This document shows, one piece after another, positions 1 through 64,000 of a DNA stretch of 64,000 nucleotides. Under the pieces are notes generated by a model. It was not told the origin of the DNA. It saw only the letters and a list, made by a program, of their open reading frames with translations, and did no database searches. The translations under genes were made by a program, and so were the position numbers. Every line of letters starts with the position of its first letter. Within the stretch, counting starts at the first letter, position 1. The stretch spans positions 35,976 to 99,975 of the forward strand of contig PMZI01000010.1 of assembly GCA_003170475.1 (NCBI GenBank). Direction: 5' to 3'. The stretch comes from Ignavibacteriota bacterium. Its GTDB lineage: Bacteria > Bacteroidota > Ignavibacteria > UBA10030.

Positions 1-1628
1 TGCTCGATCTTCCGGCGAATCTGCAGCTGATAAGACTTCACCCACCCGGTGGTTCCACTATGCTGCAAATACTCTGCCAGGCCGAGCAATCCGGCTGTTC
101 CCGTCATCAGGTACTCATCTTCCGCTTCATGGACTTTTCCATCCTGAAGAAGCGAGCCGCTCGCGTAGCCGGGACCTCCATCCAGCCATCGCTCAAGCGA
201 ATCGCGCAGAAGGTCGATTGGCGCCAGGTTGGGCAGTATGCGATCCATCTTCGTAGTTACGGCTGACCAACTGTCCATGCATATCGGGCAGTGAATTGAA
301 CTGCCATTGTTGCTCAGTGTCCCAGTGTCTGCGCGATACGTGAGTGAAGTCAGCGAACAGCGCTCCACCGCTTGAGCGACCTGAACCGGCGCATCTTCTC
401 TCAGCGGCGTCGAAATGTGCGCGACACGCATCTCGATGTCTGCGACGAAGTGTCCGATCGGGAGCAGATAATCTCCTTCGGGCTGCAAGACCTCGCCGAG
501 TTTCAGTTCGCCCGTCGTCATGTTCTGCTGGCGAAATGAGTCGGAACGCCACAGAGCATCATTGCCTGAGGCTTTGACTTCCAAAGTTCCGAACCTTGGA
601 AAATGGAGAAGGACCGGGAGGTTCATCGTTCCCGTTTCCCCATTGCGGACGATTTGTCCTAAGACGTGTGATGTCGATGCTAGTGAGCTGAGTCCGATCA
701 TCCACGCGCAGCTTCGCCATGCGCGGAGCTCCCGATCTGCGAATCGCTCCGCATGCAGGATGACACGATCTTCAAGAATCGTCCACTTCAGAAAATACCT
801 TTGGCCCGCTCCCCCGAGGACGACATCGTAGGTGACACAATTCCCCTCAACGCGCGTTATGCCTTGAACATCATAGCGAAGAAAACTCGCAGCCACCGGA
901 ACATTGCCTACCCTCGATAATTGAATCCCTTGGTAGAAAACCCCCGGCTGTAGTTTCAATACATTCGTGCCAGTTTCAGATTCTCCTGTTTCGTCGACAG
1001 CGAGATAGGAAAAACCGGCGCGATTCAGACGAAAACCTACTTCCAGAAAGCGAGAACTGAATCTGACCTCGCCTGCGTCACAGTGTGCGGTGACTCCGTT
1101 CGGCAGTGCGTCAATGGACACGCTGGCGATCTTCAGCACCTTCTCATTGCGCGGAGCCACACCCCCGAGCAGTTCACCCTCAAGGATAAATGCCCCGGAA
1201 GCAAGATTCCAGGAAGTCCACCAGTTGTCAATCCCGCAACGACGCACCTCCAAAATGACCGCCGACGTTTCCACACCTCGCAGATCGAACCAGGTGATCT
1301 CTTCAGATGGCGCCGGGACCGATTGCTCTCTCCGAAGAACCGTCCACTCCTTTCCATTCCAACCCAGAACGCGGAAGGCGGTAACCCAGTCGAGGTCCTG
1401 ACGGCTGCCGCATTTGTGATAGCCGAGAGCCCGTCGAAGTCCGAGCCTTTTCAGCCGGGCCGGAGTGTGCAATGGCAAGACGCGGGCATGGATGATACGG
1501 TTGTGCGGAGCCCCTTCCTCCCCCTCGAGAGGAGAAGTCCATAGGGCGCGGCAAAAGGAGAGATTCTGGCTCGACCCGACATCCCCCATCGGGGGTTCAA
1601 GGTCCTTCAATGTTAAGAGATCAATCAT
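1..1628 (-). CDS. Uncharacterised protein, 3' end truncated by window edge (>=542 codons open)
   Basis: Manual minus-strand translation from ATG at 1628 (MIDLLTLKDLEPPMGDVGSSQNLSFCRALW...CPICMDSW...GYASGSLLQDGKVHEAEDEYLMTGTAGLLGLAEYLQ) stays open to base 1; absent from ORF track because it runs off the edge. Exact start uncertain. Confidence 0.7.
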   Translation of the reverse strand, partial: MIDLLTLKDLEPPMGDVGSSQNLSFCRALWTSPLEGEEGAPHNRIIHARVLPLHTPARLKRLGLRRALGYHKCGSRQDLDWVTAFRVLGWNGKEWTVLRREQSVPAPSEEITWFDLRGVETSAVILEVRRCGIDNWWTSWNLASGAFILEGELLGGVAPRNEKVLKIASVSIDALPNGVTAHCDAGEVRFSSRFLEVGFRLNRAGFSYLAVDETGESETGTNVLKLQPGVFYQGIQLSRVGNVPVAASFLRYDVQGITRVEGNCVTYDVVLGGAGQRYFLKWTILEDRVILHAERFADRELRAWRSCAWMIGLSSLASTSHVLGQIVRNGETGTMNLPVLLHFPRFGTLEVKASGNDALWRSDSFRQQNMTTGELKLGEVLQPEGDYLLPIGHFVADIEMRVAHISTPLREDAPVQVAQAVERCSLTSLTYRADTGTLSNNGSSIHCPICMDSWSAVTTKMDRILPNLAPIDLLRDSLERWLDGGPGYASGSLLQDGKVHEAEDEYLMTGTAGLLGLAEYLQHSGTTGWVKSYQLQIRRKIE

Positions 1629-1665
1629 AGGATGCTGCAAGGTACGAACTCCGTCGGTGTGAATC

Positions 1666-1694
1666 AAAAAAAAGCCGGATGCACTCTCCGGCTT
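1666..1694 (-). terminator. Intrinsic terminator downstream of ispG
   Basis: Minus strand AAGCCGGA-gagtgca-TCCGGCTT followed by T-run. Confidence 0.85.
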
Positions 1695-1733
1695 CAGTCC
1701 TTCCACGATCATGTCTTGTTGATGCTTCGTTGT

Positions 1734-2834
1734 TCAGATTTCAGGCTGGAAGCGCTCAACCTCCTCCAGCACCGCGCTCACAATATCTTCCTCTTTCACC
1801 CGCCTCACCACTTCGCCTTTGCGGTACAGAATAGCCACACCCTTGCCGGCGGCGACCCCAATATCAGCTTCGCTGGCCTCCCCCGGACCGTTCACAACAC
1901 AACCAAGCACCGCAATTTTGATAGGCTTCTTGACTTTCGCGAGCTTCTCTTCGAGTTGTGCCATGATACCGAAAAGGTCAACCTCGAGTCGTCCGCATGT
2001 CGGACACGCAATGAGCTCCAGACTGCGGCTGGCGAGGCTCAGGGAGCGCAAAATCTCTTTCCCGACTTCCACCTCTTTCACCGGATCATCCGTCAACGAC
2101 ACGCGAATCGTATCGCCGATCCCTTCAGCCAGAAGAGTACCGATGCCGACCGCAGATTTGATGGTGCCAACACGCGTCGTGCCCGCCTCCGTCACCCCAA
2201 GGTGAAGAGGAATATCAGTTCTCTGTGCCACAAGCCGATACGCCTCGATCATCAGCTTCACGTCTGTCGACTTCACGGAGATCACCACATCCTTAAAATC
2301 GAATTCATCACAGATGCCGACATGGCGCATCGCACTTTCGTAGAGCGCTTCTGCTGTCGGATATCCATATTTCTGCAGAATATCTTCTTCCAATGAACCC
2401 GAGTTGACACCGATGCGAATCGGAATTCCTTTGTCCTTGCATGCCGTCAGCACCTGGCGTATCCGATCCTTCGAACCGATGTTCCCCGGATTGAGCCTCA
2501 CCTTCGCGACGCCCGCTTCGACAGCCTTGAGAGCAAAAATGTGATTGAAGTGAATGTCAGCCACAATCGGGACAGCAGACTGACGCACGATTTCCTTCAT
2601 CGCGTCAGCGGCTTCTTTGTCGTTCACCGTAACGCGGACGATATCCACTCCGGCTTCCGCGGAGGCCCGGATCTGAGCTACGGTTCCGGCCACATCATCG
2701 GTTTTCGTCTTCGTCATCGTCTGAACGGAGATCGGGGCGTCGCCGCCGATCTTCACTCCACCGACAACTACCTGCCGGGTTTTCCGTCTCGCCCCCACCT
2801 TGTATGTTTCGTGCCGCTCCACGAGTTGATTCAT
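1734..2834 (-). CDS. ispG: 4-hydroxy-3-methylbut-2-en-1-yl diphosphate synthase (short form)
   Basis: GcpE motifs: VRVTVNDKEAADAMKEI, VADIHFNHIFAL, KVRLNPGNIG, CPTCGRLEVDL, VLGCVVNGPGEASEADIG. Confidence 0.96.
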   Translation of the reverse strand: MNQLVERHETYKVGARRKTRQVVVGGVKIGGDAPISVQTMTKTKTDDVAGTVAQIRASAEAGVDIVRVTVNDKEAADAMKEIVRQSAVPIVADIHFNHIFALKAVEAGVAKVRLNPGNIGSKDRIRQVLTACKDKGIPIRIGVNSGSLEEDILQKYGYPTAEALYESAMRHVGICDEFDFKDVVISVKSTDVKLMIEAYRLVAQRTDIPLHLGVTEAGTTRVGTIKSAVGIGTLLAEGIGDTIRVSLTDDPVKEVEVGKEILRSLSLASRSLELIACPTCGRLEVDLFGIMAQLEEKLAKVKKPIKIAVLGCVVNGPGEASEADIGVAAGKGVAILYRKGEVVRRVKEEDIVSAVLEEVERFQPEI

Positions 2835-2850
2835 CCCGCCTTCAGTCTGT

Positions 2851-3783
2851 TCAGTTCAGTTTCTTGCTCGCTTCGAAAAGGACCTTTTTCTCATCTTCCG
2901 TTAAGCTTTGATAACCACCGCGGCCAATCTTGTCAAGAATCTCATCGATTTTTATCTGATAGAGTTCTTGCTCAGTCTTCGGACGCTTCTCAGCGATATC
3001 ATACACTTTGGCTTCGACGACATCTTCATGTTTCGATTCTCTTGCCTTGTTTCGCTCTTTGCTGAGCAGCCATCCGATCTGCTCGATGAATTTCTGGAAG
3101 GGGAATCGTCGCGCCAGAATCAGAACATACGCATACCCCGCGGCCGCTCCGCCGAGGTGAGCCAGATTGGCGATCGCCCCCTGGCCACCCACCGACAGAA
3201 CGCCGAACACAATCAGCCCAAAGATCAGATACTTCGCCTTGACGGGCAGAAGAAAATAGATGTAAATGTATCGATCGGGAAACATCATCGCGAACGCAAC
3301 AAGCACGCCGTAGACGGCACCCGATGCTCCAATCGTCGGGATCCCCTGACCGAACGCGGTAACCACGGACGTCGGTTCAAGTATCGGAGCAAGAATGAGC
3401 TGAAAGATCCCGGCGATGACTCCGCACACCAGATAGAACGTCAGGAATCGTTTCGAACCCCACACATGTTCGACTTCCATCCCAAACATCCAAAGTCCGA
3501 AGACCATGTTGAACAGGATATGCATGAAATCGGCGTGCATAAATTGATATGTGATCAACTGCCAGGGATAGAACCCGTGATCGAGGGGCATGAGCCCGAA
3601 GTACGTATTGAAATAGTAATCGAGGGGAACCTCGCCGATCGTAAACATTCTGCCGAGAACACCGAAGAGCACATACACTGCGGCATTGGTAATGAGCAGC
3701 CATTTGATGACCGGCGGAAAGAACTGGAACCCACCGAACGTCGACGGCCGATAGTAGTTCCCTTGACCAGGGTATGGTGACAT
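2851..3783 (-). CDS. Rhomboid family intramembrane serine protease
   Basis: HADFMHILFNMVFGLWMFG and GASGAVYGV motifs, multiple TM segments. Confidence 0.92.
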   Translation of the reverse strand: MSPYPGQGNYYRPSTFGGFQFFPPVIKWLLITNAAVYVLFGVLGRMFTIGEVPLDYYFNTYFGLMPLDHGFYPWQLITYQFMHADFMHILFNMVFGLWMFGMEVEHVWGSKRFLTFYLVCGVIAGIFQLILAPILEPTSVVTAFGQGIPTIGASGAVYGVLVAFAMMFPDRYIYIYFLLPVKAKYLIFGLIVFGVLSVGGQGAIANLAHLGGAAAGYAYVLILARRFPFQKFIEQIGWLLSKERNKARESKHEDVVEAKVYDIAEKRPKTEQELYQIKIDEILDKIGRGGYQSLTEDEKKVLFEASKKLN

Positions 3784-3844
3784 ATCTTCCTACACTTCCA
3801 TGGATAAGAAATACGCGATCAGCCCTCGGCTGATTCTGAAACAA

Positions 3845-3885
3845 ATGAGTGTGAGAAGGAGGGTGCGCCCTCCCCCCACACTCAT
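3845..3885 (-). terminator. Hairpin downstream of pgk
   Basis: ATGAGTGTG/CACACTCAT outer arms with inner GGAGGG/CCCTCC stem; modest T-run on the minus strand. Confidence 0.6.
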
Positions 3886-3912
3886 GTCAACACGTGAAAG
3901 CGCCGGTTTCAA

Positions 3913-5181
3913 TCAGGCTTTGTCGTTCAGTGCCGCCACTCCCGGCAGTATCTTTCCTTCGAGAAACTCCAGAGAAGCACCGCCGCCCGTTGAAACGTGT
4001 GAGACTTGCTTTTCCAGGCCGGCTTTCGCAATCGCTGAAGCCGAATCACCGCCCCCGACAATTGTCACCGCGCCGGCTTTGGTTGCATCAGCCATCGCTT
4101 GTGCAATGGCGTTTGTGCCTTCGGCGAAATTCGACATCTCGAAAACACCCATCGGACCATTCCATACAACAGTCTTCGCCTTCCTGATTTCTTCAGAGAA
4201 GATTTTGATCGTCTCCGGCCCAATATCCACGCCAGCCCAATCCGCCGGAATAGCATTGACCGGCACAACTTTCGTGGCAGCGGCATTGTCGAACTTGTCG
4301 GCGACCAGCGTATCCACCGGAAGAAGGAGCTTCACGTTTTTCGCCTTTGCTTCGGCGAGAAGCTTTTTCGCGAGCTCGAGCTTGTCTTCTTCTAACAATG
4401 ATTTACCGATTTCCATTCCCTGAGCTTTGTAGAAAGTGTACATCATCCCGCCGCCGATGAGGAGCGCATCGACTTTTCCCATCAGGTTCTGGATAACGTC
4501 GATTTTCCCGGAAATCTTGGCCCCACCAAGAACGGCAACATAGGGCTTCGCAGGGTGTTCGATCGCCTTGCTCAGGTAGTCAAGTTCCTTTTCCATCAGG
4601 AACCCCGCGACCGCCGGCAGATAATGCGCCACCGCTTCTGTCGAGGCGTGAGCACGATGCGCGCTGCCAAATGCATCGTTCACAAAAACATCTCCGTACG
4701 ACGCGAGCTCTTTCCCCATTCCTTCGCGATCGGCAGCATCCTTCGAGGTCTCAGCTTTGTGGAACCTCGTGTTCTCAAGCATGAGGATTTCTCCGTTCTT
4801 GAGACCATCGACAACGGCTTTGGTCTCAGGACCGATTGCCGCCGGAGCCAGCTTGACGGGGCGACCGAGCAGTTCGGCAAGATGCTCGACGATGGGTTTC
4901 ATCTTATGCTTGCCTTCGATGTACTTTGCCTCGTCGAACGGTTTTCCGTCCTTCTCCGCCTTCTCCTTCGCCTTTTGCGCGTCCTTCTTCGGGTCGCCAA
5001 GATGCGACATCAGCACGAGTGACTTTGCACCGTGTTCCAAAACGTAGTTGATCGTCGGCAGTGCTGCGCGCATGCGGATGTCATCCTGGATGACGGCGTT
5101 CTTCAACGGAACGTTGAAATCCACACGCATGAGCACACGTTTTCCCTCAAAGTCTATATCGCGAACTGTTTTCTTGTTCAT
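3913..5181 (-). CDS. pgk: Phosphoglycerate kinase
   Basis: [47 protein letters not shown] motifs; start re-set to [16 protein letters not shown]. Confidence 0.97.
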
Positions 5182-5227
5182 AACAACCCTTCCTGAAACG
5201 AGAGAGAACAACGCATGAAACCCGCGG

Positions 5228-5342
5228 CGAAATTCGAAATCCTAATCTCTAAATCCTAAACAAACTCAAAGCACGAAAAACAGGAAGCGGAAAGCTTCGC
5301 TTTCGTATTTCAAACTCCTGATTTCGGATTTCGAGCTTCGGG
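5228..5342. repeat. Intergenic imperfect inverted-repeat element between pgk and gapA
   Basis: GCGAAATTCGAAATCCTAATC (left) versus inverted GATTTCGGATTTCGAGCTTCGGG (right) around a GAAAGC-ttc-GCTTTC hairpin; shares 12-mer CTGATTTCGGAT with 9525-9536. Confidence 0.5.
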
Positions 5343-5375
5343 CTCTTGTCCTCTCCCGACGCTTTGTGATGTGTA

Positions 5376-6431
5376 TCAGAGTTTTGACGCCATTAAATTG
5401 GCGAGGTCCGCAGTGCGGACAGAATATCCCCACTCGTTGTCATACCACGTCACGACTTTGATAAAGTCGTTCTTTTCCTTGCCGAGTACGGAGGTGAATG
5501 GCAGATCCACCGATGAACTGTGGGGATCGCCCTTATAGTCGACGCTCACCAATGGCTCATCGATTGCCGCGAGAATACCCTTCATGGGTCCGTTCGCCGC
5601 ATCGCGGAATGCCTGTCGCAACTCTTCCGTCGTGCACGCTGTACCGATATTCGCCGTGAAATCTACGACGGAAACCGTGGGAGTCGGAACACGGAGAGAA
5701 TATCCATCAAACTTGCCCTTCAACTCCGGCATCACGAGGCCGATCGCTTTCGCCGCGCCCGTCGTTGTCGGAATAATGCTCAGCGCTGCCGCACGTGCCC
5801 GCCGCAGATCGCTATGCGGAAGGTCCAAGATCCTCTGATCGTTCGTGTAGGCATGCACTGTGGTCATGAATCCGCGGATAATTTTGTACTTGTCATGCAC
5901 GACTTTTGCTGCCGGAGCGAGACAGTTGGTTGTGCAAGAAGCATTTGACACGACATGATGGTTCGCCGGGTCATACATCTTCTCGTTCACGCCCAAGACA
6001 ATCGTGATATCTTCGCCTTCAGCAGGGGCCGTGATGATGACCTTCTTTGCACCGCCTTTGGTGATGTGATTCTCTGCACCCTTAACAGTCTTTCCCTTTT
6101 TGTTGACGCCATCTTTCTTGATGGTGAACAATCCGGTGCCTTCGATAACGATATCGACGCCATTGGCCGACCATGGCAAGTTGGAGGGATCGGTTTCCTT
6201 AAAAACCTTGACGGTTTTCCCATCGATCATCAAGACGCCTTCGCCAACCTCAACCTTGCCATCAAAACGACCGTAACTGGAGTCGTACTTGAGCAAATGA
6301 GCCATTGTCTTGAGGTCACCAATATCATTGATAGCGACGACTTCAAGCGTGTTCGGGTATTTTTCCCGGATTGCCTTGAGCACTTGGCGACCAATACGCC
6401 CAAAGCCGTTAATTCCTACGCGGACTGCCAT
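5376..6431 (-). CDS. gapA: Type I glyceraldehyde-3-phosphate dehydrogenase
   Basis: [37 protein letters not shown]. Confidence 0.97.
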
Positions 6432-6459
6432 AGATGCCTCCTAATGTGTAAAATGTCAG

Positions 6460-6509
6460 ATTTCTCGGTAATAAGCCCTCAATCGAGGTTATAAATATTA
6501 CCGAGAAAT
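6460..6509. promoter_or_regulatory. Large palindrome overlapping the gapA promoter
   Basis: Perfect 14-bp arms ATTTCTCGGTAATA (6460-6473) / TATTACCGAGAAAT (6496-6509) with nested CCTC-aatc-GAGG. Confidence 0.7.
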
Positions 6510-6523
6510 GGGCTGAAAGTCAA
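6495..6523 (-). promoter_or_regulatory. Predicted sigma70-type gapA promoter
   Basis: Minus strand TTGACT (6523-6518) - 17 nt - TAATAT (6500-6495). Confidence 0.5.
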
Positions 6524-6534
6524 GAAAACGACGG

Positions 6535-6726
6535 CTAACGCAGCAGGAGAAGCTTTCTCGTATGTTGGAATCGATCGGCAACAAGTTTGTAAAAGCAAAC
6601 TCCGCTCGGCACGTTCAATCCCCTGTCTTCGCGTCCGTTCCAGTTGACTGTGAAGTTGCCAGACTGCTGATCATCATCCTGCAAGACTCGGACTTCCTGT
6701 CCCGACAGGTCTGAGCAAATTGTGCT
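6535..6726 (-). pseudogene. Orphan C-terminal fragment resembling FlgD-Ig/T9SS type A sorting domain
   Basis: Manual translation STICSDLSGQEVRVLQDDDQQSGNFTVNWNGREDRGLNVPSGVCFYKLVADRFQHTRKLLLLR*; no start codon, begins right after the comF stop. Confidence 0.75.
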
Positions 6727-7440
6727 CTACTCAGCTAACGCCGCTGATGCACCAATGACTCTTTGAGCACCCGACGCGTGCAGAACACGAGCACAGCCGA
6801 TGATCGTTGCGCCTGTCGTCACCACATCATCGATCAGGAGAATAGTCTTACCCTTCACCTCGCCCTTTCTTTTTATCGTACTTTCGAACGCATCTTCCAT
6901 GTTCTCTCTTCGCTCATTCAGCGTAAGGGTTGTCTGAGTCTTCGTGTATTTCTTGCGCCGAACCAGATCACTCCAGACGGGGGTACCTGAGATTTCGGAG
7001 ACACCGCGTGCGATCAGTTCAGCCTGATTGTAGCCGCGTTCTCGGAGTTTCCTTCGATGGAGCGGGACAGGAACAATAGCATCGGCACGAACCCCCTGCT
7101 CGGCAATCTCCCTGCCGAGGCGGCGTCCGAGTTCAAGGCCGAGTTCTTGGACTCCGCCATATTTCAGATTGTGCACGACGACCTGGAACACTCCCTCTTT
7201 CTCGAAAACGTAGAGTGAGACCAAACCGTCGACAACGCCCGATGCGGTCAACTTTCCGGCCGTTTCAACAAAAAGAGGTGACTCCGTGGCCGCGGCATGA
7301 ATCGAACACCAACAGTCAGAGCAGACGAACTCAACATCGCGTCCCAGAAGTCGATGACACGACAGACAGAGAGGCGGATAGACAAAATCTATGAGGCAGC
7401 TGAAGAAGGATCGAATGGATCCTGATAGAACGAAGCGCAT
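6727..7440 (-). CDS. comF: ComF family protein / amidophosphoribosyltransferase-like
   Basis: N-terminal C-x2-C zinc-finger pairs (CLSCHRLL, CSDCW), PRPP motif ILLIDDVVTTGAT, RGYNQAELIA. Confidence 0.9.
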   Translation of the reverse strand: MRFVLSGSIRSFFSCLIDFVYPPLCLSCHRLLGRDVEFVCSDCWCSIHAAATESPLFVETAGKLTASGVVDGLVSLYVFEKEGVFQVVVHNLKYGGVQELGLELGRRLGREIAEQGVRADAIVPVPLHRRKLRERGYNQAELIARGVSEISGTPVWSDLVRRKKYTKTQTTLTLNERRENMEDAFESTIKRKGEVKGKTILLIDDVVTTGATIIGCARVLHASGAQRVIGASAALAE

Positions 7441-7496
7441 GCTGGCACACTGGCGGGTTGTTCTTGCGAGGTCTTTGGAGGAGCAGATCTTTGCTT

Positions 7497-9515
7497 TTAC
7501 TTGTCTCCTTTCTTCTCGAGCCGTTCTATTTCATCGCGAAGCTGTGCGGCACGCTCGAATTCAAGATCCTTCGCGGCACGCCGCATTTCTTCTTTGAGCT
7601 CAGCGAGAAGATCACGGCGTTGATCCGGTGTCAGGTATTTGACAACATTATCCGATACCGAAGTCGCACGGAGGCCATCCTTGCGCGCGGTCCGTTGTGC
7701 AGAGATGTCTGCAATCGCGGTTGCTGCAAGCACTTCTTCGACTGATTTATAGATCGTGACAGGAGTGATCCCATGGTCCTTGTTATATTGCATCTGTTTT
7801 TTGCGGCGTCGGTCCGTCTCATCGATCATCCGTTCCATCGATCCGGTCACTTTGTCGGCATACAGAACGACTTTTCCGTTCGCGTTTCGGGCCGTCCGGC
7901 CTGCTGTCTGGATGAGCGAGCGCTCAGATCTGAGGAATCCCTCCTTGTCGGCATCGATGATGGCGACCAACGAGACCTCCGGAAGGTCCAGCCCTTCTCT
8001 GAGAAGATTGACCCCCACGAGCACGTCAAAATCACCAAGCCGCAAATCCCGAAGAATTTCCACGCGCTCCAAGGCATCAACCTCGGAGTGGATGTATCGG
8101 ACCTTGATGCCGATGTTTAAAAGATACTCTGTAAGATCTTCGGCCATCCGCTTGGTCAGCGTCGTGACAAGAACGCGCTCTTTCTTCTCAGCTCGGGTCC
8201 GGATCTCTGCAATCAGGTCATCGATTTGATGCTTGCTCGGCCGCACATTGATCTCAGGATCCACGAGACCCGTTGGCCGGATAACCTGTTCGACAAACAC
8301 ACCCTGGCTCTTTTCGAGCTCAAAGTCACCCGGAGTTGCGCTGACGAAGATGATTTGCTTCACCATCGAACTCCATTCGTCGAACGTCAGCGGACGATTG
8401 TCCATCGCCGAAGGAAGCCGGAAGCCGTACTGGACCAGGGTCTCCTTGCGGGAGCGGTCGCCATGGTACATTCCGCGGATTTGAGAGACGGTAACATGCG
8501 ATTCATCGATGACGGTCAGGAAGTCTTCCGGGAAGTAGTCCAACAAACAGGACGGTCGCGACCCCGGCGGTCTTCCAGCGAGATGACGCGAGTAGTTTTC
8601 GATGCCCGAGCAATGTCCGATTTCCCTCATCATCTCCATATCAAAGCGAGTGCGCTGCTCGAGCCGTTGTGCCTCGAGAAGTTTCCCCTGTTCTCGTAGC
8701 TCTGCAAGCCGTTCCTTCAATTCCACATCGATCGTCTTGAGCGCGCGTTCGATGCTTGGGCGGGTTGTGACAAACTGTTTCGCAGGATAGACGATTTCAA
8801 AATCCGTCTCAGCCAGGATCTTTCCATCGGTTTTCTGAATGATCGAGAGCCGCTCGATTTCATCTCCAAAGAACTCTATACGAAGTGCTTCTTCAATTTC
8901 ATACCCGGGGATGATCTCGACCACGTCACCGCGGACTCTGAAGGAACCCCGCGAGAATTCATAGTCGTTGCGGGTATACAACATGTCGAGCAGCTTCTTC
9001 AATATCTCGTTGCGTGAGACTTTCAGTCCCCTGCGCAATGAGAGGGTCTGCGCAAGCCATTCCTCCGGCGCACCGATGCCATAGATACAACTGACCGACG
9101 CCACGACGATGACATTTGGATCGCCGCTGAGGAGAGCGCTCGTCGCGCGCAGCCGCAGCCTGTCGATCTCCTCATTAATGGATGAATCCTTCGCAATGTA
9201 CGTATCCGTCGTCGGGACGTACGCCTCCGGTTGATAATAGTCGTAATAGCTGATGAAGAACTCGACACGGTTCTTTGGAAAGAACCCTTTGAATTCACTG
9301 TAGAGTTGAGCAGCGAGGGTTTTGTTGTGGGAGAGGACCAGAACAGGTTTGTGAATATTCTTGATGACGTTCGAGATCGTAAAGGTCTTCCCGCTTCCGG
9401 TGACCCCGAGGAGAGTTTGAAACCGATCGCCGCGTTCAACACCCTCGATCAATTGTTTGATCGCCTCGGGCTGATCGCCGCTGGGCTTGTATTCAGAGAC
9501 TAGGTCGAATGCCAT
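7497..9515 (-). CDS. uvrB: Excinuclease ABC subunit B
   Basis: [30 protein letters not shown]-terminal UVR motif. Confidence 0.98.
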
Positions 9516-9534
9516 TTGTGATTTCTGATTTCGG

Positions 9535-9992
9535 ATCTCTGATTTATGATTTTTGAAGAAACCCGTGACCAGCTATTTCTCACGCCGGTTTGCTTTAGCG
9601 GTGATTTGTGTAGCGGCAAAGCTTCTCAGAAGTTGATCGGTTTCGTCCGACATTCCCTTCACTGACGACGGATTCACTTTGTTGGTGGCAGTGAGCATCT
9701 CAATCCAGAAGAGAGTTTCGTCTACTTCCTCTTCCACGATACCTATTTTGTTGATGAAATCTGCTCGCGATCTGGAGCGGCATGCCGCACGATAGTTCGC
9801 TGCGACAGACGTCGCCGATCGGATCAACTGTCTGCTGATGACATCTGTTGATCTCCCCGGAGGAAGACTCTCGACAAAATTGATCACGTTCACCGCAAGC
9901 GCCTTGGTGCGACTTCGCAGTTCTTCAGCGTTCATCATCGAAACCACAGATGGGAATCATAAATCAAAAATCATACATCATAAATCAGAGAT
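9535..9992. mobile_element. Putative small element: four-helix-bundle gene bounded by 16-bp perfect inverted repeats
   Basis: ATCTCTGATTTATGAT at 9535-9550, ATCATAAATCAGAGAT at 9977-9992, with ORF 9573-9947 between them. Mobility is inferred, not shown. Confidence 0.45.
9573..9947 (-). CDS. Four helix bundle protein (S23/IVS-type)
   Basis: RSRTKALAVNVINFVESLP...LIRSATSVAANYRAACRSRSRADFINKIGIVEEEVDETLFWIEML is characteristic of this family. Confidence 0.88.
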   Translation of the reverse strand: MVSMMNAEELRSRTKALAVNVINFVESLPPGRSTDVISRQLIRSATSVAANYRAACRSRSRADFINKIGIVEEEVDETLFWIEMLTATNKVNPSSVKGMSDETDQLLRSFAATQITAKANRREK

Positions 9993-9993
9993 T

Positions 9994-10449
9994 CTAAGTT
10001 GCCTGTTCCTTCCCTCCGGTCCGGGCGATGAAGAGAAACGCATCACGAACGAAATCGGCGGCGTTCGCCTCGAATGCCGGAGGAAGCCCCTTCTTCAAGG
10101 TTTCGTACGGCACCGGACTTCCACCGGCGGAGATCGTCATATTTGGATTGATGATAATGGCGCGGGCAGCACCGGCGCACTTCATCATCACACTTGCTTT
10201 AATATTCGGGAAATTGGCTTCGATCACCGGATCGACGCGAACAGGAATCTTCATGATCTTCATCGTTTCCCACGAATCGGCCTCTGCGTCAATGTTCTGT
10301 GTCTTCAAGTACGCGAGGCTCTCCTGAACGCATCGGCGTGCCAGGTCTGCTACCTCAGAGGCTACAAGAAGGAATTTATCACGGTCTGCGGCGAACTTAC
10401 TCCACTCTTTCACGGTGTTGGCGAGAATGGCTTTGGAGGCTTCGTTCAT
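9994..10449 (-). CDS. Hypothetical protein
   Basis: 151-aa ORF, no clear overlapping competitor; family not recognised. Confidence 0.7.
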   Translation of the reverse strand: MNEASKAILANTVKEWSKFAADRDKFLLVASEVADLARRCVQESLAYLKTQNIDAEADSWETMKIMKIPVRVDPVIEANFPNIKASVMMKCAGAARAIIINPNMTISAGGSPVPYETLKKGLPPAFEANAADFVRDAFLFIARTGGKEQAT

Positions 10450-10609
10450 ACAATCCTCTCAATGATTTTGGTCTGGGGTTGCCTGCTTTGTTGCAGTGTC
10501 AAAAGGAAGTGCTGATCACCATTTCGAATCTAATATACGGCTTCGGCATGCTCCATGCAAGAGAGCAGCACCTTGCATCCATTGCATTCGTTTGGTACTT
10601 TAGGCCACC

Positions 10610-10942
10610 ATGCGTCATTTGATTCCCACCCTGTTGATCCTTTTCCTTTCCCTCGTGCTGGCGTGCGGTTGCGCAAAGCGAAAAGAGAACCTCACCGCCG
10701 AGGATGAGAAGCTCGTACCGGTTTACACGGAACTTCTCATGGTGAGCGAAGAGTACAAAGCTTCGGCTTCGCAACCGGACACCGCAGCCTATCGGCGGGT
10801 CGTTGACTCGCTCCTGTCGAAGCACGGACTGACGCGGGAGTTGTTTTTGCTGCAGCTGAAGGTGCTCGCTCAGTCCCCCCCTGTGTATCAGCAATTTGCC
10901 GAGAAGGTGCGCAAAGATCTCGAGCATAGAAAACCCAAGTAG
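10610..10942 (+). CDS. Putative lipoprotein
   Basis: Signal peptide with lipobox-like LVLACGC; charged C-terminal part. Confidence 0.75.
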   Translation: MRHLIPTLLILFLSLVLACGCAKRKENLTAEDEKLVPVYTELLMVSEEYKASASQPDTAAYRRVVDSLLSKHGLTRELFLLQLKVLAQSPPVYQQFAEKVRKDLEHRKPK

Positions 10943-10977
10943 CCACCCTGATCATCACCACCTGAGGAGTACGCGGT

Positions 10978-12471
10978 ATGCGAAAGAATTCCGTTCGGTT
11001 TCTCCTTCTGTGTGCACTTGTCCCCTGGGTTCTTTCTGCCCAGGACGGATTCAAAGCCGTTCAGAGCCAGGTCGTTGAACACACATTGAAGAATGGACTC
11101 AAGTTTCTCATCCTTCCACGACACGACGCGCCCGTGGTCTCTTTTCACACCTACGTCAATGTCGGCGCCGTGAACGAGAGTCGCGGGATCACGGGCCTCG
11201 CGCACATTTTCGAGCACCTGGCCTTCAAGGGAACGACCGACATCGGTACAAAAGACTACAAGCAAGAAAAAGTCGCCCTCGAGGCACTGGACAAATCCTG
11301 GACCGCATGGAGAGCCGAAGAGGTCAAGGGAGCGTTCGTCGACTCGACGAAATTGAAACAACTCCGCGATGCATTCGAGAAATCTCAGGATGCTGCATCC
11401 GCTCTCGTGGAGAACGGGGAATTCGACAAGGCCATCGAGGAACAAGGGGGAGTCGGCCTGAACGCGAGCACGGGAGCAGACGCGACCCAATACTTCCTCA
11501 GCCTGCCATCGAACAAACTCGAGCTCTGGTTCTCCCTTGAATCGGCCCGATTCCTCGACCCGGTCATCCGCGACTTCTACAAAGAGAAAGAAGTCGTCAT
11601 GGAAGAACGTAGAATGCGGACGGAGAGCAATTCCATCGGCAAACTGGTCGAAGAGTTCCTTGCCGTGGCATACAAGTCGCATCCCTACAAGGAGCCCGTG
11701 ATCGGGCACATCTCGGACCTGGAAGGCATCACGCACGATGAAGCAGCGGCCTTCTTCAAGAAATACTACGTGCCTTCTAACATGGTCATCGGCATCGTGG
11801 GGGACGTCGATCCCAAGGAAACGATCAGGCTTGCGGAAATGTACTTTGGCAGAATTCCTGCAGGTCCGGCGCCTCCCGGAGTCCGCACGGTCGAACCGGA
11901 GCAGAAGAGCGAACGGAGCGTAGTCCTGAGGGAAGAATCACAGCGTATCTTGCTCGTCGGATATAAAAAGGGATCCGTCAATCATCCTGATGCCGCAGTC
12001 TACGAAGTGATCTCAGACATTTTGAGCTCCGGCCGCACGTCGAGACTCTATAAGTCACTCATCCGAGATAAGAAGCTCGCGATCCAGGCACAGGGATTCT
12101 CAGGCTTCCCCGGTGAGAAATATCCGAATCTCTTCGCGTTTTTCGCCGTGCCTGCACAAGGCAAAACAAATGAGGAGTGCCTCGCTGCCATCGATGAAGA
12201 GATCGCCAGGCTGAAAAAAGATGCCGTCGGTGACGAAGAGCTGAAGGCAGTGAAGAACCGTGCTCGCGCAGACCTCATCCGCGGGTTAAGCTCCGATGCC
12301 GGAATGGCCGATCAGTTGACGTTCTTTCAGGCGATAACGGGGGATTGGCGCAATCTCTTCAAACAGCTTGATAAGATCAACGCGGTGACCGTCGCGGACA
12401 TCCAACGTGTTGCGAACACCGTGTTCGTGAACTCGAATCGTACCATCGGCACACTTGAACCGGTGAAATAA
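10978..12471 (+). CDS. M16 family metallopeptidase (catalytic HxxEH subunit)
   Basis: GLAHIFEHLAFKGT zinc motif; signal peptide. Confidence 0.93.
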   Translation: MRKNSVRFLLLCALVPWVLSAQDGFKAVQSQVVEHTLKNGLKFLILPRHDAPVVSFHTYVNVGAVNESRGITGLAHIFEHLAFKGTTDIGTKDYKQEKVALEALDKSWTAWRAEEVKGAFVDSTKLKQLRDAFEKSQDAASALVENGEFDKAIEEQGGVGLNASTGADATQYFLSLPSNKLELWFSLESARFLDPVIRDFYKEKEVVMEERRMRTESNSIGKLVEEFLAVAYKSHPYKEPVIGHISDLEGITHDEAAAFFKKYYVPSNMVIGIVGDVDPKETIRLAEMYFGRIPAGPAPPGVRTVEPEQKSERSVVLREESQRILLVGYKKGSVNHPDAAVYEVISDILSSGRTSRLYKSLIRDKKLAIQAQGFSGFPGEKYPNLFAFFAVPAQGKTNEECLAAIDEEIARLKKDAVGDEELKAVKNRARADLIRGLSSDAGMADQLTFFQAITGDWRNLFKQLDKINAVTVADIQRVANTVFVNSNRTIGTLEPVK

Positions 12472-12477
12472 GGAGAG

Positions 12478-14616
12478 ATGGCCATGAAAACTTATCGCGT
12501 GTTGACGATTGCTCTCCTGACGTTCGGATTCGTGTTCATCGGTTCGGGACAGACTGGTTCGAAACCGCTCCAGTACAAGAAACTGAAATATCCCCCGCTG
12601 CGTCAGGTTCAGATTCCAGAACCTTTGCGGTTTCAACTGAGCAACGGAATGATCGTGTATCTTCTTGAAGACCACACGCTTCCTCTGATCGAAGGATCGG
12701 TACTTGTCCGGACGGGGTCACAGTACGAGCCTGCAGACAAGATCGGCCTCGGGTCGCTCACCGGCCAGGTCATGCGAACCGGAGGCACGACCACAAAGAC
12801 GGGGGACGAAATCGACGAAATACTGGAGAAAGTCGGCGCATCCGTCGAGACATACATTGGCATCACCTCCGGTGGCGCCCGACTTTCTGTCCTCAAGGAA
12901 GACATCGATACGGGGCTCAGCGTTCTGGCGGATCTGCTTCGAAACCCGGCATTTCGTGACGACAAAATCGAGCTCGCGAAAATCGCAGCCCGATCGGCGA
13001 TCTCCCGGCGCAATGATCAAGTGATGTCGCTTGCAGGAAGAGAGTTCAGAAAGCTCATCTATGGTCCGAATGATCCCTTTGCCCGCATGACAGAATATGA
13101 GACGATTGAAAACATCGACAAAAAGGATCTCGTTGAGTTCCACAAGAAATTCTATGCTCCGAACAATATCATGCTGGCCCTTTGGGGCGATTTCACCGCC
13201 GATGAAATGAAGGCCAAGGTCGAAAAGGTATTTGGCGGCTGGGAGCGCAGGGAGGTCAGCCTTCCGACTGTTCCGGAGCCAACGTTGGCATCCGAGAGAA
13301 GCATCAACTTCATTCCAAAGGACGACGTGAATCAGTCCACCATTGTTCTCGGACATCTGGGAGGCGTGCTGCGCGATCCGGAGAGCGGACCGCTGAACGT
13401 TGCCGATCAGGCATTTGGAGGTGCCCAGGCATCACGTCTCTTTAAGAAGGTGAGATCTGAGCAGGGGCTCGCCTATTCGGTCGAGAGCAATTGGGGGGAG
13501 GGATACAATCGGGCGGGAGTCTTTCAGATCAACGGCTCGACGAAGTCAGGATCAACCGTTAAGATGGTGCGGTCCCTCACCATGGAGTTTGAAAATTTCG
13601 TGAAGAACGGCATCTCTGATGATGAGTTGAAATACGCCAAGGACTCGTATCTCAATTCGTACGTCTTCCGATTTGACACAAAGGGAAAGATCATCAACGA
13701 ACTGATGACGCTGGAGTACGCCGGATATCCGAAGGACTTCATACAACAGCAGCAAAAAGATATTCAAAATGCCACGAAGCAAAGTATCAACGACGCAGTG
13801 AAGAAGCGATGGAAGCCTGAATCCCTGACCCTCATGGTCGTTGGCAAAGAATCGGATTTCGATAAGCCGATGAGTTCATTGGGGATGAAGGTTCGCACGA
13901 TTGATATCACGATCCCCGCCCCGCCGGAAAAATTGCCTGACCCGACACCGGAGACAATAGCAAAAGGGAAAGAGATCGTGAAGAAGACCCTGACGGCGAT
14001 CGGCGGGCCGGCGCTACTGGCGATCAAGGACATCACGCTTGTGGGAAAGCAAATGCAGGTCACCGCGATGGGTGAGTATTCCATGGATGCCGAGATGAAA
14101 ATCGTCCGACCGAACAAGATGATCGTTCAGATGAAGGCTCCTATGGGCGACATGACCATGGTCTTCAACGGCAGCAATGCGTGGGTGAAGAGCCAGAATG
14201 GGACTCAAGATCTGCCCGGATCGCAACGGGAGGAAATGTTGCAGCAGGCGTACGGTGACGTCCATTACATCCTCCAGAACGCGGACAGAGGCGATTACGT
14301 CATTCAGTATCTCAAGGACGATGCTATTGACGGAAACGCGATGGCTGTCATCCTCGTTCGCCACACACCAACAAAATTCAACGTGCAGTTGTTCATCAAT
14401 TCGAAGACCGGCCTTGTGATGAAGAAGGTCACCACACAAACTGGCGAGAAAGGGCCGGTGACCGTCGAGGAGGTGTATTCAGACTATCGCGTTGCAGACG
14501 GCGTCCAGTTTCCGTTCAAGACTGTCGCAACCAGCGATGGCAAGAAATCTTCGGAACTGACATTGACCTCCGTCAAGCTGAACACGGGCATCAAGGAGGA
14601 CGAGTTCAAGAAATAG
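12478..14616 (+). CDS. M16 family protein lacking HxxEH, with fused C-terminal lipoprotein-sorting-like domain
   Basis: M16 fold motifs (GLAYSV, SRLFKKVRSEQ), no HxxEH; C-terminal LTAIGGPALLAIKDITLVGKQMQVTAMGEYSMDAEMKIVRPNKMIVQM... region. Confidence 0.85.
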   Translation: MAMKTYRVLTIALLTFGFVFIGSGQTGSKPLQYKKLKYPPLRQVQIPEPLRFQLSNGMIVYLLEDHTLPLIEGSVLVRTGSQYEPADKIGLGSLTGQVMRTGGTTTKTGDEIDEILEKVGASVETYIGITSGGARLSVLKEDIDTGLSVLADLLRNPAFRDDKIELAKIAARSAISRRNDQVMSLAGREFRKLIYGPNDPFARMTEYETIENIDKKDLVEFHKKFYAPNNIMLALWGDFTADEMKAKVEKVFGGWERREVSLPTVPEPTLASERSINFIPKDDVNQSTIVLGHLGGVLRDPESGPLNVADQAFGGAQASRLFKKVRSEQGLAYSVESNWGEGYNRAGVFQINGSTKSGSTVKMVRSLTMEFENFVKNGISDDELKYAKDSYLNSYVFRFDTKGKIINELMTLEYAGYPKDFIQQQQKDIQNATKQSINDAVKKRWKPESLTLMVVGKESDFDKPMSSLGMKVRTIDITIPAPPEKLPDPTPETIAKGKEIVKKTLTAIGGPALLAIKDITLVGKQMQVTAMGEYSMDAEMKIVRPNKMIVQMKAPMGDMTMVFNGSNAWVKSQNGTQDLPGSQREEMLQQAYGDVHYILQNADRGDYVIQYLKDDAIDGNAMAVILVRHTPTKFNVQLFINSKTGLVMKKVTTQTGEKGPVTVEEVYSDYRVADGVQFPFKTVATSDGKKSSELTLTSVKLNTGIKEDEFKK

Positions 14617-14649
14617 ACGCGGACCTTGCTCTCGAGCACAGAGAAACAA

Positions 14650-14684
14650 AAGAACCTCCAGAGGTCATTCTTCTGGAGGTTCTT
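14650..14684. terminator. Bidirectional terminator between M16 gene and histidine kinase
   Basis: AAGAACCTCCAGA-N9-TCTGGAGGTTCTT perfect 13-bp stem between convergent genes. Confidence 0.85.
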
Positions 14685-14723
14685 CATTTCTTTCAGGAAC
14701 CGCCGCGCCCGCGGCGAGGATGT

Positions 14724-16547
14724 TCAGGTTCCTCGTTTTACCGAGAACCGGAATGTACTACCCTTCCCCACCACACTTTCGACCCAGATCCTGCCACCAT
14801 GCGCTTTGATGATTTCCCGGCAAATCCAGAGACCGAGACCGGTTCCCTTGATCTTCCCAGCCTCACCCGTGTCGACTCGGGCATATTTCTGGAAAAGCCT
14901 TCCCAGGTATTCGGGCGGGACACCGAGCCCACGATCGCTCACGGAGAACAACACTTCGTCCGACTGCTGTTCGTGCTGGCTAACCACGACAGTAATATCT
15001 CCGCCAGCCGGAGAGTACTTCACCGCATTCGAGATGAGATTCTGAAGAACCTGGCGGAGTTTGTTTTGGTCGCCTCGGACATAGGAGCAGCTGACTTCGA
15101 TGGAGGAGGTGAACGTGTGGCGCGCGGAGATTTTCACCATCGAGACCGCTTCCTGGATGATCGTCTCGACGTTCACAATGGTAAATTGGTAATTCAGCTG
15201 ACCGGACTCGATTTTTGCTATCGAAAGAGTGTCCTCGGCGAGCAGGCTGAGACGACCGGCCTGGTCGACGATGATACTCAGGTATTCTTTCAGACGATCG
15301 GCGCTGACTTCTTTTCTGAGAAGCGATTTCGCGGCCAGCATGATCGTTGAAAGCGGCGTCCGGAAATCATGAGAGACAATGCCGACAAAATCCGTTTTCA
15401 GCCTGTCCAGTTCCACCAACCGTTCATTGGTGTGCTTGATTTCGTCGAAGAGACGTGCATTTCGCACGGCACTGCCGATCTGATCGCACAGTGTCTCCAG
15501 CACCAGCACATCGGTGTCGTCAAACGCATAGAGCTTGGTATCTTCAACATTCAGGACGCCGACTACCTGATTATCGGATATAATGGGAAGAGCGAGCTCG
15601 GAATTCGTATTGTGATATTGATGTGAAAGAAATCTGGAATCAAGGCTGACGTCGTTGGCGAGGACATATTGCCCATGCTCTGCAACCCAGCCGATGATGC
15701 CTTCGCCGACTCTCTGTCGATAGCCGTGAGGCAGGAAGTCGATGTAGTTTCCGGAATGCGCAGACAGAACCAGATCTTGCTCTTCGACACTCTGCAGAAA
15801 GATGGTCACGTCAAAATACTGGAAATTCTTCTGGATCGCTTCCGCTGCCGAGGAAAGGAGTTCGTCAATGTTCAACGTCGACGTGAGCTTCCGTGCAACT
15901 TGATTTACCAAACTGATCTGAGCGACCCTTTTCTGCGCCCGCTCCATCAAGCTTGTGTGCCGCAGAGCGATCGCCATCTGGAGACTCAGAAGCTGAGCAA
16001 GCCAGATATCGGGGTCGATGAACGCACCGGGTTTCGACGATCCGAACACCAGTGCACCGATCATGTCCTCGTGAGTATGGATCGGGACAATGATGAGAGA
16101 GCGGATCCCCAGATCCTTCAGCTTGCCTTCGAGTGACGGATGGAATGCCGGCGCCGAGTCAATATCCACCATGATGCCCGCATTGTTCTGGATAGACCAG
16201 CCGGGCATGCCGACATCAACAGAGAAGTGCTTGTGTTCGAGCTCAATGGCATCCATCAGCGGCGAAAGAGTGCTGATGACATAGTGGGTCTTGTTGTGAC
16301 TCAGCAGGCCTGCAAATGCGCATTCCCCTTCGATCAACCGTTTGAGGTTGTCTTTTAAAATACGAATGATCTCCTCACGAGATCGTGATGCATCAACCTT
16401 CAGCGAGAGCTCAGAAAGTATGTTCACTCTTGAGCTAAACTCGTGCGCTTCCATCAAGCGCAACCTCATTTCCTCTGGAGAGAGAAAATCGAGGTTTTCA
16501 GGAGGCTGCCATTCTGGAGACATAGCTTGTTTGGGAGTCGATTTCAC
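14724..16547 (-). CDS. Cytoplasmic GAF-domain sensor histidine kinase
   Basis: HisKA FVGIVSHDFRTPLSTIM, HATPase VLQNLISNAVKYSP / DRGLGVPP / GTGLGLWICREII; two N-terminal GAF-like domains. Confidence 0.92.
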   Translation of the reverse strand: MKSTPKQAMSPEWQPPENLDFLSPEEMRLRLMEAHEFSSRVNILSELSLKVDASRSREEIIRILKDNLKRLIEGECAFAGLLSHNKTHYVISTLSPLMDAIELEHKHFSVDVGMPGWSIQNNAGIMVDIDSAPAFHPSLEGKLKDLGIRSLIIVPIHTHEDMIGALVFGSSKPGAFIDPDIWLAQLLSLQMAIALRHTSLMERAQKRVAQISLVNQVARKLTSTLNIDELLSSAAEAIQKNFQYFDVTIFLQSVEEQDLVLSAHSGNYIDFLPHGYRQRVGEGIIGWVAEHGQYVLANDVSLDSRFLSHQYHNTNSELALPIISDNQVVGVLNVEDTKLYAFDDTDVLVLETLCDQIGSAVRNARLFDEIKHTNERLVELDRLKTDFVGIVSHDFRTPLSTIMLAAKSLLRKEVSADRLKEYLSIIVDQAGRLSLLAEDTLSIAKIESGQLNYQFTIVNVETIIQEAVSMVKISARHTFTSSIEVSCSYVRGDQNKLRQVLQNLISNAVKYSPAGGDITVVVSQHEQQSDEVLFSVSDRGLGVPPEYLGRLFQKYARVDTGEAGKIKGTGLGLWICREIIKAHGGRIWVESVVGKGSTFRFSVKRGT

Positions 16548-16570
16548 AGTGCCTGTTGTGACCTTACCAC

Positions 16571-17170
16571 CTATGACTTATGAACGGATGTCGTCCGTTC
16601 TTTGTTTTCGATGCCGCGGGCAACGGACCAATCCTTCGCCAACATGCCATAGACGACGTGGTCCACATAGTGATCATACAGCCATTCTGCCTCACGAAGA
16701 AGCCCTTCAGCTTTGAACCCAAGACGTTCAGGAATACCTCGGCTTTTGAGGTTTCCTTCGGCACAACGAATTTCAATTCGATTCAGCTTCCATTCTTCGA
16801 ACGCATATTCCACCAGCGCCCGACATGCTTTCGTCATGATTCCCTTGCCCTGAAATCGCCCATCAAGCCAGTACCCGATGCACGTCGAACGATTTGCCCA
16901 TTCCAAATGGTGGTAGCCGATGATACCAACTATTTGGCCATGATGCCATATCGCTGTCTGAAAACCCTGGTTCGAAGACAGCTGATGCATCGTTGACTCG
17001 ACGAAAACGATCATTTCGTCGATGGTGCGGGTCAGATCCAGCCAAGGGAGCCATTCTCGAAGATATGGCCTGTTGATGTCGACGAGCAGCAGCAGATCCT
17101 CTGCCTCGCGCAACTCCAGGCTCTTGAGAAACAGTCCCTCCTCAATCGCGATTTTTACCATTCCTCCCAT
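16571..17170 (-). CDS. GNAT acetyltransferase, RimJ/RimL-like
   Basis: HLEWANRSTCIGYWLDGRFQGKGIMTKACRALVEYAFEEWKLNRIEIRCAEGN. Confidence 0.9.
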   Translation of the reverse strand: MGGMVKIAIEEGLFLKSLELREAEDLLLLVDINRPYLREWLPWLDLTRTIDEMIVFVESTMHQLSSNQGFQTAIWHHGQIVGIIGYHHLEWANRSTCIGYWLDGRFQGKGIMTKACRALVEYAFEEWKLNRIEIRCAEGNLKSRGIPERLGFKAEGLLREAEWLYDHYVDHVVYGMLAKDWSVARGIENKERTTSVHKS

Positions 17171-17655
17171 TATTCGTCAGCCATGACGTCGAATCGTACA
17201 ATTTCAAATCCCTGTTTCGCATCAAGCATTGAATAAATCACTCCGGTAAATACTACCCCCAAGCCGAGGAGAAACGCGATGATGATGGCAGAATCGGACT
17301 GAAATCCATGGATCAGAAAGCTGAATCCTATGAGCAAGGAAGTAACGATGAAAAGGGCGATGGCTCCGGTATAGCAGATCACCGCGTTCCTCACGAGTCC
17401 CGCACGGTGCATCAGATGTCCAATCTGACGTGACAGGCTTTCGAGCCGAAGCGTTTCTTCAAAATTCTTCTCTCCCGCCTTCTTGAAGAGTTTGCGTTTT
17501 TCTTCGTTGAGAACGCGAATCCTGTTGAGAACGGTTGAATACTTATTACTCGTGGCAAGTAGCAGGAGTCCGCAGGCGTTGATCATGACCGCGGGGGCCA
17601 AAATCAGTTGAATAATCTGGATGACGGAAAATCCATCTCCAAGTCCTTGGTTCAT
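17170..17655 (-). CDS. DUF2721-like membrane protein
   Basis: IQIIQLILAPAVMINACGLLLLATSNKYSTVLNRIRVL and TM segments. Confidence 0.75.
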   Translation of the reverse strand: MNQGLGDGFSVIQIIQLILAPAVMINACGLLLLATSNKYSTVLNRIRVLNEEKRKLFKKAGEKNFEETLRLESLSRQIGHLMHRAGLVRNAVICYTGAIALFIVTSLLIGFSFLIHGFQSDSAIIIAFLLGLGVVFTGVIYSMLDAKQGFEIVRFDVMADE

Positions 17656-17658
17656 AGA

Positions 17659-18681
17659 TTATCCCTTCAAGTTCATCGATGAGCCGGACCGCGTTACCTC
17701 TCCAATGACAAACGGCCGTTCGCGTTTTCTACGGAGCAACGCCTGTATCTTCGCCGCGTGTTTCGGCGAAACTATCATGATCAAACCAACACCAAGGTTG
17801 AACGTGCGGCGCATGTCTGCTTCCGGGACATTGCCCGTCCCCTGGATCAAGTCAAAGAGAAAAGGACGCTTCCAGGCCTGCCAGTCAATGTCCAGCATAA
17901 GCCCCTTTGGCACAACACGCATCGTGTTTCCTTCGATTCCCCCACCGGTAATATGGGCCATCCCTTTGATGTCAAATACCGAAAGAAGAGGATAAACGGC
18001 CTTGAAATACGAACGATGGACAGCCAACAATGCGTCCCCCAGAGTCCCTTTCAATTCTACAAACTGGTGGTCCAGTCGGTATTTTCCCAGAAGAACGGTC
18101 CGGGCCAACGAATACCCGTTCGTGTGCAAACCCGTTGATGGCAAAGCAATAAGTACGTCACCCTTCTTTATATGTTGGCCGCGGATCACCCGACGTTCAT
18201 CCACAACACCAACAATTGTGCCAGCGATGTCGTACTCCCCTTCTGAATAAAACCCCGGCATTTCGGCAGTTTCACCACCAATGATCGAGCAACCATTCTG
18301 CTTGCATGCTGTAACGAAGCCATCGATGACCTGCGAGGCAACGACGGGTAAAAGTTTCCCCGTGGCAAAATAGTCGAGGAAATAGAGAGGCTTTGCCCCG
18401 CAAACGAGAATATCATTTACGCAATGGTTCACCAGATCCTGTCCCACCGTGTGGTGGCGGTTCATTGCGAACGCGATCTTGAGCTTCGTTCCAACCCCGT
18501 CAACACTTGAGACCAGTACGGGTCTTCGAATACCTTGGAAGTCTGCTCTATAGAACGCACCGAAGGCGCCGATGTCCGTGAGGACATTGGGAGTGAACGA
18601 TGAACGGACGCGCCCCTTGATCCGGCGCACCAGATCTTCGCCAGCTTCAATATCAACGCCCGCTTGTTTGTAGGTTTTCAT
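17659..18681 (-). CDS. purM: Phosphoribosylformylglycinamidine cyclo-ligase
   Basis: MKTYKQAGVDIEAGEDLV..., VSSVDGVGTKLKIAF, GGETAEMPGFY, AHITGGGIEGN; start re-set. Confidence 0.95.
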   Translation of the reverse strand: MKTYKQAGVDIEAGEDLVRRIKGRVRSSFTPNVLTDIGAFGAFYRADFQGIRRPVLVSSVDGVGTKLKIAFAMNRHHTVGQDLVNHCVNDILVCGAKPLYFLDYFATGKLLPVVASQVIDGFVTACKQNGCSIIGGETAEMPGFYSEGEYDIAGTIVGVVDERRVIRGQHIKKGDVLIALPSTGLHTNGYSLARTVLLGKYRLDHQFVELKGTLGDALLAVHRSYFKAVYPLLSVFDIKGMAHITGGGIEGNTMRVVPKGLMLDIDWQAWKRPFLFDLIQGTGNVPEADMRRTFNLGVGLIMIVSPKHAAKIQALLRRKRERPFVIGEVTRSGSSMNLKG

Positions 18682-18915
18682 GAGGTTAGTGCAGCAATCC
18701 ATCTCTAAGATACCAGATTTTCGGAAGGTGAACAAGCGCGAACTTGGATGTGGAGTTCCACTTCTGACCTTCCTCGACCAAAAAGATGATCCGCGGCGGA
18801 GAAAACAAGGAGGTGACATGACTCACTCTGGACTCGAACTTGGTTTCTAGCCTTGCGAAAATGGGGGCTCTTGACTATATTAGGCTTTCCGTATCAACGA
18901 CTTGCCTGGAGAGCG

Positions 18916-19587
18916 ATGGCCGAGGCACACCTCATAGGGTCCCACGAGACACTGGAAGTCAGGAAAATCTTCTGCATCGGACGAAACTATGCAGGCCATG
19001 CGAAGGAGATGAAAGCAGATGTCCCCGAAGCCCCCGTTTTTTTCCTCAAACCACCGACAGCCATCATTGCCGACGGCGGCCTGATTCGAATTCCGTCCAT
19101 TTCAAAGGAACTGCACCATGAGGTGGAGATGACAGTCCTGATCGGGCGGGGCGGAAAGGATGTCTCCCGAGGCAATGCCCTCAATCTCGTGGCGGGATAC
19201 GGTATAGGACTTGACATGACGCTGCGGGACGTCCAGAGCGAGGCAAAGAAAAAGGGTCTGCCCTGGACACTAGCAAAAGGCTTTGATACTTCAGCCCCGC
19301 TCTCCTCATTTGTGCCGGCAGATCAGATCGCTGACCCCCATGATCTCAATCTGAAGCTCGACGTCAACGGCATTACCCGGCAGCAATCAAACACGAAGAA
19401 CTTCATTTTCAAAATCGATGAGTTGATTGCCTATATCTCCCAATTCTTCACATTTGAACGGGGAGACATCATTTTCACCGGTACGCCGGAAGGGGTCGCT
19501 CCTGCTACGTCAGGAGATCGGCTTGAAGCTCAGCTTTCTTCCCCCGAGCACACGGTTCTTGCATCTCTCAAAGTGAGTGTTCAATAA
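18916..19587 (+). CDS. Fumarylacetoacetate hydrolase family protein
   Basis: CIGRNYAGHAKEM, HHEVEMTVLIGRGG, IFTGTPEGVAP. Confidence 0.93.
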   Translation: MAEAHLIGSHETLEVRKIFCIGRNYAGHAKEMKADVPEAPVFFLKPPTAIIADGGLIRIPSISKELHHEVEMTVLIGRGGKDVSRGNALNLVAGYGIGLDMTLRDVQSEAKKKGLPWTLAKGFDTSAPLSSFVPADQIADPHDLNLKLDVNGITRQQSNTKNFIFKIDELIAYISQFFTFERGDIIFTGTPEGVAPATSGDRLEAQLSSPEHTVLASLKVSVQ

Positions 19588-19598
19588 GCACACACGAT

Positions 19599-19979
19599 TT
19601 GATGATCAGGGTCAGACAATTTCTGAGGAACTACCGTGTCGCCATCTCGGCGTGGCTTCTCATTATCGTCCTTATCTATGCAGGTCTCTCTTACAGGATT
19701 GACAACAGCGTTGTTGCGCTGAGTGTTCTCGCGGTTGGCATTCTTGGACAGGCTTTCGGAGCCCTTGTGGCATGGATCGGACTTGTTCCTCTGGTCGGAC
19801 CGATGGTGGCGCATTTCCTGTCTCTGCCCTTCATCTGGCTCCTGAACGGGGTCGGCTACCTAGTCTCTGCCGTCGCAATCAGACGAGGCTATTCAAAGGA
19901 TGTGCTCAATTATAGGATCATCACCGTCACGCTCCTTTTCGGGATTACGTTTGGCTATGTCCTTGGAAAGGTTCTCTGA
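19599..19979 (+). CDS. Hypothetical membrane protein
   Basis: 126-aa hydrophobic ORF with several TM helices. Confidence 0.65.
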   Translation: MMIRVRQFLRNYRVAISAWLLIIVLIYAGLSYRIDNSVVALSVLAVGILGQAFGALVAWIGLVPLVGPMVAHFLSLPFIWLLNGVGYLVSAVAIRRGYSKDVLNYRIITVTLLFGITFGYVLGKVL

Positions 19980-20004
19980 TTCCTAACCTCATCTGGAGCA
20001 ATAC

Positions 20005-21183
20005 TTGAATCGACTACGAATAGTCTCCATCATCTCGATCGTCGCTTTCGCGTTCTTGTCAAGCTCCCCAGGACCTGCTCTCAATAAGAAGAGCCTGGAA
20101 GTCCGATCCACTCGGGACCGCGTGGCCAACAGCTGGATCGAGCAAGTGTATTCTCCGTTTGATACACTTCGGACCGATCTCTCAGACTACATCTGGCCTA
20201 CGAATGCCAGCACCGTGATAACGTCCTCTTTCGCCGACTATCGACGGACGCACCTCCATGAGGGGATCGATATTTCGACCAACAACCAAAAAGGATACCC
20301 GGTCTATGCATCACGGGATGGCTACGTAAGCAGGATATTTATCTCTCGTCGCGGATACGGCAAAATGCTCACGGTCCACCACCCGGACGGATTCGTGACA
20401 ATGTATGCCCACCTCCAGAGATTCATGAGTCCGATCGATGACTACGTGAAGAAAATCCAAAAACGGACAAGACACTACTCGCTCGAAACGGATCTTGAAC
20501 CATCGATGTTTCCTGTCTCAAAGGGAGACGTCATCGCCTACACGGGAAATACCGGTATCGGGGCGGCTCATCTCCATTTCGAAGTGCGGGATTCATCTTT
20601 CAATCCGATTAACCCCCTCCTGTTGCCACACATCATATCTGCCCTCAGCGATGAAGTTCCCCCGGAGTTTCAGATGGTCGCCTTCACGCCTTTGGACCGA
20701 TCTTCGAAAGTTCTGGGCAGGAACAAGACGTGGACCGGGGACGCGAAGAAGGAAGGTTCCGGCAGCTACACATTGTCACAACCTGTCAAACTCTCCGGCT
20801 CCGTTGGGATCAGTGTTCGGGCAACAGATCGAGCGGATGTCTTAAAGTACAGAACAGGCTGTTATCGGTTTGAGATGTACGTCGATGGTCAACTCCTCTT
20901 CAGTTCAGCGAAGAACTATATATTGGAGAGCGAATCGCACCTTGTCTCAAATTATTATGACAAGAATCTCATCAGGTTGAGAAAAGGGCGATTCGAAAAA
21001 CTCTATGTCGAATCTGGCAATCGCCTCCCATTCTACAACCGTCTCCCTGAAGGCGCTGGCACGATTGAGACATCTGAATTCCAACCGGGCGAGCACGTCT
21101 TGAAAATTGCGACCTGGGATCTGTCCGGCAACGAGTCAACTCTGACAACAATTCTCGTGATGGGAAGTTCTTCCGCACAGTAG
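20005..21183 (+). CDS. M23 family metallopeptidase
   Basis: LHEGIDISTNNQKGYPVYASRDGYVSRI...AAHLHFEVRDSSFNPINPL; TTG start. Confidence 0.9.
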   Translation: MNRLRIVSIISIVAFAFLSSSPGPALNKKSLEVRSTRDRVANSWIEQVYSPFDTLRTDLSDYIWPTNASTVITSSFADYRRTHLHEGIDISTNNQKGYPVYASRDGYVSRIFISRRGYGKMLTVHHPDGFVTMYAHLQRFMSPIDDYVKKIQKRTRHYSLETDLEPSMFPVSKGDVIAYTGNTGIGAAHLHFEVRDSSFNPINPLLLPHIISALSDEVPPEFQMVAFTPLDRSSKVLGRNKTWTGDAKKEGSGSYTLSQPVKLSGSVGISVRATDRADVLKYRTGCYRFEMYVDGQLLFSSAKNYILESESHLVSNYYDKNLIRLRKGRFEKLYVESGNRLPFYNRLPEGAGTIETSEFQPGEHVLKIATWDLSGNESTLTTILVMGSSSAQ

Positions 21184-21230
21184 GTGAATCCATATCGCTG
21201 AGTCGCTTCTCGAGACCGCTTCACACGACC

Positions 21231-21254
21231 ATCCTCGTTGATTTACACGAGGAT
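21231..21254 (+). terminator. Intrinsic terminator after M23 peptidase
   Basis: ATCCTCGT-tgatttac-ACGAGGAT followed by TTTT. Confidence 0.8.
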
Positions 21255-21304
21255 TTTTCGTTTATTTTGAGAAGAGAAGATGGCGAACGAGGAGGAAACA
21301 GAAG

Positions 21305-21751
21305 ATGCAATCTCCGCGAATCGTGTTCTGCGTGATCTTCACATTGGCCTTCGCCGTGGCCTGCAAAGACGGTGGTGACGCTGTTTCCAGCGCAACCCCG
21401 CTGGGAAACTCACCGAGCTCGTATAGCTACAAAGCATACAATTCCAAAGGTTCGCTTGTCGTGGCAGGCACGATAACTCTAGCCGTGACAGACGGTGGAA
21501 CAATGAGCGGGAGATGGACGCTCGAATGCGTGGCTCCCGGGGAAAAAGTTGGACCGCAGACCGGCACCGGCACCCTTTCCGGTACCATCCAGGGAACAAC
21601 AGTTACAATCAATCTGAACCCGGGATGGATCGATAACAATGTCTTTCTCTCCGGCTCCTTGGACAAGGATCGGCTCAGCGGAACGTGGATGTGGAGCACG
21701 TTCGTCGGATCAACGTCGCAAGGGGGATTTGAGGCCATCAAGTTTCAGTAG
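21305..21751 (+). CDS. Putative lipoprotein, hypothetical
   Basis: Signal peptide FTLAFAVACKDGG lipobox; beta-rich 148-aa ORF. Confidence 0.7.
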   Translation: MQSPRIVFCVIFTLAFAVACKDGGDAVSSATPLGNSPSSYSYKAYNSKGSLVVAGTITLAVTDGGTMSGRWTLECVAPGEKVGPQTGTGTLSGTIQGTTVTINLNPGWIDNNVFLSGSLDKDRLSGTWMWSTFVGSTSQGGFEAIKFQ

Positions 21752-21833
21752 CGAATCGCCGCAACTCATGTTCATCTCCGGCGGCTCGTGGGCCGCTTCA
21801 ACAATTTCATTCTCACAAGAAAAAAACACAAAG

Positions 21834-24545
21834 ATGCAGGAACTCTCAAAGGCATATAATCCCAAAGAAGTCGAGGACAAGTGGTACGAGTACTGGGAAT
21901 CGCATAATCTGTTCCACGCCACGGCGAACAAAGAGCGGACTCCGTACACCATCGTCATTCCACCTCCCAATATCACGGGAATCCTCACGATGGGGCACGT
22001 CCTGAACAACTCCATTCAGGACATCTTGATTCGCTGGAAGCGCATGCAAGGGTATGAAGCGTGCTGGATCCCCGGGACGGACCACGCCGGGATCGCAACG
22101 CAGAATGCCGTGGAAAAGTCGCTCGCCAAGGATGGAATCAAACGGCACGATCTCGGGCGGGAGAAGTTTGTCGAACGGGTATGGAAATGGCGTGACGAAT
22201 ATGGCGGCACCATCATCCGACAGCTCAGAAAGCTCGGAACATCTTGTGATTGGGAGCGCGAGCGTTTCACATTCGACGAGGGGCTGTCCGAGGCCGTAAA
22301 GGAAGTCTTCGTACGGATGTTTGACAAAGGGTTGATCTATCGCGGCAAGTACATCGTGAACTGGTGTCCCTACCATCAGACTGCGCTCAGCGATGACGAA
22401 GTGGACCATGCCGAGAGCAACGGCAATCTCTGGCACATCCGATATGCGATTGAAGACTCGAAGGAGTTCGCTGTTGTCGCAACGACCCGTCCCGAGACGA
22501 TGCTGGGGGACACCGCGATCGCGGTGAATCCACACGACGAGCGGTACAAGGCGCTTGTTGGCAAATCAGCTATTCTGCCCCTCGTCGGGCGCAAGATCCG
22601 CATTATCGCAGACGACTTTGTCGATGCGACCTTCGGAACCGGGATGGTGAAAGTAACACCGGCGCACGACCCCAACGATTTTCTCATGGGTCAACGGCAT
22701 CATCTCGAACAAATCAACATCATGGATGAGAAGGGGCACTTGAACTGGTCCGTTCCAAAAAAGTACGCAGGACTGGATCGTTTCGAAGCTCGCAAACAGG
22801 TCGTCAAGGACCTTGAAGATCAAGGGTTCCTTGTCAAGATCGAGCCGCACATTCACAATGTCGGAAAATGCTACCGATGTCACACTGTCATTGAGCCGTA
22901 TCTATCGGACCAGTGGTTCGTCCGCATGAAGCCGTTGGCAGAACCGGCTCTCAGAGTCGTGCGAGAGGGCAAGATCCACTTCCATCCACAGCGTTGGGAG
23001 AAAGTCTACGATCACTGGATGACCAACATTCGCGATTGGTGCATCTCCCGCCAGATCTGGTGGGGTCATCGTATCCCCGTGTACTATACGCCGGACGGAG
23101 CTCTCACAGCAGCGCGAAACGAAAGCGAGGCGCGGCAGAAACTCGGCATCGGCCCCGACGTTCCGCTCCGACAGGACGAAGACGTACTCGACACATGGTT
23201 TTCTTCCTGGCTCTGGCCTTTCTCGATTCTCGGATGGCCGCACGACAACCCGGATCTGAGGTACTTCAATCCCACGGCGACACTCGTCACTGGTCCGGAT
23301 ATCATCTTCTTCTGGGTTGCGCGCATGATCATGGCGAACATGGAGTTCATGCGGGGCGAACCCAACGCCCAGGGAACACCGCGGTCAAAAGATGAAGAGC
23401 TCATTCCATTCCAGGATGTCTACTTCACCAGCATCATTCGTGATGCCCAGGGAAGGAAGATGAGCAAATCGCTCGGCAATTCCCCCGATCCGCTCGACGT
23501 GATCGATCAGTACGGAGCAGATGCTTTGCGCTTCACCGTCGCCTTCCTTTCCCCACTCGGCCAGGATGTTCTCTTTTCCAGCGAGAAGTGCGAAATCGGC
23601 AGAAACTTTGCCAACAAAATTTGGAATGCGGGTCGCTTCCTGCTCATGAATAAGACAGAGTTGGTCGGCTCGGGTGAGGTTGATTTGACTTCGCTGCCCG
23701 ATGCACAACTTGACCTTGCCGACCGTTGGATTCTCTCGCGGCTTCACCATTCCATTGGAAATCTCAACACAGCTCTCACGGAATTCCGTCTCAACGAAGC
23801 GAGCAAGATACTCTACGATTTCATCTGGCATGACTTCTGTGACTGGTACCTTGAGCTTGTGAAGACACGGTTCTATGGGGACGAATCGGCAGAGACGAAA
23901 AAGGTCGTGCTGACGAGAGCTCTCTGGATCTTTGACCAGGCCCTCCGCCTTCTTCATCCGGTCATGCCATTCGTTACCGAAGAGCTCTGGCAGCACCTCG
24001 CCGAGCGGTCCGGACAGTCTCTGATTCGATCAGCATTCCCCGCGGCAGAAGGGACATGGGTCGATCAGAAGACAGAAGACGAGATGGCATTTGTGCAGGA
24101 TATCATCAATGCATTGAGAAATATCCGCGGCGAGAACAACATCGCGCCTTCCAAGGAGATCAAAATTCAGGTGCGATTGGCCGAGGGGACCAGCAGCACA
24201 ATTTTTGACACGTACTCCAAGTATCTGCAGAAACTTGCCCGCGTCTCCGCCATCGAGATGCTGCCGGCATCGGTAAAACCGAAGCTTGCCTCGGGCGCCG
24301 TGGTGGGCGGTTCTGAGATCTTTGTTCCCCTCGAAGGGCTCATCGATCTGGACGCGGAGCGCGCCCGCATCGAGAAAGAGATCGCCAGACTTCAGCAAGC
24401 AATTGAAGCCACGGAACGGAAACTCGCTAATGAGTCGTTCGTTGCACGAGCTCCGCAAGATGTCGTGGAAAAGGAGCGGGAGAAGCTCGCGTCGTTCCGG
24501 ACGACGGTCGAAAAACTCCAGGCAAATCTGATACACTTGTCTTAA
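21834..24545 (+). CDS. valS: Valine--tRNA ligase
   Basis: PPPNITGILTMGHVLN, WIPGTDHAGIATQ, GRKMSKSLGNSPDP; start re-set to MQELSKAYNPKEVEDKWYEYW. Confidence 0.97.
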   Translation: MQELSKAYNPKEVEDKWYEYWESHNLFHATANKERTPYTIVIPPPNITGILTMGHVLNNSIQDILIRWKRMQGYEACWIPGTDHAGIATQNAVEKSLAKDGIKRHDLGREKFVERVWKWRDEYGGTIIRQLRKLGTSCDWERERFTFDEGLSEAVKEVFVRMFDKGLIYRGKYIVNWCPYHQTALSDDEVDHAESNGNLWHIRYAIEDSKEFAVVATTRPETMLGDTAIAVNPHDERYKALVGKSAILPLVGRKIRIIADDFVDATFGTGMVKVTPAHDPNDFLMGQRHHLEQINIMDEKGHLNWSVPKKYAGLDRFEARKQVVKDLEDQGFLVKIEPHIHNVGKCYRCHTVIEPYLSDQWFVRMKPLAEPALRVVREGKIHFHPQRWEKVYDHWMTNIRDWCISRQIWWGHRIPVYYTPDGALTAARNESEARQKLGIGPDVPLRQDEDVLDTWFSSWLWPFSILGWPHDNPDLRYFNPTATLVTGPDIIFFWVARMIMANMEFMRGEPNAQGTPRSKDEELIPFQDVYFTSIIRDAQGRKMSKSLGNSPDPLDVIDQYGADALRFTVAFLSPLGQDVLFSSEKCEIGRNFANKIWNAGRFLLMNKTELVGSGEVDLTSLPDAQLDLADRWILSRLHHSIGNLNTALTEFRLNEASKILYDFIWHDFCDWYLELVKTRFYGDESAETKKVVLTRALWIFDQALRLLHPVMPFVTEELWQHLAERSGQSLIRSAFPAAEGTWVDQKTEDEMAFVQDIINALRNIRGENNIAPSKEIKIQVRLAEGTSSTIFDTYSKYLQKLARVSAIEMLPASVKPKLASGAVVGGSEIFVPLEGLIDLDAERARIEKEIARLQQAIEATERKLANESFVARAPQDVVEKEREKLASFRTTVEKLQANLIHLS

Positions 24546-24563
24546 CCGGCGACAGTTATCGTT

Positions 24564-24974
24564 ATGGTTCCTCAATCAATGGTCTACATCGGTGAGCTTC
24601 GCTGCAAAGCGACTCACGGCCCGAGCAGCGTCGCACTGGTCACGGATGCACCGACCGACAATCAAGGCCTCGGCCAAAGTTTCTCCCCCACCGACCTCCT
24701 GGTGACCGCGCTGACGACGTGTCAGGTGACAACGATGAGCATCGCCGCTTCGCGCGACAACGTTGTGCTCAATGGCACAAAAGTCTATGCGGAGAAACAT
24801 ATGAGCACCGAGGGGCCCAGGCGAGTTGCCCGAATCGCCATCAAGATGGAGTTTCCCCGAGGCATTCCTCATGAGTATCGCGGGAAACTCGAGAACATTG
24901 CTCGGACGTGCCCTGTTGCTTTAAGCGTGCACACCGATGTTCATGTCGACCAGACTTTTTCGTATCCTGATTGA
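24564..24974 (+). CDS. OsmC family protein
   Basis: SPTDLLVTALTTCQVTTMSIAA...GKLENIARTCPVALSVH. Confidence 0.88.
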   Translation: MVPQSMVYIGELRCKATHGPSSVALVTDAPTDNQGLGQSFSPTDLLVTALTTCQVTTMSIAASRDNVVLNGTKVYAEKHMSTEGPRRVARIAIKMEFPRGIPHEYRGKLENIARTCPVALSVHTDVHVDQTFSYPD

Positions 24975-25037
24975 CCTCCCCCTTCGTTTCGACGGAGGCG
25001 AGCGGGTAAGAGTGCGCTGTATAATCAGGAGTCACCC

Positions 25038-26102
25038 ATGAAACTCTTTCTTCCTTCGCTGCTTCTTCTTCTCTGCTCAATCCTGATAGAATCATGCTCT
25101 TCGTGGACCTACAAAGAAATGTACCCCACGTTGATCGATGGCCGCTATGATTCTGAATTCCCTTACAGAGGCTGCTCGACGCAACTGGAGCAAATCACCG
25201 AAACCGTCAAGCAGATTTCCGTCGTGGTCTACTACAAGACCTACGTGTTTTCGCTCGATGATTCCGTGACGTCGGAGAATATTTCCCGCGTTCTCATGGG
25301 CACCAAGCTGCCTGAACCGACCTTTCAAGATCACAGTGTCGCAGGAACCGGCACCATCATCTCCGACAACAACGGAAGAATCGCTCTCCTCACCTGTGCT
25401 CACATCGTCGACTTTCCAGACACCGTCGTTGCACGATACAGGGCTCCGGATCACCGGCTGACACCCTTCCTTCACAGTATCTCCCTCAAGTCGAGTCAAA
25501 CAATCTTCTTGAACGAAATCGCGGGGACCACTTCTCTCGAAGTTCTTGCCATCCATCGCGATGATGATTTGGCCATTCTTGGACAGTCTCTCACCGCCGA
25601 GCAAGATGCGCGTATCAGGGTCTTCACCTATCCTCTCGGAAGAGCGAAAGACCTCGAATGGGGGTCATTTGTCTATCTCTTCGGATACCCATCGGGGTTC
25701 CGGATGATTACCAAGGGAATCGTCAGCCTCTCAAAAAAGCCGCCGCCCGGATCGTTTGTCGTTGATGCTGTCATGTCGCCCGGAGCGAGCGGGTCAATCG
25801 CACTGGCAGTGCGTGATGGAGTTCCGAACTTTGAGCTTGTCGGCATCATTAAGATGTTTCCTGCAAAAACTTCGTACGTCTTGAAGCCCTCATGGCAGGG
25901 CGATGATGTCCAGTATGACCCCCTCGAACCGTATAGGGGTGACATGTTTGTGGAACAAAAAACTGAGATTCGGGAAGGAATCGCTGTTGCCATTCCTGCG
26001 GAGACCATCCTGTCGTTCATACAGGAGAACCGGCACCGTCTGGCGCAACGCGGCTACGATGTACGATCGTGGACCGACTCTCCAAAAACCGAACCAAAAT
26101 AG
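25038..26102 (+). CDS. Trypsin-like serine protease domain lipoprotein
   Basis: Lipobox-like SILIESCSS; triad-like TCAHIVD, DDLAIL, GASGSIAL. Confidence 0.75.
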   Translation: MKLFLPSLLLLLCSILIESCSSWTYKEMYPTLIDGRYDSEFPYRGCSTQLEQITETVKQISVVVYYKTYVFSLDDSVTSENISRVLMGTKLPEPTFQDHSVAGTGTIISDNNGRIALLTCAHIVDFPDTVVARYRAPDHRLTPFLHSISLKSSQTIFLNEIAGTTSLEVLAIHRDDDLAILGQSLTAEQDARIRVFTYPLGRAKDLEWGSFVYLFGYPSGFRMITKGIVSLSKKPPPGSFVVDAVMSPGASGSIALAVRDGVPNFELVGIIKMFPAKTSYVLKPSWQGDDVQYDPLEPYRGDMFVEQKTEIREGIAVAIPAETILSFIQENRHRLAQRGYDVRSWTDSPKTEPK

Positions 26103-26151
26103 GATCGACCGAAGAGCGTGGACAAATCTCTAAAGAGCAATGTGATCGCAC

Positions 26152-26652
26152 ATGAGTAATCACCTGACCATCAGACCAGCGACACCGAACGACGTTCCCC
26201 TCATTCTCGACTTGATCAGGGAATTGGCTGTCTACGAGAAGCTAGCCCATGAAGTCGTTGCCTCAGAAGCGATACTCACGGAAACCCTCTTCGGGAACCC
26301 CCGATACGCAGAGGTTGTCATCGCGCGATATGACGGTCTTCCTGTCGGCTATGCCCTCTTCTTTCATTCGTTCTCCACTTTTCTAGGACGACCGGGGCTC
26401 TACCTTGAAGATGTCTTTGTTCAGCCAACAATGCGCGGCAAGGGAATCGGAAAGTCGCTGCTTGTGTATCTCGCCCGCCTGGCCGTTGAGCGAAAATGTG
26501 GCAGATTCGAATGGTCCGTCCTCAACTGGAATGAGCCATCGATCGGATTTTACAAGTCTCTCGGCGCCAAATCGATGGACGATTGGACCGTTTACCGACT
26601 CGCTGGCGAGTCCCTGGAGCAATTGGCGAAAGAGCCGATAGCAATCTCATGA
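26152..26652 (+). CDS. GNAT family N-acetyltransferase
   Basis: FVQPTMRGKGIGKSLLVYLARLAVERKCGRFEWSVLNWNEPSIGFYKSLGA. Confidence 0.92.
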   Translation: MSNHLTIRPATPNDVPLILDLIRELAVYEKLAHEVVASEAILTETLFGNPRYAEVVIARYDGLPVGYALFFHSFSTFLGRPGLYLEDVFVQPTMRGKGIGKSLLVYLARLAVERKCGRFEWSVLNWNEPSIGFYKSLGAKSMDDWTVYRLAGESLEQLAKEPIAIS

Positions 26653-26663
26653 CGCACTGATGC

Positions 26664-27827
26664 ATGACAATGCCTTCTCCAAAACGATACATCGCTCACC
26701 TCGACCTCGATTGCTTCTTTGTCTCCGTCGAACGGATCAAGGATCCCTCCCTCGACGGAAAACCTGTCGTGGTGGGCGGCACCCCCACCGGCCGCGGGGT
26801 TGTCGCATCAGCATCGTACGAAGCGCGCGTCTTCGGCGTTCGTTCGGCGATGCCAACGGCAGCAACATTACGATTGTGCCCGAATCTGGTCATCGTCAGG
26901 GGACGCTTCGGCGACTATACGAAATACTCAAACAAGTTGTACCAGCGCATCATGGAGCTTGCTCCCATCGTTGAGCGGGCTTCCATCGATGAAATGTACT
27001 TCGACCTGACCGGTTGCGAAGTCCTCTACAACAACGATCTCCCCGGATTCATCAGGAAACTTCAGAAGATTGTTTGGGATGAGTTTCACCTGCCGTGCAC
27101 CATCTCCCTTGCTTCGAACAAAGTCATAGCCAAAATCGCTGCACAAACTGTCAAACCGGCTGGAACTATTTACGTTCCGCACGGAACGGAGCAAGAGTTT
27201 CTTGCCCCCCTCTCCGTCGACGCAATACCGGGCGTGGGAAAGAAAACCGGCGAGGTTCTTCGGAAGAAAGGATTTCATCTCATCTCGGATCTACAGAAGA
27301 CATCGCGCGAGAAACTGGTGCGCGTCCTCGGCAAACACGGGATTTGGATCCACGAGGTCGCCAACGGGTTTGGATCTGACGAGCTCTCGACGGAGCACGA
27401 GAGAAAGAGCATCGGAAATGAGGAAACCTTCGCAAAAGATATCGCAGACAAGAATGAACTTCAGAGGATTCTCTTATCTCTGACGGAGGAGGTGTGCTCG
27501 TCGCTTCGTTACCGTCATCTCAAAGGGCGTACGTTCACGCTGAAGCTGCGCTACTCAGATTTTCAGACGATCACAAGGGCGACAACGATCGAGCCGACAG
27601 ACGACGATAGCATCGTCTTCAAAACCATGAAGGAGCTGCTGGAGGCATCCTACACACGCCATCTCCCTCTGCGCCTTCTCGGTGTCCGGGCGTCACACCT
27701 GGTGGAAGAGGAACAACTTGAACTGAAGCTCTTCCCGGAAGATATGAAGCGAACGAGCATGCTGAACGCCGTGGACAAGATCCGGAAGAAATTCGGCGAC
27801 GACGTCATCCACGTCGGCCGCCAATAG
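26664..27827 (+). CDS. dinB: DNA polymerase IV (Y family)
   Basis: IAHLDLDCFFVSVE, GVVASASYEARVFGVRSAMP, RASIDEMYFDLTG. Confidence 0.95.
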   Translation: MTMPSPKRYIAHLDLDCFFVSVERIKDPSLDGKPVVVGGTPTGRGVVASASYEARVFGVRSAMPTAATLRLCPNLVIVRGRFGDYTKYSNKLYQRIMELAPIVERASIDEMYFDLTGCEVLYNNDLPGFIRKLQKIVWDEFHLPCTISLASNKVIAKIAAQTVKPAGTIYVPHGTEQEFLAPLSVDAIPGVGKKTGEVLRKKGFHLISDLQKTSREKLVRVLGKHGIWIHEVANGFGSDELSTEHERKSIGNEETFAKDIADKNELQRILLSLTEEVCSSLRYRHLKGRTFTLKLRYSDFQTITRATTIEPTDDDSIVFKTMKELLEASYTRHLPLRLLGVRASHLVEEEQLELKLFPEDMKRTSMLNAVDKIRKKFGDDVIHVGRQ

Positions 27828-27968
27828 TCAATATTTAGGCCATTCCTGCGCTTTCCCTTTCAAGCCCCGCGACAACGGGAACGCAACCCGGCTCTTCGTC
27901 GTTAAACGAATAGCCATTTCAGATCCTTTCCCCATCTATTCATTCACATTTTAGAGGAGTGTCTTCGT

Positions 27969-28580
27969 ATGAAGAACAATTCACTGAGTTTCCGCACAAT
28001 GTACGTGTTCCTCGCAGCGGTGTTTGCTCTCGCCCTGCAGTGGAATACCGCAGTCGCAAAAAATGAGCCGAAATCAGGGTTCGTTTCCGATGTTCTCGGC
28101 CAGCTCGACCGAGTGAAGGGACAAATCGTTTCTCTCGAAGGCGCCGTGCCTCAGGACAAGTTCAACTGGCGCCCCATGGAAGGTGTTCGCTCCATTAGCG
28201 AAGTGTATCTTCACATTGCCGACGGACTCTACATCTTTGCCAATGCAGCGGGATTGAAGTCGCCGTTTGACAACAAAGTCCTGTTCGACGAGAAGACGAG
28301 GGATGTGAGGACCACCGATAAGGCGAAGATCGCAGAAGAGCTGAATACCGCATTTGATTGGACAAAGGCCGCAGTCGCAAAACTTACAGATGCCGATCTG
28401 GAAAAGAAGGTCGAATTCTTTGGTATGAAGATGACCGTCCGGAACGTCTTGATCACGCTGCTGAATCATACGCACGAGCATCTCGGGCAGTCGATTGCCT
28501 ATGCACGCTCGAACGGAGTGGTTCCGCCGTGGACTGCAAAAGAGCAGGAAGAAATGAAGAAGAACGCGTCAAAGAAGTAA
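27969..28580 (+). CDS. DinB-superfamily (YfiT-like) protein with signal peptide
   Basis: Metal-site-like EVYLHIADGLY and LLNHTHEHLGQSIAYAR. Confidence 0.85.
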   Translation: MKNNSLSFRTMYVFLAAVFALALQWNTAVAKNEPKSGFVSDVLGQLDRVKGQIVSLEGAVPQDKFNWRPMEGVRSISEVYLHIADGLYIFANAAGLKSPFDNKVLFDEKTRDVRTTDKAKIAEELNTAFDWTKAAVAKLTDADLEKKVEFFGMKMTVRNVLITLLNHTHEHLGQSIAYARSNGVVPPWTAKEQEEMKKNASKK

Positions 28581-28600
28581 CATTGAACAACGTGGCCAAC

Positions 28601-28638
28601 CGGTCTGCGGATGTCGTTTGAAATGACGACGCAGACCG
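28601..28638. terminator. Strong hairpin between convergent genes
   Basis: CGGTCTGC...GTCGT / ACGAC GCAGACCG. Confidence 0.65.
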
Positions 28639-28671
28639 TCCGGCCTCTCAAGGTTGATTCAGATTTTGCGC

Positions 28672-28863
28672 CTATCGTCGATTGAGCACTGTCGATGGCA
28701 GAAGAATGATTGCCTTCAGAAGACTGAAGACTCCATCAACCGCAATCCCGACCAACCGGAACGGAAGCAACAAGAGCCAAATAATCGGATACAATACCAG
28801 GGCCAATAGTGCCAGCGGCCAACAGAAGAACAGGAGGATAAGCCACAGCAGGAGCTTCGTCAT
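28672..28863 (-). CDS. Small hydrophobic membrane protein
   Basis: 63 aa, almost entirely TM: MTKLLLWLILLFFCWPLALLALVLYPIIWLLLLPFRLVGIAVDGVFSLLKAIILLPSTVLNRR. Confidence 0.65.
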   Translation of the reverse strand: MTKLLLWLILLFFCWPLALLALVLYPIIWLLLLPFRLVGIAVDGVFSLLKAIILLPSTVLNRR

Positions 28864-29021
28864 TTGTCACCTCCCTTCAGGCTTACGTCATCATGTTCTT
28901 CAAGTTGCGCCCACCACTTCTTTCTTGCCACAACCGTCCCACCTTCATTGACCGTAGCCCCTTTTTTCCCTACTATTGATGAGCAAAGCCACAGTTTGTT
29001 TTCACAGACTGAAACAGTCCA

Positions 29022-29462
29022 ATGCCACGAGTGAAGCTTCATCTTACGGCCAGAACCGTTTTCACGACTGAGATCCCTGTCCGCATCACCGATGTCAACT
29101 ATGGCGGACATCTCGGCAATGACTCGCTTCTCTCTATCCTTCACGAGGCTCGGGTTCAATTCCTGAAGAAGTTCGGGTTTACTGAGTCGAACATCGGCGG
29201 GGTCGGAATCATCATGTCCGACGCGGTTCTTGTGTACAAAGCTGAAGTGTTTTATGGCGACATACTGACAGTCGCAATCGGCGTCGATGATGTGCAGGCA
29301 ATCGGAGCCGACATCACCTACCGCGTGTTGGTGCGCGGCAAGGAAGCGGCGCGCGCAAAGACGGGGATTGTATTCTTCGACTACAACAACCGCAAGATCG
29401 TTCAGACACCGCAAGTGTTCAAGGATTTATTCGGACAGGCCATCGAGCCGGTGAAAAAATGA
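29022..29462 (+). CDS. Acyl-CoA thioesterase (4HBT family)
   Basis: ITDVNYGGHLGNDSLLSILHEARVQFL hot-dog motif. Confidence 0.88.
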   Translation: MPRVKLHLTARTVFTTEIPVRITDVNYGGHLGNDSLLSILHEARVQFLKKFGFTESNIGGVGIIMSDAVLVYKAEVFYGDILTVAIGVDDVQAIGADITYRVLVRGKEAARAKTGIVFFDYNNRKIVQTPQVFKDLFGQAIEPVKK

Positions 29463-30709
29463 AGATTGCATCGGGACAACCATCATCGGATCATATTGAC
29501 GAAATCGCAGAGTCATACGTAAAGCTCGTTCTGTCCGTAGGAGAACACGACGGCGATTACGTCGACGCGTATTTCGGCCCTCCCGATTGGAGAGAATATG
29601 CAAAGGCCAATCCGGTCTCTCTGGACACGATTCGTGTGCATGCCCATCGTTTACTGAAGAACCTTGGAACCATCGATATCTCGTCACACGAGGAGATCGA
29701 AAAGCTCCGTCATCAATATCTGTCGCAACAACTGCGCTCCCTGGCCTCACGGGTTGAGATGCTCGCGGGCAAGTCGTTTTCTTTCGACGAGGAAGCTCGG
29801 GCTCTTTACGATGCCCGACCACCACACTACCCTGAGACATTCTTCAAGGATGCGTTGCGGAAGCTCGATGGACTCGTCCCCGGTAACGGAACGGTGGCTC
29901 AACGCTACGACCGATATCGCAGTAGCTTCGCAATTCCCATCGGAAAACTGGATGCGGTGTTTCAAGCAGCTATTGGTGAATGCAGGGAGCGAACCAGGCT
30001 GAATATTCCGTTGCCTGCCGACGAACGCTTCACTCTCGAGTATGTCTCGAACAGACCGTGGAGTGGTTACAACTGGTACAAGGGCAACGGCGTCAGCCTC
30101 ATCCAGATCAATACCGATCTCCCCATCTATATTGATCGTGCCATCGACCTGGCGGCTCATGAAGGATATCCGGGGCATCATGTCTACAACAGCCTTCTGG
30201 AGGCGCACCTCGCGAGGGAGCGGGGTTGGGTGGAGTTCACCGTGTATGCCCTCTTCAGCCCGCAATCACTCATCGCCGAAGGAACTGCCAATTTCGGCAT
30301 CGAGGTTGCATTCCCGGGCAAGGAAAGAGTGGAGTTCGAACAGAGAACACTCTTTCCACTCGCCGGCCTTGACGCGTCCGGTGCAGAACAGTACTATGTG
30401 ATCCACAATTTCACGAGCGCTCTCAACTACGCTCACAACGAAGCAGCCAGGGGATACCTCGACGGCAAAATGACAAGGGATCAAGCCGAAGAATGGCTCG
30501 TGACGTACGCCCTCATGTCTCCCGACAGAGCCAAGCAACGCGTGCGATTCATCGACGTATATCGCAGCTACGTGATCAACTATAATCTTGGTCAGGACTT
30601 GGTGCGGAACTATGTCGATCTGCGCGGCGGAACTGCCGACAATCCGGCAAAAAGGTGGGAGGAGTTCAAGACGCTCATTTCCTCACCGAGGCTCCCTTCC
30701 GGTCTCTAA
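29459..30709 (+). CDS. Metallopeptidase-like protein (DUF885-like, HExxPGHH motif)
   Basis: DLAAHEGYPGHHVYNSLLE and SLIAEGTANFGIE; 4-bp overlap with preceding gene. Confidence 0.72.
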   Translation: MKIASGQPSSDHIDEIAESYVKLVLSVGEHDGDYVDAYFGPPDWREYAKANPVSLDTIRVHAHRLLKNLGTIDISSHEEIEKLRHQYLSQQLRSLASRVEMLAGKSFSFDEEARALYDARPPHYPETFFKDALRKLDGLVPGNGTVAQRYDRYRSSFAIPIGKLDAVFQAAIGECRERTRLNIPLPADERFTLEYVSNRPWSGYNWYKGNGVSLIQINTDLPIYIDRAIDLAAHEGYPGHHVYNSLLEAHLARERGWVEFTVYALFSPQSLIAEGTANFGIEVAFPGKERVEFEQRTLFPLAGLDASGAEQYYVIHNFTSALNYAHNEAARGYLDGKMTRDQAEEWLVTYALMSPDRAKQRVRFIDVYRSYVINYNLGQDLVRNYVDLRGGTADNPAKRWEEFKTLISSPRLPSGL

Positions 30710-30736
30710 GCTCGGTCATTGAAAAGATAAATACTT

Positions 30737-31531
30737 ATGGCTCGATTCAAACTCTTTATCGAATATGATGGCACCCGGTACAGCGGGTGGCAGATACAAA
30801 AGAACGCCCGCACCGTTCAGGGGGAAATCTCGTCTGCTCTTGGCAAGGTTCTCGACTCAACCGATTTCGAGTTGTATGGAGCGGGAAGAACGGATGCCGG
30901 AGTGCACGCTCTTCGTCAGGTGGCTCACGTCGAGGCGAAGACGATGCTTGCTCCCGAGATCCTTCGGCGGAAGATCAACGATGAGCTTCCGGCCGACGTG
31001 AATGTCCTTGAGATCGAGAAAGCATCTGCACAGTTCCATGCCCGGCATGATGCTATAGCACGGAGCTATCTGTACCAGATCAGCAGAAGGCGAACTGCTT
31101 TTGGAAAGAAGATGGTCTGGTGGATCAAGGATCAACTCGACATCAGCAAGATTCAGGCGACCGCAGATCTTTTCGTTGGGATGAAGGACTTCCAATCGTT
31201 CACAGCCGACGACCCTGACGAAAAATCAACGAAAGTCCACATTGAAAAAATAGAGATTCGGGAACACGGTGACTTGATCCTTATCCGCTTCCTCGGATCC
31301 CACTTTCTCTGGAAAATGGTTCGCCAGATTGTGGGAGTCATTGCAGAAGTTGGAAGAGGTAAATTGACCGTTGAACAGGCGCGATCGTATCTCGATCACC
31401 GGTCAAACCAGCCGGCGGCACTGACGGCCCCTCCTTCCGGTCTCTTCCTGGAACGCATCTACTATGCCGGGGACAAGAAGCTCGAACGCCTTGAACCGGT
31501 GATGCCCATACTATCGGAGTCAAAACAATGA
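30737..31531 (+). CDS. truA: tRNA pseudouridine(38-40) synthase
   Basis: IEYDGTRYSGWQIQKNARTVQGE, GAGRTDAGVHALRQVAHVE. Confidence 0.96.
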   Translation: MARFKLFIEYDGTRYSGWQIQKNARTVQGEISSALGKVLDSTDFELYGAGRTDAGVHALRQVAHVEAKTMLAPEILRRKINDELPADVNVLEIEKASAQFHARHDAIARSYLYQISRRRTAFGKKMVWWIKDQLDISKIQATADLFVGMKDFQSFTADDPDEKSTKVHIEKIEIREHGDLILIRFLGSHFLWKMVRQIVGVIAEVGRGKLTVEQARSYLDHRSNQPAALTAPPSGLFLERIYYAGDKKLERLEPVMPILSESKQ

Positions 31532-32040
31532 CCGGTTCCCGGAGAGTCTTGATCATCTTTCTTGTCATCTTCGCTTGTGTCGGTTGTGACCAGCTGACGA
31601 AGACTTACGCCGTACACGCCCTGGCAAACCGAAAGCCGATTGCCGTCTGGGGGGAAACGTTCCGGTTGCAGTACTCGGAAAACGCAGGGGCAATGATGGG
31701 TGTTGGGGGTGATCTGCCAGACACTGTTCGATTCTGGATTTTTGTCGTCTTCACCGGGTGCGCCCTCGTGGGGATACTCGCATATTCGATATTTGGGAAA
31801 AACCTCCGGATCGTAGACATCCTGTCTCTTTCTTTGATTCTCGGAGGTGGGGCCGGGAATCTCATCGATCGACTTTTCAAGGGTGGAGTGGTCATCGATT
31901 TCATGATTCTTACGCTGGGATTCCTCAAGACCGCGATCTTCAATATCGCGGACACGGTGGTTGTGGGCGGACTTCTGTTGCTTGCAATCTCCAACCTTCC
32001 ATGGTTCTCGAGACGGCTCGATAAGGTGAGCAAGAGTTGA
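31528..32040 (+). CDS. lspA: Signal peptidase II
   Basis: GCDQLTK, LQYSENAGAMMG, GGGAGNLIDRLFKGGVVIDF, FNIADTVVVGG. Confidence 0.95.
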   Translation: MTGSRRVLIIFLVIFACVGCDQLTKTYAVHALANRKPIAVWGETFRLQYSENAGAMMGVGGDLPDTVRFWIFVVFTGCALVGILAYSIFGKNLRIVDILSLSLILGGGAGNLIDRLFKGGVVIDFMILTLGFLKTAIFNIADTVVVGGLLLLAISNLPWFSRRLDKVSKS

Positions 32041-32208
32041 AAGTGGTCAGGATTCTTGATAAACTTGGTCGTTGTTGAACTGTTTCTCCAGGTCTTCCTG
32101 TTCGTCACCGCCGGCCTCATGAGTTTGTGTTGCAGATCATCGTCTCCAGAAAATCGGAGAACTATTTTGGTAAGATATCACCAATTGAATTACCAAATGG
32201 ATTGAGCC

Positions 32209-32460
32209 ATGTACGATGCAATTCTGCTGATGACAGCCCTCGTCATCATTTTCCTTGGCGTTCGTCTTGTGATGAAGTTCCGTGAGATGGCAGGATGGAA
32301 AGACGAGGACGCAATCGTTGGGGGGAGGAACAACTTCGCATTGCCCCCGGACCTTCGCGAGTTGAAAATCGAGGAACCCTCTGAAGACGTCATCAATCTT
32401 CTGGATGCTCCTGACGAGAAGCGTTCTCCCGATGACATTGCGACTTCACAGAATCCGTAG
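32209..32460 (+). CDS. Small single-TM hypothetical protein
   Basis: 83-aa ORF, N-terminal TM. Confidence 0.6.
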   Translation: MYDAILLMTALVIIFLGVRLVMKFREMAGWKDEDAIVGGRNNFALPPDLRELKIEEPSEDVINLLDAPDEKRSPDDIATSQNP

Positions 32461-32541
32461 TCTGTCCAGAGATTGTTCTACAGCAAATCGTTAACCCTTC
32501 ACACGAGTCCCCACAGCCGAGCTTATCGAGGAGACACTGCA

Positions 32542-34353
32542 ATGCCAAACGCCAACCAATCGAGAACCACGAACAGATTGATCGGACCATCTCCAAAGAT
32601 CGGCATTCGACCAACAATCGACGGCCGGCGAAAGGGCGTTCGCGAGTCGCTTGAAAACGCAACCATGTCGATGGCGAAGAACGTGGCAGCACTCATCTCG
32701 ACGAACCTCCGCCATGCGAACGGATCAAGCGTCGAGTGCGTCATTGCTGACACCTGCATTGGTGGAGTTGCTGAGGCAGCGAAGACTGCTGAAAAGTTCT
32801 CCCGCGAAGGCGTCGGGGTCTCACTCACGGTTACCCCCTGTTGGTGCTACGGGGCAGAGACGATGGACATGGATCCCCTGATTCCCAAAGCAATATGGGG
32901 ATTCAACGGCACCGAACGTCCGGGAGCTGTCTATCTCGCGGCCGCTCTGGCTGGCCACAATCAGAAGGGATTGCCTGCATTTGGAATTTACGGACATGAT
33001 GTGCAGGATGCGGGAGACAGCTCCATCCCGCAAGACGTCCGGGAAAAGATTCTGCAGTTCGTTCAGGCGGGTTTGGCCGTTGCCACGATGCGAGGGAAAT
33101 CCTATCTGGCGATGGGAGGGGTCTCCATGGGAATCGCCGGATCCATCGTCGACCATTCGTTTTTCGAGAGTTATCTGGGAATGCGTGTCGAGACGGTTGA
33201 CATGAGCGAGTTCTCCCGACGAATCTCAGAAGAGATCTTCGACAAACAGGAATTTTCGAAAGCAATGGTGTGGGTGAAGACACACTGCAAAGAAGGCAAA
33301 GACTTCAACCCGCCGCGGCTCCAGAAGAATCATGCAGAGAAGGATCGCGATTGGGAGACAGTCGTCAAAATGACGATGATAGCGCGGGACCTGATGATGG
33401 GCAACCCAAAGCTCTCCGAGGCAGGATTTGAGGAAGAGGCGCTGGGCCACAATGCGATTGCCGGTGGCTTCCAGGGACAGCGGCAGTGGACGGATCACAG
33501 CCCGAACGGCGACTTCCTCGAAGCAATCCTCAATTCGTCGTTTGATTGGAACGGCATCCGTCAACCGTTCATCGTGGCGACGGAGAATGACTCCCTCAAC
33601 GGACTCTGCATGTTATTCGGCCATTTGTTGACGAACACAGCTCAGATCTTCGCAGACGTCAGAACATATTGGAGCCCTGAGGCAGTCAAGCGTGTGACCG
33701 GATACAAATTGACCGGAGCCGCTGCGAGCGGCATCCTGCACCTTATTAACTCCGGTTCCGCTACACTCGATGGAACAGGGCAGCAATCCATCGGAGGCAA
33801 GCCGGTGATGAAACCATTCTGGGACATCTCCGAACAGGAGGCGCAGAAATGTCTGAAGTCGACCACGTGGTATCCCGCGATGAGAGAGTACTTCGCCGGC
33901 GGTGGATACTCGTCCGGATATCTCACGCGGGGGGGGATGCCTGCCACCATGGTCCGGTTGAATCTGGTCAAGGGACTCGGACCATCCCTTCAGATCGCGG
34001 AAGGCACCACGATCGACCTTCCGGAAAAAGTTGATCGCACACTCGAAGAACGCACGGATCGAACTTGGCCCACAACATGGTTCGCCCCGAGACCAAGCGG
34101 CGAAGGTCCATTTCGTGACGCTTACACTGTGATGAACAATTGGGGTGCAAACCACTGCGCGATGAGCTTCGGCCACATCGGCAGCCAACTTATTACGCTC
34201 GCCGCCATCCTGAGGATCCCGGTCTCGATGCACAACGTCGAAGATCAACGTATCTTTCGCCCCAGCGCATGGACGGCATTTGGTTCGAAAGATCTCGAAA
34301 GTGCCGACTTTCGGGCCTGCAAAAACTACGGGCCGATGTACGGATTGTACTGA
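32542..34353 (+). CDS. fucI: L-fucose isomerase
   Basis: [66 protein letters not shown]; start re-set. Confidence 0.93.
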
Positions 34354-34547
34354 AAACAGTCCACTCCGATGATTTCAGTGACGCAGCGTAACTACCCTGG
34401 ATCGAAACGCCATGATCTCGAGGTGACTCCCAGCACACGTGAGCGACGGGGGATGCTCTGGATTTGGAACTCGTGGATTTTCTCGTATATTGCTGAAGTT
34501 TCTCTCGACGAAAACTGCATGCCTTCTTCATCTCTGATCTGATTCTC

Positions 34548-35264
34548 ATGCTTCAGACACTAACGAGCGAACGGATTCCATTTGATACCTCACTCGCAAG
34601 CGTCATTGACCACACTCTCCTTCTACCGGAGGCCACGCAACGGCAAATCGAGCGACTCTGCGATGAGGCACTAGCCTACGGATTCGCCGCCGTTTGCGTG
34701 AATCCTTCACACGTTGGGATGTGCGCGAAAAGACTCTCTGGGTCTCGGGTCAAGGTTTGCACGGTGATCGGCTTTCCGTTGGGAGCCACTTCTTCACAGG
34801 CAAAGTCGTTCGAAGCTGCACAAGCCATCCGGGATGGCGCGCAAGAAGTGGATATGGTTATCAACATCGGGATGCTGAAGTCGGGGAATGATGATTTCGT
34901 CTTGAGCGACATCCAGTCTGTCGTCGCTGTCGCTGCAGAACACGGGGCTTTGACGAAGGTCATCCTCGAAACAGCTCTTCTGAGCGAAGAAGAGAAGAAA
35001 AAAGGATGTGCGCTTGCGAAACAAGCCGGGGCAGATTTTGTCAAGACCTCCACAGGCTTCGCCGATGGAGGTGCAACCGTGGACGACATTCGGCTGATGC
35101 GAACTGCCGTCGGACCGTCCATGGGAGTGAAAGCCTCCGGTGGTATACGAACTCACAGCCAGGCCCGATCACTCATCCAGGCGGGTGCGACCCGTATCGG
35201 TGCAAGTTTGAGCGTCCAAATCGTCACAGAGCAAAACGACCCAAAAGCCACGGGGTATTCATGA
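34548..35264 (+). CDS. deoC: Deoxyribose-phosphate aldolase
   Basis: [53 protein letters not shown]. Confidence 0.96.
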
Positions 35265-35815
35265 GTCGAATCCTGCAAAACTTCGATGCGGAGAAAGCAC
35301 TCTTACCGCTCCTTCTGATGACCGCTCTCACCCTCTCTGCATGTGTTTCCTCAGAAGAAGCGGGGACCGCGAAAAGAGTCGGAGCACCGGTTTCAAGCCA
35401 AACAATTTCGGATTCTGTCCGTGCGAGAGTGGATTCTCTTATGCGAGCTGATGCCGCCCGGGCAAAGCGCGCCGGATTCACATCGCAACATGACACTCTT
35501 GTCGCGTCGATCGTCAAGACTTCGAAATCTTCCTCCCGCACAATCAAGCCCATCGAGCGTCCCGCCAATGCCGCCTTCGCAGTCCAGGTGGGTGCCTTCG
35601 CCCGAACAGACCACGCTCTCCATGCGCAGAAACTGGCTCGCGAGAGATGCGGTGATATCCCCATTTTCAACTCCTTCGAGCCTTACGACAAACTGTATCG
35701 GGTACGCGTCGGGAAGTTCGACACCCGACAGCAGGCAGATTCTTTGAAGAAGTGGATGAAGACGCAGTTTCCGAACGAATACACGGATTCATGGATCAAC
35801 TACATCTCCAAATGA
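35261..35815 (+). CDS. SPOR domain lipoprotein
   Basis: Lipobox [29 protein letters not shown]...[22 protein letters not shown] overlap with deoC. Confidence 0.88.
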
Positions 35816-36360
35816 AGCATTGGGTGTTCGTCATAGCAATCGCCGTGGTCCTGCTCGTTCTCTCCGGATGTAGTTCGTCAGAAAGTTCACGGAAGAGCAG
35901 CACATCACCGACAGGAGAACAGGATCACAAAGTTCCCGGTTCGCACTTCGAGAGAGCCTTCAATCCATCCGACTACGATGACGAAATTGAAGTCATCAAG
36001 AATCAGCATGAATTCGAACAGCAGCGAGCCGCCGCTGAACGCCAGCAGGACAGCGTGGTGGTGGAATCCGAGCTTACGCAGGGATTTCGGATACAGATTT
36101 TCGCCACAGGAAGTTTCGATGAAGCGAATGCCATGAGGCAGACAGCGGTCCAGAGGCTTACCGAAGACTCCGTTTATGTCGTCTTTGATCCACCGGTCTA
36201 CAAAGTGAGAGTCGGCGATTTCCGCACGCGTGTTGAAGCAAATCAACGGCTCGGAGTCATCAGCGCAATGGGTTTCGCTGACGCCTGGGTTGTGGGAGAC
36301 AAAATCACAATTCGCAAGTCGGTCCGGGTTCAGCCGCCCGGTAACACCCGAAAGCGTTGA
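35812..36360 (+). CDS. SPOR domain lipoprotein
   Basis: Lipobox VLSGC; FRIQIFATGSFDEANAMRQ...YKVRVGDFRTRVEANQRL. ATGA overlap with preceding gene. Confidence 0.88.
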   Translation: MKHWVFVIAIAVVLLVLSGCSSSESSRKSSTSPTGEQDHKVPGSHFERAFNPSDYDDEIEVIKNQHEFEQQRAAAERQQDSVVVESELTQGFRIQIFATGSFDEANAMRQTAVQRLTEDSVYVVFDPPVYKVRVGDFRTRVEANQRLGVISAMGFADAWVVGDKITIRKSVRVQPPGNTRKR

Positions 36361-36443
36361 GTCAGCAAGACAGAGTGGGCGCGAAAAAGATAACGTTCTG
36401 AAGTCCTCCCCTCCCTCACATCCGGACAATCTCACGCCACATT

Positions 36444-36653
36444 CTAGTACATCTTCTCAATCAAGTCCGCGCACTTCTTCTCCACCACCTTGCGTTTTAC
36501 TTTCAGCATTGGAGTGATTTCTCCACTCTCGACAGTGAGCTGCGCCGGGAGAAGTTCAAACCTCCTCACCCCCTCGTAGGTCGGCAAACTCCGCTGCAGA
36601 TGTGGAATCTCCTTTTCGTAGAGTTTCTTGACCTCCGGAGCGCGCAAGAGCAC
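36444..36653 (-). pseudogene. C-terminal fragment of AMP-dependent long-chain fatty acid--CoA ligase
   Basis: APEVKKLYEKEIPHLQRSLPTYEGVRRFELLPAQLTVESGEITPMLKVKRKVVEKKCADLIEKMY matches the family C-terminus only; no adenylation domain upstream. Confidence 0.8.
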
Positions 36654-36853
36654 ATTCCGGCATGATGCGCCACGATGTCATTGCCGCTCAGCAAACGCGA
36701 TGTCGTTGTCCGAGAATTTCGCTTGAGAACGAGAGTACGATTATATTGGAGTACGATACATTGCGTCGCCGGCTCCTCCGACCCGACGACAAAAAAGTCG
36801 CCCTCAGAATGGTTGTGATGAGTGGGGACTCGGGCAGTCGCTTGGCGATGTTA

Positions 36854-36905
36854 TGTCAAGTTAAATTATGATCGAAATTGGTGTGGCCTAAATTTTAACT
36901 TGACA
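36854..36905. repeat. 12-bp perfect inverted repeat, possible IS-end remnant
   Basis: TGTCAAGTTAAA (36854-36865) / TTTAACTTGACA (36894-36905). Confidence 0.55.
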
Positions 36906-36928
36906 AAGGTACCGCAACCGCTTATATT
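36900..36928 (+). promoter_or_regulatory. Near-consensus sigma70-type promoter for the RNR transcript
   Basis: TTGACA (36900-36905) - 17 nt - TATATT (36923-36928). Confidence 0.7.
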
Positions 36929-36934
36929 CACACC

Positions 36935-37160
36935 CAGTTGCGTCAATTGAAATCCTGACTAAGAGAACCTTACCCCCGAGATGTTCAACTATCACAGGGG
37001 TGCTCCAACGTGATGGTTGACATCCCCACACCGTCGAGAGGGTTTACCTAACTACAGATAATGACCTATCCAGGGACAGGCATTTGCTTGTCCGCGGGTA
37101 GTATTTTCTCTAGAGTCTACTTTTCCATGTTCAACAATTTGTCATCGAGGAGAAAGCGAT
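36935..37160 (+). ncRNA. Candidate structured 5' leader / riboswitch upstream of B12-dependent RNR
   Basis: Long hairpin 36980-36995/37010-37024, hairpin 37074-37081/37086-37093, possible pseudoknot ACCCC(36972-36976)/GGGGT loop; no recognisable classical B12 box. Confidence 0.45.
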
Positions 37161-39911
37161 ATGCTTGAGAAGGCGACGACCACAACGCCCGTAGAAGCCG
37201 CGCGCGCTGAAAAATCTAGCGATGTACATGGATTGAAATTTCAGCGCTATTTTACCAAACCGGGAACTCATGCTTTCGATCTGGTTGAGTGGGAGCTTCG
37301 TACGGCCCTCATCTCCAATGAGAAGGGGGAGAAAGTCTTCGAGCAGAAGGATGTCGAAATACCGAAGATGTGGTCAATGACCGCCACCAATGTGGTCGTT
37401 TCCAAGTATTTCTATGGCAAACTTGGATCTCCCGAACGCGAAACCAGCGTCCGGCAACTGATCGAGCGCGTCGCTCACTCCATCTATCAGTGGGGCCTCA
37501 AGGATGGCTATTTTGCCAGCCAGGAAGATGCGGATACCTTCTATCATGAGCTCTGTTTCCTCCTTGTAAACCAGTACATGTCCTTCAACAGTCCTGTTTG
37601 GTTCAATGTTGGCAATGAAGAGCGTCCGCAATGTTCTGCGTGTTTCATCAACTCGGTGAAGGATTCGATGGACTCCATTCTGACACTTGCCAAGACGGAA
37701 GGCATGCTGTTCAAATGGGGGTCCGGCACAGGATCCAACCTCTCGACGCTTCGTTCATCAAAGGAGTCACTCGCCGGCGGCGGCACTGCCTCCGGGCCGG
37801 TGTCCTTCATGAGAGGATACGACGCTTTCGCTGGAGTCATTAAGTCAGGCGGAAAAACCCGGCGTGCCGCGAAGATGGTCATTCTCAACGCAGAGCACCC
37901 GGATATCGCGGACTTTATCAACTGTAAAGCAGATGAAGAGAAGAAGGCTTGGGCTCTGATCGAAGCCGGATACGACGGTGGGTTTAATGTGCCGGGCGGT
38001 GCCTACGATTCCGTTTTCTATCAGAACGCAAATCACTCCATCAGGGCAACAGACGAGTTCATGAAGGCAGTGTTGGAGGATAAGGATTGGTACACCAAAG
38101 CCGTCACCTCCGGCAAGCCTGTCGAGAAGCACAGAGCACGGGACCTCATGCGCCAGATCTCGGACGCCGCGTGGATTTGCGGTGACCCCGGAATGCAGTA
38201 CCACACAACGATCAACAACTGGCACACATGCTCGAGCACGGCACCGATCAATGCCTCCAATCCGTGCAGCGAGTACATGTTCCTCGATGACACGGCGTGC
38301 AACCTGGCGTCATTGAACCTGATGAAGTTCCGGCGCGCGGAAGACTCCGAGTTCGATATCGAGTCTTTCAAGAAGGCTGTGCAAATAACAATTACGGCGA
38401 TGGAAATCGAAATCGATAACGCAAGTTATCCGACGCCCTCCATCACGCAGAATAGCTATGACTATCGCCCACTCGGTCTGGGTTACGCCAACCTTGGCGC
38501 CCTGCTGATGTCACGCGGGCTTGCGTACGATAGCGACGAAGGTCGCACGTTCGCCGCAACAATTACATCATTGATGTGTGGCGAGGCATATAGACAGTCA
38601 GCCCTCGTTGCGAAGGAGATGGGACCGTTCAAAGGATACCCGGAAAACCGGGAGCCGATGCTGAATGTCATGCAGAAGCACGGTATCCATGCAGAACGGA
38701 TCAGCAAGGAATATGTCCCAAGCGATCTTTGGGAATCGTCCAACGAAGTCTGGAAGGATGTGGTGAAGTTCGGCAAGCAGTACGGCTTCCGGAATTCCCA
38801 AACAACAGTGCTAGCCCCCACAGGAACTATCGGCTTTATGATGGACTGTGACACCACCGGTGTCGAGCCTGATATCGCACTCGTGAAGTACAAGAAGCTC
38901 TCAGGCGGCGGACTTATGAAGATCGTGAACCAAACCGTCCCCGAGGCACTTCGGAAGCTTGGATACGATGGTGAGCAGATTGAACACATTGTGGCCTACA
39001 TCGATAACAACGACACCATCGAGCGGTCACCGTACCTCCGGGAAGAGCATCTTTCAGTCTTTGATTGTGCCTTCCAACCGGCAAATGGCCAGCGATCGAT
39101 CCAATATATGGGCCATATCAAGATGATGGCCGCCGTCCAGCCGTTTCTCTCCGGCGCTATCTCCAAGACGGTCAATATGCCGTCCGATGTCACAACAGAG
39201 GACATCCAGCAGGCATATGTTGAAGCGTGGAGGCTCGGCCTCAAGGCCATCGCAGTCTACCGCGACGGCTGCAAGCGCACACAGCCATTGAGCACTTCTC
39301 TCGATGCGAAGAAGGAAGAGAAGAAAGTGCATCCAGCACGTCGGCGCCTCCCCGACGAGCGACAGTCCATCACGCACAAGTTCAGCATTGCAGGTCACGA
39401 GGGATATGTTACCGTCGGTATGTTTGAGGATGGCATGCCGGGTGAGCTCTTCGTCACCATGTCCAAAGAAGGTTCTACCATCTCCGGTTTGATGGACTCC
39501 TTTGCCACGTCAATTTCGATTGCGTTGCAGTACGGAGTGCCTTTGAAGGTTCTGGTCGACAAGTTCAGCCATGCACGGTATGAACCCTCGGGCTTCACGA
39601 ACAATCCCGAAATTCCAATCGCAAAGTCCATCAGCGACTACATCTCCCGATGGCTTGGACTCAAGTTCCTTCCAAAAGAAGATGCCCCTTCGACCGGCAG
39701 CACCACACCGACGATTGCCAACGTCGTGCAGCCCAGGTTACGGATGCAGGACCCATCGTCTCGAAGCTCCGCTTCTGTCGAAAGAAACGAGAAGGTAGTT
39801 TTCCAAACGCAATCGGATGCCCCCCCCTGCCATGAGTGCGGCAGCATCATGATCCGCAGCGGAAGCTGCTACAAATGTCTGCAGTGTGGTTCCACGAGCG
39901 GTTGCTCGTAA
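37161..39911 (+). CDS. nrdJ: Vitamin B12-dependent (class II) ribonucleotide reductase
   Basis: MSFNSPVWFNVG, NPCSEYMFLDDTACNLASLNL, APTGTIGFMMDCDTTGVEPD, C-terminal CHECGSIMIRSGSCYKCLQCGSTSGCS. Confidence 0.95.
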   Translation: MLEKATTTTPVEAARAEKSSDVHGLKFQRYFTKPGTHAFDLVEWELRTALISNEKGEKVFEQKDVEIPKMWSMTATNVVVSKYFYGKLGSPERETSVRQLIERVAHSIYQWGLKDGYFASQEDADTFYHELCFLLVNQYMSFNSPVWFNVGNEERPQCSACFINSVKDSMDSILTLAKTEGMLFKWGSGTGSNLSTLRSSKESLAGGGTASGPVSFMRGYDAFAGVIKSGGKTRRAAKMVILNAEHPDIADFINCKADEEKKAWALIEAGYDGGFNVPGGAYDSVFYQNANHSIRATDEFMKAVLEDKDWYTKAVTSGKPVEKHRARDLMRQISDAAWICGDPGMQYHTTINNWHTCSSTAPINASNPCSEYMFLDDTACNLASLNLMKFRRAEDSEFDIESFKKAVQITITAMEIEIDNASYPTPSITQNSYDYRPLGLGYANLGALLMSRGLAYDSDEGRTFAATITSLMCGEAYRQSALVAKEMGPFKGYPENREPMLNVMQKHGIHAERISKEYVPSDLWESSNEVWKDVVKFGKQYGFRNSQTTVLAPTGTIGFMMDCDTTGVEPDIALVKYKKLSGGGLMKIVNQTVPEALRKLGYDGEQIEHIVAYIDNNDTIERSPYLREEHLSVFDCAFQPANGQRSIQYMGHIKMMAAVQPFLSGAISKTVNMPSDVTTEDIQQAYVEAWRLGLKAIAVYRDGCKRTQPLSTSLDAKKEEKKVHPARRRLPDERQSITHKFSIAGHEGYVTVGMFEDGMPGELFVTMSKEGSTISGLMDSFATSISIALQYGVPLKVLVDKFSHARYEPSGFTNNPEIPIAKSISDYISRWLGLKFLPKEDAPSTGSTTPTIANVVQPRLRMQDPSSRSSASVERNEKVVFQTQSDAPPCHECGSIMIRSGSCYKCLQCGSTSGCS

Positions 39912-39942
39912 GGCGAACGCTCCATTGTTTTTAAACCAAGCT

Positions 39943-39970
39943 TCGGCACGTTCGACATCGGGCGTGCCGA
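39943..39970 (+). terminator. Hairpin downstream of nrdJ
   Basis: TCGGCACG-N12-CGTGCCGA followed by T-rich sequence. Confidence 0.55.
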
Positions 39971-40070
39971 TTTGCTTTTGGAGGGCCACAGAAAGAATCC
40001 CTGGCAAAGCCTGCCAGAACAGCCACATGGTGATCAGTCAAATCATTCATCCATCATTCCAGGTGACCTC

Positions 40071-41300
40071 ATGAGAGTATCGCTCGCAAAGATTTTCATC
40101 GTGTTGGCGGTGACCGTAACGGCATCGTTGTATGCCCGGCAGCCCCAGCAAGAAAACGCGCTTCGCTCCAAAGCTCAGAAGCTCGCGCAGCAGTTCATCA
40201 TCGTCGACACTCATATCGACGCTCCCTATCGCCTGAGGATGAAATGGGAAGATATTTCACAGCGCACAAAAGATGGTGAGTTCGACTTCGTTCGTGCAAA
40301 GCAAGGAGGACTCAACGCCCCGTTCATGTCCATCTACATTCCTGCTGAGTACGAGAAAAAGGGAGGGGCAAAAGCGCTGGCAGACACGCTCATTGATATG
40401 GTCGAGAAATTCGCACGGGATTGGCCCACACAGTGCGCCGTGGCACGCTCGGCAGCGGACGTCACAAAGCAGTTCAAACGAGGCGTCATCTCGCTCTGCA
40501 TGGGGATGGAGAACGGATCTCCGATTGAGCACGATATGGCCAATGTGCAGTACTTCTTCGACCGCGGCATCCGGTACATCACTCTGGCACATGCGCGCGA
40601 CAATCACATTTCTGATTCCTCCTATGACACCACTCACGTCTGGAGGGGATTGAGTTTTTTCGGCAGACGGCTGATCACCGAAATGAATCGGGTGGGAATC
40701 ATGGTCGATGTATCCCACATCTCGGATGCAGCATTCTATGAAGTCATGAATGTGACGAAAGCGCCGGTCATTGCATCGCATTCCTCATGCCGATTCTTCA
40801 CACCCGGGTTTGAGCGGAACATGTCGGATGAAATGATTACCATCCTGGCAAGACAAGGGGGCGTCATTCAGATCAATTTCGGTTCATCCTTCCTGAGCAA
40901 AGAACTCCGGGAACGCGAAGACAAGGATCAGAAGGAGGTCACGGCCTATCTGAAATCCAACAACCTCAAATTCGTAGACTCCGCGGCCCAATCATACATC
41001 GAACGATACCGCAAAGATCACCCCACCACCTATGCCGATGTCTCAGATGTGGCGAATCACATCGACCATGTCGTGAAACTGGTAGGAGTCGATCACGTGG
41101 GTCTGGGATCAGATTTCGATGGAGTCGGAGATTCATTGCCCACGGGGTTGAAGGACGTATCTCAATATCCCAACATCATTTATGAACTCCTGAAACGCGG
41201 TTACTCAGAAAAGGACATCGAGAAGATTTGTGGCGGGAATTTGTTGAGGGTGTGGACGGAAGTTGACCGCACTGCAAAAGAACTCCAGGCACAGAAATAG
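40071..41300 (+). CDS. Membrane dipeptidase (peptidase M19)
   Basis: IVDTHIDAPYRL, ITLAHARDNHISDSSYD, MVDVSHISDAAFYEV, VGLGSDFDGVGD; signal peptide; start re-set. Confidence 0.93.
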   Translation: MRVSLAKIFIVLAVTVTASLYARQPQQENALRSKAQKLAQQFIIVDTHIDAPYRLRMKWEDISQRTKDGEFDFVRAKQGGLNAPFMSIYIPAEYEKKGGAKALADTLIDMVEKFARDWPTQCAVARSAADVTKQFKRGVISLCMGMENGSPIEHDMANVQYFFDRGIRYITLAHARDNHISDSSYDTTHVWRGLSFFGRRLITEMNRVGIMVDVSHISDAAFYEVMNVTKAPVIASHSSCRFFTPGFERNMSDEMITILARQGGVIQINFGSSFLSKELREREDKDQKEVTAYLKSNNLKFVDSAAQSYIERYRKDHPTTYADVSDVANHIDHVVKLVGVDHVGLGSDFDGVGDSLPTGLKDVSQYPNIIYELLKRGYSEKDIEKICGGNLLRVWTEVDRTAKELQAQK

Positions 41301-41339
41301 CGCTCCGCTGAGTCGTTGATCAGATACCGCGAGAAAATC

Positions 41340-42479
41340 ATGAAACGAACTTTGATCATCATTGTCGGTCTCTCCATTTTCTCACTGACCGCTGCAGCGC
41401 AGCAGAGCGAGAGGCCACGGCTGCGAGACCTTGGTGTGGCGCTCGGGATGTTCCTGCCTGGCAGATATAATGCCATTACGGATGTGGCAGACGTTCTTGT
41501 CGGCCAGGTCACACTTGTTCGCGGAGACAGCGTTCGCACAGGCGTCACTGCCATTCTGCCCCACGGGGGAAATCTATTCCAGGAGAAGGTGCCGGCCGCG
41601 GTTTTCGTTGGGAACGGTTTCGGAAAGTTGGTCGGAACAACTCAGGTCACGGAGCTTGGACAAATAGAAACCCCCATCCTTCTCACAAACACGCTCAGCG
41701 TTTGGGATGTCGCTGATGGGGTCGTGGATTACGTGTTGAGCCTGCCGGGAAATGAAGGCGTCCAGTCCGTCAACCCCGTCGTTGGCGAGACAAATGATGG
41801 TGGACTCAACGATATCCGCGGAAGGCATGTAACACGCCTGGATGCGTTGGAGGCAATTCGTGCCGCGAGAAGCGGTCCGGTGATGGAAGGAAGCGTGGGA
41901 GCAGGCACGGGGACTGTGTGTTTTGGCTGGAAAGGCGGCATCGGGACAAGTTCCCGCGTCCTCCCTTCTGACGCAGGCGGATTCACGGTGGGAGTCTTGG
42001 TTCAATCCAATTACGGCGGAATCCTCGAGATCGCAGGCGTACCACTTGCAAAAGAGCTGGGACACAACGGATATCATGAAAACTCCCGAAAGCCCGGAGA
42101 TGGTTCATGCATGATCGTCATTGCGACCGATGCTCCTCTGAACAGCCAACAACTTCAGCGCCTCGCAAAGCGCGCTCCACTGGCCTTGGGTAGGACCGGC
42201 TCTTCCATGAGCAACGGAAGCGGCGACTACGTCATTGCATTTACAGCATCACGAGAACTCCGGATGCGTTCCACGGACGAGAAGATCCAGTCTTCTCTTC
42301 GATTTCGCGAAGATGCTCTCTCTCCTCTGTTCCAGGCTGTCGTCGAAGCGACCGAAGAAGCCCTCAGTAACTCGCTTCTTCGAGCAACGACAATGAAGGG
42401 ATTTCGGGGGACAGAGGTGGAAGCTGTTCCTGTGAAGGCAGTTCAGGATGCACTAAGGAAATACGGCAAGATTAGGTAG
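41340..42479 (+). CDS. P1 family peptidase (DmpA-like)
   Basis: VGETNDGGLNDIRGRHVT, GSVGAGTGTVCFGWKGGIGTSSR, LGRTGSSMSNGSGDYVIAFT; signal peptide. Confidence 0.93.
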   Translation: MKRTLIIIVGLSIFSLTAAAQQSERPRLRDLGVALGMFLPGRYNAITDVADVLVGQVTLVRGDSVRTGVTAILPHGGNLFQEKVPAAVFVGNGFGKLVGTTQVTELGQIETPILLTNTLSVWDVADGVVDYVLSLPGNEGVQSVNPVVGETNDGGLNDIRGRHVTRLDALEAIRAARSGPVMEGSVGAGTGTVCFGWKGGIGTSSRVLPSDAGGFTVGVLVQSNYGGILEIAGVPLAKELGHNGYHENSRKPGDGSCMIVIATDAPLNSQQLQRLAKRAPLALGRTGSSMSNGSGDYVIAFTASRELRMRSTDEKIQSSLRFREDALSPLFQAVVEATEEALSNSLLRATTMKGFRGTEVEAVPVKAVQDALRKYGKIR

Positions 42480-42524
42480 GCGTGTGGAAGAGATGGAATG
42501 GCGTCACCGGGGACACGTGCGTTC

Positions 42525-43667
42525 TCACACTGCGGGAGCATGCTCCTGTTCGATCATCGATATGAACTCGTCGAATAGGTATTCGCTGTCGTGCGGACCC
42601 GGGGAGGCTTCGGGGTGATACTGAACGCTGAACACGGGGAGTTCCTTGTGCCGCAGACCTTCATTCGTTCCGTCGTTGAGATTGACGTGAGTGATCTCGA
42701 TGAGCATTGAATTCAGTGAATCCGAATCCACTGCAAATCCATGGTTCTGCGACGTGATTTCGATTTTCTTGGTCCGGAGGTTCTTCACCGGGTGGTTCGC
42801 GCCGCGATGGCCAAATTTCAGTTTAAACGTCTTCCCTCCGAGTGCCAACGCCAGAAGCTGATGCCCGAGACAGATGCCAAATATCGGTTTCTTGCCCAAC
42901 AGCTTTTTGATATTCTCGATTCCATACCGCACGGCTGAAGGGTCGCCGGGACCGTTGGAGAGAAAAATCCCGTCCGGCTGAAGCTCGAGTACTTTTTCTG
43001 CCGGGAAGGAAGCCGGGACGACAAGCAACTTGCAGCCATAGAGAGCAAGTCTGCGCAGGATGTTCTGCTTCACCCCATAGTCATAGACGACGACAAACCA
43101 TGGCCGGCCATCTTTCTTAGCTCTCCCGATCGGTTTGAGCGCAAACGGCGTCTTGTCGATAGCATCCCACTCATAGGTCTTCCCTGTCGTTACAACCTTG
43201 GCCAGATCGAGTCCATTCATACTGGGAGACCGCAGTGCCTTGTCGATGAGACTCGCATCGTCAAGATCGGCAGTAGAGATAACACCTCGGAGCGCTCCGA
43301 CGGTACGAATCATTTTCGTGAGCATCCGGGTGTCAATTCCCTGCAACGCGACGATGTTGTGCGCCTTCAGCCAATCTCCGAGACTCGACGTCGCACGGAA
43401 ATTGCTGTAGAAGTCAAAATACTCCTTCACAATGAATCCAGCCACTTGCGGCTTGGTAGACTCCAGGTCCTCGAGATTGACTCCGTAGTTGCCGATGAGC
43501 GGATATGTCATCGTCACGATTTGACCGGCGTACGACGGGTCTGACAGGATCTCCTGGTATCCGGTCATGCTCGTATTGAAGACCACCTCACCGGTGACCT
43601 CGGCGGAGGCACCGAAACTCTCGCCGGTGAAGACAGTGCCATTCTCAAGCGCTAACTTTGCAACCAA
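42525..43667 (-). CDS. carA: Carbamoyl-phosphate synthase small subunit
   Basis: [59 protein letters not shown]. Confidence 0.97.
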
Positions 43668-43971
43668 TCGATCTCCAATTTCGTTGAGATTGTTGAGATG
43701 TGGGCTTCAAGATAGCAAGAAATGACAGCCAACGCAACCGCGGTCGCCTGCCCGGAATCGAGTGAGCATTCGCCCGACGGAAAAACCTCCGCCACAGTCG
43801 ATCACTCAGCAGAGATTGCGAAAACTGGACTGGCTTTTGTATCGATGTGTCGATCTCACCGGAGACAAAGCGCCATCTCAAAGACAAACTGCCAAGCGTT
43901 TTGTTTTGGCGAGAACCCTTGAAGTGAGACAAATGTTGTGTATGATGAGCAACGAGTGAGCTTTCGTCACC

Positions 43972-44000
43972 TTGACATCCTATACAAAAAGTGGTATTTT
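43972..44000 (+). promoter_or_regulatory. Predicted sigma70-type promoter of hrcA-grpE-dnaJ
   Basis: TTGACA (43972-43977) - 17 nt - TATTTT (43995-44000). Confidence 0.6.
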
Positions 44001-44025
44001 TGGGCTGAAAAATAGGCCTTTTTTG

Positions 44026-45072
44026 ATGATTACGTCTCCAACATCCGAGCCATTGAACGAACGGGAGCGGGATATCCTGCGTCACGTCGTTTTCAATTTT
44101 ATCCAATCGGCGATTCCCGTTGGATCTCGGTACATTTCGAAGCATTTCGAGTCGCAGCTCAGTCCGGCGACCATCAGAAACGTGATGGCGGATCTTGAGG
44201 AGTTGGGCCTTCTGTTCCATCCTCACACCTCTGCAGGAAGAGTGCCGACGGACCTGGGGTACCGTTACTACGTGGATTACCTGATGGAAATCCAGGCGTT
44301 GTCGGATGCTGATAAGCGACAGATCGAGCAGCAGCTCACGGTGGCCAACGATCCGGACACGATGCTCCGTGAGACCTCAAAGCTTCTTGGAAAGATCTCC
44401 AAGCAGTTGAGCATCGTCTCTTCCCCCCACATTGGGAGCGGGGTGTTCGAGAAACTGGAACTCATTCCGATATCGTCTTCCAGGGTGCTCGTCGTCATTT
44501 CCATTCGGACCGGTCTGGTCAAGACAATCATGATGGAAGTCGGCGTCGAATTGAAGCGGGATCATCTGGAACAGGTGTCCCGACTCTTGAACGAAAGGCT
44601 CTCTGGGCTGACACTCCGGGAGATACGTGATACATTCGTCGAACGAACACGTGACGTCCAGGACGAGCGCACGGGCCTGATTCGCCTGTTCATCGATTCA
44701 GTGGACAATTTATTCGATGACATGAAAGACCGCGACAAGGTCCATATTTCCGGAACTCAGAATATTATCGAACAGCCGGAGTTCATCGATCCAAGAAATT
44801 TCCGCAGTGTCATCGAACTCATCGAAAATGACGATATCATTGTCCATCTGCTCGAAAAGCACGAGGTATTCGACAAGGATCTCGTTGTGACCATCGGCTC
44901 TGAAAACGACGACACGAAAGTGAAAGACTATAGCGTGGTGTCTGCGACGTATGATCTGGACGGGGTCAAAGGAAGCGTTGGGGTCATTGGTCCCCGACGA
45001 ATGGACTATGCTAGAATGATCCCCCTGGTCGACCACGTCGCAAAACTTGTTGCAAGAATGATGAAGGGATAG
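44026..45072 (+). CDS. hrcA: Heat-inducible transcription repressor
   Basis: LNERERDILRHVV, PVGSRYISKHF...LSPATIRNVMADLEELGLLFHPHTSAGRVPTDLGYRYYVD. Confidence 0.96.
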   Translation: MITSPTSEPLNERERDILRHVVFNFIQSAIPVGSRYISKHFESQLSPATIRNVMADLEELGLLFHPHTSAGRVPTDLGYRYYVDYLMEIQALSDADKRQIEQQLTVANDPDTMLRETSKLLGKISKQLSIVSSPHIGSGVFEKLELIPISSSRVLVVISIRTGLVKTIMMEVGVELKRDHLEQVSRLLNERLSGLTLREIRDTFVERTRDVQDERTGLIRLFIDSVDNLFDDMKDRDKVHISGTQNIIEQPEFIDPRNFRSVIELIENDDIIVHLLEKHEVFDKDLVVTIGSENDDTKVKDYSVVSATYDLDGVKGSVGVIGPRRMDYARMIPLVDHVAKLVARMMKG

Positions 45073-45083
45073 GCGTAGTATTG

Positions 45084-45725
45084 ATGAACGATCCGCTGGA
45101 AAATACCGCAAAACAAACCGACGAGAGAGAATCTACAAAAGCGGCTGAACCTGAAAATCAGCCGGTAGAAGTTCCGGAGGAGTCGACGGATCTGAACCAA
45201 CGTTTGGCTCAAGCTGAAAAGCAGGTCGAGTTCTACAAGGATCAGCTTCTCCGCAGGGTTGCCGATTTCGACAATTTCAAGAAACGGGCGGAATCTGAAT
45301 CGGCGTCTGTTTTTAAGTATGCGAAAGTTGATATCATTCAGGAACTCCTTCCTGTCATAGACGATTTTGAGCGATCGTTGAAGCTCGCCAAAGACCGTAG
45401 AGAATCGGAACCATTTGCCAAAGGAGTCGAGCTCATCTATCAGAAACTGACGAAATTTTTGCAGTCGCAAGGCGTGAAGGAGATCGAGTCGCTCGGCAAG
45501 GAATTTGACGTTCATTTCCACGACGCATTGCTCCAGATTCCACGGAGTGACGTCCCTCCTCATGTTGTCATCGAGGTTGTGGACAAAGGATATATGCTTG
45601 AGGATCGCGTCCTGCGTCATGCAAAAGTGGTTGTATCAGCAAGTCCGACTGGTGACGACACTGACGTGAACAAGAACGACGAGCAATCCATCGGGCCAGA
45701 GACCACCACGAAGATCGAGAACTAG
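45084..45725 (+). CDS. grpE: Nucleotide exchange factor GrpE
   Basis: [48 protein letters not shown]. Confidence 0.95.
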
Positions 45726-45733
45726 AGAGTAGA

Positions 45734-46900
45734 ATGGCAAAACGGGACTATTACGAAATACTCGGCATCTCACGCACTGCAACCCCGGATGAGATCAAGA
45801 AGGCATATCGGCAGATGGCAATGAAGTACCATCCCGATCGCAATCCGGGGAATAAGGAAGCCGAAGAGGTATTCAAGGAAGCAGCGGAAGCATACGAGGT
45901 GCTCGGCGATCAGGACAAGCGAAGACGCTATGACCAGTTCGGCCATGAAGGCATGCGAGGCACGAACTATCATGAATTCCACGATGTCAATGACATCTTC
46001 TCAACGTTTGGCGACATCTTTGGAGGTGGAATCGGTGGCGGAATTTTTGACGAGGTGTTCGGCGGCCGCGGCCGGCGGTCGGGACGATCACACCAGGGAA
46101 CGACAGGTGCAGACCTGAAAGCGAAGCTCCCTCTGACGCTCGAGGAAATCTCCACCGGCATCGAGAAGAAGCTGAAAATCAAGAAACAAAAGAAGTGTGA
46201 TGTCTGTAACGGTACCGGCGCCAAACCGGGAACAGGCTCTTCGAACTGCCCACAGTGTGAGGGAAGCGGTGAGTTACGGCAGGTCTCCCGATCCATGTTC
46301 GGGCAATTTGTCAATATAACGACATGCCCTACCTGTGGCGGTGAAGGTCGAATCGTTCGGGAGCCTTGCACGAATTGTCATGGCGAGGGACGACTCTCCG
46401 GTGAGACAACAATAAAGGTCAACGTGCCCGCAGGAGTCTCTGAAGGAAACTACATTCCGCTGCAAAGCCAGGGCAATGCCGGGCAGCGTGGTGGTCCCCC
46501 GGGTGACTTGATTGTCCTCATCGAAGAACAGCCACATCAGTACTTCAGCCGCAGCGGTGATGACATTATCTACGATCTCAATATCAGTTTCCCGATGGCA
46601 ACACTCGGCGGGGAGATCGAAATCCCAACGCTCACCGGCAAGGCGAAGCTGACCATCGACGCGGGCACACCTCCGGGGAGGATGCTGCGGATGAGAGATC
46701 GCGGCGTGCCGCACCTCAACAGCCATGGGCGCGGAGATCAGCTTGTGAGAATAAGCGTTTGGGTGCCGGCGAAGGTCAACTCCAAGGAAAAGGAGCTTCT
46801 GAAGCAGCTTGGCACGGAAGAGCACATCGTCCCGACCGAGGAAGAACGTCACGGCCATTCGAAGACTTTCTTTAACAAAGTGAAAGATGCTTTTTCATAG
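45734..46900 (+). CDS. dnaJ: Chaperone DnaJ
   Basis: [35 protein letters not shown]; four CxxCxGxG repeats. Confidence 0.98.
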
Positions 46901-46906
46901 ACAGGA

Positions 46907-47323
46907 ATGATTCAGCGGTTGATCAACTGGCTCGCGCTGACGCCGACGGAACGGAACGTGATCCTGTTCCTGACGCTCACGCTCGTGGTTGGCGCTGCGA
47001 TTCGGTTCTATCAAGATACAGTTCCTCCGAATCGACAGTTTGACTACTCTGCTCTTGACAGTACATTTGCAGTTTTTCAGAAGCATGTTGCGGCCGATTC
47101 CATCCGCCAGGAAAAGGGAAAATCGAACCGGGTCGTGAACATCAACATAGCCGGCAAAGCAGAACTGACGAGTCTGCCCGGAATCGGAGCGGTTCTTGCG
47201 GAGCGTATCATTCGCCAGCGGGAGGAACAGGGAGAATTTGAAGCAATTTCAGATCTTCAGAAGATTAAAGGAATCAGCAAGAAGAAGTTTGAAAAACTTA
47301 AGCCACTCGTCGACATTCAATAG
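46907..47323 (+). CDS. ComEA-like helix-hairpin-helix protein
   Basis: VNINIAGKAELTSLPGIGAVLAERIIRQREEQGEFEAISDLQKIKGISKKKFEKLKPLV. Confidence 0.9.
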   Translation: MIQRLINWLALTPTERNVILFLTLTLVVGAAIRFYQDTVPPNRQFDYSALDSTFAVFQKHVAADSIRQEKGKSNRVVNINIAGKAELTSLPGIGAVLAERIIRQREEQGEFEAISDLQKIKGISKKKFEKLKPLVDIQ

Positions 47324-47377
47324 GCACCAAACGAATCATCTGCTTTCGTCACCGACCGGGAAAGGCACCATACGACC

Positions 47378-48292
47378 ATGAGATCCTCCTACTATTCCGG
47401 CATTTCCTTCTACAAAGGTCAGATTCAACTCGCCGAACTCGACCACGGAAGAAAAAAGACGGTAACAGTGTTGAACGAGCGCACCTCTGCCGTCGATTTG
47501 TCGCGGGACGCCAAGTTCTCTGCCGACCATCCTCAGCTCCACACATTTATCTACGAGCTGGAAGAGATGATCAAAGAGAACAAGGTACATTCCAAGACCG
47601 TTTCGTTTGCTCTCCCGACGGAACCGTTGCTGATGAGCGTCATCCCCCTCGATGCATCGCTCCAGGGGCAAGGACTGACATCTCATCTTCAGTGGGAATT
47701 CGAGCAATACTACCCGACCGTTCCCATCAAGGATTACATTGTCAGTGCCTATCCGATTCCCGGACCCAGCAAAGGAGTCAAACAGGCTTTTCTCGTCGGC
47801 GTTCAACGGGGAACGATAGCCTTCCTGAAACGAGCGGCTGCCGAATTGCGACTCCAGGTTCACTTGATTGACATAGACCACTTCAGTGTGGAAAAAACGC
47901 TTCGGCATTGCCATCCGGAACTCCTGGAAGATGAAATCCTCCTCATTGGAGTTCGGGGAAACGGAATTGATGTGAGCATGGTGTCCCAGGGTCAATATGT
48001 CGACTACCGTGCGTACACTATGCAACATGCGGATGACCTGAAGAATGCGATCGCTGACTACCGGCAGTATCTCGAGCAGAAGGAAAGCATCGAATCGATT
48101 AACAAGATTGTCCTCTACGGTTACGATGTGACCGCACAAACCATCAATCACATTCAACGGGAGACCGGCATCTCGACGATGGTGCTGGACGCGATGAACA
48201 ATCTTACGCCGTCGAAAAAGCTCTACGACGTGTATGTGAAGGACAACTCACGATTCTCTGCGGCGATCGGATTGGCGTTGCGAACTCAATGA
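47378..48292 (+). CDS. PilM-like ATPase-fold hypothetical protein
   Basis: Overall architecture (SVIPLDASLQGQGLTSHLQWEFEQYYP; VHLIDIDHFSVEKTL) resembles PilM-type proteins; weak. Confidence 0.5.
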   Translation: MRSSYYSGISFYKGQIQLAELDHGRKKTVTVLNERTSAVDLSRDAKFSADHPQLHTFIYELEEMIKENKVHSKTVSFALPTEPLLMSVIPLDASLQGQGLTSHLQWEFEQYYPTVPIKDYIVSAYPIPGPSKGVKQAFLVGVQRGTIAFLKRAAAELRLQVHLIDIDHFSVEKTLRHCHPELLEDEILLIGVRGNGIDVSMVSQGQYVDYRAYTMQHADDLKNAIADYRQYLEQKESIESINKIVLYGYDVTAQTINHIQRETGISTMVLDAMNNLTPSKKLYDVYVKDNSRFSAAIGLALRTQ

Positions 48293-48876
48293 GAATTATC
48301 GCCGGACAACACCGCGGGCGGATTCTTGTGAATGTCCGCGATCTTTCGGTACGACCAACAACCGACCGGGCGAAACAAACGATTTTCGACATTCTTTCGA
48401 ATCGACTGGATTTCGACGGAATAGAAGTCCTCGATCTGTTCTCAGGCAGTGGAAGTCTGGGGCTTGAAGCCATCAGCCGCGGCGCGCGCCAGGTGACCTT
48501 CGTAGACAAATCTCCGCAATCACTGCAAGTGCTCGAAACGAATGTCAGGACAATCGGGTGCAATGATCAATGCACGTCGTACGCAGCTGACGCCTTCTGG
48601 TACCTCAAGAACGCACGCCGCGCGTTCGACCTGGTCTTCGTCGACCCTCCCTATCGTCTGGAACGGATTGCAGATTTGCCGGCAGAGCTGTTTGCGTCGG
48701 AAGCACTCAGAGAGGGAACGTTCGTTGTCATGGAACATAGCAAGGAGAGCCCGGTCCGGCCTTCTGAGAGCATGTTCGAGATTACCCGCAAACCGTTCGG
48801 TCAGACCATCGTTCTTGTCCTGAGGACAAAACCAAAAGAACCGATTCAGACATCGTCGCCAACGCTTGAAGGATAA
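48289..48876 (+). CDS. rsmD: 16S rRNA (guanine(966)-N(2))-methyltransferase
   Basis: MRIIAGQHRGR, RPTTDRAKQTIFDIL, VLDLFSGSGSLGLEAISRGA, FVDPPY. Confidence 0.95.
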   Translation: MRIIAGQHRGRILVNVRDLSVRPTTDRAKQTIFDILSNRLDFDGIEVLDLFSGSGSLGLEAISRGARQVTFVDKSPQSLQVLETNVRTIGCNDQCTSYAADAFWYLKNARRAFDLVFVDPPYRLERIADLPAELFASEALREGTFVVMEHSKESPVRPSESMFEITRKPFGQTIVLVLRTKPKEPIQTSSPTLEG

Positions 48877-48879
48877 GAC

Positions 48880-49365
48880 ATGAGAACCGCGATCTATCCA
48901 GGGACTTTTGACCCGATCACGAACGGGCACATTGACATCATTCAACGGGCTCTGAAACTCTTTGACAAGGTTATCATTACGGTAGCCCGGAACTCTGCAA
49001 AAGATCCGTTGTTTTCAGAAGAGGAGCGCCTTGCCATGATCAAGGAGGCGGTGCGTCACCTCAAAGGAGTCGAGGTGGATACCTTCGACGGACTGCTCGT
49101 GAGCTATGCACACAGGAAGAGAGCAACGGCCTTTGTACGTGGACTTCGGGCGATTTCGGATTTCGAGTATGAGCTTCAGATGGCGTTGATGAACCGGAAG
49201 TTGAATGAAAACCTGGTGACAGTGTTCCTGATGCCGAACGAAAAATATACATACCTGAACTCCAGCATCGTCCGGGAAATCGCCAGCCACCAGGGAAATG
49301 TCAGCAAGTTTGTCCCAAAACATGTGCTGCGGGAATTGAAGAAGAAGTTCCCTCAAACGAAGTAA
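48880..49365 (+). CDS. coaD: Phosphopantetheine adenylyltransferase
   Basis: AIYPGTFDPITNGHIDII, RGLRAISDFEYELQMALMNRKL. Confidence 0.97.
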   Translation: MRTAIYPGTFDPITNGHIDIIQRALKLFDKVIITVARNSAKDPLFSEEERLAMIKEAVRHLKGVEVDTFDGLLVSYAHRKRATAFVRGLRAISDFEYELQMALMNRKLNENLVTVFLMPNEKYTYLNSSIVREIASHQGNVSKFVPKHVLRELKKKFPQTK

Positions 49366-49410
49366 CAGCGGAGCATCATCGGTTAGAACGAGGAGGATTG
49401 TAGAGAAATC

Positions 49411-49746
49411 ATGCCGACGTACGATTACATCTGCAAGGAGTGCGGTCACGCATTCGAGGAGTTTCAGTCGATGTCATCGGCTTTCCTGACCGTGTGCCCG
49501 TCATGCGGAAAACCCGCCCTGAAGCGCCAGATGGCAGGCGGGGCCGGGATGATTTTCAAGGGAAGCGGTTTTTATCAGACAGACTACAAGAAGACGAGTT
49601 CCGCGGGGAGTAGTCCATCGAGTTCTGGCGGCGGTAGTGCCAAACCTGAGTCAAAAACTCCTCCACCGTCGAAAACAGAATCACCCTCGTCCGATTCCAA
49701 GCCCGATTCATCTCCACCGAGCTCCAAACCTGATTCGTCCAAATAA
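49411..49746 (+). CDS. FmdB-type zinc ribbon protein with Ser/Pro-rich tail
   Basis: MPTYDYICKECGHAFEEFQSMS...CPSCGKPALKRQMAGGAGMIFKGSGFYQTDYK then low-complexity tail. Confidence 0.88.
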   Translation: MPTYDYICKECGHAFEEFQSMSSAFLTVCPSCGKPALKRQMAGGAGMIFKGSGFYQTDYKKTSSAGSSPSSSGGGSAKPESKTPPPSKTESPSSDSKPDSSPPSSKPDSSK

Positions 49747-49749
49747 CAG

Positions 49750-49772
49750 AAGCCCCGCTAAGAGCGGGGCTT
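49750..49772. terminator. Terminator between fmdB-like gene and pckA
   Basis: AAGCCCCGCT-aag-AGCGGGGCTT with T-run, convergent genes. Confidence 0.9.
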
Positions 49773-49779
49773 TGTGTTT

Positions 49780-51420
49780 CTAGATCGTCGGTCCTGCTTT
49801 AGCCACTTCCGGCGGACAACCCGACTCAAACTTCTTGAAGTTCTCGATGAACCGGGACGCCAGCTGTTTGTACTTCTGCATGTAGATCTCTTTGTTTGGC
49901 CACGATCCGGACGGATCCAGAATATTCGCGGGGACCCCTTCGCAGGATTTCGGAACATCGAAACCGAACACCGGATCCGCGACGAATGGCACATTCAGAA
50001 GTTCACCCGTCAATGCTGCTTCGAGGAGCCGTCGCGTGTAGCGGATGCTGATCCGCTTTCCGACCCCGTACGCGCCGCCAATCCATCCCGTATTGACAAG
50101 CCAGCAATGGGCTCCATGTTTCAAAATCTTGCGCTTCAAAAGATCGGCGTAAAACGCCGGATGATGAACCATAAATGGCGCTCCGAAACACGTGCTGAAC
50201 GTCATCTCCGGCTCTTTGCCCAATCCGACTTCCGTTCCGGCAATTTTCGATGTGTATCCGGAAATAAACTGATACATCGCTTGTTCCGGGGACAGTTTTG
50301 CGATCGGGGGCATCACACCGGAAGCATCGCACGTCAACAAAATGATGTTCTTAGGATGCCCGGCCATCTTCTCGGGTATTGCGTTGCTGATGTACTCCAG
50401 TGGATACGATGCCCGGGTGTTCTCGGTAATCGACTCATCGTCCAGATCAACCCGACGGGTCACAGGATCATAGACAACGTTTTCCAGGATGGTGCCAAAC
50501 ATCCTTGTGGTAGCGTAAATCTGGGGCTCGGCCGACTGTGAGAGTCGAATCACTTTGGCGTAACATCCTCCTTCAAAGTTAAACACTCCTTCATCGGACC
50601 ATCCGTGTTCATCATCTCCGATGAGGCCGCGTTTCGGGTCTGCCGACAGAGTGGTTTTTCCCGTTCCGGACAGACCAAAGAAGATCGCCGTATCGCCGTC
50701 CTTCCCAACGTTGGCGGATGCATGCATAGACATTACTCCGTCCAAAGGAAGAACGTAATTGAGAATAGTGAAGATCGATTTCTTGATCTCCCCTGCATAC
50801 GCCGTGTTGCCGATCAGACACAATTTCTGGGCGAAATTCAGGGCGATAAAGGTGTTGAGATTCGTTCCATCGATCTGCGGGACTCCTTTGAAGGAAGGGA
50901 TCGCCATCACCGTGAATTCAGGAATGTGGCGGCGGCACTCTTCATTCGACTTCGGCATGATAAACATATTGCGGACAAACACCGCGTGCCAGGCGTATTC
51001 GGTGATGACGCGAATCGGAATCCGGTACTTCGGATCCGCGCCAGCATAGCAGTCCGTCACAAAGAGGTCGCGTCCCTGCAGGAAGCCCTGCATCCGATTG
51101 AAGAGATCGTTGAACTTTTCTGCGCTGAACGGGCGGTTGTACTGACCCCACCAGATTTTATCTTCCGTTGAGGGCTCCTTGACAATGACTTTGTCATTCG
51201 CCGATCGAGCCGTATGTTTCCCGGTGTTCGCCACGATGGCACCCATCTGCGAGATGCGCGCTTCCTTCCGGAAGGCAATCTCTTCATAGAGAGCTTCTGT
51301 CGGAAGATTCCAGTACACCATCCTCAGGTTTGTCAGGCCGTGATTTTCCAATCCGTAGTCGCTCTTGAGGGCGGAGGCTTCGCTTTGAGCAGGTGTCTTG
51401 ATGTCTAAGATATTGTTCAT
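49780..51420 (-). CDS. pckA: Phosphoenolpyruvate carboxykinase (ATP)
   Basis: FFGLSGTGKTTLSADPKRGLIGDDEHGW, INTGWIGG-like VNTGWIGGAYGVGKRI. Confidence 0.97.
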   Translation of the reverse strand: MNNILDIKTPAQSEASALKSDYGLENHGLTNLRMVYWNLPTEALYEEIAFRKEARISQMGAIVANTGKHTARSANDKVIVKEPSTEDKIWWGQYNRPFSAEKFNDLFNRMQGFLQGRDLFVTDCYAGADPKYRIPIRVITEYAWHAVFVRNMFIMPKSNEECRRHIPEFTVMAIPSFKGVPQIDGTNLNTFIALNFAQKLCLIGNTAYAGEIKKSIFTILNYVLPLDGVMSMHASANVGKDGDTAIFFGLSGTGKTTLSADPKRGLIGDDEHGWSDEGVFNFEGGCYAKVIRLSQSAEPQIYATTRMFGTILENVVYDPVTRRVDLDDESITENTRASYPLEYISNAIPEKMAGHPKNIILLTCDASGVMPPIAKLSPEQAMYQFISGYTSKIAGTEVGLGKEPEMTFSTCFGAPFMVHHPAFYADLLKRKILKHGAHCWLVNTGWIGGAYGVGKRISIRYTRRLLEAALTGELLNVPFVADPVFGFDVPKSCEGVPANILDPSGSWPNKEIYMQKYKQLASRFIENFKKFESGCPPEVAKAGPTI

Positions 51421-52634
51421 AGCCAATCCCTCACGAGTTTACGGTCACCGATATAGATCTCATTCGGGGAGTTCGGGTCGAGAGCCCATTTGATTCGGGC
51501 GACACCCTCCGTGACATCCTTGATCGATCCGGCATAGCTCAATCTGAGGTGCCCTTCCATCCCGAATTCCTTGCCGGGGACGGTGACAACGAGAGCCTTC
51601 TTGAGCAACAGCTGGGAGAGCTTGACCGAGTCATTGGAGTACGCCCGGAAATCAGGCAGACAGTAGTAGGTACCGTCTGGCTTGGTGATCTTCACCCCGG
51701 AGAATGACTGCAGCTCCTGCATCATCACGTTGCGATTGTTCTCAATCGTCAACCGGAGAATCTCGATGCAGCTTTGGAGTCCCGTCAACGCACCCTCGGC
51801 CGCGGCTTGAAGCAAAACGGACGCTGTGGTTGTAATCTGCCCCTGAACGTTCGTCATAATGCCGACGAGATTCCTGTTCGCGATGGCCCAACCGATCCGG
51901 AACCCGGTCATTCCATAGAGTTTCGAAATTCCATTGACAACAATGACATGGGTTGATTCAATATCTTTCGTCGTATACTTGTAGCTCGATGGCCACTTCT
52001 TCCCATCGAAAACGAGCTTGTGATAGATGTCATCCATGATGACATAGATGCCCTTCTTCTCACAATACTCCACGATCTGCGCAATGAACTCCTCCGGATA
52101 CATGACGCCCGACGGATTGTTCGGACTATTCACGATGATCGCTTTTGTGTAGGAGCTGACGGCCTTCAGAATATCTTCCATTCTCGGATAGAAACCACCA
52201 TCTTCGGGCTTCACAACCACAGGCACACCGTAGACCATCCTCACCATTTCGGGATAGCTCACCCAGTACGGTGCAAGGATGATCACTTCATCCTGAGGGT
52301 TCAAGACGGAATACAGGATGTTGTAAACAGATTGCTTCGCGCCTGCGGATACAATGATGTTCTCCGGTGCCACGACTTTGTCATAGTTCTCTTCAGTGTA
52401 CTTCACGATCGCCTTTTTGAGGGAAGGCGTACCATCGGCCGGAGTGTACTTCACGTCACCCGAATTGAGTTTCGCTGCTGCACTCAGGATTGCGGAAATC
52501 GGAGCTTTGTTCTTTGGCTCACCGACACCGAGATGAATCACCGCTTCGCCCTTCTCCCGCAGAACTCTTGCTTCCTCATTGAGCTTCAGCGTCGGCGACT
52601 CAGCAATCGACTTTGCTAGCTGGCTTACCGTCAT
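51417..52634 (-). CDS. Pyridoxal phosphate-dependent aspartate aminotransferase family
   Basis: VIHLGVGEP, IVNSPNNPSGVMY, VNGISKLYGMTGFRIGW; start re-set. Confidence 0.93.
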   Translation of the reverse strand: MTVSQLAKSIAESPTLKLNEEARVLREKGEAVIHLGVGEPKNKAPISAILSAAAKLNSGDVKYTPADGTPSLKKAIVKYTEENYDKVVAPENIIVSAGAKQSVYNILYSVLNPQDEVIILAPYWVSYPEMVRMVYGVPVVVKPEDGGFYPRMEDILKAVSSYTKAIIVNSPNNPSGVMYPEEFIAQIVEYCEKKGIYVIMDDIYHKLVFDGKKWPSSYKYTTKDIESTHVIVVNGISKLYGMTGFRIGWAIANRNLVGIMTNVQGQITTTASVLLQAAAEGALTGLQSCIEILRLTIENNRNVMMQELQSFSGVKITKPDGTYYCLPDFRAYSNDSVKLSQLLLKKALVVTVPGKEFGMEGHLRLSYAGSIKDVTEGVARIKWALDPNSPNEIYIGDRKLVRDWL

Positions 52635-52766
52635 AGTTAGACTAACCTCCTTTTGCCGTTCATAACACACTGTGTGATGCTTCAGGCGGTCAAGATTTGT
52701 GCCATAGAATTGGTCAAATTGCCACGGTTCCCAAATGCTGGAGGACCTTTTTTCCCATGCATGAAA

Positions 52767-52795
52767 GGACTTTTTCCAAGAGTTGGAAAAAGTCC
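52767..52795 (-). terminator. Hairpin downstream of tyrA
   Basis: GGACTTTTTCCAA-gag-TTGGAAAAAGTCC perfect 13-bp stem. Confidence 0.6.
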
Positions 52796-52804
52796 GTCAG
52801 GCAC

Positions 52805-53920
52805 TCACCCTCCGATTTCAAATCCGACCCGACTCAGAACCTTTGCCGCGCGTGTTGACATTTCCTTCGATTCGAACGCAAGTCGAAATGTCCCGCCGCG
52901 CCCCTCACGAACTTTCATCAACTCGATATCCTTGATGTTGACCTTGGCTTTCGCCAATGATGAGGTCATCCTTGCAATCATTCCCGGCTGGTCTTTCACA
53001 AACACATAAAGTTCGTCAAGCTGGTGAATGAAGCCTTTCATCGTTTTCGGGATGTTGTTCCGTATGCGGCGTGCTGAGTTGAATTCTTTGCCGAGAGAAA
53101 ATGCTCTTCTCCTCAGGAGAACCTTCCGATAGGCACTCAGCTCCCGGATCATCAACTTGAGCGACTTGTCGATCTCAGTTTTGTTTTGGGTCAGGATATC
53201 TGCCCATATCTCAGGTTTGCTTGACGCAATCCGTGTGAGATCGCGAAACCCTCCTGCGGCGAGGCGCAGGTGACGACGTCCTGAAGCATGCCGACCGCCG
53301 GCAACATTCGTCAATGCCACGGCTGTCAGCTGCGGCAGATGACTGACAACGGAAACTACCTCATCGTGCGTTCGGGAATCAAGCAGTACCACCCGTGCTC
53401 CTAATTCTTCAAGAAAGGTCGCTAAACGTTTTGCGGCCGGGGTCGTTTTCCCCCGCGGCGGTGTTAGAACATACACTGCGTTCTCAAACAGCAGCGGATG
53501 AGCCGCTTCGACTCCCGATAGTTCAACTCCTGCCATCGGGTGACCGCCGATGAAATTTCCTTGAGGAAACAGTCGTCGGGCCGAACGGACAATGCTCGCC
53601 TTGACGCTCCCTACATCCGACACTAATGCCTTCGAAGGCGCGTATTTTGCAATGAGCGGTATACTCTTGAGAATCTCGGAAACAGGCATCGCTATGAGGA
53701 CAAGATCGGCATGTTCAACTGCTGAGCGGAGACTCGTTGCGGCTCTGTCAATCGCCCCTTTGCGGAGCGCTTTCTTCAATACATCCCGGCGGTCGAAGCC
53801 CACCACAGTCATCGATCGGAAATGCTTCCTGATCGCCAGCCCCAAGGACCCACCAATGACCCCGACACCGATAATGGTGACCTGCGAAAAAGGAGGCGGT
53901 GTGCGGATAGGGATCTTCAT
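52805..53920 (-). CDS. tyrA: Prephenate dehydrogenase with C-terminal ACT domain
   Basis: VTIIGVGVIGGSLGLAI, GGHPMAGVELSGVEAA, SHLPQLTAVAL; ACT-like C-terminus. Confidence 0.92.
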   Translation of the reverse strand: MKIPIRTPPPFSQVTIIGVGVIGGSLGLAIRKHFRSMTVVGFDRRDVLKKALRKGAIDRAATSLRSAVEHADLVLIAMPVSEILKSIPLIAKYAPSKALVSDVGSVKASIVRSARRLFPQGNFIGGHPMAGVELSGVEAAHPLLFENAVYVLTPPRGKTTPAAKRLATFLEELGARVVLLDSRTHDEVVSVVSHLPQLTAVALTNVAGGRHASGRRHLRLAAGGFRDLTRIASSKPEIWADILTQNKTEIDKSLKLMIRELSAYRKVLLRRRAFSLGKEFNSARRIRNNIPKTMKGFIHQLDELYVFVKDQPGMIARMTSSLAKAKVNIKDIELMKVREGRGGTFRLAFESKEMSTRAAKVLSRVGFEIGG

Positions 53921-53935
53921 TCACTTCTCAGGGCG

Positions 53936-54952
53936 CTAGAGTATCGAGCGACCAATCGCCTCCGCAATCATCCGCACTTCTTTCATCATCTGGGTGAATT
54001 GTTCCGGGAAGAGTGATTGTGCACCATCAGAGAGCGCGTGATCGGGATCATTATGAACTTCGACGATGATTCCGTCAGCCCCGGCAGCGACGCAAGCTCT
54101 GGCCATGGGAATAACTTTATCCCGTATGCCGATGCCATGCGATGGATCCGCGATGACCGGGAGATGACTCTTCTTCTGAACAACGGGAATCGCTCCAATG
54201 TCCAAGGTATTGCGCGTTGCGGTTTCAAACGTTCGGATACCCCGTTCGCAAAGAATAACCTGATGATTTCCCCCGGCGAGAATGTACTCCGCAGACATCA
54301 GCCATTCCTCGATGGTTGCCGAGAGTCCCCGTTTGAGGAGAACTGGCTTCGACGCATGGCCAAGGTCTTTCAGAAAAGTATAGTTCTGCATGTTCCGGGC
54401 GCCGATCTGAAGAATGTCAGCATACTTTTCAACCAGATCAATCTGACTTCTATCCATGACCTCGGTCACGACTTTGAGCTTGTATTCGTCGGCTGCCGAT
54501 CGCATCAACTTCAGCCCTTCCTCTCCCATTCCCTGGAAGGTATAGGGCGATGTCCGCGGCTTGAAGGCGCCTCCCCTCAGAATTCTGGCACCCGAGGCTG
54601 CCACCAATTTTGCGATAGTGAAAATCTGAGCCTCACTTTCCACAGAACAGGGACCAGCCATGACCACGACCTGACTCCCGCCTATTCTCACATCGCCGAC
54701 ATCAAAGACCGATCCCTCCCGCTTAAATGCACGGCTCGCGAGTTTGTACTGTTCGGTGATTCGGAGGACCTCCGCAACACCGGGAAGGAGCTGGATTTGG
54801 CGATGGTCGAACTCTGGATGGACCCCGATCGCTCCTAGTACCGTTTGCTGGATTCCAGTCGATCGGTGAACGTCAAATCCGTGTTCGTTCAGGACACGAA
54901 TGATCTCTTCAATCTGCTTGTCGGTTGCGCCGTGTTCGGTTACAACAATCAT
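53936..54952 (-). CDS. aroF: 3-deoxy-7-phosphoheptulonate synthase
   Basis: VVMAGPCSVESEAQIF, RGGAFKPRTSPYTFQGMGEEGLKL, DPSHGIGIR; N-terminal regulatory domain. Confidence 0.93.
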   Translation of the reverse strand: MIVVTEHGATDKQIEEIIRVLNEHGFDVHRSTGIQQTVLGAIGVHPEFDHRQIQLLPGVAEVLRITEQYKLASRAFKREGSVFDVGDVRIGGSQVVVMAGPCSVESEAQIFTIAKLVAASGARILRGGAFKPRTSPYTFQGMGEEGLKLMRSAADEYKLKVVTEVMDRSQIDLVEKYADILQIGARNMQNYTFLKDLGHASKPVLLKRGLSATIEEWLMSAEYILAGGNHQVILCERGIRTFETATRNTLDIGAIPVVQKKSHLPVIADPSHGIGIRDKVIPMARACVAAGADGIIVEVHNDPDHALSDGAQSLFPEQFTQMMKEVRMIAEAIGRSIL

Positions 54953-54994
54953 AGGATTCAGTGAGTAGTTTCAGGATGAGTGAATATCAGCGTT

Positions 54995-55774
54995 TCAGGT
55001 GTTTTGTTGATAGCGATCGAGCTTGAAATTCTCCCCGAGATACAGTCGGCGAGCCTCCGGATCATTCGCGAGATACTCAGCTGTTCCGGATTTGAGGATC
55101 TTCCCCTCAAACAGAAGATACGAATGATCTGTAATGGAAAGCGTTTCGTGCACATTGTGATCGGTCACCAACACGCCGATATTTTTTTCCTTCAGCTTCA
55201 TAACGATCTTCATGATGTCTTCCACGGCGATAGGGTCGATTCCGGCAAACGGCTCGTCGAGCAGCATGAATTTCGGATCGAGAGCAAGTGCGCGAGCGAT
55301 TTCCGTCCGACGCCGTTCACCCCCGGAGAGCACATATCCCTTGCTCTTCACGAGATGCGTAAGCCCAAAATCTTCCAGGAGGCGGTCACATTTCTCCTCG
55401 CGCACATTGCGAGGCATGTCGCTTATTTCAAGGACTGCGAGAAGGTTGTCACGAACGGTCAGCCGACGGAAGACAGATGCTTCCTGAGGTAAGTATCCGA
55501 TCCCAAGCCTTGCCCTCTCGTACATCGGCATACTGGTAATTTCTTTGCCATCGGCAAAGACCCGTCCCCCGTTGGGTCGGACCATTCCGACAATCATGTA
55601 GAACGTCGTCGTCTTGCCGGCGCCGTTCGGACCCAACAAGCCGACGATTTCGCCCTGGCGCACCTGAATGGTGACCTGGTTCACGACAGTGCGACTCTTG
55701 TATCGCTTGACCAAACCATCGGATCGTAATATGCTCCGACGGTCCTGCGCGGGTGCGTCACTCATAGGAATCAT
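54995..55774 (-). CDS. lptB: LPS export ABC transporter ATP-binding protein
   Basis: GLLGPNGAGKTTTFYMIVGMV, VLSGGERRRTEIARALALDPKFMLLDEPFAGIDPIAVEDI, VLVTDHNVHETL. Confidence 0.96.
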   Translation of the reverse strand: MIPMSDAPAQDRRSILRSDGLVKRYKSRTVVNQVTIQVRQGEIVGLLGPNGAGKTTTFYMIVGMVRPNGGRVFADGKEITSMPMYERARLGIGYLPQEASVFRRLTVRDNLLAVLEISDMPRNVREEKCDRLLEDFGLTHLVKSKGYVLSGGERRRTEIARALALDPKFMLLDEPFAGIDPIAVEDIMKIVMKLKEKNIGVLVTDHNVHETLSITDHSYLLFEGKILKSGTAEYLANDPEARRLYLGENFKLDRYQQNT

Positions 55775-57059
55775 AGACCATTCTCAGCTGCTTGCGTTTG
55801 GGCCGATCCGGAATCCAACTGAAGCCGTCAAGGTTGTACTCGTGCTCACGATTCATGATCATGTGCTCAGGAAAGTACCTCCCTTCGACACCGCCGACAA
55901 TTTTGATGCGATCAATTTTGCCGCTAACAAATTCCATGAGAATGCGATCACCACTTGACCGATTGACGCCGTTCGGTTCTGCGCCGTCAAACAGGTAATA
56001 GAGACTTGTCGCTGTCCGATCAGCATCAATCCCGACAATCTTCCCGTTCAGGAAGTGCATCGTGATTTCCCGCGCCGACAGCTGATTGTATCTCATACGG
56101 TGGACCGAATCCACCCGCGATACTGCAAAGGCGTGTCCATGGACAAACACCGTCTCAAGCTTGCGTTCGCGCGTACGGACGACAATCGAATCGCCGGTCA
56201 ACTGGTTTTCGGCATGCCACACGACGGGCTTATTTCGAAGAATAACACGGTCACCCTTAAGAAAGTAGACGGCATCACCGCAGCGCGCTGCAAAATCGGT
56301 TCGCGCCATCTCCACTCTGCCGCGTGCAATGAAGTAACTCGAAGTGTCCTGAAATGCCTCCATGAACGACCCCGTCACCAGCAGCGTATCGATCCCCCCA
56401 CTCGAGGTCGAGTCGATTTGCATCAACCTCGGTCGCCTCGGCACTACCGTGTACTTTCTCTGTTCAAAGTGAATCACCGAATCGCCGAACACCGTCAGGT
56501 TGTTCTCCGGGCTGAAGATGCTCACGTTCCCGACACTGATCGACTTCCCCTCATTCTCGAAGTACGTCAGCGAATCGGAATCCGTCGACGAACTCGAATC
56601 AACAACATGCACCGAACCATAAAACTCCGAACGTTTTTCATTCGCCCAATATTTGCCGCGGCTCGAAGTCAGGACCATGCGACCTCGTGTAAGTCGAACA
56701 CCGTTTGGCATTTCTGCCCGCCGCTCGTCCCCAAAATAGAGGCCATAATTCGAGCTAAGGGAGACGCTGTCACGAATTATTTTCACATTCCCAAACAACT
56801 GAACCACATTCGTTTGAAGATTCCGCAGTGCGGAATCGCACCAGATCGTTACTTTTCCCGTTGGAGAAGGCTGAACCATATGCACGGTGCCGATGAGCGC
56901 CTGGATCTGCTGAGTGCCGACAGATCTCACATCAAGTACCTGCGTTGGCGGAAGCACCTCGAATGCCTTCTGCTGGGCGTAGACCCAGCCGGTCGAGATG
57001 ACTCCACCGAGAAGCAACAGCTGAAGCGGAGATTTGATTGAGTGGAGTATCATCCTCAT
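55758..57059 (-). CDS. OstA-like / LptA-family protein
   Basis: Repeated beta-jellyroll OstA-like segments (VQLFGNVKIIRDSVSLSSNYGLYFGDERRAEM...); overlaps lptB and lptC genes. Confidence 0.8.
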   Translation of the reverse strand: MRMILHSIKSPLQLLLLGGVISTGWVYAQQKAFEVLPPTQVLDVRSVGTQQIQALIGTVHMVQPSPTGKVTIWCDSALRNLQTNVVQLFGNVKIIRDSVSLSSNYGLYFGDERRAEMPNGVRLTRGRMVLTSSRGKYWANEKRSEFYGSVHVVDSSSSTDSDSLTYFENEGKSISVGNVSIFSPENNLTVFGDSVIHFEQRKYTVVPRRPRLMQIDSTSSGGIDTLLVTGSFMEAFQDTSSYFIARGRVEMARTDFAARCGDAVYFLKGDRVILRNKPVVWHAENQLTGDSIVVRTRERKLETVFVHGHAFAVSRVDSVHRMRYNQLSAREITMHFLNGKIVGIDADRTATSLYYLFDGAEPNGVNRSSGDRILMEFVSGKIDRIKIVGGVEGRYFPEHMIMNREHEYNLDGFSWIPDRPKRKQLRMVYDSYE

Positions 57060-57607
57060 TTGTCCGGCCGAACCTGCGCAGTCACCTTGAAAATCTTGTA
57101 GTTCCTCAACCGTTGGTCGGATTCGAATCCCTGGCCTTGAACCCTCTCTTTGGGCGAAACAATCGCCACGTAGTCCGACGTGTGGATCAGTCGACGCTGA
57201 TTGTCCCAAAAGAGCCTTTCAGACCGGAGCCTCGTGCTGTCGTCAGAAACAACCAGCACGTTCCCAAAAGCATCAATGTCGTACGTTCGCTCGTTGACCT
57301 TGCCGTGCAAGGCGGTCATCGTTGTCGTTTGCTTTCCAAGCTCGTTGAAGAAATATACGACGACACCAGAATCCAGAAGCGTTTCCTGCGGGCTGTCGAA
57401 TTTTCGGATGTACCCTGCTATGATTTTTGCCTGAACTCTACCCGAATCAGATATGATAACCGTGCTGTGCCAGCTTTCCTGCTGCGGGCCATGCTTTGTG
57501 TCGATACCCTGAAGAACGCTGGGCCGTATTTTCTCTCCACAGGCAGAAAGGCCAAGCGTCAACACCGCGACACTCAGGAGAACCGCTGCACGGATAGACG
57601 ATTTCAT
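57056..57607 (-). CDS. lptC: LPS export system protein LptC
   Basis: Signal/TM N-terminus, YFFNELGKQTTTMTALHGKVNERTYDIDAFGNVLVVSDDSTRLRSERLFWDNQRRLIHT. Confidence 0.88.
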   Translation of the reverse strand: MKSSIRAAVLLSVAVLTLGLSACGEKIRPSVLQGIDTKHGPQQESWHSTVIISDSGRVQAKIIAGYIRKFDSPQETLLDSGVVVYFFNELGKQTTTMTALHGKVNERTYDIDAFGNVLVVSDDSTRLRSERLFWDNQRRLIHTSDYVAIVSPKERVQGQGFESDQRLRNYKIFKVTAQVRPDK

Positions 57608-58584
57608 CCGACAGCATCCTGCCGCAACCCGGCCTTCACGAGATCGTGCAGATGGAGCATCCCCACCGGGCGATGCTGTTCGTCAACGACTACCAACTGG
57701 GTGATATTGAAGGACTCCATCTCCTCAAGTGCCGTGGCCGCGAGAAGTCCTTTTCGAATCGTCTTGGGATTCTTCGTCATTGCATCGGCTGCGGTGACGT
57801 TAGTGACATCCTTCGTTCGATGAAGAAGTCTTCGCAAATCGCCGTCCGTAACAATTCCTCGCAACCTTCCCCCCGAATCGATCACACAGGTTGCTCCGAG
57901 ACGCTTTGAGGTCATTTCAACAATCGCGTCAGAAAGCGGGACCTCTTCCCGAACGACCGGGACATTTGCCCCCAACACCATCATTTCCTCGACACGGAGC
58001 AGAAGTCTCTTCCCGAGATTGCCTCCCGGATGGAACATCGCAAATTCTTCCTTCGTAAATCCTCTTCTATCGAGCAGAGCAATTGCCAAAGCATCCCCGA
58101 GCGCCAACGTTGCAGTGGTCGAAGCGGTAGGAGCAAGATCATGCGGACACGCTTCCTCCTTCACACTTGTGTCGAGGACAATATCGCACTGTTGCGCAAG
58201 TTGGGACCCAAGGGTACCAACCATCGCAATGATCTTGACTCCGATCCTTCGAAACATCGGCAACAGCTGCCGGATTTCTTCAGTGTCACCGCTCTTCGAA
58301 AGGCAGATGACAACATCCTCCTCCCGCACCATGCCAAGATCCCCGTGAACTGCATCTGAAGGGTGTAAGAAAACCGCCGCTGTGCCCGTGGAGTTCATGG
58401 TGGCGACAATTTTCCGCGCGACGAGCCCTGACTTTCCCATTCCCGTCACGATCACTCGTCCCGTGCTGTTGAAAATGAGGTCAACTGCTGCGGCAAAGCG
58501 GTCGTCGATTCTAAGCGCTAACGCCTCGAGTGCTTCAGCTTCAATCCGAATAACCTGTTTACCCCGTTCGATGGATGTGCTCAT
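57604..58584 (-). CDS. kdsD: Arabinose-5-phosphate isomerase (KpsF/GutQ family)
   Basis: RVIVTGMGKSGLVARKIVATMNSTGT, SKSGDTEEI, two CBS domains; start re-set. Confidence 0.95.
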   Translation of the reverse strand: MSTSIERGKQVIRIEAEALEALALRIDDRFAAAVDLIFNSTGRVIVTGMGKSGLVARKIVATMNSTGTAAVFLHPSDAVHGDLGMVREEDVVICLSKSGDTEEIRQLLPMFRRIGVKIIAMVGTLGSQLAQQCDIVLDTSVKEEACPHDLAPTASTTATLALGDALAIALLDRRGFTKEEFAMFHPGGNLGKRLLLRVEEMMVLGANVPVVREEVPLSDAIVEMTSKRLGATCVIDSGGRLRGIVTDGDLRRLLHRTKDVTNVTAADAMTKNPKTIRKGLLAATALEEMESFNITQLVVVDEQHRPVGMLHLHDLVKAGLRQDAVG

Positions 58585-58604
58585 ATGATCTCTTGGGTTC
58601 AGAT

Positions 58605-59405
58605 CTAGAATTCTTTTTTGTGTCCTGGCTGCTTCTTCTTCCCCGTGAGGGTCCCAACAATACCTTGAATCCAATTCACCTTGTGTTGACCAGCCAAGAT
58701 CAGGTCTCCTGCCAGCGCCACTTTATTTCGAAGTTGGTTGTACGACGCAAAGGCACTGATCAAATCGGAATCACTGTATGCACCCGGAAGCTCAAACAGG
58801 CTCTTCGGATCGAGAGCGATCTTTGGATCATGGATGCCCGTTTGGAGCATAAGCTCGTTGTAGAAACCGGTGACCGGTATCAAGGCATTCACCCCGGTCT
58901 GTCCATCTTGCACCCATATCCGATGATCTTTGCTGCACAGGACAAGGACGAGAGCCTGACCGGCTGTTGTCGCCATTGTGACTTCGCGAATCCTAGAACG
59001 GCATGATGGGCAAGGCTGCGATGGCAGCCATTCCGAAAAACTCCACCTTCGAATCTGCCGAAGCGCCGCAAGGTCGATGCAGTCTGAGCCACCTTCCAAC
59101 TCGAACTCAAGCTGCCTGCCGAATCGTTCGCGAAGACTGATGGTCAGGGCACCCAGCGCGTGCTCCACAACGCCGTATGCAAGGAGCTGAGGGAGCGGAG
59201 AGTCGATATCGACAACCCACCCCGGCTCCGCAAGGATATAATTGCCTTCACCGCGACGTCCAGCGGCTACAACAGGCCACGCTTCAACGAACGTCCTGTA
59301 CTCAGCATAGCCGGATCGCTCTTTTGGCAACACCCACAAAAGGAGATCGCGCTCAAGCGAGTCCAGCTCGCGAGGGAACCGCGCCAAGGAACTCATCACA
59401 GGCAT
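58605..59405 (-). CDS. Uncharacterised protein with CxxC, within the Kdo/LPS gene cluster
   Basis: 266-aa ORF; CPSCRSRIREVTMATTAGQALVLVLCSKDHRIW; family not recognised. Confidence 0.75.
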   Translation of the reverse strand: MPVMSSLARFPRELDSLERDLLLWVLPKERSGYAEYRTFVEAWPVVAAGRRGEGNYILAEPGWVVDIDSPLPQLLAYGVVEHALGALTISLRERFGRQLEFELEGGSDCIDLAALRQIRRWSFSEWLPSQPCPSCRSRIREVTMATTAGQALVLVLCSKDHRIWVQDGQTGVNALIPVTGFYNELMLQTGIHDPKIALDPKSLFELPGAYSDSDLISAFASYNQLRNKVALAGDLILAGQHKVNWIQGIVGTLTGKKKQPGHKKEF

Positions 59406-59406
59406 C

Positions 59407-59907
59407 CTACAATTGAGCGTTTACAATCATATCGATCACTTCCCGAACCGCTCCTTCTCCCCCTCTACGCATGCAGATGTAGTGGACAACCTTGCGCACA
59501 TTCAGGACAGCATCTGCAGGAGCAGCGGAAAACCCTACACGCTCGAGGACTGGAAGATCCGGCTCATCGTCACCAACATAAGCAATCTCCGCATCCTGCA
59601 AGCCGAATTTCTTCTTGATGCGGTTGTATGCATTAAGCTTATCGTGGAGATTCTGATGAAGTTCAGTGATACCGAGCTCCTCAGCCCTCCTCACAATGAT
59701 GCTGGAGACCCTTCCCGTGATAATGCCGACCGGGATGCCGAATCTCTTGAGTTTGACGATCCCGTATCCATCTTTAACATTGAATTTCTTGAACTGTTCT
59801 CCCTTGCCGGAATAGTACAAGCCTCCGTCGGTCATGACGCCGTCGACGTCAAGAAGGAGAAGCCGAATCCTGCGAAGCGCTGATCGTCTGGGGCGTTTCG
59901 TTGGCAA
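59407..59907 (-). CDS. kdsC: 3-deoxy-D-manno-octulosonate 8-phosphate phosphatase (HAD family)
   Basis: LLLLDVDGVMTDGGLYYSGKGEQFKKFNVKDGYGIV, ITGRVSSIIVRRAEELGI, YVGDDEPDLPVL. Confidence 0.94.
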   Translation of the reverse strand: MPTKRPRRSALRRIRLLLLDVDGVMTDGGLYYSGKGEQFKKFNVKDGYGIVKLKRFGIPVGIITGRVSSIIVRRAEELGITELHQNLHDKLNAYNRIKKKFGLQDAEIAYVGDDEPDLPVLERVGFSAAPADAVLNVRKVVHYICMRRGGEGAVREVIDMIVNAQL

Positions 59908-59927
59908 GTTCCGTCCTTGGGGGATTG

Positions 59928-60755
59928 CTACTTTTTGGGACTCTTTTTCACAACGGCATCGATTGCCGTAACCTGTTTGACAAGTTCATCAAGGAGGTCC
60001 AGCTTGAGTTGGCTCGCGGCATCGCTGAGAGCCCTGGGCGGGTTCGGATGTGTTTCAACAAAAATCGCATCGCACCCGGCAGCAACTCCCGCTCGCGCAA
60101 TCGGGAAAATGAACTCAGGCTGCCCCCCACTTCGTGTCGACTCCCCGCCGGGTAATTGGACAGAGTGAGTCGCATCGAGAACTACCGGAAATCCGGAACG
60201 CCGCATGATCGCGAGCGACCGCATATCAACAACGAGATTGTGATAGCCAAATGTCGTGCCCCGTTCGGTGAGCAGAATTCTCTTGTTGCCCGTCGACGAC
60301 ACTTTTTCGGCTGCGAGCCTCATATCCTCCGGGGCCAAGAACTGCCCCTTCTTGATATTGACGACTTTGCCGGTCTTCCCGGCCGCCTGAAGGAGTTCGG
60401 TTTGTCTGCAGAGAAAGGCGGGAATCTGAAGAATATCCACCACTTTGGACGCCTGCACGGCCTCCTCCGATGTGTGGATGTCGGTCAGAATCGGGATTCC
60501 GTATCGCTTCCTGACCTCTGCAAGAATCGCAAGCGCTTCTTCCATTCCAATGGAAGAGAATGAACGAACGCTTGTACGGTTCGCTTTCTTGTATGAGGAC
60601 TTGAAAATCAGGGGAATCCGACGACGTTCGGCGATGCGAACAATTCGCTCTGCTGTCGCAAGCAGCGATTTCCTGCTCTCGACAACACACGGTCCTGCGA
60701 TGAGAACGAGAGGATTGTTGCCGCCGATTCTTATGTCACCAACCTTGACGACCAA
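59928..60755 (-). CDS. kdsA: 3-deoxy-8-phosphooctulonate synthase
   Basis: LIAGPCVVES, FKSSYKKANRTSVRSFSSIGMEEAL, LTDIHTSEEA, VDILQIPAFLCRQTELL. Confidence 0.95.
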   Translation of the reverse strand: MVVKVGDIRIGGNNPLVLIAGPCVVESRKSLLATAERIVRIAERRRIPLIFKSSYKKANRTSVRSFSSIGMEEALAILAEVRKRYGIPILTDIHTSEEAVQASKVVDILQIPAFLCRQTELLQAAGKTGKVVNIKKGQFLAPEDMRLAAEKVSSTGNKRILLTERGTTFGYHNLVVDMRSLAIMRRSGFPVVLDATHSVQLPGGESTRSGGQPEFIFPIARAGVAAGCDAIFVETHPNPPRALSDAASQLKLDLLDELVKQVTAIDAVVKKSPKK

Positions 60756-60910
60756 GCGTTTCCCTTCAATACAATGCTCTTTTCCATCTGTTCAAGTGTC
60801 ATGAACTTACGAAAAAATGCCACAACAATCAAAAAACAGCACCAGACGGGCATCCTTGCTTCTCCTCGCTTATTGCCGTATTTTTAGCGTTAGAATAATC
60901 TCATCACCTG

Positions 60911-61765
60911 ATGAACGTCCGAGCATACGCAAAAATCAATATTGGACTGCACGTCCTCGGCAAACGACCCGACGGGTACCACAACATCGAGACGGTTTTC
61001 CGCCTGATCGACCTGTATGACGAGCTGGAATTTGTGCAAGACGACGAGGGAATCTCTTTCACTTCCGACAGTCCTGTACTTGTGAACGACGATACCAATC
61101 TCTGCATACGGGCTGCACATCTTCTCCGCGAGCTTACCGGTATTCACATGGGTGTGGAGATCACGCTGAAGAAACGAATTCCCCTCGGCTCCGGTCTGGG
61201 CGGAGGGAGTTCGGATGCTGCCGCCGTTCTCAAAGGCCTCACGAAACTGTGGGCGCTGGATATTTCAACCGAAGAGCTGCAAACCGTCAGCGCGACTCTG
61301 GGATCCGACGTTCCGTTCTTCTTCACCTCTCAGACCGCCTTTGCCACAGGCAGGGGCGAACTGCTGGCGCCGTTTGCATTGCAGATCCCATATTGGATTC
61401 TTGTCGTTACTCCCGATATTCATGTATCGACACTGTGGGCGTATTCGAATATGCGCCTGAAACAAGTCCCGAGTCGGACCGACCTGCGGGAACTTCTGCA
61501 AACCGCCATCAACAAACCTGAACTCCTCCGGACCAGTCTCACGAACGACTTCGAACAGACAGTCTTCAGGGAATTCGGCGATATCGCAAAACTCAAGGAG
61601 ACGCTCCTGAAGGAAGGTGCTGATGTTGCATTGATGAGCGGAAGCGGTTCCTCCGTTTTCGCCTTCTTTTCCTCTGAGGTAAAAGCAAAGCGCTTGAGTT
61701 CTGAACTTTCAAAGAGATACTTTGTGTCACTCACTGAGCCCCAGTTCAAACCCGAGATCAACTAA
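60911..61765 (+). CDS. ispE: 4-(cytidine 5'-diphospho)-2-C-methyl-D-erythritol kinase
   Basis: AYAKINIGLHVLGKRPDGYHNIETVF, IPLGSGLGGGSSDAAAVL, MSGSGSSVFAFF. Confidence 0.96.
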   Translation: MNVRAYAKINIGLHVLGKRPDGYHNIETVFRLIDLYDELEFVQDDEGISFTSDSPVLVNDDTNLCIRAAHLLRELTGIHMGVEITLKKRIPLGSGLGGGSSDAAAVLKGLTKLWALDISTEELQTVSATLGSDVPFFFTSQTAFATGRGELLAPFALQIPYWILVVTPDIHVSTLWAYSNMRLKQVPSRTDLRELLQTAINKPELLRTSLTNDFEQTVFREFGDIAKLKETLLKEGADVALMSGSGSSVFAFFSSEVKAKRLSSELSKRYFVSLTEPQFKPEIN

Positions 61766-61780
61766 CCTCAGCCTGAACCA

Positions 61781-63778
61781 GTGTCACTCCGAAAATCCTG
61801 CATTGACGCCTATCTCCTGAAGAACCTGCTGAGATTTGCCCTTCTTGCTCTTTTTGCACTTTCAAGCGCCAGTGCCCGGCAATTCGTTGCCTCCGATTCA
61901 TTGATCGGACTGCAGCCGGACTCTTTGCGTCCACCTCGCTACAAGACTCGGTTCATTCCTTTCATCGGGAATTTAGAACGCAGCGCCGATTCGACGAGCA
62001 GGCGTCACTCGACACAGTTCGTCCAGTCCGACGCGATATCTGCCGCCGATCTTCTCTGGCGCGAGCCCGGCGTCTTCATCCGGGACCTCGGTCAACCCGG
62101 ACAACCCATTCAATTGAATATTCGCGGCCTCGACGACCGGTCGGCTGCCCTCCTCCTTGATGGCCGCCCACTCCGGGACCCCATCACTGGCCGCTGCAAC
62201 CTCTATGACATCCCCATCGAGTATCTCGATCAGATCGAACTGGAGAACAGCTCTGCATCGCTCTTTGCCGCTCCCAATTCTGCCGGCGGAACGATCAATC
62301 TTGTCTCGCATCAGTACGACAATGTCCATCCGATGACAAAGCTGCGCTTTCTGCAAGGACCGTTCGGGCACATCCTGACTGATGGCATCTTTGCCCAGAA
62401 CCTTAGCCGCGGGGTGAACGCGATGTTTGGATTCCAGCGATTGGTAACCGACGGGAGATTTCCGAATTCGCAGTATGACTCATGGAACATTCGCGCGAGG
62501 GTGCGATACAATATCACGGAAAACCTGAACGTCTGGATAAGCGATTTCTACAACAAAGCAACGACGGGTCTCAACGGAGGGATCGATCCTTTCAACAGTC
62601 CAACCTTGTTCGATGAAGTGACCGCAGTGGTTCGCGACGAATCGACGGTTCAGACAGTGTCCCGGCATGACTTCACGCTCGGTCTTGTTGGGAAATTCCT
62701 TCCCGATACCACATCGAGGACCAAAGTGCTCCTCTATTATTCCATGATCGACCGCGAGTACTCCACCGGCGCAACACAATACACTCCGCCGACGTTCTCT
62801 GACATTCAGAAATCTTCACTCTGGGGGACCAAACTCGAGCAACAGATTGACCTCTCCCCCCTCGATATCGAATTAGGCGGTGAGATCGAACGGAGAATCA
62901 TTCAGAAAGGATTCTTCCTCCCGAAGCTTGCAGAAACCTACTCGAGTGCACAAGCCCGAGCCATCATTCGGCCATTCGAATGGCTCTCAGGTGAAAGCTC
63001 CGCGAGATTCGAGAGCCTTCGAAGTGACGATGCTCTTTCATGGAGTTTGAGAGTAGAGGGGGGAATCACCGATTGGCTCAGCATTTGGGGTGGACTCTCT
63101 CGAAGTGTCCGATTCCCGACAATCCAGGAGCTGTATTGGGCTGATTCTTCTCTCGTCCGACTCGGCTTGCCTGGAAAAGAGACTCACTCCGTGCTGGAAT
63201 TTGGATTTCAGATCAAGACAACTCCGCTGAGCGTCTCGTTGCAGGGATTTAAAAGAAGGATTGACAATGCCATTGTCTTGAGGCAAGCAGAAATCTTCAA
63301 CGACACTGCAGAGCAGTACATTATGTTCTTTCCTCAAGTGGACGTCCAGGGAATCGCTGCCGATATCTCCATGCGATTCTGGCGTTTCGCTTTGGCAGGA
63401 AACTTCACGTATACCGACTATCGACAACAAGAGAACTCGACTCAACCTTTTCCCCGATTTGCCTCCTTCAGCGAGTTCTCTTACAGCGACACATTTGGAG
63501 ATCGTGTTGTCGATTTGAAAGTCGCTGTCAGATTGAAGGCAATCAGCCGCCACTTTGGCCTCCAGCTCATTCCGGAGCAACTTTCCTTCACACAGCAGAA
63601 CTCGGCGCTCTCGCCGGGATTCGCTATGGTTGATTTCTACACCGTGGTAAGGATCGGTGATGCTCATGTATCGCTGACATGGGAGAACCCTTTCGGCGTC
63701 AACGCCATGATGGTCCCGTACTATCCCCTCTTAGGCAGAAATGTCAAGCTTGGAGTGAACTGGGTTTTTACAGATTGA
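61781..63778 (+). CDS. TonB-dependent receptor plug domain outer-membrane protein
   Basis: Plug motifs (SAADLLWREPGVFIRDLGQPGQPIQLNIRGLDDRSAALLLDGRPLRDPITG, GGTINLVSHQYD), beta-barrel C-terminus; GTG start. Confidence 0.88.
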   Translation: MSLRKSCIDAYLLKNLLRFALLALFALSSASARQFVASDSLIGLQPDSLRPPRYKTRFIPFIGNLERSADSTSRRHSTQFVQSDAISAADLLWREPGVFIRDLGQPGQPIQLNIRGLDDRSAALLLDGRPLRDPITGRCNLYDIPIEYLDQIELENSSASLFAAPNSAGGTINLVSHQYDNVHPMTKLRFLQGPFGHILTDGIFAQNLSRGVNAMFGFQRLVTDGRFPNSQYDSWNIRARVRYNITENLNVWISDFYNKATTGLNGGIDPFNSPTLFDEVTAVVRDESTVQTVSRHDFTLGLVGKFLPDTTSRTKVLLYYSMIDREYSTGATQYTPPTFSDIQKSSLWGTKLEQQIDLSPLDIELGGEIERRIIQKGFFLPKLAETYSSAQARAIIRPFEWLSGESSARFESLRSDDALSWSLRVEGGITDWLSIWGGLSRSVRFPTIQELYWADSSLVRLGLPGKETHSVLEFGFQIKTTPLSVSLQGFKRRIDNAIVLRQAEIFNDTAEQYIMFFPQVDVQGIAADISMRFWRFALAGNFTYTDYRQQENSTQPFPRFASFSEFSYSDTFGDRVVDLKVAVRLKAISRHFGLQLIPEQLSFTQQNSALSPGFAMVDFYTVVRIGDAHVSLTWENPFGVNAMMVPYYPLLGRNVKLGVNWVFTD

Positions 63779-63798
63779 ACTGCGCACCTGAGGGGCAC

Positions 63799-64000
63799 AT
63801 GAAGAAAGTGATTACTGTGTTTGGCAGTTCGAGACCGCGAGACGGTGACCCCGAGTACCTGGAAGCACTCGAGGTCGGCAGGGCGCTCGCACGTGAGGGA
63901 TTCAGCGTCTGCAATGGAGGATACGGCGGAATCATGGAAGCCTCGGCACGTGGGGCAAAGGAATCTGGTGGAGAAACCATAGGCATCACTGTGGAATCAT
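63799..64000 (+). CDS. LOG family protein (N-terminal part, truncated by window end)
   Basis: Manual translation MKKVITVFGSSRPRDGDPEYLEALEVGRALAREGFSVCNGGYGGIMEASARGAKESGGETIGITVES. Confidence 0.88.
   Translation, partial: MKKVITVFGSSRPRDGDPEYLEALEVGRALAREGFSVCNGGYGGIMEASARGAKESGGETIGITVES

Follow-up and report, generated by a model that had tools for sequence, protein, structure and literature searches.

A small gene between uvrB and a gene for a 151-aa protein is enclosed by a perfect 16-bp inverted repeat in the 64-kb window analysed here, by which we mean the whole stretch of DNA under study. The locus raises the question of whether the gene and its repeats move together as a unit, as a first-pass annotation of the window had proposed, and which part of the repeats serves as the ends of such a unit. 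The gene belongs to the S23/IVP family, for which we know of no function since its discovery in 23S rRNA intervening sequences (IVSs). The repeats proved to consist of tandem heptamers, which have been reported to outnumber all other short periodic repeats between prokaryotic genes and to offer "no clear clue" to their function (PMC6344855). The tie between IVP genes and heptamers reported below, together with a repeat core that varies with the protein subfamily, opens both the function of IVP and the abundance of heptamers to test by binding assay.

Results

The inverted repeat at the uvrB site

The sequence ATCTCTGATTTATGAT and its exact reverse complement were confirmed on either side of the gene, as the first-pass annotation had reported (Table 1). 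No other 16-mer in the 64-kb window recurs in exact inverted form within 500 bp, and no such pair arose in 20 locally shuffled windows. Both copies lie within longer arms, in each of which about six degenerate heptamers (unit TnnGATT) stand in tandem; the two arrays are inverted relative to each other and read (GATTTNT)n, the left on the + strand and the right on the - strand. With up to three mismatches allowed, GATTTNTGATTTNTGATTT has ten matches in the window, nine of which are inside the two arms (shuffle mean 0.18). The first heptamer of the left array overlaps the uvrB start codon (9513-9515), and the right array stops one base short of the stop codon of the 151-aa gene (9994), a distance that the annotation had read correctly from the sequence. 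What stands out as a perfect 16-bp inverted repeat is thus where the two heptamer arrays match best, and is no discrete terminus. In the transcript of the uvrB site the arms are predicted to pair (-151 kcal/mol, z -2.4), which places an S23p-type ORF within stem-capable inverted repeats.

Table 1. Positions of the heptamer arms, the inverted repeat and the genes at the uvrB site, numbered along the window
Feature	Position	Strand	Remarks
Left (gene-distal, 3') arm	about 9513-9559	+	CATTTGT GATTTCT GATTTCG GATCTCT GATTTAT GATTTTT; lag-7 self-identity 22/28; inverted partner 9955-9992
Right (5') arm	about 9954-9993	-	AATCTCT GATTTAT GATGTAT GATTTTT GATTTAT GATTCCC; lag-7 identity 23/28
Left copy of the exact 16-bp inverted repeat	9535-9550	+	Lies inside the left heptamer array
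Right copy of the exact 16-bp inverted repeat	9977-9992	-	Exact reverse complement of the left copy
IVP/S23 four-helix-bundle gene	9573-9947	-	124 aa; "NYRAA" (B) subfamily; PF05635, TIGR02436; GTG start as listed
uvrB	7497-9515	-	Downstream neighbour, outside the element; Pfam UvrB domains
151-aa gene	9994-10449	-	Upstream neighbour; no Pfam or NCBIfam match

The repeats enclose only the S23/IVS-type ORF, as had been annotated, and its assignment is upheld by matches to PF05635 (52.2 bits; curated cut-off 33.8) and TIGR02436 (72 bits; cut-off 24). ATG starts are possible a few codons inside the listed GTG. The predicted protein is basic (pI 9.4), and its AlphaFold2 monomer model (pLDDT 93) has four helices arranged as an up-down bundle as in 2rld and 2gsc, which are its best fold matches (TM about 0.8 and about 0.77, respectively) together with Avd (4dwl, 8ub7). 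Both homologue structures, 2rld and 2gsc, have five chains per crystal entry, and the latter protein, Xcc0516, is described as five four-helix bundles in a title cited in PMC3936711. By analogy, IVP is most likely pentameric and Avd-like. The gene is under purifying selection, with dN of 0.08 vs. dS of 0.82 for the pair from genomes G002 and G005.

Arms around other IVP genes

The genome that contains the window has nine IVP matches, corresponding to eight genes, and the congeneric genomes have 6-18 matches each. Flanks were scored by the complementarity of the upstream to the downstream side, with random windows of the same locus as the control. Loci of the genus exceeded the 95% control in 30 of 37 cases, with 16 above the control maximum; arms beyond the control were also found at 18 of 30 loci from the phylum and at 21 of 28 B-type loci, and among 80 named loci from more than 12 phyla, 61 were above the 95% and 54 above the 99% control. 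Altogether, about three quarters of some 170 IVP genes examined (more than 12 phyla) sit between inverted heptamer arrays, and about one quarter have no clear arms. By a stricter control, a heptamer array was present on both flanks of 45% of IVP genes vs. 1.7% of ordinary genes with intergenic flanks. When flanks were swapped between elements, the mean score fell from 16.3 to 8.9. The period is specific: among 80 flanks, lag 7 was detected in 41 and 50, lag 8 in 7-8, and other lags in 0-3, the harmonic 14 excepted.

The annotation's expectation that further four-helix-bundle genes would be bounded in a similar way was thus borne out, in the form of heptamer arrays with differing units. Its 16-bp terminal repeat does not extend to them: the exact sequence is specific to the uvrB-site copy, and what recurs is the heptamer array. 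A conserved 16-bp terminal repeat was accordingly rejected, as the ends differ copy by copy, and a terminal repeat conserved between copies, as expected of a TIR transposon or MITE, was not found among these loci, where the unit differs per copy. Examples from cultured, annotated organisms are an IVP gene with TAGGGAG arrays between two ribonucleotide reductase genes on Nostoc edaphicum pNe_5 and one with long TTAGC-type heptamer arrays between cas6 and cas4 on Pseudanabaena galeata pPg_01 (L396, 2489-2848). IVP genes were also searched for on phages, and none was found. One A-type subgroup (L091, L092 and L101, from G005 and G004) has octamer instead of heptamer arms.

The heptamer unit follows the protein subfamily

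Each element has its own heptamer, which is common to its two arms. The arms of one element are identical at 5.1 of 7 positions in subfamily A, vs. 3.3 between elements, and at 6.0 of 7 in subfamily B, vs. 4.4 between elements. Arms typically comprise four to six units. Variant units follow one another in an order that the opposite arm mirrors only weakly (mean percentile 0.61), so the arms are no exact palindromes and unit identity is what is kept.

The unit core also depends on the protein. The common "NIAEG" (A) proteins are accompanied by the core [TC]AG[CT]nnT and the "NYRAA" (B) proteins, the type in the window, by [TG]nnGATT, the information content of both being well above column-permuted controls. 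Within one genus, A-type arms had the AG core in 33 cases and GATT/GAAT in one, whereas B-type arms had AG in two and GATT/GAAT in ten, so that the contrast between subfamilies is seen under a single genome composition. Covariation of the repeats with protein clades, which the annotation had suggested as a check, was therefore tested and found, by subfamily and also within one genus.

The uvrB site in relatives

The 151-aa gene was found in 23 of 41 relatives and adjoins uvrB in most of them, the gene order being widely kept. An IVP gene lies between the two in four of five congeners, i.e. in five of six genomes of the genus when the window's own is included. Congener G004 has no IVP gene at this site, although an arm remnant is still present beside uvrB. 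In genomes of other genera that have the 151-aa gene and uvrB in one locus, the IVP gene is absent in all, and some uvrB sites of other genera carry inverted heptamer arrays without a gene (e.g. in G014). Identity between congeners is 55-69% for the IVP proteins vs. 71-92% for the neighbouring genes. The two arms at this site have changed jointly, both being GATTTAT-like in the window and GATTTTC/GATTGTC-like in congeners.

Sites without the gene upstream of uvrB, which the annotation had proposed to look for, thus occur in G004 and outside the genus, while four of five congeners are occupied. It had also named what would speak against mobility, namely retention of the gene by all relatives with vertical descent and repeats around no other copy. 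At the uvrB site this holds in part, since four of five congeners carry the gene; the tree of uvrB-site IVPs neither shows nor excludes a single origin, and copies elsewhere are framed alike.

Movement of gene and arms

One IVP lineage (75-79% identical) with CAGAATT/CAGGAGT arms occupies the same site in G003 and G001 (L088/L090) and a different site in G002 (L100). DNA homology between L088/L090 and L100 is found only at 1474-1848 around the ORF (1501-1800); beyond the ORF it extends for about 25-50 nt and stops at the arms. The G002 copy is flanked by one ORF matching PcrA residues 11-302 and another matching residues 309-647, and has therefore split a UvrD/PcrA-type helicase gene. No intact orthologue of this split helicase was retrieved. 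Four IVP genes in G003 share 84-89% identity; two of these are separated by 1.4 kb on the same contig, and here too homology does not extend beyond gene and arms. A second intergenic site carries an IVP gene with AGACGTG arms in G002, G005 and G001, and only other heptamer arrays in G000 and G003.

Related copies at different sites, homology ending at the arms, the split helicase and site variation between species together indicate that gene and arms are mobile. The annotated mobile unit stands in these respects, as one unit whose copies move, whose sites vary and which has split a helicase gene; what has to be revised is the nature of its ends. No target-site duplication was obvious at the sites read, where the site alignments are strongly diverged. 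Near-identical IVP copies were not found in the window's own genome, and most paralogues within a genome are strongly diverged, which we count against claiming current activity. A near-identical pair in G379 was ruled out as a recent transposition, as the assembly includes the same locus from each of two strains.

Arrays without an IVP gene

Among 245 class-level genomes, tallied by hand, arrays of four GATT heptamers were detected in 62% of those with a clear B-type IVP vs. 21% of those without a hit (odds ratio 6.2, kinship ignored). Arrays of four TTAG heptamers, counted as the reversed control, gave 47% vs. 12% in the same genomes (odds ratio 6.6, kinship ignored). Gene-less arrays also stand at sites where relatives have IVP genes (L046; G000, C48). 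The density of gene-less arrays in IVP-rich vs. IVP-less genomes was compared in 20-kb samples, which held few arrays.

Three genomes of family f53 (G324, G328 and G339) have from 18 to 152 GATT heptamer array hits and no B-type IVP match; these arrays either belong to another carrier protein or have outlived it. In G000, gene-less inverted heptamer hairpins with differing units lie between tRNA genes (L066, 4273-4600; C23), and a GATT-type heptamer array is apparently located inside an rRNA-methyltransferase-like coding sequence (L069, 4018-4059; C65).

Discussion

We consider it probable that the uvrB site carries a mobile element with a single gene, about 0.45-0.5 kb long and composed of an inverted heptamer array, an IVP gene and a second inverted heptamer array, whose ends are recognised by the encoded protein. 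Arms on both sides, their convergent polarity, the protein-specific core and the movement of gene with arms all point to a mobile unit with ends recognised by the encoded ring. The basic IVP ring would bind the heptamers, and one unit per IVP subunit is plausible given the typical number of units in an arm. Five units per arm was set aside as proof of a pentamer, as the 35-nt detection window biases the count. Once bound, the ring may bring the two convergent arms together, either as DNA or as a transcript stem. Because IVP carries no known catalytic motif, copying and insertion would be supplied in trans, whether by host replication and repair or by a reverse transcriptase as for Avd, which has the same fold. 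Slippage in the arrays, combined with unit recognition, would hold the two arms of an element close to each other in sequence even as different elements diverge, and gene loss would leave solo hairpins.

Two main alternatives were weighed against this reading. A device acting at the RNA level, in which the IVP pentamer binds heptamers in its own transcript and in mRNAs with solo arrays and so controls the stability or translation of neighbours such as uvrB, would resemble the TRAP ring, which binds spaced triplets. It would suit the intergenic and probably transcribed arms, their predicted pairing, the left array covering the uvrB start region, the protein-specific core, and the transcription of most Xanthomonas heptamer arrays (PMC4692102). 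However, it leaves unexplained the movement of gene with arms, the split helicase and the presence or absence of the element between congeners, and we regard it as unlikely. If heptamer arrays instead arise and spread alone, by slippage or as recombination hot spots, and IVP genes insert into or survive in them, then the gene-less arrays at sites where relatives have IVP genes are accommodated, as are the genomes rich in arrays without a matching IVP. This model does not predict a core that follows the protein subfamily inside one genome, nor a unit common to both arms to the extent seen in both subfamilies, and appears improbable. Neither model accounts for movement and subfamily-specific core together.

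A perfect 16-bp inverted repeat is in keeping with the remnant of a conventional transposon mobilised in trans by a transposase of the DDE or HUH type, which the wording of the annotation implies, but the 16-mer belongs to longer heptamer arrays, there is no transposase ORF between the arms, no target-site duplication is obvious at the diverged sites, and the copy-specific ends largely refute this origin, to which we assign very little probability. An ordinary, vertically inherited host gene of the uvrB operon with flanking regulatory hairpins would be consistent with the conserved position in five of six genus genomes and with purifying selection; its absence from G004 and from outside the genus weakens this reading, as site polymorphism, and the family occurs at unrelated sites with 6-18 matches per genome, to which the arms follow the gene. 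It is likewise most improbable that this is all the element is.

Our preferred reading, a mobile element with heptamer ends, has its closest relatives in the 23S rRNA IVSs with an S23p ORF of Leptospira, Coxiella and others, which likewise have a single ORF of the same protein family and terminal inverted repeats that form a long stem. The Coxiella IVS carries three tandem GACAGAT heptamers directly ahead of its ORF and has been described as selfish (PMC4990558). In contrast to these IVSs, the present element lies outside rRNA, between protein genes (elsewhere in a helicase gene), and its arms consist of arrayed heptamers whose unit is particular to the element and whose core is particular to the protein subfamily. 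There is no Rfam match anywhere in the 64-kb window, and thus no location in 23S rRNA; the element is therefore classified as a dispersed, protein-gene-neighbouring variant of the IVS.

The nearest functional analogy is REP/RAYT (TnpA-REP), in which the protein is an HUH (Y1) transposase and the repeats are palindromes of 20-40 bp. One account describes a gene within inverted repeats, solo repeats elsewhere and a protein lineage matched to the repeat class (PMC8266576), all of which are features of IVP elements as well. Unlike RAYTs, IVP is no HUH transposase, and its repeats are period-7 arrays instead of 20-40-bp palindromes; no HUH (Y1) transposase gene was found between the arms, where IVP is the only gene. 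Avd of diversity-generating retroelements has the same fold as IVP (4dwl, 8ub7), with sequence identity of only about 13%, and neither a reverse transcriptase nor template/variable repeats were found among the neighbours read (uvrB, the 151-aa gene, a small lipoprotein-like ORF and peptidase-like ORFs).

Cyanobacterial STRRs and the GGGAATC arrays of Xanthomonas are likewise intergenic tandem heptamers, often of four units, and Xanthomonas has 70-75 convergent heptamer pairs per genome (PMC4692102). The papers on these repeats (PMC4692102, PMC6344855) offer no cause for them and report no link to a gene family, whereas the arrays here are tied to IVP genes; a literature search of open papers found none that links heptamer arrays to IVP genes. 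That Xanthomonas encodes an IVP, Xcc0516 (2gsc), suggests by analogy a link with its GGGAATC arrays. IVP elements may help to explain the scattered intergenic heptamer repeats of bacterial genomes. More tentatively, and with some doubt, we put forward that they could form a hitherto unrecognised type of transposase-less mobile DNA, in which the ring reads heptamer ends with one unit per subunit and protein and unit co-diversify; dispersed heptamers such as the STRRs and GGGAATC would be its gene-less derivatives, and the GxxExxY genes, with their 8-9-nt arrays, would make up a parallel class. Mobility also bears on the IVP genes that occur inside cas loci (PMC3936711), which, like the one on the Pseudanabaena plasmid, can be insertions rather than CRISPR parts, and the published associations of IVP with CRISPR may reflect insertion.

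Other small genes of the same genus were seen to have repeats of their own. Among GxxExxY/PF13366 genes (L333-L354), 12 of 15 lie between inverted short-period arrays (period 8-9; ACGCAAAG, CACGGATGA) that exceed 99% of the controls, and these may be a parallel class of single-gene element. Small GIY-YIG genes, which occur beside tRNA genes in about ten copies per genome (L063 and L064; G000, C7), were ruled out as carriers of the same arms, as they have no heptamer arrays. Two other GIY-YIG loci (L320, L332) have long imperfect inverted repeats around the gene.
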